DNA of 34,231 bases from Halorubrum persicum (GTDB lineage Archaea > Halobacteriota > Halobacteria > Halobacteriales > Haloferacaceae). The position numbers were made by a program, and so were the translations under genes. Below are positions 1-34,231 of the stretch, piece after piece. Where the stretch lies: assembly GCF_002727125.1 (NCBI RefSeq), contig NZ_NHOA01000083.1:1100-35330 (forward strand), given 5' to 3'. Below the pieces are notes generated by a model, which saw nothing but the letters and a program-made list of their open reading frames with translations, did no database searches and was not told the DNA's origin. Every line of letters begins with the position of its first letter. Position 1 is the first letter of the stretch.

Positions 1-301
1 AGACGAACAACACCTCGTCGCCGAGCCGATCGTGCGCCTCGACGAGGTCGGGCATCTGCTCGACGCAGGGGGCACACCACGTCGCGAAGAAGTCGACGAA
101 CGTGGGCCGGTCGGGGGCCGGGATGGTCACGTCCCCGTCGCGGCTGCCGGGCGCCTCGACCGTGTCGAGCGTCACCGGATCGACGGGTTCGCGGGCGCCC
201 TCGCCGCCGAGCGCGGCAGGGGCGCGCCCGCTCGCGACCGCGCCGGCCCCTCCGAGGGCGCCGAGGCTGGCGAGCCCAGCGAGAAGGTTTCGGCGCCTCA
301 C
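1..301 (-). CDS. TlpA/ResA-like thioredoxin-fold protein, 3' part beyond window
   Basis: This gene starts with GTG at 301 and runs off the left edge, so about 100 N-terminal residues are visible. An RRRN motif at residues 2-5 followed by an Ala/Gly/Leu-rich segment looks like a Tat-type export signal, and no lipobox Cys is seen. The sequence then enters a thioredoxin fold, with VDFFATW leading into the active-site pair C76-A-P-C79, typical of TlpA/ResA thiol-disulfide proteins that reduce disulfides on the outer membrane face. The GTG overlaps the stop of the SCO1-type gene by 4 bp (GTGA), so the two are co-transcribed and probably translationally coupled. That pairing suggests Cu(A)/cytochrome oxidase maturation or extracytoplasmic thiol chemistry. 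The exact partner cannot be decided from half a protein. Confidence 0.85.
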   Translation of the reverse strand, partial: MRRRNLLAGLASLGALGGAGAVASGRAPAALGGEGAREPVDPVTLDTVEAPGSRDGDVTIPAPDRPTFVDFFATWCAPCVEQMPDLVEAHDRLGDEVLFV

Positions 302-993
302 GCGGTGACCACCCGCTCGAAGTCGTCCACGAGCGTCTCGATGTCCGTACTTGGCCCCCTCGGGTACGCGCGCTCGACGATCCCCTTCTTGTTGACGAGC
401 AAGATGAGGCCGTAGTGCGGAAACGCGTACTCCAACCCCTCGTACTGTTCACCGTCGGTCTTCTCGATCTTCAACCCGAAGTTGTCCATCATTAGCTCTT
501 TCCCGGCCTCGTAGCTCTCGGGGCGCAGGAAGTGCCAGTTGCCGGCGTCGAGGTCGACGGCTTGTTGAGCGGCGTACTCGCGGAGTACGTCTGCCGTGTC
601 CCGCTCGGGATCGAACGTGAGCGGGAGGAACGCCGCCTCGTCGCCGAACCCCTGCTCGGCGGCGTACTCCTGTGCGCGCCGGAGCCGGAGGATCAGGGCC
701 GGACAGACGCCGTCGGGACAGCTCGTGTAAAACGAGGTCCACAGCACGGCTCGGTCGCCCTCGAACTCCGAGATCGAGATCGCCTCTCCCGCGATCGGAT
801 CGGGGACGGTGAAGTCGGGCATCTCGTCGCCGTAGCTCGGGTGGACGGCCTCGCTCAGGTCCTGTTCCGGCGGACCGAGGATCGTCCCTTCAGCGCCGGA
901 GCCGCCGAGCATCCCGGCACAGCCGGCCGTGGCGGTCGTGCCGGCGGCGACGCCGGTGGCGGCGAGCGAGCGGAGGTAGGTACGGCGATCCAT
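298..993 (-). CDS. SCO1/SenC family lipoprotein
   Basis: This encodes a 231-residue exported protein. The chosen ATG at 993 gives a Tat signal (R3-R4-T-Y-L) ending in a lipobox with C25, so it is probably a lipid-anchored cell-surface protein. An upstream ATG at 1047 would place 18 non-signal residues before the RR motif and is less likely. The thioredoxin-like SCO core carries the copper-ligand cysteines C92 and C97, a conserved TFDPERDT segment (126-133) and the metal-ligand His in FPHYG (H193). SCO proteins deliver copper to the Cu(A) site of heme-copper oxidases. Oddly, the Cys motif is C-P-D-G-V-C, with four residues between the cysteines instead of the usual three. A TATA-like TTCATTTAC lies about 30 nt upstream on this strand. 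The downstream thioredoxin gene is coupled to it. Confidence 0.88.
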   Translation of the reverse strand: MDRRTYLRSLAATGVAAGTTATAGCAGMLGGSGAEGTILGPPEQDLSEAVHPSYGDEMPDFTVPDPIAGEAISISEFEGDRAVLWTSFYTSCPDGVCPALILRLRRAQEYAAEQGFGDEAAFLPLTFDPERDTADVLREYAAQQAVDLDAGNWHFLRPESYEAGKELMMDNFGLKIEKTDGEQYEGLEYAFPHYGLILLVNKKGIVERAYPRGPSTDIETLVDDFERVVTA

Positions 994-1226
994 GTCGGTA
1001 CCGGACCTACGTGGTCGCGCGTAAATGAACCCCGCGGCTGATGGCACGCGCTGAACTCAGACGAGCGCGGTCGTGCGTCCCGTTCGCCGGTCGCCACGGG
1101 CCGCCGGCTGCACTCGAAACTGGCTGTCGCGGGACGACTTGGATGTCTGTTGTCGTGAGCCACACCAACAAGTGGCAACAGCGAGCCGCGACGGATGGAT
1201 GTGCGTAACGAACCGCGCCGAATCCC

Positions 1227-1247
1227 CCGAAACGACCGGCGTTTCGG
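1227..1247. promoter_or_regulatory. 7-bp inverted repeat upstream of cspA
   Basis: CCGAAAC (1227-1233) and GTTTCGG (1241-1247) are perfect reverse complements separated by 7 nt, about 90 nt before the cspA start. This could be a dimeric regulator site. Function is inferred from shape and position only. Confidence 0.3.
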
Positions 1248-1277
1248 CGGATGCCGCCGGTTCGCACCGACTGCAAC

Positions 1278-1309
1278 GGTCATGGTACCGTGACCCTCGC
1301 AAGGGTTAT
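1278..1309 (+). promoter_or_regulatory. cspA promoter with quasi-palindrome
   Basis: GGTCATGGTACCGTGACC (1278-1295) reads nearly the same on both strands, with one mismatched pair. GGGTTAT (1303-1309) follows, a weak TATA-like element about 30 nt upstream of the cspA ATG. The palindrome therefore sits where haloarchaeal activators or the BRE normally lie. Confidence 0.4.
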
Positions 1310-1337
1310 CCCCGAACGGGCAGTACGTTTGTTTGCA

Positions 1338-1544
1338 ATGGCAAACGGTAAGGTTGACTTCTTCAACGACACTGGCGGCTACGGTTTCATCTCGACTGAC
1401 GACGGCGACCTCGACGACGACGAAGACGTGTTCTTCCACATGGAAGACGTCGGCGGCCCGGACCTCGAGGAGGGTCAGGAAGTGGAGTTCGACATCGAAT
1501 CGTCCCCCAAGGGACCGCGCGCGACGAACCTCGTCCGCAACTAA
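1338..1544 (+). CDS. cspA: cold shock domain protein (CspA family)
   Basis: This encodes a 68-residue single-domain cold shock protein, the normal family length. The start ATG gives MANGKVDFFND, the usual haloarchaeal beginning. The RNA-binding RNP1-like segment is GGYGFIS (13-19) and RNP2 is VFFHM (31-35), with an acidic DDGDLDDDED insertion between them and a KGPRATNL ending that matches the family. Such proteins bind single-stranded RNA or DNA and melt secondary structure in transcripts. It stands alone, with a long upstream region containing inverted repeats and a compact hairpin right after its stop. Very high confidence in family; the cellular targets are unknown. Confidence 0.95.
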   Translation: MANGKVDFFNDTGGYGFISTDDGDLDDDEDVFFHMEDVGGPDLEEGQEVEFDIESSPKGPRATNLVRN

Positions 1545-1554
1545 CCCCCAAGTC

Positions 1555-1571
1555 GCGGACGGCGCGTCCGC
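1555..1571 (+). terminator. hairpin just downstream of cspA
   Basis: GCGGACG and CGTCCGC form a perfect 7-bp stem with a 3-nt loop, starting 11 nt after the cspA stop. No U-run follows directly, but a T-rich patch (around 1620-1630) lies further on. It may be a transcript-end stabiliser rather than a true terminator. Confidence 0.35.
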
Positions 1572-1644
1572 ACGCAACACCGGATCTCGGCTGTCGATCG
1601 ACGTGATCGACGCCATCTCCGTTTCTTTCACACGTAGCAACTCT

Positions 1645-1697
1645 CGACGAGCGACGCGAGCGCTCTGACAGCGCCTCTGCTCCGACGAGCGACGCGA
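1645..1697. repeat. 15-bp direct repeat flanking a small hairpin, upstream of radB
   Basis: CGACGAGCGACGCGA occurs at 1645-1659 and again at 1683-1697. Between the copies is a 5-bp inverted repeat, GCGCT/AGCGC (1660-1674). The second copy ends 8 nt before the radB TATA box. The arrangement may be a regulator binding array. Confidence 0.45.
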
Positions 1698-1704
1698 TCG
1701 ACCG

Positions 1705-1712
1705 TTTAAATA
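1705..1712 (+). promoter_or_regulatory. TATA box of radB
   Basis: TTTAAATA lies about 27-32 nt upstream of the GTG at 1737. That fits a leaderless transcript and supports the chosen start. Confidence 0.6.
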
Positions 1713-1736
1713 CGAGTGCGAGCGAACTCGTGAGTA

Positions 1737-2444
1737 GTGAGCGATCCGATCCCGACCGGCTGTCGGCCGGTCGACGACCTGTTGGGCGGGGGGTTCGAGC
1801 GCGGGGTCGTCACGCAGGTGTACGGCCCGCCCGCGGCCGGCAAGACGAACCTCGCGCTCGCCGCGGCCGTCGAGGTCGCGGCGGGCGGCGACTGCGCGCT
1901 CTACATCGACACCGAGGGACTCTCGATCGGCCGGTTCGAGCAGATGGCCGCGGGGCGGGCCGACCGCCCCGACGCCGACGAGACGGTCGAGGAGATCGCC
2001 TCGCGGCTGGTGATCTCGGAGGCGTACGACTTCGACGACCAGCGCGAGGCCGTCCGCGACGCCGAGGAGCTCGCGGAGGAGGTCGAGCTGATCGTGTTGG
2101 ACTCCGCGACCGGCTTCTACCGTCTGGAGCGCGCCGGCGACACCGAGGGCGGCCAGTCGCTCCGGAAGGTCGCAAAGCAGGTGACTCACCTGCTGTCGCT
2201 GGCCCGGCGGCACGACATCGCCGTCGTCATCACGAATCAGGTGTTCACCGACCCCGACAGCGACCGCGACCGCGCGCTGGGCGGCAACACCCTCAACCAC
2301 TGGACCGGCGCGATCGTCCGCGTCGACCGGTTCCGCGGCGGGAACCGCCGGGTAACGCTCGAAAAGCACCGATCGAAGCCCGCGGGCGACACCGCCACCT
2401 TCCGGATCGTCGGCGACGGACTCGCCGAAGGGACGGACGCGTAA
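1737..2444 (+). CDS. radB: DNA repair and recombination protein RadB
   Basis: This encodes a 235-residue RecA-fold ATPase, the length expected for archaeal RadB, which lacks the N-terminal DNA-binding domain of RadA. Walker A is GPPAAGKT (30-37), followed by the YIDTEG segment (56-61) common to RadA/RadB. Walker B is LIVLD (118-122). The VVITNQV segment and an LGGNTLNHW loop match the RadA/RadB core. RadB acts as a recombination mediator for RadA on single-stranded DNA in the cytoplasm. GTG at 1737 is chosen because it begins MSDPIPTGC, the conserved family start, and lies at leaderless distance from a strong TATA box. It is a stand-alone gene. Confidence 0.93.
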   Translation: MSDPIPTGCRPVDDLLGGGFERGVVTQVYGPPAAGKTNLALAAAVEVAAGGDCALYIDTEGLSIGRFEQMAAGRADRPDADETVEEIASRLVISEAYDFDDQREAVRDAEELAEEVELIVLDSATGFYRLERAGDTEGGQSLRKVAKQVTHLLSLARRHDIAVVITNQVFTDPDSDRDRALGGNTLNHWTGAIVRVDRFRGGNRRVTLEKHRSKPAGDTATFRIVGDGLAEGTDA

Positions 2445-2494
2445 GCGTCGCGCGCGGCGTGAGAGTTATGTGCGCCCCGCCGACGTAACTGGTA

Positions 2495-2991
2495 GTGAGC
2501 GACCAGTCGCCGTTCTCATTCGTGACCGCCGTCGCGGTCCTTCTCGTCGTCTGTCTGCTCGTCGCCGCTGTCGCGCCGGGTGCGGTGGCGGAGGCGGCGG
2601 AGGCGGTGCCCCCTCCAGCGGTGACAGCGAGCCGACCGTCGACGGCCCAGTAAACGAGACGGACGAGCCGACGACCGAGACTGAGGCACCCACGAACCAG
2701 ACCGAGGATCCGACCAACGAGACGGATGGGCCGATCAACGGGACGGATGACCCGACGGGCGGCGAGACCGAGCCGGTCGAGGACGAGCCGGCGAGCGGCG
2801 ACGACGAGATCGGGACAGCGGAGGGAGACGACGATGCGGGTGGGTCGACGAACGGGGAGTCCGGCGGCGACGACACCACCAGCCGAGACGGCTCGACGGA
2901 CGGAGCCCCCGGCTTCGGTCCCGCCGTCGGCGTCCTCGCCGCCCTCGCGGCGTCGCTCCTCGCCGGACGGCGCGGTGGACGCGGCGGATAG
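2495..2991 (+). CDS. small PGF-CTERM surface protein, frame broken by an apparent 1-nt deletion
   Basis: Two frames together make a sensible exported protein. GTG at 2495 begins MSDQSPF, then a hydrophobic signal peptide (LLVVCLLVAAVAPGAVA), but this frame stops at TAA near 2652. The -1 frame continues with a Thr/Glu/Asp-rich stalk and ends in a textbook PGF-CTERM tail: DGAPGFGP, a hydrophobic segment and a final Arg-rich patch. The frames fit if one C is missing from the CCCCC run near 2607-2611. The stalk has about six 7-residue repeats with four N-X-T sequons, so it is likely N-glycosylated. PGF-CTERM proteins are processed and lipid-anchored by archaeosortase A. No enzymatic domain is visible. 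It could be a sequencing error, a pseudogene, or a variable homopolymer. An in-frame ATG at 2470 for the second frame would give no signal peptide. Confidence 0.72.
2646..2780 (+). repeat. degenerate 21-bp/7-residue repeats encoding N-glycosylation sequons
   Basis: The stalk reads as successive heptads of type P-x-N-x-T-[DE]-x (variants NETDE, TTETEA, NQTED, NETDG, NGTDD). Four of them contain an N-X-T sequon. The period is 21 bp, with GAC/GAG/ACG/AAC codons recurring. Confidence 0.7.
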
Positions 2992-3127
2992 CGGTCGCTC
3001 GTCGACCGTCTGATCGGGGCAGAAAAGGCGAAAACGGAGACGGCGACGGCAGCGAGATCGTCGCGGCGAAACGCCGGAGTCGGTCGGAAGAGGCGACGCG
3101 AAGCCCGTTGAATCGGGCGCTATCGCC

Positions 3128-4267
3128 TTACAGCTGGCCGAGCTTGCGGAGGAGCTGGCCGCGGTACTCCTCGTCGGCGTTGACGCCCTTGATCTCCAGG
3201 ACGTTGCGCTCCAGCTTGTCGAGCGCGACGTGGAAGGCGTGCTCGGCGCCGTACCCCTCGCCGGAGCCGCCGACCTGGCCCTCGTTGGTCCGGAGGCGGA
3301 TCTGGCACTGGATCAGGGGGGTGCCGCGGAGCTTCTCCTTGTGGGCGTGGAGTCGGACGTGCGCGTGGATCACGTGCATGTCCGCGTACTTGTTCGCGAC
3401 CTGCTCGATGGACTCGACGATGTGCTCGCGGGAGGTCGTGTCCAGCAGCTCGACGTTGGTGATCTGCACGTCCATCGAGTCCTGCTCGGTGAACGTGAGC
3501 GCGCGCAACACGTCGGTCTTCGTCACCATGCCGGCGACGGTGTCGGCGCCATTCGGCGTGACGACCAGTCCGGAGACGCTGTTGTCGAACATGCGCTGAA
3601 CGACGGCCTCGGCGGTCTCGTCGGCGGTCGCGGTGACGACGGGGCTCGACATGATGTCGTAGACGGGGATGTCGAGCATCCGATCGATGTCGCCGGCGCG
3701 GTCGCCGCTGCCCTGTCGCTCCTGATCGCGGACGACGAACTCGACGATGTCGTTGGTGGTGACGACGCCGACGAGCTGGCCGTCCTCGTCGAGGACGGGG
3801 AGCCGGGAGATCCCGTTCTCGCGGAGGCGGTTGATCGCGCTCCCGACGCTGTCCTTCTCGTTGATCCCGATCACGTCTTCGGTCGAGATCTGGCCGACCG
3901 TGATCGCGTCGAGGCTGTCGAGGACGGCCTCGAGGATCTGGTCGACGGTGACGATCCCGTAGAGTTTCTCGCCCTCGTACACCGGCGCGATCTTCACGTC
4001 GCCCTCGACGAGGAGACGGGCGGTCTCGCGGAGGTCCTCGTGGCGGTCGACCGACGGGGCCGACTTCATTACGGCCGACACCTTGGTGTCGTCCTCCATC
4101 CGGGAGCGCATGAGCTGTTTCTCGCCCACGACGCCCGCGTACTCGCCGTCCTCGGTGACGACGATCCCCTTCGGATTCTCGCGCTCGAAGATAGACCGGA
4201 CCTTAGCGAGTCGTTCGCTGACGTCGACTTCGACGTACTCCGGCACCGCGATATCAACAATATTCAT
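3128..4267 (-). CDS. four-CBS-domain protein with C-terminal HPF/S30AE-like domain
   Basis: This encodes a 379-residue cytoplasmic protein. Four CBS motifs (about residues 8-58, 66-118, 126-178 and 203-258) form two Bateman modules, which in this fold bind adenosine nucleotides and act as energy sensors. Residues 266-361 differ: an alternating beta-alpha-beta-beta-beta-alpha pattern (NVELL, ESIEQVANKYADM, IHAHVRLHAH, IQCQIRLRT, HAFHVALDKLERNVLEIKG) resembles the ribosome hibernation factor HPF/RaiA (S30AE) domain. I infer a nucleotide-controlled ribosome-binding factor. The ATG at 4267 is preceded by a TATA-like TTCAATACC about 30 nt upstream and an inverted repeat. The CBS assignment is firm; the HPF-like assignment rests on pattern resemblance. 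Confidence 0.9.
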   Translation of the reverse strand: MNIVDIAVPEYVEVDVSERLAKVRSIFERENPKGIVVTEDGEYAGVVGEKQLMRSRMEDDTKVSAVMKSAPSVDRHEDLRETARLLVEGDVKIAPVYEGEKLYGIVTVDQILEAVLDSLDAITVGQISTEDVIGINEKDSVGSAINRLRENGISRLPVLDEDGQLVGVVTTNDIVEFVVRDQERQGSGDRAGDIDRMLDIPVYDIMSSPVVTATADETAEAVVQRMFDNSVSGLVVTPNGADTVAGMVTKTDVLRALTFTEQDSMDVQITNVELLDTTSREHIVESIEQVANKYADMHVIHAHVRLHAHKEKLRGTPLIQCQIRLRTNEGQVGGSGEGYGAEHAFHVALDKLERNVLEIKGVNADEEYRGQLLRKLGQL

Positions 4268-4268
4268 G

Positions 4269-4306
4269 GTCCAATCTGAGGGTTGGACGCGCCGGGTATT
4301 GAAAGT
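4269..4306 (-). promoter_or_regulatory. promoter of the CBS-HPF gene with inverted repeat at the start site
   Basis: On the minus strand, TTCAATACC (4297-4305 region) is a plausible TATA element. Between it and the ATG lies GTCCAA...TTGGAC, a perfect 6-bp inverted repeat spanning 4269-4288. That covers the expected transcription start and would suit repression. Confidence 0.4.
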
Positions 4307-4531
4307 GCGGGAGGCGTGCCCGACAGTGAGATCGGCCTCAGTCGACGCCGTGCGCCCCAACACCGTTCCATCCGGGCGGCAAGACGCATCCATGCGACCG
4401 TGTCCGGCGCTGATCGTGATCGAACTCCTGCTCGTTGGGCTCGTATGCAGGCTGTGGGCCCGTGAACCGACGAGACGCGTGACTCCGCGGGCCGGTGAAA
4501 GATTTTTGCCGGTAACCGACGGAGAGGGAGT

Positions 4532-5215
4532 GTGTACGACGCCGTCGTCCTCGACAAAGACGGGGTCTTGATCGGTCGGACCCCGTTCGACACCCTCAGA
4601 GAGGCCGCGTGGGACGCCTTCGTGAGCCTCGGCGTCGAGGACCCGGACCTCGCCCACGTCGACGACATCGCCGTCGGCGTCGACCCCGCCACCCTGACGG
4701 AGATCTGCGAGCGCTACGGGCTCGACCCGGTCGAGTTCTGGCGGGTCCGCGACGAGACCGCCGCGACCGCGCAGGTCGACGCGGCCCGGAGCGGGCAGAA
4801 GACCCCCTACGACGACGTCGACGCCCTCCGCCACCTCGACGCCTCGCTCGGGGTCGTCTCCTCGAACCAGCAGGCGACCGTCGACGCGGTCCTCGACCAC
4901 TTCGGGCTCTCCGGGCGGTTCGAAGTCGCGTACGGCCGCGAGCCCTCGATCGCCAGCCTGTCGCGGAAGAAGCCGTCGCCGTACTACCTCGAGCGCGCCC
5001 TCGAGGACATCGGCGCCGAGACCGCGATCTTCGTCGGTGACAACGAGTCGGACGTGCGCGCCGCCGACAACGCGGGCATCGACTCCGCCTTCGTCCGGCG
5101 CCCGCACCGGCGGTCGACCGAACTCTCCTGTCAGCCCACCTACGAGATCGACGACCTCCACGACCTCGTGAGCATCTGCGGACGGGCGCCGGTCGGCGAG
5201 CGGGACTCGATCTGA
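4532..5215 (+). CDS. HAD-superfamily hydrolase (phosphoglycolate phosphatase-like)
   Basis: This encodes a 227-residue soluble phosphatase. Motif I is D8-K-D10-G (nucleophile and acid/base). An alpha-helical cap follows, then motif II VVSSNQQ (S110/S111), motif III Lys at KKP (146-148) and motif IV GDNESD (169-174) for Mg2+ binding. This is the complete class-I HAD set, in the order seen in phosphoglycolate phosphatase and beta-phosphoglucomutase relatives, so it probably hydrolyses a small phosphorylated metabolite. The GTG start at 4532 lies about 27 nt after GATTTTT (4501-4507), consistent with a leaderless transcript. It converges with the next membrane-protein gene, with only 19 bp between stops. 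The substrate cannot be deduced. Confidence 0.88.
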   Translation: MYDAVVLDKDGVLIGRTPFDTLREAAWDAFVSLGVEDPDLAHVDDIAVGVDPATLTEICERYGLDPVEFWRVRDETAATAQVDAARSGQKTPYDDVDALRHLDASLGVVSSNQQATVDAVLDHFGLSGRFEVAYGREPSIASLSRKKPSPYYLERALEDIGAETAIFVGDNESDVRAADNAGIDSAFVRRPHRRSTELSCQPTYEIDDLHDLVSICGRAPVGERDSI

Positions 5216-5234
5216 GGGGGCGTCGGGATGCCGG

Positions 5235-6032
5235 TCACTCCGCCGGCGCGCGGTCCAGTTGCCGCCGAAGCCAGCGCTCGACGAGTGCGACCCCCGCGAG
5301 CGCCACCGCTGCCGGTCCCAACAGCACCAGGAAGACCGGACCGCCCTCGTTGCCCGTGATCACGGCACGGACGATCGGGGGAACGAGCAGCCCGAAACAG
5401 GCCGCCGGGGCGACGAGCCCGAGTGACGCCGCGGCGACCGGCACCGCCGCCGCCACCGTGGTCGTCGTCGCGATCACCAGGAGGGCGGTCCGTGGAGAGA
5501 CGCCGAACGCAGCGACCCGCGCGGTCGCGGCGACGCCGAAGACTCCCCCGAGCGCGACGCCGACGAGCGCTGCGGCGCGGACCCGCGACGGCGCGGCCGG
5601 GAGGTTCGCCAGCCACTCGTCACCGATGCCGTGTCGGCGGCGCAGCCCGAACTCGACGCCGGCAGCGACGGCGAGCAGGCCGACGACGACGGCCCAGCCG
5701 CCGGCGTACGCCGAGAGGTACACGCTCCGGTCGACCACGAGGAACCCGCCGACTTCGGACCACTCGGGCGGCGGGGCCGCCCCGTCTCGGAGCGCCGCCC
5801 ACCCGAGGGCCGCGGCGAGCCCCGCGGCCGGCGAGAGCAGCCGGGTGTGAGCGACGGCGAGCGCGACGAGGAACCCGGCCGCGAAGAGACCGGCGGCGCG
5901 GCTCGGGTCGGACAGGGGCCACCGCTCGGGCGGTGCGTGGTTCAGCGCGCGGAACAGCAGCTCGACGACCGCGAGGTGGACCGCTCCGCCGCCGAGGGCG
6001 GCGAGGAGCGTCCCGGTGGAGGGCCGGGGCAT
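5235..6032 (-). CDS. uncharacterised multi-pass membrane protein
   Basis: This encodes 265 residues, mostly Ala/Val/Leu/Gly with about six or seven hydrophobic segments: one near residues 8-28, others around 45-60, 110-130, 155-175, 183-205 and 230-250. A soluble loop lies around residues 60-105, and an RRRHGIGDEWLANLP loop follows the third segment. I recognise no family; the overall look is of a small haloarchaeal permease-like or membrane-scaffold protein. The ATG at 6032 begins MPRPSTG before the first segment. The gene lies downstream of another minus-strand membrane gene (stop at 6123) and may share its transcript, with a 90-bp gap. No catalytic motif is visible. Confidence 0.7.
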   Translation of the reverse strand: MPRPSTGTLLAALGGGAVHLAVVELLFRALNHAPPERWPLSDPSRAAGLFAAGFLVALAVAHTRLLSPAAGLAAALGWAALRDGAAPPPEWSEVGGFLVVDRSVYLSAYAGGWAVVVGLLAVAAGVEFGLRRRHGIGDEWLANLPAAPSRVRAAALVGVALGGVFGVAATARVAAFGVSPRTALLVIATTTTVAAAVPVAAASLGLVAPAACFGLLVPPIVRAVITGNEGGPVFLVLLGPAAVALAGVALVERWLRRQLDRAPAE

Positions 6033-6122
6033 GGTCGGTCGTCTCGCGGTCGCGTTGTAGGCGTTTCGCCGGGGGGTGCAAGGTACGAGGCCGTCGCGCG
6101 GAGCGTCTCGCCGATGCGGGAC

Positions 6123-6719
6123 TCACTCCAGCAGCTCCGTCCTCGGGGCGTCGAGGGCCGTCCGGGTGACTCCCTCTGCACCCTCGGCGCCGCGGAGGTC
6201 GACGCCGCGGAGCCGGAGTGCGAGCGCCGCGTCGCTGCGCTCCGTGGCGTCGAGCGGACGGATACGGGTCTCCGTCTTCTCGTCGCCATCGGCCGGGTCG
6301 CCGAGCCCCAACCGCCCTCCGAACCGGTCGTCGTCCGGCCCCTCGTGGACCACGACGATCTCGTCGCCGTCGAACTCGACGCGCTCGACCGCCCGGAGCG
6401 GGATCGTCGTGCGGCGCCCCTGGACGACCGTCGCGGCGAGAGTGCCGGTTACGGTGAGCGCCGCGAGCACCGTCAGCCAGAGGGTCCCGCTCCCGTCCCC
6501 GACGGAGAGGAGCCGCGGGAGCGCGCCGAGGACCGTGAACGCCGCTCCGATCCCCGACCACCCGACCGCGTCGACGACGGGACTGACGCGTCCGTGCGAG
6601 AGGGCTCGCCCGGCGTGAACGACGGCGGTCCGGAGCCGTCTCCGGATGCGTATCTCGTCCGGAGCGACGGTGACGCTCCCGGTGACCGTCGAGAACGACC
6701 ACGTCCCGACCCGTCTCAT
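6123..6719 (-). CDS. uncharacterised two-TM protein
   Basis: This encodes 198 residues. The N-terminal part (1-45) is beta-rich and charged (SFSTVTGSVTVAPDEIRIRRRLR), resembling a membrane-proximal PH-like or DUF strand pattern. Two hydrophobic segments at about 50-70 and 78-98 follow. The C-terminal half contains a VEFDGDEIVVVHEGPDDD stretch and an Arg/Ala-rich end. I do not recognise the family. The ATG at 6719 (MRRVGTW) was chosen as the first start that keeps the basic-aromatic opening; further upstream the frame is only GC-driven. It diverges from the aldo/keto reductase across 273 bp in which I see no other gene. Confidence 0.6.
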   Translation of the reverse strand: MRRVGTWSFSTVTGSVTVAPDEIRIRRRLRTAVVHAGRALSHGRVSPVVDAVGWSGIGAAFTVLGALPRLLSVGDGSGTLWLTVLAALTVTGTLAATVVQGRRTTIPLRAVERVEFDGDEIVVVHEGPDDDRFGGRLGLGDPADGDEKTETRIRPLDATERSDAALALRLRGVDLRGAEGAEGVTRTALDAPRTELLE

Positions 6720-6992
6720 CCGTTCCGACGGACGGGTGAGGGGCGGTCGCGAGGCGGAGAGCGTGGCGAGGAGGGGTCGGTCGACGCGCGGGGGAGCACG
6801 CGTCGGCGGAGGAGGGACGATCGCATTGACGGGTGTGCATCCTTCGGCCTCCAAGGTAAACCTCTCGGCCAACCGGCGAGGCCCGTGCGAACGACCGCCC
6901 GTGCCGCCCGCTGCCGGCGACGCGTCGACGGCGCGGTTCGGCCTCGACCATCGACGCGGGAGACTTTTGGCCCGTCCCGTCGACCTCTTCGC

Positions 6993-7757
6993 ATGCACCT
7001 CCCGCCCGTCGGTCTCGGGACGATGGGGATCGACGACCCCGACGCGATCGAAACCGCCCTCTCGCTCGGCTATCGCCACCTCGACACCGCCCGGATCTAC
7101 GGCAACGAGGCGGTCGTCGGCGACGGGCTCGCCGCGAGCGACGCGGACCGTGACGCGGTCACCGTCGCCACGAAGCTGTGGGTCGACGACCTCGGCGCCG
7201 AGGACGTTGCGCCGACCGCCCGCGAGAGCGCCGACCTGCTCGGCGTCGAGACGCTGGACCTCCTGTACGTCCATCGCCCGCGAGGGGCGTACGACCCGGC
7301 CGAGACCCTCCCCGCGCTCGACCGGCTCATCGACGACGGGCGCGTCGACCGCGTCGGCGTCTCCAACTTCGAGATCGACGAGATCGACCGCGCGATCGAC
7401 GCTCTCGACGCGCCGCTCGCGGCCCACCAGACGGAGCTCCACCCGCTGTTCTACCGCCCGGAGCTGCTGGAACACGCACGCGAGCACGGGTACACGGTCG
7501 TAGCCTACTCGCCGCTGGCGGGCGGGCGCGTGAGCGAGATCGACCCCGTGGTCGAGGTCGCGAAGACCCACGACGCGACGCCCGAGGCGGTCGCGATCGC
7601 GTGGGCGACCGCGAAGGAGCCAGTCGTGGCGATTCCGAAGGCGTCGAGCGAACGGCACCTCCGCGCGAATCTGGCGGCGGTCGACCTCGATCTGACGCCC
7701 GAGGAGACGGCCGCCATCGACGCCGTCGAACGGGAGGCGGAGCTGTTCCCAGAGTGA
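6993..7757 (+). CDS. aldo/keto reductase
   Basis: This encodes a 254-residue NAD(P)H-dependent oxidoreductase with a TIM barrel. The catalytic tetrad is complete: D31 and Y36 in DTARIYGNE, K61 in ATKLW, and H94 in YVHRP. The GVSNF segment and a C-terminal IPKASSERHL signature, which contacts the 2'-phosphate of NADPH, are present. Length is at the short end for the family (usually 260-320). It reduces aldehydes or ketones; the substrate is unknown. The ATG at 6993 gives MHLPPVGLGTMG, the standard opening, and lies about 27 nt after ACTTTTGG. The neighbouring genes give no pathway hint. Confidence 0.93.
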   Translation: MHLPPVGLGTMGIDDPDAIETALSLGYRHLDTARIYGNEAVVGDGLAASDADRDAVTVATKLWVDDLGAEDVAPTARESADLLGVETLDLLYVHRPRGAYDPAETLPALDRLIDDGRVDRVGVSNFEIDEIDRAIDALDAPLAAHQTELHPLFYRPELLEHAREHGYTVVAYSPLAGGRVSEIDPVVEVAKTHDATPEAVAIAWATAKEPVVAIPKASSERHLRANLAAVDLDLTPEETAAIDAVEREAELFPE

Positions 7758-7831
7758 TCGCCGAGATCGATCCACGTTACTGAGTATTTGATCCTGAGAG
7801 AATCGAGAGATGCACACGATCCCGCGTCGTT

Positions 7832-7838
7832 TTTATAT
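7832..7838 (+). promoter_or_regulatory. TATA box of folD
   Basis: TTTATAT lies 22-28 nt before the ATG at 7860. That is leaderless spacing, and the AT-rich context stands out in this GC-rich DNA. Confidence 0.65.
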
Positions 7839-7859
7839 CGCCTCGCCCTCGGGTTCGGT

Positions 7860-8783
7860 ATGACCGAGACCACCGGCGGGGACGCCGACGGGACGCAGAT
7901 CATCGACGGCGAGGCGGTCGCCGCCGACGTGCGTGACGACGTGGCCGCGCACGTCGAGACCTTGGACGAGGCGGGCGTGACTCCGGGGCTCGCCACCGTG
8001 CTGATGAGCGACGACCCGGCGAGCGAGACGTACGTCTCGATGAAACAGCGCGACTGCGAGGAGGTCGGCATCGAGAGCGTCCACGTCGAGATCGACGCCG
8101 ACGCCCCGGCCGAAGAGCTGTACGAGACCATCGACGACCTCAACGAGCGCGAGGACGTGCACGGCATCTTGGTCCAGCTGCCGGTCCCCGACCACGTCGA
8201 CAAACGGCGCGTGCTCCGGCGCATCGCCCCGGAGAAGGACGTGGACGGGTTCCACCCGGAGAACGTCGGGCGGCTCGTCGCCGGCGACGCCCGGTTTAAG
8301 CCGTGCACGCCACACGGCGTCCAGAAGCTGCTGGCGGCGTACGACGTGGAGACCGAGGGCGCCGACGCGGTCGTCGTCGGCCGGTCGGACATCGTCGGGA
8401 AGCCGATGGCGAACCTCCTCGTCCAGAAGGGGCCGGTCGGCAACGCGACCACGACCGTCTGCCACTCCCGGACGAAAGACCTGGCGGCGAAGCTGTCGAC
8501 CGCCGACATCGTGATCGCCGCGGTCGGGGTCCCGGAGTTCATCGACGGCTCGATGCTCAAGGCGGGTGCGACCGTGATCGACGTGGGGATCAACCGCGTC
8601 GACGCGGACACCGAGAAGGGGTACGAGCTCGTCGGCGACGTGGAGTACGAGTCGGCGGCGGAAGTCGCCGGCGCGATCACGCCCGTTCCCGGCGGCGTCG
8701 GTCCGATGACGCGCGCGATGCTCCTCTATAACACGGTGAAGGCGGCCGGACTCCAGTCCGACGTGTCGATCGAGCTCGACTGA
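7860..8783 (+). CDS. folD: bifunctional methylene-THF dehydrogenase/cyclohydrolase FolD
   Basis: This encodes a 307-residue enzyme that interconverts 5,10-methylene-THF and 10-formyl-THF. The catalytic pair Y58 and K62 (YVSMK) is present. The family signatures GILVQLPVP and VGRSDIVGKPMANLL (the NADP-binding region) and PVPGGVGPMT near the C-terminus are all seen. Length fits the family plus a short acidic N-terminal tail. The start ATG is positioned for a leaderless mRNA. Together with the glycine cleavage genes about 12 kb away, it points to an active folate one-carbon pathway, as known for haloarchaea. Codon use is like its neighbours. Confidence 0.96.
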   Translation: MTETTGGDADGTQIIDGEAVAADVRDDVAAHVETLDEAGVTPGLATVLMSDDPASETYVSMKQRDCEEVGIESVHVEIDADAPAEELYETIDDLNEREDVHGILVQLPVPDHVDKRRVLRRIAPEKDVDGFHPENVGRLVAGDARFKPCTPHGVQKLLAAYDVETEGADAVVVGRSDIVGKPMANLLVQKGPVGNATTTVCHSRTKDLAAKLSTADIVIAAVGVPEFIDGSMLKAGATVIDVGINRVDADTEKGYELVGDVEYESAAEVAGAITPVPGGVGPMTRAMLLYNTVKAAGLQSDVSIELD

Positions 8784-8869
8784 GGCGGGTCCGTCGCCGG
8801 CGCGGATCGCCGCCGCGTGCGACTCGATTCTGTCGGCTCCGCCTGTTACCGCCGCCCGCGGCTCGACCC

Positions 8870-8876
8870 TTTTAAG
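8870..8876 (+). promoter_or_regulatory. TATA box of the dgcN-dgcA operon
   Basis: TTTTAAG lies 25-31 nt before the ATG at 8901, fitting a leaderless transcript. Confidence 0.6.
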
Positions 8877-8900
8877 AACGCCCGGAGCGAGCGACCCACC

Positions 8901-9959
8901 ATGAGCGACGACCGGATCGTCATCCTCGCCCACGAGAAGTTCCCCGACCGCGCGAAGACCGCCCTCGGCGTGCTGCGCTACGGCGACCAGGACGTGCGAG
9001 CCGTGCTCGACCGCGACCGCGCCGGCGACCGCGTCAGCGACCACGTCTCCGGCGTCTCGGACGCCCCGATCGTCGAGTCGTTCGACGACGCGTACGCGGC
9101 CGCCGACGGCGACGTGGACGCCTTATACATCGGGATCGCGCCCATCGGCGGCGGCTTCGACGAGTCGTGGCGGTCGGACGTGGAGGCCGCGATTCAGGCC
9201 GGCTGCGACGTGGTGAGCGGGCTCCACTACTTCCTGAACGAGGACGAGTCGCTGGCCGCGCTGGCCGACGAACACGGCGTCGACCTCGTCGACGTGCGCG
9301 AGCCCGACGACGACCTCACGGTCGCGACGGGCGCCTCCGGCGACGTGGACGCCGACGTGGTGTGCACGGTCGGCACCGACTGCTCGGTGGGGAAGATGAC
9401 CGCGTCGCTGGAGATCGTCGCGGCCGCCCGCGAGCGGGGGATCGACGCCGCGTTCGTCCCGACCGGCCAGACCGGAATCATGATCGCCGGGTGGGGGAAC
9501 CCGATCGACCGCGTCGTCTCGGACTTCACGGCGGGCGCGGTCGAGGACATGCTCGTCGAGGTCGGCGACGACCACGACCTCCTCGTCGTCGAGGGGCAGG
9601 GGAGCATCATCCACCCCGCCTACTCGGCGGTCACCTGCGGCATCCTCCACGGGTCGATGGCCGACGCGCTCGTGCTCTGTCACGCCGCGGGCCGAGACGC
9701 GGTCCACGGCTACGAGTCGTTCTCGCTGCCGCCGCTTTCCGACTACGTCGACCTCTACGAGGGGCTGGCGGCGCCCGTCAGCGAGGCGACCGTCGTCGCC
9801 GGCGCGCTCAACACGAAAGACGTCGAGGACGACGCGAGCGCCGCCGACGCGGTCGCCGAACTCGGCGACGCGCTCGGTGCTCCGGCCGCCGACCCGGTCC
9901 GCGACGGCGCCGATCGGATTGTCGACGGAATCGTCGGCGCGGGGCTCGGCGGCGAATGA
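8901..9959 (+). CDS. dgcN: DUF1611 family protein, DgcN-like D-glutamate N-acetyltransferase
   Basis: This encodes a 352-residue cytoplasmic protein of the DUF1611 family. An N-terminal Rossmann-like half (VILAHEKFPDRAKTALGVLRYG, and ALYIGIAPIGG) precedes a P-loop half with the unusual Walker-type motif GTDCSVGKMT (158-167). The signatures GQTGIMIAGWG and LLVVEGQGSIIHPAYS follow. Members next to a dipeptide-epimerase-like gene have been assigned as D-glutamate N-acetyltransferase DgcN, working with DgcA in D-glutamate use. The next gene is exactly such an epimerase, overlapping by 4 bp, which supports the assignment. The substrate in this organism is inferred. Length matches the family. Confidence 0.85.
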   Translation: MSDDRIVILAHEKFPDRAKTALGVLRYGDQDVRAVLDRDRAGDRVSDHVSGVSDAPIVESFDDAYAAADGDVDALYIGIAPIGGGFDESWRSDVEAAIQAGCDVVSGLHYFLNEDESLAALADEHGVDLVDVREPDDDLTVATGASGDVDADVVCTVGTDCSVGKMTASLEIVAAARERGIDAAFVPTGQTGIMIAGWGNPIDRVVSDFTAGAVEDMLVEVGDDHDLLVVEGQGSIIHPAYSAVTCGILHGSMADALVLCHAAGRDAVHGYESFSLPPLSDYVDLYEGLAAPVSEATVVAGALNTKDVEDDASAADAVAELGDALGAPAADPVRDGADRIVDGIVGAGLGGE

Positions 9960-11002
9960 GCCTCGACGCGACCTTCGAGCGGGTCTCGCTCCCCTTAGAG
10001 AACCCGTTCACGATCGCGCGGGGGACCCAGACCGAGGCCGAGAACGTGATCGTGCGGATCGAAGACGAGGGCGGGATGACCGGCGTCGGCGGCGCGGCGC
10101 CCTCCGCCCACTACGGGGAGACCGCCGCCACGGTGGAGGCGGTCCTCCCGGACCTGCTCGACGCCGTCGAGCGCGTCGGCGACCCGCACGCCCTCCACGA
10201 GATCGAGGCGGAACTGGCGACCGTCGTCGGCGACAACCCCGCCGCCCGGACCGCCGTTTCGATCGCGGTCCACGACCTCGCCGCGAAGCGGCTCGGCGTC
10301 CCCCTCCACCGCCTCTGGGGGCTCGACCCGTCGACCGCGCCGGCGACGTCCTACACGATCGGGCTCGACGAGACGGAGCGCGTCCGGGAGAAGGCCGCGG
10401 CCGCGGTCGAGGCGGGCTACCCGGTGCTCAAGATCAAGCTCGGCACCGACCGCGACCGCGAGCTGATCGACGCCGTCCGCGAGGCCGCGCCCGACGCCCG
10501 GCTCCGGGTCGACGCCAACGAGGCGTGGACGCCCCGCGAGGCGGTCGAAAAGAGCGCGTGGCTCGCCGACCGCGACGTGGAGTTCGTCGAGCAGCCGGTG
10601 CCCGCGGAGGACCCCGAGGGGCTCCGGTTCGTCTACGAGCGCTCCGCGCTTCCGATCGCCGCCGACGAGTCCTGCGTGACGCTCTCGGACGTTCCCGCGA
10701 TCGCCGACCGCTGCGACATCGCGAACCTGAAGCTGATGAAGACCGGCAGCCTGCTGGAGGCGCGACGGCTGATCGCCGCCGCGCGGGCTCACGGGTTGGA
10801 GGTGATGTGCGGCTGTATGATCGAGTCGAACGCGTCGATCGCGGCGGCCGCGCAGCTCGCACCCCTGCTCGACTACGCCGACCTCGACGGGTCGCTGCTG
10901 CTCGCCGAGGACCCCTACGACGGCGTCGCCCTTACTGAGGGAGAGATCCGCCTCGGCGACCGCGACCGCGCGGGGACCGGCGCGCGGCTGCGGTCGGAGT
11001 AG
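9956..11002 (+). CDS. dgcA: enolase-superfamily dipeptide epimerase / N-acetyl-D-glutamate racemase DgcA-like
   Basis: This encodes a 348-residue member of the muconate-lactonizing subgroup of the enolase superfamily. Catalytic lysines sit in LKIK (K159, K161). Metal ligands are D186 (DANEAW), E212 (EQPVP) and D237 (ADES), and the opposite-face lysine is in NLKLMKTG (K259/K262). An MCGCMIES segment follows. These match L-Ala-D/L-Glu epimerases and DgcA. The reaction is racemisation at an alpha carbon through an enolate. ATG at 9956 overlaps the upstream stop as ATGA, so the pair is translationally coupled. A cell-wall dipeptide substrate is unlikely in an archaeon without peptidoglycan, so an N-acyl amino acid substrate is more plausible. 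Confidence 0.9.
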   Translation: MSLDATFERVSLPLENPFTIARGTQTEAENVIVRIEDEGGMTGVGGAAPSAHYGETAATVEAVLPDLLDAVERVGDPHALHEIEAELATVVGDNPAARTAVSIAVHDLAAKRLGVPLHRLWGLDPSTAPATSYTIGLDETERVREKAAAAVEAGYPVLKIKLGTDRDRELIDAVREAAPDARLRVDANEAWTPREAVEKSAWLADRDVEFVEQPVPAEDPEGLRFVYERSALPIAADESCVTLSDVPAIADRCDIANLKLMKTGSLLEARRLIAAARAHGLEVMCGCMIESNASIAAAAQLAPLLDYADLDGSLLLAEDPYDGVALTEGEIRLGDRDRAGTGARLRSE

Positions 11003-11069
11003 GAGAGTAGCACGGAATCGCGGGGGAGAAACGGGGGGAGGTCGGGGACCGATCGCGGGTCGCGCGCCG

Positions 11070-11999
11070 TCAGGTGCGCTGTTCGTCGGCGTCGACCTCG
11101 GACTCCTCGAGCTCCACATCGACCTCCTCGTCGAGATCCGTGTCGCCGTCGCCGGACTGCGTCCGGCTGCCGGAGGCGCCCTGCGCCTCACTGTCGAGGT
11201 CGGCTTCGAGGTCGTCCGAGTCGATCTCCGATTCGATGTCCGCCAGCTCGTCGTCGATCTCCTCGTCGCTGCTCGCCGCGTCGTCGTCGCTCGCCGGCTC
11301 GCCCTTCCCGAGCTCGCCCTTCAGCGTCTCCAGCTCGGCGTCGACTTCGCTGTTCGTCGACAGGCTCTCCAGCTCGCGGTCGATGCTGTCCTTGTCCGAG
11401 AGCGCGTCTTCGAAGGCGCCGGAGTCCTCCAGCTCGTCCATCGCCTCCGCCCGCGCCTCCATCTCCTCGGTGCGCTCCTCGGCGCGCTCGATCGACCGGC
11501 TCACGTCCTCCATCTCGTCGCCGACGCCCGTCATGGCCTCCGAGACGCGCGAGGACGCCTCCGCGGCCTCGTAGCGGGCCTTCATCGTCTCCTTCTTCGT
11601 GCGGAACTCCTCGATGCGGTTCTGGAGCTTGTTCTTCTTCTCGACGAGCTGCTCCTGCGTGTTGTTCAGCTCCGCGATCTGTCCCTCCAGCTCCTCGATC
11701 TGGCTCATCTTCGACTTCTTCTTCTCTAAGGCCTTCCGCGCGAGGTCGTCGCGGTCCTGCTGGACCGCCTCGCGGGCCTGTCGGTTGTGCTTCTCGACGT
11801 TCTCCTCCAGCTTTCGCTTCTGGATCTCCAGCCGCTTCTTCTGGGTCGTCAGGTCGGCGATCCCCTGCTTGACGTCCTGGAGCTCGTCGCGCATCTGTTC
11901 GTACGAGTAGTCGAGCGACTCCGTCGGATCCTCCGCCCGGTTGAGGAGGGCGTTCAGCTTCGAGCGGACGACGTAGGAGGCGCGCGAGAGGATTCCCAT
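11070..11999 (-). CDS. pspA: PspA/IM30 (Vipp1) family membrane-stress protein
   Basis: This encodes a 309-residue ESCRT-III-like protein. It begins MGILSRASYVVRSKLNALLNRAEDP, the amphipathic helix that binds membranes, and then runs as long coiled coil to about residue 190. A strongly acidic tail rich in Glu, Asp and Ser follows (about 205-309), longer than in bacterial PspA. PspA/Vipp1 polymers stabilise or repair the cytoplasmic membrane. An ATG at 12008 would add three residues, but TTTTAAC (12022-12028) lies 23-29 nt before 11999, so the leaderless start at 11999 is preferred. It stands alone and diverges from the broken sugar isomerase gene. Confidence 0.92.
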   Translation of the reverse strand: MGILSRASYVVRSKLNALLNRAEDPTESLDYSYEQMRDELQDVKQGIADLTTQKKRLEIQKRKLEENVEKHNRQAREAVQQDRDDLARKALEKKKSKMSQIEELEGQIAELNNTQEQLVEKKNKLQNRIEEFRTKKETMKARYEAAEASSRVSEAMTGVGDEMEDVSRSIERAEERTEEMEARAEAMDELEDSGAFEDALSDKDSIDRELESLSTNSEVDAELETLKGELGKGEPASDDDAASSDEEIDDELADIESEIDSDDLEADLDSEAQGASGSRTQSGDGDTDLDEEVDVELEESEVDADEQRT

Positions 12000-12021
12000 A
12001 CCCGTCATACACGCTCCACCC

Positions 12022-12028
12022 GTTAAAA
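12022..12028 (-). promoter_or_regulatory. TATA box of pspA
   Basis: TTTTAAC on the minus strand lies 23-29 nt upstream of ATG 11999 and only 14-20 nt from ATG 12008. It decides the start in favour of 11999. Confidence 0.55.
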
Positions 12029-12143
12029 CCTCATGTGGTTCACACCCCCCGTCGCTCGCCGTGACGGGGCGAGAGACGGTGTCCGGCGGTCGCACAGCGT
12101 CCGCACGTCTGGCGCCGGCGACTCGGGTGACAGTTCCTGAAGG

Positions 12144-12150
12144 TTTATTC
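12144..12150 (+). promoter_or_regulatory. TATA box of the isomerase pseudogene / dehydrogenase operon
   Basis: TTTATTC lies 24-30 nt before the ATG at 12174, so the promoter looks intact although the first gene is broken. Confidence 0.55.
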
Positions 12151-12173
12151 GGGGGGTTGTACAAGCATCTCGC

Positions 12174-13011
12174 ATGGACATCGGTGTGCTAACTGTTCCC
12201 TTGGGCGGTGAATCGATCGACGACGCGGCCGCGTATTTCGACGAGATCGGCGTCAGCGCCGTCGAGCTCGGCGTCGGCGGGTGGCCGGGCGAGGACCACG
12301 TCGATCGCGAGACGCTCCTCGCCGACGAGTCGGCGCGCGCGGAGCTGCGCGGACTGCTCGACGAACACGGGCTCCGGGCTCCCCGGCGGCGCGCCGGGCG
12401 ACTCCACGCCGAACTGGATCACGGCGCCGTGGCCGACCGAGCACGCCGAGGCGCTCGACTACCAGTGGGACGAGGTCGCGATCCCGTACTGGCGGGACCT
12501 GGCGAAACACGCCGCGCACCACGGCGTCGACGTCGCCATCGAGATGCATCCGAACATGCTCGTGTACGAGCCGACGGGCATGCTCGCGCTCCGGGAGGCG
12601 ACCAACGAGCGGATCGGCGCCAACTTCGACCCCTCGCACCTCTACTGGCAGGGGATCGACGTGACCGAGGCGATCCGCGTTCTGGGCGATCACGACGCGA
12701 TCCACCACGTCCACGCGAAGGACACCAAGGTGTACGACGCGAACGCGCGCGTGAAGGGCGTGCTCGACACGACGGGCTACACCGAAGAGCCCGACCGCTC
12801 CTGGCTGTTCCGCTCGATCGGCTACGGCCACGACGAGAGCCACTGGAAGGACGTGGTCTCGACGCTCCGGATGGTCGGCTACGAGGGCGCGCTGTCGATC
12901 GAACACGAGGACTCGCTCACCTCCTCGCGGGAGGGGTTAGAGAAGGCGGTCGACGTGCTCGACCGCGCCGTCTTCGAGACCCGACCCGGAGACGCCTACT
13001 GGGCGGAGTGA
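12174..13011 (+). pseudogene. sugar phosphate isomerase/epimerase, broken by an internal deletion with frameshift
   Basis: The first 66-69 residues (MDIGVLTVPL through LLDEHGLR) are in one frame. From GLPGGAPGDSTPNW at 12376 to the normal C-terminus (RPGDAYWAE) the protein is in the next frame. Both halves belong to the same xylose-isomerase-like TIM barrel, with EMHPNM, NFDPSHLYWQG, HVHAKDTK and SIEHED metal/substrate motifs intact. Haloarchaeal relatives, as I remember them, carry about 40 residues between the halves (an ALATHNNPLHP-type segment and following helix). These are missing here, so this is a deletion rather than a single-base error. The junction is a tandem GGGCTCC-GGGCTCC (12369-12382). 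The gene precedes a Gfo/Idh/MocA dehydrogenase with a 16-bp gap, a common pair in sugar or inositol catabolism. Confidence 0.85.
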
Positions 13012-13014
13012 GAC

Positions 13015-13020
13015 GGAGGA
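13015..13020 (+). promoter_or_regulatory. Shine-Dalgarno site of the Gfo/Idh/MocA gene
   Basis: GGAGGA lies 7 nt before ATG 13028 and selects it over the in-frame ATG at 13046. As an internal operon gene it needs an SD, unlike the leaderless first genes in this window. Confidence 0.6.
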
Positions 13021-13027
13021 CACCTCG

Positions 13028-14179
13028 ATGACGCGAAACCCACCAATGACACAGGAGCCACTGCAGATCGGCGTGCTGGGGTATCGGTTCATGGGCAAGG
13101 CGCACTCGAACGCGCTCGCGCGGCTGCCGATGTTCTTCCCGGACGCGCCCGACATCGAGCGGCACACCCTCGTCGGACGCGACGAGGAGGCGCTCGCGGA
13201 CGCGGCGGAGCGGTTCGGGTTCTCACACACCGCGACTGACTGGGAGGAGACCGTCGACGCGGTGGACGTGTTCTACAACCTCGGACCGAACCACGTCCAC
13301 GCGGAGCCGTCGATCGCGGCCCTCGAGGCGGGGGTTCCCGTGCTCTGTGAGAAACCCCTCGCGCCGACGCTCGACGAGGCCGCGGCGATGCGCGACGCGG
13401 CGGCCGACGCCGACGTGCCCACGGGGACCGCGTTCAACTACCGGTTCGTCCCCGCGATCCGGTACGCGAAGGGGCTGATCGACGACGGGGAGCTCGGCGA
13501 GATCCGGCAGGTCCGCGGGCGGTACCTCCAGGACTGGCTCGTCGATCCCGAGGCGCCGTGGGCGTGGCGGATGGACGCCGACATGGCGGGCTCCGGCGCG
13601 CTCGGCGACCTCGGCGCGCACACGCTTGATCTCGCGGACTTCCTCGTCGGCGACGCGGTCGGCGGTATCGATCGCGTCTCCGGCCACCTGCAGACCTTCG
13701 TCGACGAGCGACCGGTGTACGACGAGGCGGGCGATGTCGCGGAGTACCGCGACGTGACGGTCGACGACGCCTACACCGCGCAGGTCGCCTACGAGTCGGG
13801 CGCGATCGGGAGCTTCGAGGCGACCCGCTTCGCGGACGGCCACAAGAACGACCACGCGATCGAGGTGCACGGGTCGAAGGGGAGTCTGAAGTTCTCCTTA
13901 GAGCGGCTCAACGAGCTGGAGGTGCTCCGCGAGGGCGACCGCGGCTATCAGACCGTGCTCGTCACCGACGAGGTCGACCCGTACGTCGACCACTGGTGGC
14001 CGCCGGGGCACGTGATCGGGTGGGAGCACACCTTCGTCCACGAGAACTACGAGTTCCTCTCGGCCGTGGCGGAGGGCCGCGAGTTCGAGCCGTCGTTCGA
14101 GCAGGGGTACGCGGTACAGAAGCTCCTCGACGCGATCGTCCGCGCCGACGAGCGCGGCGAGTGGGTGTCGGTCGAGTAG
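13028..14179 (+). CDS. Gfo/Idh/MocA family oxidoreductase
   Basis: This encodes a 383-residue NAD(P)-dependent sugar dehydrogenase. The N-terminal Rossmann domain starts IGVLGYRFMGKAHSNAL (a glycine-rich loop variant), followed by the conserved CEKPLAP motif (the catalytic Lys of the family) at about residue 108. The C-terminal domain contains the TAFNYRFVPAI segment and the GDLGAHTLDLADFLVG motif with a catalytic-type His. The family oxidises or epimerises hexoses, inositols or their derivatives. It lies 16 bp after the broken isomerase gene and would be co-transcribed with it. Without the partner the pathway may be impaired. The start is supported by the SD at 13015-13020. Confidence 0.92.
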   Translation: MTRNPPMTQEPLQIGVLGYRFMGKAHSNALARLPMFFPDAPDIERHTLVGRDEEALADAAERFGFSHTATDWEETVDAVDVFYNLGPNHVHAEPSIAALEAGVPVLCEKPLAPTLDEAAAMRDAAADADVPTGTAFNYRFVPAIRYAKGLIDDGELGEIRQVRGRYLQDWLVDPEAPWAWRMDADMAGSGALGDLGAHTLDLADFLVGDAVGGIDRVSGHLQTFVDERPVYDEAGDVAEYRDVTVDDAYTAQVAYESGAIGSFEATRFADGHKNDHAIEVHGSKGSLKFSLERLNELEVLREGDRGYQTVLVTDEVDPYVDHWWPPGHVIGWEHTFVHENYEFLSAVAEGREFEPSFEQGYAVQKLLDAIVRADERGEWVSVE

Positions 14180-14230
14180 CGCCGAGAGCGGGTGCCCGTC
14201 GGTCGGAGCGAAAGCGTCGGTTCGGACGGA

Positions 14231-14686
14231 TCAGACGCCGGTCGCACCGAGGGGGTCCCGTCCGCTGCTGCCCTCGATCGCCGAGCTCTCGCCGTTGTAG
14301 GTGCCGAGCGTCTCGTGGGTGTCGAAGGCGACGGGCTCCCAGACGACCTCGAAATCTTCGTTCCCGGTGGCGTTTGGCACGGTCACGCGGTCGCCCGGTC
14401 GCACGACGCCGTCGCCGGGCCACGCGCCGAACTGGACCTCCTCGTTCGGATCCTCGCCGCGGACGTACAGCTCCTCGGCCGGAACCGGTTCGGGGCCGGC
14501 CGCGACGATCACGAGGTCGGTCCCCTCGTTCTCGACCTGGAACTCCGCGTCGGGTGGCGCGACGCCGTCGATCATCCCGAAGACCGCGGCGCCGACGAGC
14601 GCCAGGAGCACCACGACGATGCCGACGAGCATCCCCGAGCCGGCTATCGGGGTGAACCCCCGCTCGTCGCTCCGGAACGCACTCAT
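14231..14686 (-). CDS. archaeal type IV pilin-like protein
   Basis: This encodes 151 residues. A short basic/acidic leader (MSAFRSDERG) is followed by FTPIAGSGMLVGIVVVLLALVGAAVFG, a class III (prepilin peptidase-type) signal and hydrophobic helix like those of haloarchaeal Pilin_N (DUF1628) proteins. The rest is a small beta-rich ectodomain (AEFQVENEGTDLVIV, RPGDRVTVPNATGNEDFEVVWEP) typical of these minor pilins, with one N-A-T sequon. Mature subunits assemble into adhesive surface filaments or act as minor pilins. A TATA-like TTATACC lies about 25 nt upstream of the ATG at 14686, so it is probably leaderless. No pilus biogenesis ATPase or platform gene is in the window. Confidence 0.85.
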   Translation of the reverse strand: MSAFRSDERGFTPIAGSGMLVGIVVVLLALVGAAVFGMIDGVAPPDAEFQVENEGTDLVIVAAGPEPVPAEELYVRGEDPNEEVQFGAWPGDGVVRPGDRVTVPNATGNEDFEVVWEPVAFDTHETLGTYNGESSAIEGSSGRDPLGATGV

Positions 14687-14824
14687 TCGCCTGTCACTCC
14701 GCGAGGGGCGGTATAAGGCTTTACGCGCCGGCTATCAGGCGAGATAATGCGGGTCGTCTCGGCCCGTTCCGGCGGAGCCGCCCCGAACCGGAACCCCGTT
14801 ATTCCACCCGTCCGAAGGACGGCC

Positions 14825-15439
14825 GTGACATCGTGGATCGAGAACCCGGAGGGCGGTCGGGCTCGCGGACCGCGCGCGCTCGCTCGGGCGTGGGTCGAGG
14901 CGCTGATCCGGCCCCGTCGCCTCTTCGCGAACGGCGTGTCCCCCGGCGATCAGGCCCCGGCGCTGACGTTCGCGGTCGCCGTCGCCGGCGTCTACGCGCT
15001 CGGCTGGATCGTCTCGGACCCGAGTGTCGTTCCCGGGATCGTCGTCTCGGTGCCGGTCTCCGCGGCGATACTGTTCCTGCTCGTGGTCGTGTTGGCCGCG
15101 CCGGTGGGGCTCCACCTGACCGCGGCGGTCGCCACGCTGTCGGTGATCCTCGCCAGCGTCGAGTACGACGGCGGCCTCGCGCTCCGCGACCGGGGCGGCG
15201 TCAGCGAGACGGTCCAAGTGGTGGCGTACGCGAGTTCGCCGATGGCGCTGGCCGGCGCGCCGGTCCCGCTGCTTCGAGTCGCCTGCGGCGTCTACGCGGC
15301 GCTCCTGCTGTTGATCGGCTTCCGCACCGTCCACGGGACGAGCCCGCTTCGGACGCTCGTCGCGGGCGTCCCGCCGGCCCTCATCGGATACGGCGTCGGT
15401 TACCGGGTCGTCGCCGCGGCCCGATCCCTGATCGGGTGA
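14825..15439 (+). CDS. Yip1-domain membrane protein
   Basis: This encodes about 204 residues starting with GTG as V/MTSWIENPEGG. The opening WIENPEGGRARGPRALARAWVEALIRPRRLF is a recurrent haloarchaeal Yip1-family signature, in which a cytoplasmic amphipathic stretch precedes the membrane part. About five hydrophobic segments follow (around 48-65, 72-100, 107-120, 145-170 and 178-195). The function of archaeal Yip1 proteins is unknown. An upstream ATG at 14747 would add 26 unrelated residues. GTTATT (14798-14803) lies about 25 nt before the GTG and favours the shorter form. The pilin gene diverges from it. Confidence 0.75.
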   Translation: MTSWIENPEGGRARGPRALARAWVEALIRPRRLFANGVSPGDQAPALTFAVAVAGVYALGWIVSDPSVVPGIVVSVPVSAAILFLLVVVLAAPVGLHLTAAVATLSVILASVEYDGGLALRDRGGVSETVQVVAYASSPMALAGAPVPLLRVACGVYAALLLLIGFRTVHGTSPLRTLVAGVPPALIGYGVGYRVVAAARSLIG

Positions 15440-15531
15440 CACGCTCGAGGTGGGGTCGCGGGCGGTCACCGGAGGCGCCCGTCCGGACGCCCGTATCCGG
15501 CCGTTCGCTCCCGCGAGGCTTTCGACAACCG

Positions 15532-15538
15532 TTTTAAG
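15532..15538 (+). promoter_or_regulatory. TATA box of the DHH-like gene
   Basis: TTTTAAG lies 24-30 nt before ATG 15562, fitting a leaderless transcript. Confidence 0.6.
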
Positions 15539-15561
15539 CCCGAGACTCTCGGTGTACTCAA

Positions 15562-17766
15562 ATGGGATCCTGTATCATTTGTGGCGTCGACGTCGACGGT
15601 GGCGGTCGCATCTGCGATCCGCACCAGGAGGACGTCGCGTTCGACTTCCGAGGCGACTCCCCCGACGAGATCGTTCCGAGCCGATTCTACCGCGGCGTCG
15701 TCGACGGCTACGCCGAGTTCGGCGTGTTCGTCGATCTCGCGCCGGGCGTGACCGGACTCCTCCACCGGTCGGAGCTCGACCAGCGGCTCGACAGCCTCGA
15801 CTGGGAGCCGGGCGACGAAGTGTTCGTCCAGGTCAAGGGCGTTCGCGACAACGGGAACATCGACCTCGCGTGGTCGATCCGGCAGGCCGACCGCGAGTTC
15901 CGCGGCGTGCTCGTGCAGGACGGCGACGACGAGTACCTTCCCGAGGAGGACGGCGCGGAGCCGGAGGCCGACGCCGAGCCGGACGAGCCCGACGTGAGCC
16001 ACGACGAGCCGAGCGAAGAGCGCGACGACGAACCGGCCGCCGCCGGAGACGATTCCGAGCCGAGCGAGCCGGACGAGCCAGCGGAGACGGCCGAAGCGGA
16101 CGAAGACGCCGCCGAGCCCGCCGAATCGGAGGGCGCTGACGAGACCGCCGAGGTCGACGATGGCGGTGTTGACGACGCTGACGACGCTGACGACGCAGAC
16201 ACCGATGGAGACGCCGCCGAAGAGGACGCTGACGCCGAGGAAGACGCCGATGACGACCTCGACGACGACCGCGAGCGCGTCGGGATCGGCACCCTCACCG
16301 ACGCCGTCGGCAGTGCGGTGCGGATCGACGGCGAGGTCGTCAGCGTCCGGCAGACCGGCGGGCCGACCGTCTTCGAGGTCCGCGACGAGACGGGCGTCGT
16401 CGACGTGGCCGCCTTCGTCGAACCGGGCGTCCGCGCCTACCCCGAAATCGAGGTCGGCGACACGGTGCGGATCGACGGCGAGGTCGAGAGTCATCGAGGC
16501 GACGTGCAGGTCGAGTCCGAGGCGCTCGTCCTCCTCGACGGCGAGGAGGCCGAGTCCGTCCGTCGCCGACTCGCCGAGGCGCTCACCGCCGAGGCCCGTC
16601 CGGAGGGGCTCCAGCCGCTCGCGGGCGACGAGGCCGTCGCGGCGCTCGCCGACGGGCTGCTCGACGCCGCGGAGGCGATCCGCCGCGCCGTGCTCGAATC
16701 GCGCCCGATCGTCGTGCGCCACCCGGCCACCGCCGACGGCTACGTCGCCGGCGCCGCGGTCGAGCGCGCCGTCCTCCCGCTGATCCGCGACGAACACGCG
16801 AAGAGCGACGCCGAGTACCACTACTTCACCCGCCGGCCGCTCGACGACCCGGTGTACGGGATGGACGCGGCCACCAACGACGCGACCCGCATGCTGCAGG
16901 ACCGCGACCGCCACGACGAGCAGCTCCCGCTGTTCCTGCTGGTCGGCACCGGCTCCACGGTCGAGTCCGCCGACGGGATCGACCTGCTGTCCGTGTACGG
17001 GGTCGACGCGGTCGTCGTCGACGCCGAGGTCGCCGACCCCGAGACGCGCGAGGCCGTCGACACCCTCGTCTCGCCCGAGATCGACGGCGTCGACGCCGAC
17101 CTGTCGACGGGCGCGCTCGTCGCCTCGCTGGCCTCCGCGGTCAACGACGAGGTCCGCGGGGACCTCCGACACCTGCCGGCGGTGAGCTACTGGGCGGAGA
17201 CCCCCGACCGCTACGTCGAGCTCGCACGCGACGCGGGCTACGACGCTGAGCGCATCGCCGAGCTCCGCGAAGCGGTCGCTCTGGAGGCCTACTACCAGTC
17301 GTACCAGGACAAGCGCGAGCTCGTCGCCGACCTCCTCTTCGAGGACAGCGGCAACCTCGCGGCCCACGTCTCCGAGCAGTTCCGCGAGAAGCTGGAGACG
17401 GAGCTCCAGACCGCGACCGAGAACGTCGTCACCGAGGCGGTCGACGGCGTCGAGTTCGCCGTCCTCGACACCGACGGCTACACCCACCGCTACGACTTCC
17501 CGCCGACGCCGCTCCTCCTCGACGACCTCCACCGGCGGAGCGCGAACGGCGAGGCGTACGCGACGGTCGGCGTCGGCACCGACGAGCTGTACATCCGGAC
17601 GACCGCCGACGTGTCCGTCCGCGACGTGGCCGAGCGCGCGGCCGAACTGGCGCCGAACGCCGACGTCGCCACCGCCGGCCTCCGCGAGGGCAAGATCGAG
17701 TTCCTCTCCGGCGAGCGCGACGCGGTCGAGGACGCGGTCGTCGCGGCCGTCGCCGAAGAGTTCTGA
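15562..17766 (+). CDS. zinc ribbon-S1-OB-DHH-like protein (RecJ-related, motifs degenerate)
   Basis: This encodes a 734-residue multi-domain nucleic-acid protein. Residues 4-21 hold a C4-xx-C7/C18-xx-H21 zinc-binding motif. An S1 RNA-binding domain spans about 38-110 ([24 protein letters not shown]). A very acidic, low-complexity linker runs from 122 to 238, and an OB-fold domain ([24 protein letters not shown]) covers about 240-325. From about 380 the sequence follows the DHH/RecJ architecture, but the catalytic motifs are eroded: RHPATADG replaces the HxDxDG type, and [11 protein letters not shown] (487-489) replaces DHH. It is probably a non-catalytic RecJ/Cdc45-like scaffold or a nuclease with altered chemistry. 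Haloarchaeal annotation often calls such proteins DHH family phosphoesterase or RecJ. It stands alone. Confidence 0.82.
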
Positions 17767-17798
17767 GTCGGCTGACGCGGTTTTGCGGCGAGTAGGGA

Positions 17799-17842
17799 AG
17801 TCAGAGGCGAAGGCCCCGCCGCTTAACGCGGGGAGGAAGTCA
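17799..17842 (+). mobile_element. probable solo right end of an IS200/IS605 (TnpB-type) element
   Basis: The segment GTCAGAGGCGAAGGCCCC, hairpin, GGGGAGGAAGTCAC strongly resembles the right end of haloarchaeal IS200/IS605-family elements, which typically end in a hairpin of the form GAAGCCCC...GGGGAGGA.GTCAC. The stem here pairs CCCCGC (17814-17819) with GCGGGG (17828-17833). No tnpA or tnpB sequence is present, since intact genes lie on both sides, so it is a scar. The TCA at 17840-17842 serves as the stop codon of the ferredoxin gene on the minus strand. Identification is by remembered motif. Confidence 0.5.
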
Positions 17843-18496
17843 CCGCCGCGTGAACGGTCCCGGCGGGAGAATGAGGTCGTCGAGCTCCGGGAGCTGTTTG
17901 ACGTTGAACACGACCTTCAGCTCGTCGCTCACGGGGTAGCCGTTACAGGAGAGTCGGAAGCCGCGCTCCGCCAGATCATCGGGCATGATGTGGTCGGTCG
18001 GCTGCGAGAGCTCTCCCTCCACGAGGTAGACGGCGCAGTTCGCGCACGCCCCGCCGCGACAGGAGAACGGCCACGTGAATCCGCGGTTCTCGGCCGCCTC
18101 CAGCAGGCTCTCGTCGGGCTGGACCAACAGCCGGCCGTGCGCCGACTCGTCGAGGTCGGCGTGGGACGCCTTCCGAAACAGGTCGTCGTCCTCCAACGAC
18201 CAGCCGTAGTCGTCGAGCGCCTCGTAGTCGAGGAACTCGACCCGGACCGGCTGCACCGCGTCGGCCTCGCCCTCCTCGTCGGTGAGGTCGATGTCTGCGG
18301 GGTCGGTCCCCTCGTCGGCCTCACCGTTTCGGTCCCGCTCGTCGAGCTCGCGATAGGCGCGCCTGACGAGCTGGAACTCCTCGACGGTCCCGCCCTGGTC
18401 CGGGTGCGCCTCTTTCACGCGGTCGCGGTAGGCCCGCTCGATGGCCGCCTCGTCGGCGTCTTCGTCGATATCCAGCACATCGAACGGCGAGACCAT
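17840..18496 (-). CDS. J-domain/[2Fe-2S] ferredoxin fusion
   Basis: This encodes a 218-residue protein. Residues 4-52 form a DnaJ-type J domain with the catalytic H31-P-D33 tripeptide. After an acidic linker, residues 84-205 form a plant-type ferredoxin with cluster ligands C146, C151, C154 and C184 (C-x4-C-x2-C-x29-C) and the [18 protein letters not shown] signature. The insert before the ferredoxin core ([17 protein letters not shown]) is typical of haloarchaeal ferredoxins. It should carry one-electron transfer, while the J domain may recruit DnaK, perhaps for cluster insertion or delivery. The ATG at 18496 is preceded by TTTATG at leaderless distance. It diverges from FEN1. The last codon abuts a mobile-element scar that supplies the stop. 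Confidence 0.9.
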
Positions 18497-18525
18497 TCGG
18501 TACCGATCGGTAGGCGGCTCAGGCA

Positions 18526-18531
18526 CATAAA
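18526..18531 (-). promoter_or_regulatory. TATA box of the J-domain ferredoxin gene
   Basis: TTTATG on the minus strand lies 30-35 nt upstream of ATG 18496. It supports that start over longer readings of the frame. Confidence 0.5.
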
Positions 18532-18573
18532 CGCCCCACAAGCCGGCAGGCCGACGTGGGTCCCGAATCGATG

Positions 18574-18580
18574 TTTTAAG
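18574..18580 (+). promoter_or_regulatory. TATA box of fen
   Basis: TTTTAAG lies 25-31 nt before ATG 18605. It is about 45 bp from the divergent ferredoxin TATA box, so the two promoters share a compact control region. Confidence 0.6.
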
Positions 18581-18604
18581 ACCCACGACGACGACGGATC
18601 GGTG

Positions 18605-19582
18605 ATGGGAAACGCGGATTTACGCGACCTCGCGGCGATCCGCGACGTCGCCTTCACGGAGATCGAGGGGAGCGTCGTCGCCGTCGACGCGCACAACTGG
18701 CTGTACCGGTACCTCACGACGACGGTGAAGTGGACGAGCGACGAGAAGTACACCACGGCCGACGGCGTCGAGGTCGCGAACCTCATCGGCGTCGTCCAGG
18801 GGCTCCCGAAGTTCTTCGAGCACGACCTGATCCCGGTGATGGTGTTCGACGGGGCGGTGACCGAACTGAAGGCCGACGAGGTCGCCGAGCGCCGCGAGAA
18901 GCGCGAACGGGCCGAAGAGCGCCGGGCGGCCGCCGCGGAGCGCGGCGACGCGGTCGAGGCCGCGCGGCTGGAGGCGCGCACGCAGCGGCTCACCGACGCG
19001 ATTCAGGAGACGACCCGGGAGCTGCTCTCCCTGCTCGACGTGCCGATCGTCGAGGCGCCGGCGGAGGGGGAAGCGCAGTGCGCGCACATGGCGGCGACGG
19101 GGACCGTCGACCACGCCGGCAGCGAGGACTACGACACCCTGCTGTTCGGCGCGCCCACGACCCTCCGTCAGCTCACGAGCAAGGGCGACCCGGAGCTGAT
19201 GGACCTCGCCGCGACGCTCGACGACCTCGGCTTCGACCGGCGGGCGCTCGTCGACGCCGCGATGCTCTGCGGCACCGACTTCAACGAGGGGGTCCGGGGG
19301 ATCGGGCCGAAGACCGCGGTGAAGGAGGTCCGCGAGCACGGCGACCTCTGGGGCGTTCTCGACGCGCGCGGCGCACAGATTCCGAACGCCGAGGCGGTCC
19401 GCGAGCTGTTCATGAACCCGCCGGCGACGGACGCGGAGGTCGACACCGCGGTGAACCCCGACGTCGACGCCGCCCGCGAGTACGTCGTCGACGAGTGGGG
19501 CGTCGCCGCCGACGAGGTGACCCGAGGGTTCGAGCGCATCGCGGAGTCACAGGTGCAGACCGGCCTCGACCGCTGGACGTGA
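18605..19582 (+). CDS. fen: flap endonuclease FEN1
   Basis: This encodes a 325-residue structure-specific nuclease that removes 5' flaps during Okazaki-fragment maturation and base excision repair. Metal-binding acids are all present: D28 ([10 protein letters not shown]), D82 (MVFDG), E154 and E156 (PAEGEAQCA), D175 and D177 ([10 protein letters not shown]) and D225 (GTDFNEG). A long Arg/Glu helical clamp spans about 92-130, and a helix-hairpin-helix ([12 protein letters not shown]) is visible. The C-terminus QTGLDRWT (318-325) is a PCNA-interacting PIP box. Length is normal for archaea. It is a single gene with its own leaderless promoter. Confidence 0.97.
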
Positions 19583-19628
19583 GCTCGGGCCGGCCTCGAC
19601 GACGGGCGTGAGCCGCCGCGAACATACC

Positions 19629-19780
19629 TTTTATTTCCTCGTCGTCAGAAGGGTGACGCACACGTGTCGCGGATCGCATTTCGACCTCGGATCCCGCCCG
19701 TGACCGACCGACAGGTCGGATATTGCTCCGGCAGTGCGAGTGCGCCGAGTCCGGAAGCGGACCGCGACGACACCTGACCA
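19629..19780 (+). promoter_or_regulatory. gcv promoter and long 5' leader with hairpin
   Basis: TTTTATTT (19629-19636) is the best TATA element. It predicts a start near 19660 and a leader of about 120 nt, long for this genome. The leader holds a perfect hairpin, CCGACC-GACA-GGTCGG (19704-19719). I do not see the conserved core of the bacterial glycine riboswitch. GGATATTG at 19718-19725 could be a second, nearer promoter. Confidence 0.4.
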
Positions 19781-20164
19781 ATGAGTTTCGAAGTACCCGA
19801 CGACAGGCGGTACCTGGAATCGCACGAATGGGCGACGACCGGCGGCGACACCGTCCGGATCGGCGTCTCCGACTTCGCGCAGGACGAGCTCGGCGACGTG
19901 GTGTTCGTCGAGCTGCCCGAGGTCGGCGACGAGATCGTCGCCGGCGAGGCGTTCGGCGTCGTCGAGTCTATCAAGGCCGTCTCCGACCTGTACGCGCCGG
20001 TCTCCGGCGAGGTCGTCGCCGTCAACGAGGAGCTGTTCGACCGCCCGGAGCTCGTCAACGAGGACCCGTACGAGGACGGGTGGATGCTCGAGGTCACCGC
20101 CGCCGACGGCGGCGACGCGGAGGAGTTGCTCGCCCCCGACGAGTACGACGACCAGATCGCGTAG
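19781..20164 (+). CDS. gcvH: glycine cleavage system H protein
   Basis: This encodes a 127-residue lipoyl carrier protein, the normal size. The lipoylated lysine is K65 in [14 protein letters not shown], and the YLESHEWA start and [13 protein letters not shown] strand pattern are characteristic. The swinging lipoyl arm carries the aminomethyl group between the P protein (GcvP), the T protein and lipoamide dehydrogenase. It is the first gene of a gcvH-gcvPA-gcvPB cluster; gcvT is not found beside it. The ATG is preceded by a long leader, so translation may rely on the leader rather than leaderless initiation. Confidence 0.97.
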
Positions 20165-20222
20165 CGAGCCCACGCAACCCGAACCGACCCCCGGAGCGGG
20201 ACCCACCAGCGGACACACGACC

Positions 20223-20318
20223 ATGACAACACCAGCTTTCGACCCCACCGCAGCCTTCGACGGACGACCCGGAACCGGCCGACAGAGCGACGACGACCTC
20301 GCGGGAGCGCTCCGATGA
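20223..20318 (+). CDS. possible 31-residue small ORF between gcvH and gcvPA
   Basis: ATG at 20223 opens a 31-codon frame ([17 protein letters not shown]...) that ends in TGA at 20316-20318, overlapping the gcvPA start as ATGA. The product is small, contains two Phe-Asp pairs and an acidic DDD patch, and has no membrane segment. Only about 63 percent of its codons end in G or C, well below the neighbouring genes, so coding evidence is weak. It could be a leader peptide that couples ribosomes into gcvPA, or a chance frame. Confidence 0.35.
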
Positions 20319-21643
20319 GCGGGACCGGCGGGACGCCGTACGCGCCCCACACCGACAGCGAGACGGCGGCGATGCTCTCGGCGATCGGCGTCGACGGCGA
20401 GGAGTCACTGTTCGACATCCCCGCCGCCGTCGCGTTCGACGGCGAGTTCGGGATCGAGCCCCGCTCGGAGCGGGACATCCGCGCGGAGTGTTCGCGGATG
20501 TTCGCGCGCAACGACGACCTCGTCGAGTTCCTCGGACGGGGCCACTACGGGCACTACGTGCCGAGCGTCGTCGACCACCTCGCGGACCGCGCGGAGTTTC
20601 TCACGAGCTACACCCAGTACCAGCCGGAGGTGTCACAGGGGTTCCTCCAGGCGCTGTTCGAGTACCAGTCGATGCTCGTGGAGCTGACGGGGCTCCCGGT
20701 CGCGAACTGTTCGATGTACGACGCCGCGACCGCGCTCGGCGAGGCGGCGACGCTGGCGGACCGAGTTCGCTCCACGTCGGGCGACGTGGTCCTCGTCCCC
20801 GACCACCTCCGCGAGGGGAAGCGGGCGGTGTTGTCGAACTACTGTGCGGGCGCCGAGCTGACCGTCGAATCGTACCCGATGGCGGACGGTAACGCCGACG
20901 TCGAGGCGCTCGCCGACCGCGCCGGCGACGACGTGGTGATGGTGTACGCCGAGAGTCCGACCGTCCGCGGCTGCGTCGAGGAGCGCCTCGCGGAGATCGG
21001 CGACGTCGCGGCCGACGCCGACGCGCTGTTCACGCTCGGGTCGGATCCGGTTTCGCTGTCGGTGCTGCAGGAGCCCGCGAGCGTCGGCGCCGACGTGGTC
21101 GTCGGCGAGGCGGGCGCGCTCGGCCTCCCCACCGCCTACGGGATGGGGCTCGGCCTCTTCGCCTGTCGCGACGAGTTCCTCCGGCAGGTCCCCGGGCGGC
21201 TCGTCGGCGCCGGCGAGGACGCCGCGGGCGACCGCGCGTTCACGCTCACGCTCCAGACGCGCGAACAGCACATCAGGAAGGAGCGGGCGACCTCGAACAT
21301 CTGCACCAACCAGGCGTGGGTCGCGCTTCGCGCCGCGATCCACGCGGCGACGCTCGGCCCCGACGGGCTCGTCGACCTCGCCAACGACTGCGTGAGAGGG
21401 GCGGAATCGCTCGCCGACCGGCTCGGCGACGTGCAGGGCGCGGCCGCGCCGGTCCACGACCGCCACCACGTCCGGGAGTTCGTCGTGCGCGTCGACCAGC
21501 CCGCGGTGGCCATCGCCGAGGACCTGGAGGCGGAGGGGTTCGCGGTCCACCCGATCGGCGAACACCTGCTGCAGGTGTGCGTCACCGACCTGAACGCGGA
21601 GCGGACCGACGGGCTCGTCGCCGCCTTCGAGGAGGTGATCTGA
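20315..21643 (+). CDS. gcvPA: glycine dehydrogenase (decarboxylating) subunit 1
   Basis: This encodes the 442-residue N-terminal half of the split P protein. Family segments [33 protein letters not shown] and the [14 protein letters not shown] stretch are conserved. The THQRE-type ending seen in bacteria appears as [21 protein letters not shown]. Together with subunit 2 it forms the PLP-dependent enzyme that decarboxylates glycine and loads the aminomethyl group on GcvH. The ATG at 20315 overlaps a possible small ORF by 4 bp, and GGGAG about 10 nt upstream could act as an SD. Its stop directly abuts the start of gcvPB. Confidence 0.96.
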
Positions 21644-23074
21644 GTGATCCACGACCAGGCCGACTACGTTCGTGAGGACGAGAGCGTTCACGAGCCGCTG
21701 CTCTCGGAGAAAGGCGAGACGACCGTCGACGTGCGCGAGTCGTCGCCGTTGCCGGACGACCTGACGCGCGAGGAACTCACGCTCCCGTCGCCGTCGGAGC
21801 CGGAGATCGCCCGCCACTACACCCGGCTCTCGCAGATGAACTGGGCGATCGACTCGGGGCCGTACCCGCTCGGGAGCTGCACGATGAAGTACAACCCGAA
21901 GTTCACCGAGGACGTGGCCGCCGACCCGAACGCGGTGATCCATCCGGACCGCTCGGCGCGGTCCGCACAGGGGAACCTCGAACTCCAGTACCGGCTCCAG
22001 GAGTTCCTCGGCGAGATCGGCGGGATGGACGCGGTCACGCTCCAGCCGCCCGCGGGCGCCGCCGGCGAGTTCACCGGCATCGCGGTCGCGAAGGCGTACC
22101 ACGAGCATCACGGCAACGACCGGTCGGAGGTGGTGATCCCCGCCTCCGCGCACGGGACGAACTTCGCGACCGCCGCGATGGCGGGCTACGACGTGGTCGA
22201 ACTCCCCTCCGGCGACGACGGGCGCGTCGACGTCGAGGCGTTGGAGGCGGCCGTCGGCGACGACACCGCCGCCCTCATGCTGACCAACCCGAACACGGTG
22301 GGGCTCTTCGAGCGGGACATCACCGAGATCGCCGACATCGTCCACGACGCGGGCGGGCTGCTCTACTACGACGGGGCGAACCTCAACGCCCTGCTCGGCC
22401 GGGGGCGCCCCGGCGACATGGGGTTCGACGTGATGCACTACAACGTTCACAAGACGTTCGCGACCCCGCACGGCGGCGGGGGACCGGGCGCCGGCCCGGT
22501 CGGCGTCGTCGACGAACTCGCCGAGTTCCTCCCCGCTCCGCGGGTCCGCAAGCGGGAGAGCGGCAGCGGGTACGAACCCTTCGACCCCGACGAGACGATC
22601 GGGAAGGTCCACGGCTTCGGGGGGAACTGGCTCGTGCTCGTCAAGACGTACGCCTACATCGCCCGGCTCGGCGACGAGGGGCTCGCGGACGCGGCCGCGA
22701 AGGCGGTGCTCAACGCGAACTACCTCGCCGAGCAGATCGACCTCGAGGTGCCGTACGGCCCCTTCCACCACGAGTTCGCGGCGACGGCCGGCGACCGCGA
22801 CGCCGCCGACGTCGCCAAGCGGATGCTCGATTTCGGCGTCCATCCGCCGACGACGAAGTGGCCGGAGATGGTGCCCGAGGCGATGTTGACGGAGCCGACC
22901 GAGATCGAGGGACAGTCGTCGCTCGACGACCTCGCAGCGGCGTTTAACCTCGCGTACGCCGACTCGGACGAGGCGCTCGACGCGGCGCCGAACCGCACGG
23001 CCGCGAGTCGGATCGATCAGGTCGCCGCCGCGCGGGACCCGCGGCTCTCGTGGCAGGCGCTGGACGAGGAGTAA
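21644..23074 (+). CDS. gcvPB: glycine dehydrogenase (decarboxylating) subunit 2
   Basis: This encodes the 476-residue C-terminal half of the split P protein, which carries the PLP site. K270 in NVHKTFATPHGGGGPGAGP is the Schiff-base lysine. The PLGSCTMKYNPK and LQPPAGAAGEFTG segments and the DGANLNALLG motif are intact. The GTG start lies immediately after the gcvPA TGA (zero-base gap), giving stoichiometric co-expression. The complex is cytoplasmic and releases CO2 from glycine, supplying methylene-THF when GcvT and lipoamide dehydrogenase, encoded elsewhere, are present. It converges with the HTH regulator gene across 45 bp. Confidence 0.97.
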   Translation: MIHDQADYVREDESVHEPLLSEKGETTVDVRESSPLPDDLTREELTLPSPSEPEIARHYTRLSQMNWAIDSGPYPLGSCTMKYNPKFTEDVAADPNAVIHPDRSARSAQGNLELQYRLQEFLGEIGGMDAVTLQPPAGAAGEFTGIAVAKAYHEHHGNDRSEVVIPASAHGTNFATAAMAGYDVVELPSGDDGRVDVEALEAAVGDDTAALMLTNPNTVGLFERDITEIADIVHDAGGLLYYDGANLNALLGRGRPGDMGFDVMHYNVHKTFATPHGGGGPGAGPVGVVDELAEFLPAPRVRKRESGSGYEPFDPDETIGKVHGFGGNWLVLVKTYAYIARLGDEGLADAAAKAVLNANYLAEQIDLEVPYGPFHHEFAATAGDRDAADVAKRMLDFGVHPPTTKWPEMVPEAMLTEPTEIEGQSSLDDLAAAFNLAYADSDEALDAAPNRTAASRIDQVAAARDPRLSWQALDEE

Positions 23075-23119
23075 CGCGGTCTCGGCGACCCGCCGTTGCA
23101 GTCGTGTGTCCCGCGTCAG

Positions 23120-23833
23120 CTAGGACTCCTGTGCCGCCGGGCCGGTCGGCTCGGTGTCGACAGGGTTGGTGGCGTTCTCCACCTCTCGGGACGGCTCGCG
23201 ATCGATCGGCCAGGCGCTTTCGACGAACCGGCGGAGAATGCGCCCCTCTGCGCGGTGGAGCGTTTCGCTACACGTCGACTTCGCGAGCCCGCGCGCCTCG
23301 GCGAGCTCCGTGAGCGTGCACTCGCGCGGGGTGTCGTAGTACCCGGCCGCGACGGCAGCGAGGACGAGGTCCCGCTGCGCGTCGGTGAGGACGGGCTCTT
23401 CGCCGGCGTCGCTCGCCTCGATCTCCACGGTGACCCCCTCTCCCGTGAGCCGCCGGCTGAACGCCGTGAGGCGGGAACGCTCGCCGACGACCTCGACGGT
23501 CGCGGACCCGTCCCTCACCGCGACCGGCTCCTCGATCGGGAGCCCGACCTCCCGGACGGCCGCGGCGTGCGGCGGGGGCGCGGGCGCGACGACTCGGAGC
23601 CGCGTCGCCGGCCCGGTCCGGTCGACAACGTCGAGCCGGCGCACGCGGTCGTGCTCGCGCAGCGACTCCACCGTCGCCGCGCGGTCGGTGCCGGCGACGA
23701 CGAGCGCGGTCACCTCGCCCTCCGCGGCCGCGACCGTCTCGGTCGCGCGGAGCGTCGCATCAGGATGGCGTCGTGATACGTCACCGAGCCACGAGCCGCT
23801 CGGGAAGTCGAGCCGGAGCGTCAGTCGGGTCAT
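23120..23833 (-). CDS. Bat-type HTH transcriptional regulator (bacterioopsin-activator HTH_10)
   Basis: This encodes 237 residues. The C-terminal part (about 149-204) contains the HTH_10 signature LTDAQRDLVLAAVAAGYYDTPRECTLTELAEARGLAKSTCSETLHRAEGRIL, found in Bat and many haloarchaeal regulators. The N-terminal half (1-145) is a strand-rich sensory domain with no recognisable ligand site. It probably binds DNA as a dimer to control a local or metabolic regulon. On the minus strand CTTATAAAAC (23886-23895) is a strong TATA element, giving a leader of about 30 nt before ATG 23833. Its neighbours (gcv downstream and convergent, a cupin upstream) do not reveal the target. Confidence 0.85.
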   Translation of the reverse strand: MTRLTLRLDFPSGSWLGDVSRRHPDATLRATETVAAAEGEVTALVVAGTDRAATVESLREHDRVRRLDVVDRTGPATRLRVVAPAPPPHAAAVREVGLPIEEPVAVRDGSATVEVVGERSRLTAFSRRLTGEGVTVEIEASDAGEEPVLTDAQRDLVLAAVAAGYYDTPRECTLTELAEARGLAKSTCSETLHRAEGRILRRFVESAWPIDREPSREVENATNPVDTEPTGPAAQES

Positions 23834-23885
23834 AGCTACGAATAGAACCCGCCGTTCCCTCTCCGTACCCCTTCATTCGTTTCAG

Positions 23886-23895
23886 TTTTATAAGT
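23886..23895 (-). promoter_or_regulatory. TATA box of the Bat-type regulator
   Basis: CTTATAAAAC on the minus strand is among the most AT-rich promoter elements in the window. It lies between the cupin stop and the regulator start, so the regulator has its own promoter. Confidence 0.55.
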
Positions 23896-23924
23896 GAACC
23901 CCGCGGTCTCGACGGGGCGAGCGT

Positions 23925-24401
23925 CTACATCTCCCAGTAGTCGACGGTGTCGTCGATGTCGTAGTAGCCGGACAGCGAGCGCTCGTCGCGGCCGCCGGGC
24001 GGCGAGCCGACGTAGACGCCGAACGTCTCCGAATCGGGATACACCGTCACGTCCGGCTCGGTCATCGTCGACATCGCGAGGTAGCGCACGGGCTCGTCCC
24101 CCTCGTTGACGACGCGGTGCGCGCCGGAGTCGCCCGTCGCGAACGCGACGTAGTCGCCGGCCGCGATCGCTTCCGTCTCCCCTCCGTGACGGAGTGTGGC
24201 CTCGCCGGCGAGGACGTAGATGGCCTCCTCGTTGGCCGCGTGGTAGTGGTACGGCCACGACTTCGCGCCGGCGGGCAGCTCGTAGAGGCTACAGCCGATC
24301 TCTTCGCCGCCGGCCGCCTCGGCCAGCTGTTTCCGCCGGAATCGGGTCTCGCCGCGGTCCGTCTCGGTCCAGTCGAGGTCGCCTTCGCGAACGCGTCCCA
24401 T
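23925..24401 (-). CDS. cupin-domain protein
   Basis: This encodes a 158-residue single-cupin protein. Motif 1 has H52, H54 and E58 (PYHYHAANEEAIYVLAGEATL) and motif 2 has H95 (GDYVAFATGDSGAHRVVNEG), so all four metal ligands are present. The remaining C-terminal part (DVTVYPDSETFGVYVGSPPGGRDERSLSGYYDIDDTVDYWE) is shared by a conserved group of haloarchaeal and bacterial cupins of unknown substrate. It may be a sugar or organic-acid isomerase or a small dioxygenase. The ATG at 24401 is the only good start. It is divergent from the 6-phosphogluconate dehydrogenase gene, with 155 bp between. Confidence 0.88.
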   Translation of the reverse strand: MGRVREGDLDWTETDRGETRFRRKQLAEAAGGEEIGCSLYELPAGAKSWPYHYHAANEEAIYVLAGEATLRHGGETEAIAAGDYVAFATGDSGAHRVVNEGDEPVRYLAMSTMTEPDVTVYPDSETFGVYVGSPPGGRDERSLSGYYDIDDTVDYWEM

Positions 24402-24556
24402 GGCTGCGGCACACCGCCCGCGGGCAAAACGGTTCGGGGGGTCGCGCGAGGCGCCGCGTCGTCGTGGAGTCGGTGGGGTGCGTCGGCGGCGAGCCGCGAT
24501 CGGCGGTCGGCCACCGAACCGGAACCACTACGGCGAGCGGTCGCCACCCCTCGCGC

Positions 24557-25480
24557 ATGGAACTCGGCGTCATCGGACTCGGGCGGATGGGGCAGATCGT
24601 GGTGAATCGCTCGCTCGACGCGGGCCACGACGTGGTCGCGTTCGATCTCTCGGCGGAGGCGACCGCGACCGCGGCGGAGGCGGGCGCGACGGCCGCGGAC
24701 TCGGTCGCGGACCTGTGTGACCGGCTCGACGGGGGGGACGACGGGAGCGACGGCAAGCGCATCTGGCTCATGGTCCCCGCGGGCGACGCGGTGGACGCCA
24801 CGCTCGCGGAGTTGGAGCCGCATCTGGACGCGGACGACGTGGTCGTCGACGGCGGCAACTCGCGCTTTGAGGAGTCGGTCCGACGCGCCGAGGAGACGGA
24901 CGCCGCGTACCTCGACTGCGGCACGTCCGGCGGCCCCGCCAGCGCCGAGGAGGGGTTCTCGCTGATGATCGGCGGCCCGGAGTGGGCCTACGAGGCGCTC
25001 GTCCCGGTGTTCGACGCGGTCGCCACCGGTCCGGACGGTCACGACCGCATGGGCGAGTCGGGCTCCGGCCACTACGTGAAGATGGTCCACAACGGCGTGG
25101 AGTACGCGCTGATGCAGGCGTACGGCGAGGGGTTCGAACTGCTCACCGAGGGGCGGTACGACCTCGATATGGAGTCGGTCGCGCGCACGTGGAACAACGG
25201 CGCCGTGATCCGGTCGTGGCTCCTCGAACTCTGCGAGGAGGCGTTCCGCGAGGAGGGGTCCGACCTCGGCGACGTGGCCGACCACGTTTCGGGCGGATCG
25301 ACGGGGACGTGGACGGTTCAGGAGGCGCTGGAACAGGAGGTCCCCGTTCCGCTCATCTACCAGGCGCTCGCGGAGCGGTTCGACTCGCGGAACGAGGGGC
25401 GCTTCTCCCGGCGGCTCGCGAACCGACTGCGGTACGGGTTCGGGCGCCACGAGGTCGCGCGACGCTCCGACGCGGAGTGA
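24557..25480 (+). CDS. gnd: 6-phosphogluconate dehydrogenase, decarboxylating (short form)
   Basis: This encodes a 307-residue enzyme that oxidises and decarboxylates 6-phosphogluconate to ribulose 5-phosphate. The nucleotide-binding loop GLGRMG (7-12) starts the Rossmann domain. VVDGGNSRFEESVRR, DCGTSGGPASAEEGFSLMIGG and GHYVKMVHNGVEYALMQAYGEGFEL (with the catalytic Lys and His-Asn pair) match the YqeC/short GND subfamily. The short C-terminal domain fits a dimer/tetramer form rather than the 470-residue enzyme. Haloarchaea are known to run an oxidative pentose phosphate branch with such enzymes, so it likely supplies pentoses. It is single and probably leaderless, though no strong TATA is obvious. 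Confidence 0.95.
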   Translation: MELGVIGLGRMGQIVVNRSLDAGHDVVAFDLSAEATATAAEAGATAADSVADLCDRLDGGDDGSDGKRIWLMVPAGDAVDATLAELEPHLDADDVVVDGGNSRFEESVRRAEETDAAYLDCGTSGGPASAEEGFSLMIGGPEWAYEALVPVFDAVATGPDGHDRMGESGSGHYVKMVHNGVEYALMQAYGEGFELLTEGRYDLDMESVARTWNNGAVIRSWLLELCEEAFREEGSDLGDVADHVSGGSTGTWTVQEALEQEVPVPLIYQALAERFDSRNEGRFSRRLANRLRYGFGRHEVARRSDAE

Positions 25481-25602
25481 CGCCGGACGGAGCGGGCGAC
25501 GCCGGCCCGCGGAGGTACCCCGTCGCGACCGACCGGTCGATGCCGCGCTGACGCCGACGTTCACGTCTCCTGAGTATCACGGGTGTTCCCGGCCGAGAAA
25601 CA

Positions 25603-25610
25603 CTTATGTA
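25603..25610 (+). promoter_or_regulatory. TATA-like element of the small conserved gene at 25631
   Basis: CTTATGTA lies 21-28 nt before ATG 25631. It argues against the upstream ATG at 25583, which is upstream of the promoter. Confidence 0.5.
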
Positions 25611-25630
25611 TTGCCGTGGTAGAGAGTGAC

Positions 25631-25984
25631 ATGCACAGAATGTTCGAGCGATTCTCAAGCGGCTACTACCTGGGGGAACTGTACGTGGAACCCCACGACG
25701 GCGAGCGCGCCGTCATCCAGCGGGTCGACCACGAACACGTCAACGAGCAGCTGTACGCCGACGGCGAGGGCGTCGAACGACTCGACGCACCGCTCGTGAT
25801 GAAGGTCGGCGGCGGTCACATCCCCGTCGCCGGCGACGACGACGTGCCGAGCGGCACGCTCGCGATCCCCCGAGAAATCGCGGACGAGACCCTCCCGGAC
25901 CGACGGAACGTGTTGCTGGCGGACGCGGACCGCGCCGAGGCCCTGCTGCGCTGGGAGGGGTGGGAGCCGCACGTGAACGCGTAG
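25631..25984 (+). CDS. small conserved haloarchaeal protein (DUF5802-like)
   Basis: This encodes 117 residues (MHRMFERFSSGYYLGELYVEPHDG...). The MFERFSSGYYLG opening resembles a small haloarchaeal family I remember as DUF5802. No catalytic or membrane motif is visible. The sequence is strand-rich and ends in LLRWEGWEPHVNA. ATG 25640 (MFERF) is a possible alternative start, and the promoter at 25603-25610 fits either one. The function is unknown. It lies alone, between gnd and the Vms1-type gene. Confidence 0.75.
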   Translation: MHRMFERFSSGYYLGELYVEPHDGERAVIQRVDHEHVNEQLYADGEGVERLDAPLVMKVGGGHIPVAGDDDVPSGTLAIPREIADETLPDRRNVLLADADRAEALLRWEGWEPHVNA

Positions 25985-26190
25985 GGCGACGGTACGACCG
26001 CTTTCGGCGACGGCGACGCCACGATCGGTCGTTTACACGTGCAGATCGGCGATAGAGGGGCGACGAACGCGGCCAGCACCCCCGTCGCCGGCGGCGGTGC
26101 CACCGGCCGCCGGAGTCGCTTCGCGCCTCACTGCTGTGAATCCCTCGCCGCTCCTTCGACTCCTCGCACCCCACGCCGCCGCAGACGCAC

Positions 26191-26197
26191 CTTTTAG
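26191..26197 (+). promoter_or_regulatory. TATA box of the Vms1-type gene
   Basis: CTTTTAG lies 25-31 nt before ATG 26222, fitting a leaderless transcript. Confidence 0.55.
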
Positions 26198-26221
26198 GCC
26201 GCGGAGTGTCGCCGTTCGGGT

Positions 26222-27133
26222 ATGATCGACAGGCTGCTCGGGCGCGCCGAGCTGAAGGAGCGGATCGAGGAGTTAGCGGAGGAGAAGCGTCACCTCGAAC
26301 GCCGCGCGGAGGCCGAGGAGGAGCGCCGATCCGACGCGGTCGCCGACCGCCAGCGCGCCGAGGAGCGCGTCAACGAACTCGAACACCGGATCGAGTCGCT
26401 GGAGGAGCGCCTCGAGCGCACCGAGGGCACTGAGGAGTCGATCGAGTTCCGCCGCGTCAGCGATCTCCGCGGCTCGAGGGTAGCCGACGCGCTCGGTCGG
26501 TTCCGAGCGGTGGAGAGCGGCGATCCCGAAGGGCTCCTCACGGCCTTCGTCCCGGACGGAGACGCGGTGCCGTCGAGCGTCGCGGAGTGGTTCGGCGACC
26601 GAACCCGGCTCGTCAGGCGCGCCGCGCCCGCGGTGGTCGTCGCCGACGACACCGGTGCGGTGAGCGCGGCGCTGTCGCCCCCGATCGCGCCGGAGCCGTT
26701 CGACCGGTGGAGCGACCGGTTCCGGCTCGACGAGTCGTGGTTCCGCCCCACCGGGCGGTTCGCCTTCGCGCTCGTTCGCTCCGACACCTTCGCGCTCGGC
26801 GTCTACGAGGGCGACGAGCGAGTCGAGTTCGAGGGGTTCACCTCCGACGTGAAGGAGGCGCACTCGAAGGGCGGCTTCTCGCAGGGGCGGTTCGAACGCC
26901 GGCGCGAGGGCCAGATCGACGACCACCTGAAGAAGGCGACCGCGGCGCTGTCGGAAGTGGACGCGTCGGACGACCCGCTCGACCGGACGATCGTCGTCGG
27001 CGAGCGCAGCGTGCTCGGCGAGGTCCGCCATCTCGCGGACACCACAGACGTCTCCGACGCGACCGGAAAGCCGCGGGAGGCCCTCGGCGACGCGTTCCGC
27101 GACTTCTGGACGACGCGGCTCCGCGCGATCTGA
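26222..27133 (+). CDS. Vms1/Ankzf1-type peptidyl-tRNA hydrolase
   Basis: This encodes a 303-residue protein. Residues 8-72 form an Arg/Glu-rich coiled coil (ELKERIEELAEEKRHLE...). The rest is an eRF1-like (VLRF1) fold with the diagnostic loop KGGFSQGRFERRREGQ (216-231). Q221 corresponds to the catalytic glutamine of Vms1, which releases nascent chains from tRNA on stalled large ribosomal subunits. IDDHLKKA and VVGERSVLGEV segments follow. In this fold the enzyme acts in ribosome-associated quality control. It is a single gene. The N-terminal coiled coil is unlike yeast Vms1 and may dock it to the ribosome or to a partner. Confidence 0.85.
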   Translation: MIDRLLGRAELKERIEELAEEKRHLERRAEAEEERRSDAVADRQRAEERVNELEHRIESLEERLERTEGTEESIEFRRVSDLRGSRVADALGRFRAVESGDPEGLLTAFVPDGDAVPSSVAEWFGDRTRLVRRAAPAVVVADDTGAVSAALSPPIAPEPFDRWSDRFRLDESWFRPTGRFAFALVRSDTFALGVYEGDERVEFEGFTSDVKEAHSKGGFSQGRFERRREGQIDDHLKKATAALSEVDASDDPLDRTIVVGERSVLGEVRHLADTTDVSDATGKPREALGDAFRDFWTTRLRAI

Positions 27134-27265
27134 AGCCGGTTCGCGAACGCGACGCGGGCTCGGAGGCGGTGACAGCGCGCGAACCGTCCGACGAGCCCCC
27201 CGCTCCGACGGCGTCCCGGTCGCGTCGACGCCTCCACGGACAACCCTAAACCCGGCGCGAGCGGT

Positions 27266-29410
27266 ATGGCATCCATGAGCCGATCCGAGCCGCTCTCCGG
27301 CGCGCGGGCCGCGGTCGCCGTGCTCACGGTCGTCGCCCTTCTGACGGTCTCGCTGGCCGCGGCGGGGGGCGCTCCGGTCTCCGCCGACGAGAGGGGCTCC
27401 GCCGTCGAATCGTTCTCGGGAAGCGCCGGCGCGGGGCCGACCCCCCAGACCTCCGGGGACGACGCCGACGTGATCCGACTGCGAAACGAGCTGGCCCGGA
27501 CCGACGAGCGCGGGACGATCGGCGTCACGACGCGGGCGCGGATCCCCGACCGGGTCACGGAGCTGGAAGTGACCCTGCTCAGCGTCGCCCCCGACGCCGA
27601 GATCGAGGCCGACGGGTTCGTTCCGGTCGACGACGCCGGCTCCGAGGGGTCAGTCTGGGAGTGGGACGGGGAGACCGCGGAGCCCTCGCTCACGTACGGC
27701 ACCGAGGCGAACGTCACCGCCGAGCCGGAGGGTGCCCTCGCGATCGACGGGACCTATCGCTTCGTCGGCGCCGGCGAGTGGGCGCTCGTCCGGACGCCCC
27801 GCGTCGCCGCCGCGTGGTCGTACACCGGGCAGTACGAGGGACAGGTCCGACTCGACCGCGAGACGACCGTCCCCGGCGAGGGCGTCGCCTCGCGGTCGAT
27901 GGCGTTCCTCGGGCCGCACGAGGAGCACGTGCGCGAGGCCGCCGGCCAGCGATACCGGCTGATCGTCCCCGACGCCGCGGACCCGGTCGCGTCGCCCGCG
28001 GCGGTGTTCGACGTCTTCGCGGACGCCTCGACCGCGCTGCAGGTCGGCGCCCGCGACGAGGAAGTGGTCGCGTTCGCCGCACCGGCGGGAGAGGTGTCGT
28101 GGGCCGTCCGCGGGCTCCAGGTCGGCGACGCGGACCTGTGGGTCCGCGACGAGGAGCCCGCCGGCACGGCCGCCGACGTCTGGACCCACGAGTACGTCCA
28201 CACCCGACAGGCGTACCGCACCGAAGCGAGCGGCCGATGGATCACGGAGGCGAGCGCGACGCATTACGCCGCGCTGTTCGCGCTCGAGCGCGGCGCGGCC
28301 GACTTCGGCGAGTTCGAGGTCACGCTGGCGCGCGGCGAGCGCGAGCCCGCCGCCTCGGCGGTCCTGTCCGACCCGAGCACGTGGGATCGGAACGCCGACT
28401 ACACCAAGGGGGCGCTCGTCGCCGGCGAGATCGACCGCCGACTCCGGACCGAGACGGACGGCGCCGCGTCCCTGGCGACGGTCCTCCGCGAACTCAACGA
28501 GGCCGACGAGCCGATCACCAACGAGGACATCCTCGACGCGGTCGAGGCGGCGGCCGCCGAGGGCGCCGACGACGCGACCGCGGCCGCGGTCCGCGACGAC
28601 GCCGAGCGCCTGACGACGACGCGGGCGACCGCCGAGATGTGGGACCGGGACGCGCACGCGGCGGCGTTCGGCGAGACGCCCGCGCAGGTCGGGTACGAAC
28701 TCGCTGCCGACGGGGTCCGGGCGACCGGGGCGTACCGGAACCGGACCGTCGAACGCGCCCCCGTCGAGCTCGTCGTCGGAGAGTCGCTGGAAGCGACGGT
28801 CGTCGCGTCCAACACGGGCGGCGCGACCGGGGAATACGACCTGTCGCTCTCGGTCGACGGCGAGCGAGTCGCGAACCGGTCGGGGACGCTCGACGCCGGC
28901 GCCGAGACGGTCGAGCGCTTCGAACACCGCTTCGACGACCCGGGCGAGTACGAGGTGCGGATCGGCAGCGAGCGACTGACCGTCGCCGTCTCCGAGCCGG
29001 CGCGGCCGCGCGTGCGGAGCGTCTCGACCGACCGCGACCGCGCGCCCGCCGGCGAGTCGGTCGTCGCGACCGCGACCGTCGGCAACGACGCGAGCCTGCC
29101 CGCCGACGGGGCGCTCGAGTTCCGGGTCGGCGGAGAGCCGGCCGCGACCGTTCCGGTGCGGCTTGACGCCGGCGAGGAGGCGACGATCGACCGCGAGATC
29201 GAACTCGGCGGGGACGATCGATCGCTCGGATCCGGGGACGTGACGGTAAGCGCGGTCGGCCCGGTCGACGAGGCGTCGACGACGGTGACCGTCGAGGGGG
29301 ACGGCCCGATCTCGACGGACGGCGCTCCCGGGTTCGGCCCGGCGGTCGCCCTCGTCTCGGTGATCGTCGCGAGCGCGGCGCTCACGCGGCGCCGTCGACG
29401 GAAGAGATAG
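27266..29410 (+). CDS. PGF-CTERM-anchored surface protein with HEXXH metallopeptidase-like domain
   Basis: This encodes 714 residues from ATG 27266 (27275 is an alternative that better fits a CCTAAAC element near 27245). A signal peptide spans about 13-40 (ending APVSA). A strand-rich N-domain runs to about 280. A zinc peptidase motif follows, H308-E-Y-V-H312, with a third ligand candidate E328 in WITEASATHY, the gluzincin pattern. Helical sequence to about 470 and two CARDB-like repeats (from about 490 to 690) come next. The end has the PGF-CTERM tripartite tail (GAPGFGP, hydrophobic helix, RRRRRKR). The protein should be exported, processed by archaeosortase A and displayed on the S-layer side, perhaps as an aminopeptidase. 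The fold assignment is by motif. Confidence 0.85.
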   Translation: MASMSRSEPLSGARAAVAVLTVVALLTVSLAAAGGAPVSADERGSAVESFSGSAGAGPTPQTSGDDADVIRLRNELARTDERGTIGVTTRARIPDRVTELEVTLLSVAPDAEIEADGFVPVDDAGSEGSVWEWDGETAEPSLTYGTEANVTAEPEGALAIDGTYRFVGAGEWALVRTPRVAAAWSYTGQYEGQVRLDRETTVPGEGVASRSMAFLGPHEEHVREAAGQRYRLIVPDAADPVASPAAVFDVFADASTALQVGARDEEVVAFAAPAGEVSWAVRGLQVGDADLWVRDEEPAGTAADVWTHEYVHTRQAYRTEASGRWITEASATHYAALFALERGAADFGEFEVTLARGEREPAASAVLSDPSTWDRNADYTKGALVAGEIDRRLRTETDGAASLATVLRELNEADEPITNEDILDAVEAAAAEGADDATAAAVRDDAERLTTTRATAEMWDRDAHAAAFGETPAQVGYELAADGVRATGAYRNRTVERAPVELVVGESLEATVVASNTGGATGEYDLSLSVDGERVANRSGTLDAGAETVERFEHRFDDPGEYEVRIGSERLTVAVSEPARPRVRSVSTDRDRAPAGESVVATATVGNDASLPADGALEFRVGGEPAATVPVRLDAGEEATIDREIELGGDDRSLGSGDVTVSAVGPVDEASTTVTVEGDGPISTDGAPGFGPAVALVSVIVASAALTRRRRRKR

Positions 29411-29420
29411 CCGCCGGGAG

Positions 29421-29846
29421 TTAAAACGGAGCGTCCGGCCCTTCGTCGGCGTCCGGTCCCGCGTCGCCTCCCGTTCCATCGTCGGCGGCCGCCGTCGGGA
29501 CCAGCTCGCCGGCGTCGCGCTCCCACGCCTCGATCCCCCCGCGGAGGCTCTCGACGCGCGCGTCAGTTCCCGCGTAGCTCCCGATCAGCTGGGCCGCCTG
29601 ACGGCTGGCGACCCCGTGCGGGCAGACGGTGACGATCCGGGCCGCGCCCTCCAACTCCGGGACGCGGGTCGTCAGCTCCGGGAAGGGGATACACTCGCTT
29701 TCCGGGACGTGTCCGCGGTCGAACGCGCGCCGGTCGCGGATGTCGACGATTCTGAGGGCGCGCTCCGCCGACTCCACGCCGCCCGAGTCGCGGTCGGCGC
29801 CGTCGAGCAGGGCCGCCAGCTCGTCGGGATCGATCTCGCCGTCCAT
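29421..29846 (-). CDS. rhodanese-like domain protein
   Basis: This encodes 141 residues of one rhodanese domain, with active-site C75 in VTVCPHGVASRQA and the RIVDIRDRRAFDRGHVPESECIPFPEL opening. A Gly/Asp-rich tail follows (about 120-141). Single-domain rhodaneses transfer sulfane sulfur or act as persulfide carriers in the cytoplasm. The ATG overlaps the stop of the upstream cupin as TGATG, so the two are translationally coupled. It converges with the large surface-protein gene, with only 10 bp between stops. The acceptor is unknown. Confidence 0.92.
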   Translation of the reverse strand: MDGEIDPDELAALLDGADRDSGGVESAERALRIVDIRDRRAFDRGHVPESECIPFPELTTRVPELEGAARIVTVCPHGVASRQAAQLIGSYAGTDARVESLRGGIEAWERDAGELVPTAAADDGTGGDAGPDADEGPDAPF

Positions 29847-30172
29847 CAGGGGAGCGGGCAGAGGCTGGCGGTGATGACGGCGCGCTCGTCGGTGTCGTTC
29901 CGGGCGCCGTGGACGGTTCCCCGCTCGTTCAGGACGACCGCGGGCGCGGCGAGCGACTCCTCGTCGTCCCCGCGAACGAGCGTCGGCTCGCCTTCGAGCA
30001 CGTGGAAGACGTTCGTGGCGTCGCCGTGCTCGTGCGGGTCGACGGTCGCGCCCGGCCCGAGGACGAACGCCTTGACGAGCACGTCGTCGGTGACCGCCAG
30101 CTCGGCCGTCTCTACCGCTCCGTCGTCGGGGGCGAGCCCGTCGACCGCGTCGGCGTATCGATCGAGTGTCAT
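29846..30172 (-). CDS. small cupin-domain protein coupled to rhodanese
   Basis: This encodes 108 residues with one cupin: H47 and H49 (PHEHGDATNVFHVLEG) and H88 in the second motif (RGTVHGARN), while the usual Glu is replaced by N54. It is probably a metal-binding small-molecule sensor or isomerase. ATG 30172 lies about 26 nt after TTTTGTATC on this strand (leaderless), while an upstream ATG at 30199 overlaps that promoter and is rejected. The stop and the downstream rhodanese start share one base (TGATG). The pairing suggests a sulfur-linked role, but this is inference. Confidence 0.85.
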   Translation of the reverse strand: MTLDRYADAVDGLAPDDGAVETAELAVTDDVLVKAFVLGPGATVDPHEHGDATNVFHVLEGEPTLVRGDDEESLAAPAVVLNERGTVHGARNDTDERAVITASLCPLP

Positions 30173-30251
30173 ACCCTCCCGTCGCGGGCGTCGATACAAA
30201 AGGCGTTTGGCGGGACGGAAGCGCCGCGCGACCGGCTCCGCCCGCGGCGGG

Positions 30252-31238
30252 TCACTCCCGCGCGCCCGGCGGCAGCGGGTCGGCGTGGTCGGCGATCGCC
30301 TCGGCGACGCGGTGGGGCTCCTCGTGGACGACCCAGTGCGTCGCTGTGTCGAGAGTGAGGAGCCGACCGTCGGTACAGCGGTCGACGCTCTGGCCGGCCA
30401 GCCGCGTCGAGAGGAAGCGGTCCTTCGAGCCCCAGATCACGAGCGTCGGGACCTCGACGGTCTCCGTCGCCGGGGTCGGTCGGTCGCGGACGATCGCCCG
30501 GTACCAGTTCACCATCGCCTCGAACGCCCCCTCGCGGTTCCACGCGCGGCGGTAGCGCCTGAAGTCTTCCTCGCTGAACGTCCCCGGATCGCTCGACTCC
30601 CGGAGCCCCCGCACGGCGAGGCGCCAGTTCCCGGCGCTGGCGATCGCTTCGGGGAGTTTCGGGAGCTGGAACGCGAGCATGTACCAGCTCTTGAGCCGCT
30701 GATCCCACGAGGTCCGGAGGGCGCGCTCGAAGACGGTCGGATGCGGCACGTTGACCGCGACGAACTCCGAGACCCGGTCGGCGTGGTGGAGCGCGAGCCA
30801 CCACCCCACCGCGGCGCCCCAGTCGTGACCCGCGACGGCGGCCGTCTCGCGGTCGTACGCGTCGATCAGGCCGACAGCGTCCCGCGCCAGCGCGTCGATT
30901 CGGTACTCGCTCACGGCGGACGGCTTCCCGGAGAGATTGTAGCCGCGCTGGTCGGGGACGACGACCCGGTAGCCCGCGTTGGCCAGCGGCGCGATCGCCT
31001 CGTGCCAGCCGTACCAGAACTCCGGGAAGCCGTGGAGCAGGACCAGGAGCTTCCCGTCTTCGGGGCCGGCCTCGACGACGTGGAGCCGGACGTCTCCGAC
31101 GTCGACCGCTCGCGACTTCCCGGGAACGCCGTCGGGAATCTCGTCCGGCGGCACGGTCTCGTCGAGCGCCTCGGCTCCGTGGCGGCGGTCGCCGCCCGAC
31201 TCTCCCTCGCGGCTCGCATCGCTCGACGCGTCGCGCAT
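30252..31238 (-). CDS. alpha/beta hydrolase, epoxide-hydrolase-like
   Basis: This encodes a 328-residue soluble hydrolase. The oxyanion motif HGFPEFWYGW (69-78), nucleophile D139 in GHDWGAA, acid D273 (GSKDRF) and base H301 (THWVVHEEP) form an Asp-Asp-His triad. An Asp nucleophile rather than Ser places it with epoxide hydrolases and haloalkane dehalogenases. A cap domain (about 165-240) contains Trp/Tyr residues that could polarise an epoxide. The first 45 residues are a disordered acidic tail. ATG 31238 (MRDASS) is preferred over 31265 because TATTTGAC at 31261-31268 is a TATA element for it. The substrate is unknown. Confidence 0.9.
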   Translation of the reverse strand: MRDASSDASREGESGGDRRHGAEALDETVPPDEIPDGVPGKSRAVDVGDVRLHVVEAGPEDGKLLVLLHGFPEFWYGWHEAIAPLANAGYRVVVPDQRGYNLSGKPSAVSEYRIDALARDAVGLIDAYDRETAAVAGHDWGAAVGWWLALHHADRVSEFVAVNVPHPTVFERALRTSWDQRLKSWYMLAFQLPKLPEAIASAGNWRLAVRGLRESSDPGTFSEEDFRRYRRAWNREGAFEAMVNWYRAIVRDRPTPATETVEVPTLVIWGSKDRFLSTRLAGQSVDRCTDGRLLTLDTATHWVVHEEPHRVAEAIADHADPLPPGARE

Positions 31239-31354
31239 ACCTCCCACTCGGGTCGCGACCGTCAAATAGCTACGTTCGGTGAAAGGGACACGCCACGCCC
31301 CGGTGTCGCCCCCGGAACCGAAATCCTCAAGCCGCTGGCAGACCGCCGTCGGGT

Positions 31355-31409
31355 ATACTAGTGATTCTGACGGTCGGCCCGACGAGCCGAGGGGGCCTCA
31401 CCGGCCCCC
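31355..31409 (+). promoter_or_regulatory. promoter and leader hairpin of the sulfatase/GtrA operon
   Basis: TATACTA (around 31354-31360) is the best promoter-like element. It implies a leader of about 130 nt. Within it GGGGGCC (31391-31397) and GGCCCCC (31403-31409) form a perfect 7-bp GC stem with a 5-nt loop, strong enough to influence RNA structure or termination. The rest of the 276-bp gap (31239-31514) shows no gene. Confidence 0.35.
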
Positions 31410-31514
31410 CGACTCGACGGACGGGTACGTTCCGCTCTTCGCGGGAGCGGAGCGCGGCGCGACCGATCGGGCCAGATCGCGGTTCGGCGGCGTCAGAATT
31501 CCCCCTCGCATAAT

Positions 31515-33017
31515 ATGGCATCGGACACGTCGACCTCGGACACAGCGGCATCGGCTCCCTCCTCTGACGGGGACGTCTCCAACGTCCTCCTCGTCACGAT
31601 CGACTCGCTCCGAACGGACGCGATCGGCCCATACGACGACGACCGGCACTCGCCGGTGCTCTCGGAGCTGGCCGCCGACGGGACCGTCTTCGACCGCTCG
31701 TTCGCCACCGGCAACTGGACCCCCTTCTCGTTCCCGTCGATCCTCGCCTCCGAGCCGGTGTTCGCCCGGAACGGCGACATCGGCGTGAAGGACGCCCGCA
31801 CGCTCGCGTCGGTGCTCTCCGACGCGGGCATCGCGACCGGCGGCTTCAACGCCGCGAACGGCTTCCTCACCTCTCACTGGGGGTATCCCGACGGGTTCGA
31901 CGAGTTCGAACCGTTCGTCACGAGCGTCGGGTCGAGCCGGTACAGCCGGTACCTCGCGGCCCACCCGACGGTCGAGGCGTGGATCCAGCTCGCCACGTCC
32001 CCCTTCCGCCGCTTCGGCTCCAAGCTCCGGGGGGACAGCGACGACCGACCCTTCCTCGACGCCTCGCGGATGTTCGACGTCGAGGACGCCGCCACCGACT
32101 TCGTCGACGACACCGACGATCCGTTCTTCCTGTGGGTCCACTACATGGACACCCACACCCCGTACGTCCCGGCGCCGCGGTACATCCGCGAGGTCTCGGA
32201 CGGGCTGGTCGGCACCCACCGGATGCTCCACGCCCACACGCGAACGAGCTTCGGCCTAGAGGTCGGCGAGCGGACGCTCCGCGAGCTCCGAACCCTGTAT
32301 CAGGCGACGGTGCGACAGGTCGACGACAGCGTCGGTCGGCTCCTCGAGACGCTCGAGGCGGCCGGGATCGCCGACGAGACCGCGATCGTCGTCGCCGGCG
32401 ACCACGGCGAGGAGTTCCAAGAGCACGGTCACCTCGCGCACTACCCGAAACTGTACGACGAGCTGATCCGCGTCCCGCTCATCGTGAACGTCCCCGGCGA
32501 AGACGGCGGCCGCCGCGTCTCCGAACACGTCGGGCTCGACGCGATCCCGCCGACCGTCGCCGACCTGCTCGGCGTCGATGCGCCGGCCGAGTGGCGGGGC
32601 GAATCGCTCGCACCGACGGTCACCGACGGGGAGTCGCCAGACCAGGACCCCGTCGTCTCGGTCACCGTCCGGGGCGACGAGGTGACCGAACAGCCGATCC
32701 CGCGGTCGCTGTCCGACGGCGACCTGCTCGTGAGCGTCCGCGACGACGAGTGGACCTACATCGAGAACGCCGACGACGGCACCACGGAGCTGTACCACCG
32801 GCCGTCGGACCCGACCCAGCAGGAGGACCTGTCGGCGGACCCGTCCGACGAGGCGCTCGCGGTCGTCGAGCGCTTCGCGCCGATCGCCGCCGAGCACGTC
32901 GCCGAGCTCCGCGACAGACAGGCGGACGCGGCGGCCGCCGAGGACGCCGGGGAGGGCGGGGACGGTGAGGTCGACGAGGACCTCGAAGCCCGCCTCGAAG
33001 CGCTCGGCTACAAGTGA
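31515..33017 (+). CDS. sulfatase/alkaline-phosphatase-fold hydrolase lacking the formylglycine cysteine
   Basis: This encodes a 500-residue cytoplasmic or surface-facing enzyme without a signal peptide. Metal ligands appear as D30 in TIDSLRTD and D296-H297 in VVAGDHGEEFQEHG, and HYMDTHTPYVP is a family motif. Where sulfatases have C-x-P-x-R, this protein has W-T69-P-F-S-F-P-S, so the nucleophile is likely Thr or Ser. That suggests phosphodiester or phosphoglycerol chemistry rather than sulfate-ester hydrolysis. The C-terminus is acidic and ends in LEARLEALGYK, as in many haloarchaeal members. The stop overlaps the GtrA ATG (TGATG), so it forms an operon with a lipid-sugar membrane protein, consistent with surface polysaccharide or glycolipid modification. 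Confidence 0.85.
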   Translation: MASDTSTSDTAASAPSSDGDVSNVLLVTIDSLRTDAIGPYDDDRHSPVLSELAADGTVFDRSFATGNWTPFSFPSILASEPVFARNGDIGVKDARTLASVLSDAGIATGGFNAANGFLTSHWGYPDGFDEFEPFVTSVGSSRYSRYLAAHPTVEAWIQLATSPFRRFGSKLRGDSDDRPFLDASRMFDVEDAATDFVDDTDDPFFLWVHYMDTHTPYVPAPRYIREVSDGLVGTHRMLHAHTRTSFGLEVGERTLRELRTLYQATVRQVDDSVGRLLETLEAAGIADETAIVVAGDHGEEFQEHGHLAHYPKLYDELIRVPLIVNVPGEDGGRRVSEHVGLDAIPPTVADLLGVDAPAEWRGESLAPTVTDGESPDQDPVVSVTVRGDEVTEQPIPRSLSDGDLLVSVRDDEWTYIENADDGTTELYHRPSDPTQQEDLSADPSDEALAVVERFAPIAAEHVAELRDRQADAAAAEDAGEGGDGEVDEDLEARLEALGYK

Positions 33018-33439
33018 TGATCCGTGCCGTACTCAGGGACCTCACGACCGGCCCGATCGCCGTTCAGATGCGTCGGTTCGTCGTCGTCGGCGCGATCACC
33101 GCAGGGATACAGATGGGTCTGCTGTGGCTGTTCGTCGACATCGCGGGACTGAACTACCTGATCGGTGCGACGATCGCGATCGAGATCACGATCATCCTCT
33201 CGTACGTGTTCAACAACGCGTGGACGTTCCAGGCGAGCCAGAACACGGGGGTGTCCGAGTACCTCGGCGGGCTGCTCAAGACGAACCTCGTCCGCGGAAC
33301 GGCGATCCCGATCCAGCTCGGGGTCCTCTACGTGCTCGTGGAGTGGGCGAGTCTCATGTACCTCATCGCGAACGCGATCGCCATCTTCCTCAGCGGGCTG
33401 TATCGGTTCGTCCTCGACTCCCAGTGGACGTGGGGGTGA
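33017..33439 (+). CDS. GtrA family membrane protein
   Basis: This encodes 140 residues with four hydrophobic segments (about 22-42, 46-66, 90-108 and 112-132), the GtrA topology. The opening RFVVVGAITAGIQMGLLW and the C-terminal FVLDSQWTWG (with a W-x-F/W signature also seen in FNNAWTF) are typical. GtrA proteins are thought to flip polyprenyl-phosphate-linked sugars or to support glycosyltransferases at the membrane. ATG at 33017 shares one base with the sulfatase-like stop (TGATG), indicating coupled translation. The operon suggests modification of surface glycolipids or N-glycans. Confidence 0.92.
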   Translation: MIRAVLRDLTTGPIAVQMRRFVVVGAITAGIQMGLLWLFVDIAGLNYLIGATIAIEITIILSYVFNNAWTFQASQNTGVSEYLGGLLKTNLVRGTAIPIQLGVLYVLVEWASLMYLIANAIAIFLSGLYRFVLDSQWTWG

Positions 33440-33441
33440 CC

Positions 33442-33458
33442 CGCCGCGGCTTGCGGCG
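33442..33458. terminator. hairpin between convergent gtrA-type and VTT-type genes
   Basis: CGCCGC and GCGGCG form a perfect 6-bp stem with a 5-nt loop, 3 nt after the GtrA stop. It lies between convergent genes with 30 bp between their stops. No T-run is present, so it is only a candidate terminator. Confidence 0.3.
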
Positions 33459-33469
33459 AGTGCGAGATC

Positions 33470-34171
33470 TTAGAAGGGGAGTCGCGGCTCGAGGCGAGCG
33501 ACGAGATCCCTGACCGTCTCCTGTTTGTAGTAGCCGACGATCGACGCGACGACGACGAGCGCGATGATCGCGAGCCCGGAGAGGAGCCGCCCGTCGGCGA
33601 TCCTGCCGCCGGCGTAGACGGTGAACACGTACGCGGGTAGCCTGCCGACGCTGATCACGGCGATGAAGGTGGGGAGCTTCCACTTCGTGAGGCCGCTCAG
33701 AAAGCAGATGGCGTCGTCCGGCAGTCCGGGGATGATCACGAACGCGAACAGCCCCGGAACGCCGACGGTGTCGACGAAGCCGTCGAAGCGCGCGACCACG
33801 TCCTCGTGGAGCACGTCCTCGACGAACGACCGGCCGTACCGCTTCGCGAGCGAGAACGCGATGGTGCTTCCGATCAGCACGCCGGTGAGGCTGTAGACGG
33901 TGCCCCAGAACGGGCCGAAGAGGAACCCCGCGACGAGGGCGACGACCTGTCCGGGAATCGGCGCGACGATGACTTGGAGGGCCTGGATGACGATGAACAC
34001 GAGGGGGGCGAGAGCGCCGAACTGCCGGAGCCACACCCGCAGGGCCTCGGCGTTCGTGATGAACCCAGCGTACTCGCGCACGAAGAGGTAGAGGGCGAAG
34101 AACCCGACTGCGACGGCGACGAGCGCGAGGATCCCCCGCCGTCTGTCCGACGCCGAGGCAAAGAGTCTCAT
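33470..34171 (-). CDS. VTT-domain (TVP38/TMEM64, DedA-related) membrane protein
   Basis: This encodes 233 residues. The N-terminal helix is followed by the VTT-domain signature APIPGQVVALVAGFLFGPFWGTVYSLTGVLIGSTIAFSLAKRYGR (about 70-113) with re-entrant glycine motifs, and by a second conserved stretch, PGLPDDAICFLSGLTKWKLPTF (about 148-168). Two more helices follow, at about 170-190 and 200-218. Family members act in membrane-lipid scrambling or transport. The ATG at 34171 is clear. GTATTGAC near 34209-34216 could be a promoter element with a short leader. It converges with the GtrA gene, and the operon context does not fix the substrate. Confidence 0.9.
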   Translation of the reverse strand: MRLFASASDRRRGILALVAVAVGFFALYLFVREYAGFITNAEALRVWLRQFGALAPLVFIVIQALQVIVAPIPGQVVALVAGFLFGPFWGTVYSLTGVLIGSTIAFSLAKRYGRSFVEDVLHEDVVARFDGFVDTVGVPGLFAFVIIPGLPDDAICFLSGLTKWKLPTFIAVISVGRLPAYVFTVYAGGRIADGRLLSGLAIIALVVVASIVGYYKQETVRDLVARLEPRLPF

Positions 34172-34231
34172 TCGTGTTACACCCGGCCAGCAGTGGACTT
34201 GAAGCTTGTCAATACTCAGTACTTCACAAAG

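Follow-up and report, generated by a model that had tools for sequence, protein, structure and literature searches.

A probable core-deleted IS200/IS605 relic with fused ends between two convergent genes of Halorubrum persicum

What is the short GC-rich hairpin that separates two convergent genes in Halorubrum persicum, and does it have any present role? At this place, the window (the whole 34,231-nucleotide stretch of DNA that was analysed) carries a unit that reads GAGGCGAAGG-CCCCGC-CGCTTAAC-GCGGGG-AGGAAG-TCA and ends with base 17842. It lies between the gene for an OB-fold/S1-domain protein (15562–17766, plus strand), which we take to be RecJ-like by guess, and a gene for a DnaJ-domain/2Fe-2S ferredoxin (DnaJ-Fer2; 17840–18496, minus strand), whose stop codon is the TCA at 17840–17842. 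Both flanking genes are intact and encode recognizable Pfam domains. A single protein that combines a DnaJ domain with a 2Fe-2S ferredoxin domain was present in all 52 genomes of the genus that were searched. An earlier note had described positions 17799–17842 as a solo IS200/IS605-like right end, free of tnpA and tnpB and lying between intact neighbours, and had proposed that it reshaped the end of the ferredoxin gene and could encode an omega RNA. The sequence and the coincidence of TCA with the minus-strand TGA stop of the ferredoxin gene were as described, and the site is indeed free of transposon genes, with no TnpB matches on the window's contig and no TnpA matches in the genome; the unit itself, however, begins further left, at approximately 17793. 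In our reading, the feature is very probably a degenerate IS200/IS605 relic of this Halorubrum lineage, in which the core was deleted and the two ends were fused.

The window hairpin is more than a chance resemblance. The right-end pattern occurred at 13 places in the H. persicum genome, compared with none for the reversed-pattern control, and a second copy of the unit was found on contig C132 (45 bp, 87% identity, E = 3.8e-7). This second copy (locus L111, genome G000, contig C132, 3976–4015, minus strand) is likewise a drifted fused unit; judging gene names by eye, it sits between an aldehyde-dehydrogenase-like and a hydantoinase-like gene. A profile of fused units was trained on 42 examples, with the window and C132 copies left out, and gave one significant match in the window, at 17793–17842 on the plus strand (E = 4e-6; 21.7 bits over 50 nt). 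The model of right ends scored only 15.2 bits over 29 nt at the same place, and the C132 copy showed the same preference (35.1 bits for the fused model versus 18.1 bits for the right-end model), while true right ends showed the opposite one (36 versus 58 bits). As the fused model outscores the right-end model, the window copy resembles a fused unit more closely than it does a solo right end. Altogether, 44 distinct fused units (the window unit and 43 others) with unrelated flanks were compared; TTAC was present at the target or left cleavage position in 35 of them, AAAG as the left guide in 38, and TCAA as the right cleavage tetranucleotide in 39.

Reading the window copy from left to right, the target or left cleavage position (17792–17795) is a degenerate GTAG, and the left-end-type linker with the left guide, GAGGCGAAGG, occupies 17804–17813, the guide being AAGG in this copy. 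The near-terminal palindrome CCCCGC-CGCTTAAC-GCGGGG (17814–17833) has a 6-bp stem and an 8-nt loop, and is followed by the right-end tail AGGAAG and the right cleavage tetranucleotide TCAC (17834–17843), a variant that also occurs at L008 and L013. As single-stranded DNA, the window copy folded no better than shuffled sequences (z = −0.57), drift having shortened its stem to 6 bp.

The parental architecture is preserved in full elements, for which the genome, as the earlier note had suggested, and the genus were searched. In Halorubrum, they begin with TTAC-(~15–20 nt)-AAAG-hairpin-ATGAA and end with GAAT-hairpin-AGGATG-TCAA, so that their tetranucleotides are those published for IS608 (left cleavage site TTAC, left guide AAAG, right guide GAAT and right cleavage site TCAA; PMC5934647). 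In the H. persicum genome, which has 14 TnpB matches, the right end GGGAAT-CCTCGCGCTTCAGCGCGGGG-AGGATG-TCAA comes immediately after several tnpB genes; the element on contig C23 has this right end directly downstream of tnpB and the left end TTAC-GGAGAATCGAGGAGAAAG-CCTCGCGCTTTAGCGTGGGG-ATGAATCC upstream of it. Elements of genus relatives that encode both TnpA, recognized by eye from its HUH-type MPDHVHLF motif, and TnpB start with TTAC-GGAAAATTCGAGGCGAAAG-palindrome-ATGAAGCC and terminate with GGAAT-palindrome-AGGATG-TCAA. Full haloarchaeal elements sharing the terminal hairpin and tail with the window unit thus exist both in its own genome and elsewhere in the genus. With 14 TnpB matches and no TnpA (no PF01797 match in an assembly that is 97.65% complete), the H. 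persicum genome, G000, appears to hold TnpB-only elements with no detectable transposase in the assembly. In the right ends, the fourth base of the guide covaried with the fourth base of the cleavage site (GAAT with TCAA, GAAG with TCAC), as would be expected from a base-by-base interaction between guide and cleavage site; the GAAG/TCAC pair was represented by two examples only (L008 and L013), compared with L004, L005, L006, L010 and L099.

The fused unit shares its left linker, its palindrome and its right tail with the IS608-like TnpA/TnpB elements of Halorubrum (e.g., L099–L104), but it possesses a single palindrome and lacks the genes, the right guide and the omega-RNA scaffold. The window unit and the other copies consist of the left half of a left end, one palindrome and the right half of a right end, and the agreement of its left half with full-element left ends makes the window unit a left-right fusion. 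The earlier identification as an IS200/IS605-derived (TnpB-type) sequence was therefore right as to origin, while the designation as a solo right end was not supported, as the left half is of the left-end type. The nearest known systems are the terminal-only PATEs of Haloquadratum walsbyi (the core-deleted form of HqIRS46 and the 52-bp form of ISHwa23; PMC3119063). The window unit shows the structure and the length of a terminal-only PATE: its left part is of the left-end type seen in full elements (with a weak fit of the first 10 nt to the fused model), its right part resembles the right end, it has one palindrome, and its length (50 nt by the profile, approximately 53 bp in the family) is too short for a transposase. 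Like the Haloquadratum units of approximately 52 bp, the Halorubrum units have no ORF, an IS605-type near-terminal palindrome, no target duplication (as seen for the copy in genome G028), and termini fused as by core deletion between palindromes. They differ in belonging to another genus, the likeness drawn here is one of architecture, and the core deletion, which in Haloquadratum was seen between strains, is here deduced from the chimeric structure. The window unit is, in these terms, an ordinary, drifted relic of a kind already known from Haloquadratum.

A plausible route to such a chimera can be read from the ends themselves. An IS200/IS605 element would have inserted between the two convergent genes in this Halorubrum lineage, its left and right ends bearing near-identical GC-rich palindromes that amount to direct repeats of approximately 20 bp. 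Recombination or slippage between these palindromes would then have removed the core, including tnpA/tnpB and the omega-RNA scaffold, and would leave exactly the observed chimera, a residue of approximately 50 bp composed of the left-end linker and left guide, one palindrome and the right-end tail. We infer this route from the structure of the chimera; in H. walsbyi, the shrinkage of elements to 52-bp terminal-only PATEs by repeat-mediated core deletion was demonstrated between strains (PMC3119063). In the genome containing L105, a full element with the rarer GCGTGGGG right-end variant is found approximately 1.6 kb from a fused unit whose right half is of the same variant. The orthologous sites of two units were checked for a full element in one genome and a fused unit in another, and only empty sites or shared fused units were found. 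Tail repetition was also observed: at L079 (approximately 1512–1640, minus strand) the right tail of the fused unit is repeated in tandem, with about four occurrences of CGCGAGGAGGACGTCAA, and at L132 (approximately 1500–1560) a fused unit is accompanied by a second partial right tail.

The locus was compared with that of relatives lacking the unit, as the earlier note had also proposed. The same gene order without the unit was found in 21 relatives, in which the stop-to-stop gap was 12–82 bp (median 36), compared with 73 bp in the window. This absence identifies the window unit as an insertion and not as a terminator conserved at the locus in all species. A clean example of such an insertion is provided by the unit in genome G028, which is a precise 49-bp insertion after a tetranucleotide, with no target duplication, relative to the uninterrupted site in relatives. 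In the window, the unit is flanked by an 8-bp direct repeat, GGAAGTCA (17796–17803 and 17835–17842, plus strand), which has no other occurrences in the window and which makes the exact left boundary uncertain: it falls at 17793 by the profile, or at 17804 if the GGAAGTCA just before that position belongs to the host. Since the gap ends with GGGAGTCA in some relatives, the left copy may be host DNA, which corresponds to a 39-bp insert, or it may be a degenerate left end, which corresponds to an insert of approximately 50 bp. The intergenic lengths implied by both models fall inside the range of the relatives; the 39-bp model would imply an empty site reading GGAAGTCACCGCCGCG, and the ~50-bp model an empty site without GGAAGTCA.

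The ferredoxin gene end was not reshaped by the insertion, contrary to what had been suggested. The C-terminus PGPFTRR and the stop codon were at the same place in 30 of the 30 genomes read, whether the unit was present or absent; TCA was already the ferredoxin stop in 17 of the 21 same-order relatives. Judged from the letters, the TCA in the window could derive either from the element or from the host.

The evidence above also bears on two simpler readings of the hairpin. If an element had lost all but its right terminus, as first proposed, one would expect the match of the right 29 nt to the right ends of full elements (15.2 bits), a terminal TCAC such as that of L008 and L013, and the poor fit of the leftmost 10 nt to the fused model. 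This reading is nonetheless quite improbable, as GAGGCGAAGG and the positions preceding it match left ends, where right ends would have a GGGAAT/GGGAAG-type sequence, the window scores better with the fused model than with the right-end model, and the C132 copy and the family share the same fused arrangement. An ordinary transcription terminator would agree with a GC-rich hairpin flanked by convergent genes, but we consider it very improbable, given that no T tract follows the hairpin, that the same intergenic space lacks it in 21 relatives, and that it belongs to a dispersed family with unrelated flanks. The scan for terminators and promoters found no terminator-like or promoter sites, although the scan is of a bacterial type and is thus weak evidence for an archaeon.

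As a fusion of two ends, the unit might still function alone as an omega RNA, or as a source of guides, for TnpB encoded elsewhere, and both the 14 TnpB matches in the genome and the guide-adjoining right-end tail would suit such a role. RF02656 (sot0042), the haloarchaeal sotRNA/omega RNA family (PMC12558985), was searched with the right ends of the genome's own TnpB elements as positive controls, which scored 187.6 (L006), 137.5 (L004), 87.4 (L013), 61.6 (L010) and 28.5 bits (L008). In contrast, RF02656 matched neither the window unit nor the C132 unit nor the other fused units tested, and an Rfam search of the window region returned nothing relevant. The fused unit shares only the terminal palindrome and tail with this family, and the scaffold found upstream of the right palindrome is missing from it. 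We accordingly give the solo omega RNA almost no credence, and the proposal made in the earlier note is not supported for this unit. Mobilization in trans is another matter: one palindrome with a left guide only could serve both ends (TTAC and TCAA) for a TnpA encoded elsewhere. Near-identical units at 44 distinct sites speak in its favour, as do seven genomes that contain fused units but no left-end match, which trans mobilization would also explain, and Dyall-Smith et al. raised the possible mobility of 52-bp units (PMC3119063). We regard it as unlikely all the same: the foot of the palindrome has no right guide GAAT, TnpA was not found in the window's own genome, genomes G045 and G046 have both kept two units in place, and none of the three motifs is intact in the drifted window copy.

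For the core-deleted relic that we favour, immobility is what the motifs predict. The fused unit keeps the left guide and loses the right guide, so that by the IS608 rules no excision is expected. In the window copy, in addition to the loss of GAAT, which recognizes TCAA, the TTAC and AAAG motifs have been replaced by GTAG and AAGG, and the right cleavage position reads TCAC. Together with the lack of a PF01797 match in the genome, the unit does not have the motifs or the tnpA of an active IS200/IS605 element; on its letters, the window copy is probably inert, and it most likely has no present role. The two retained units (loci L169 and L170), which lie 6.1 kb apart, occupy the same sites in both genomes, and G045 and G046 are 99.3% identical over 10 kb. 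The units have been retained vertically, and this fits with the absence of excision.

Fused units are widespread in the genus. With up to 3 mismatches allowed and the per-genome tables summed by hand, the fused-unit pattern, from the left linker through the right tail, was found at 123 places in 38 of the 52 Halorubrum genomes; six of these were left-end forms, leaving approximately 117 fused units. For the intact left-end form, 37 genomes gave 173 places, the C132 unit being one of these places. In the wider family, pattern matches were present in 43 of 148 genomes and 13 of 28 genera, with carriers including Halorubrum sodomense, H. trapanicum, Halorubrum sp. Hd13 and Halomicroarcula rubra.

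For the locus itself, these results correct two tempting over-readings, namely, a solo omega RNA and the remodelling of a gene end. For the family, the fused units provide a ready-made test case for asking whether one palindrome that carries a left guide only can be moved; if they do prove to be mobile in trans, they would be the smallest mobile units of the IS200/IS605 type and would break the two-guide rule of IS608. Across Halorubrum, fused ends of approximately 50 bp and intact left ends are comparable in abundance (~117 versus ~170 places), which makes it probable that haloarchaeal elements of this type often undergo core deletion outside Haloquadratum as well.
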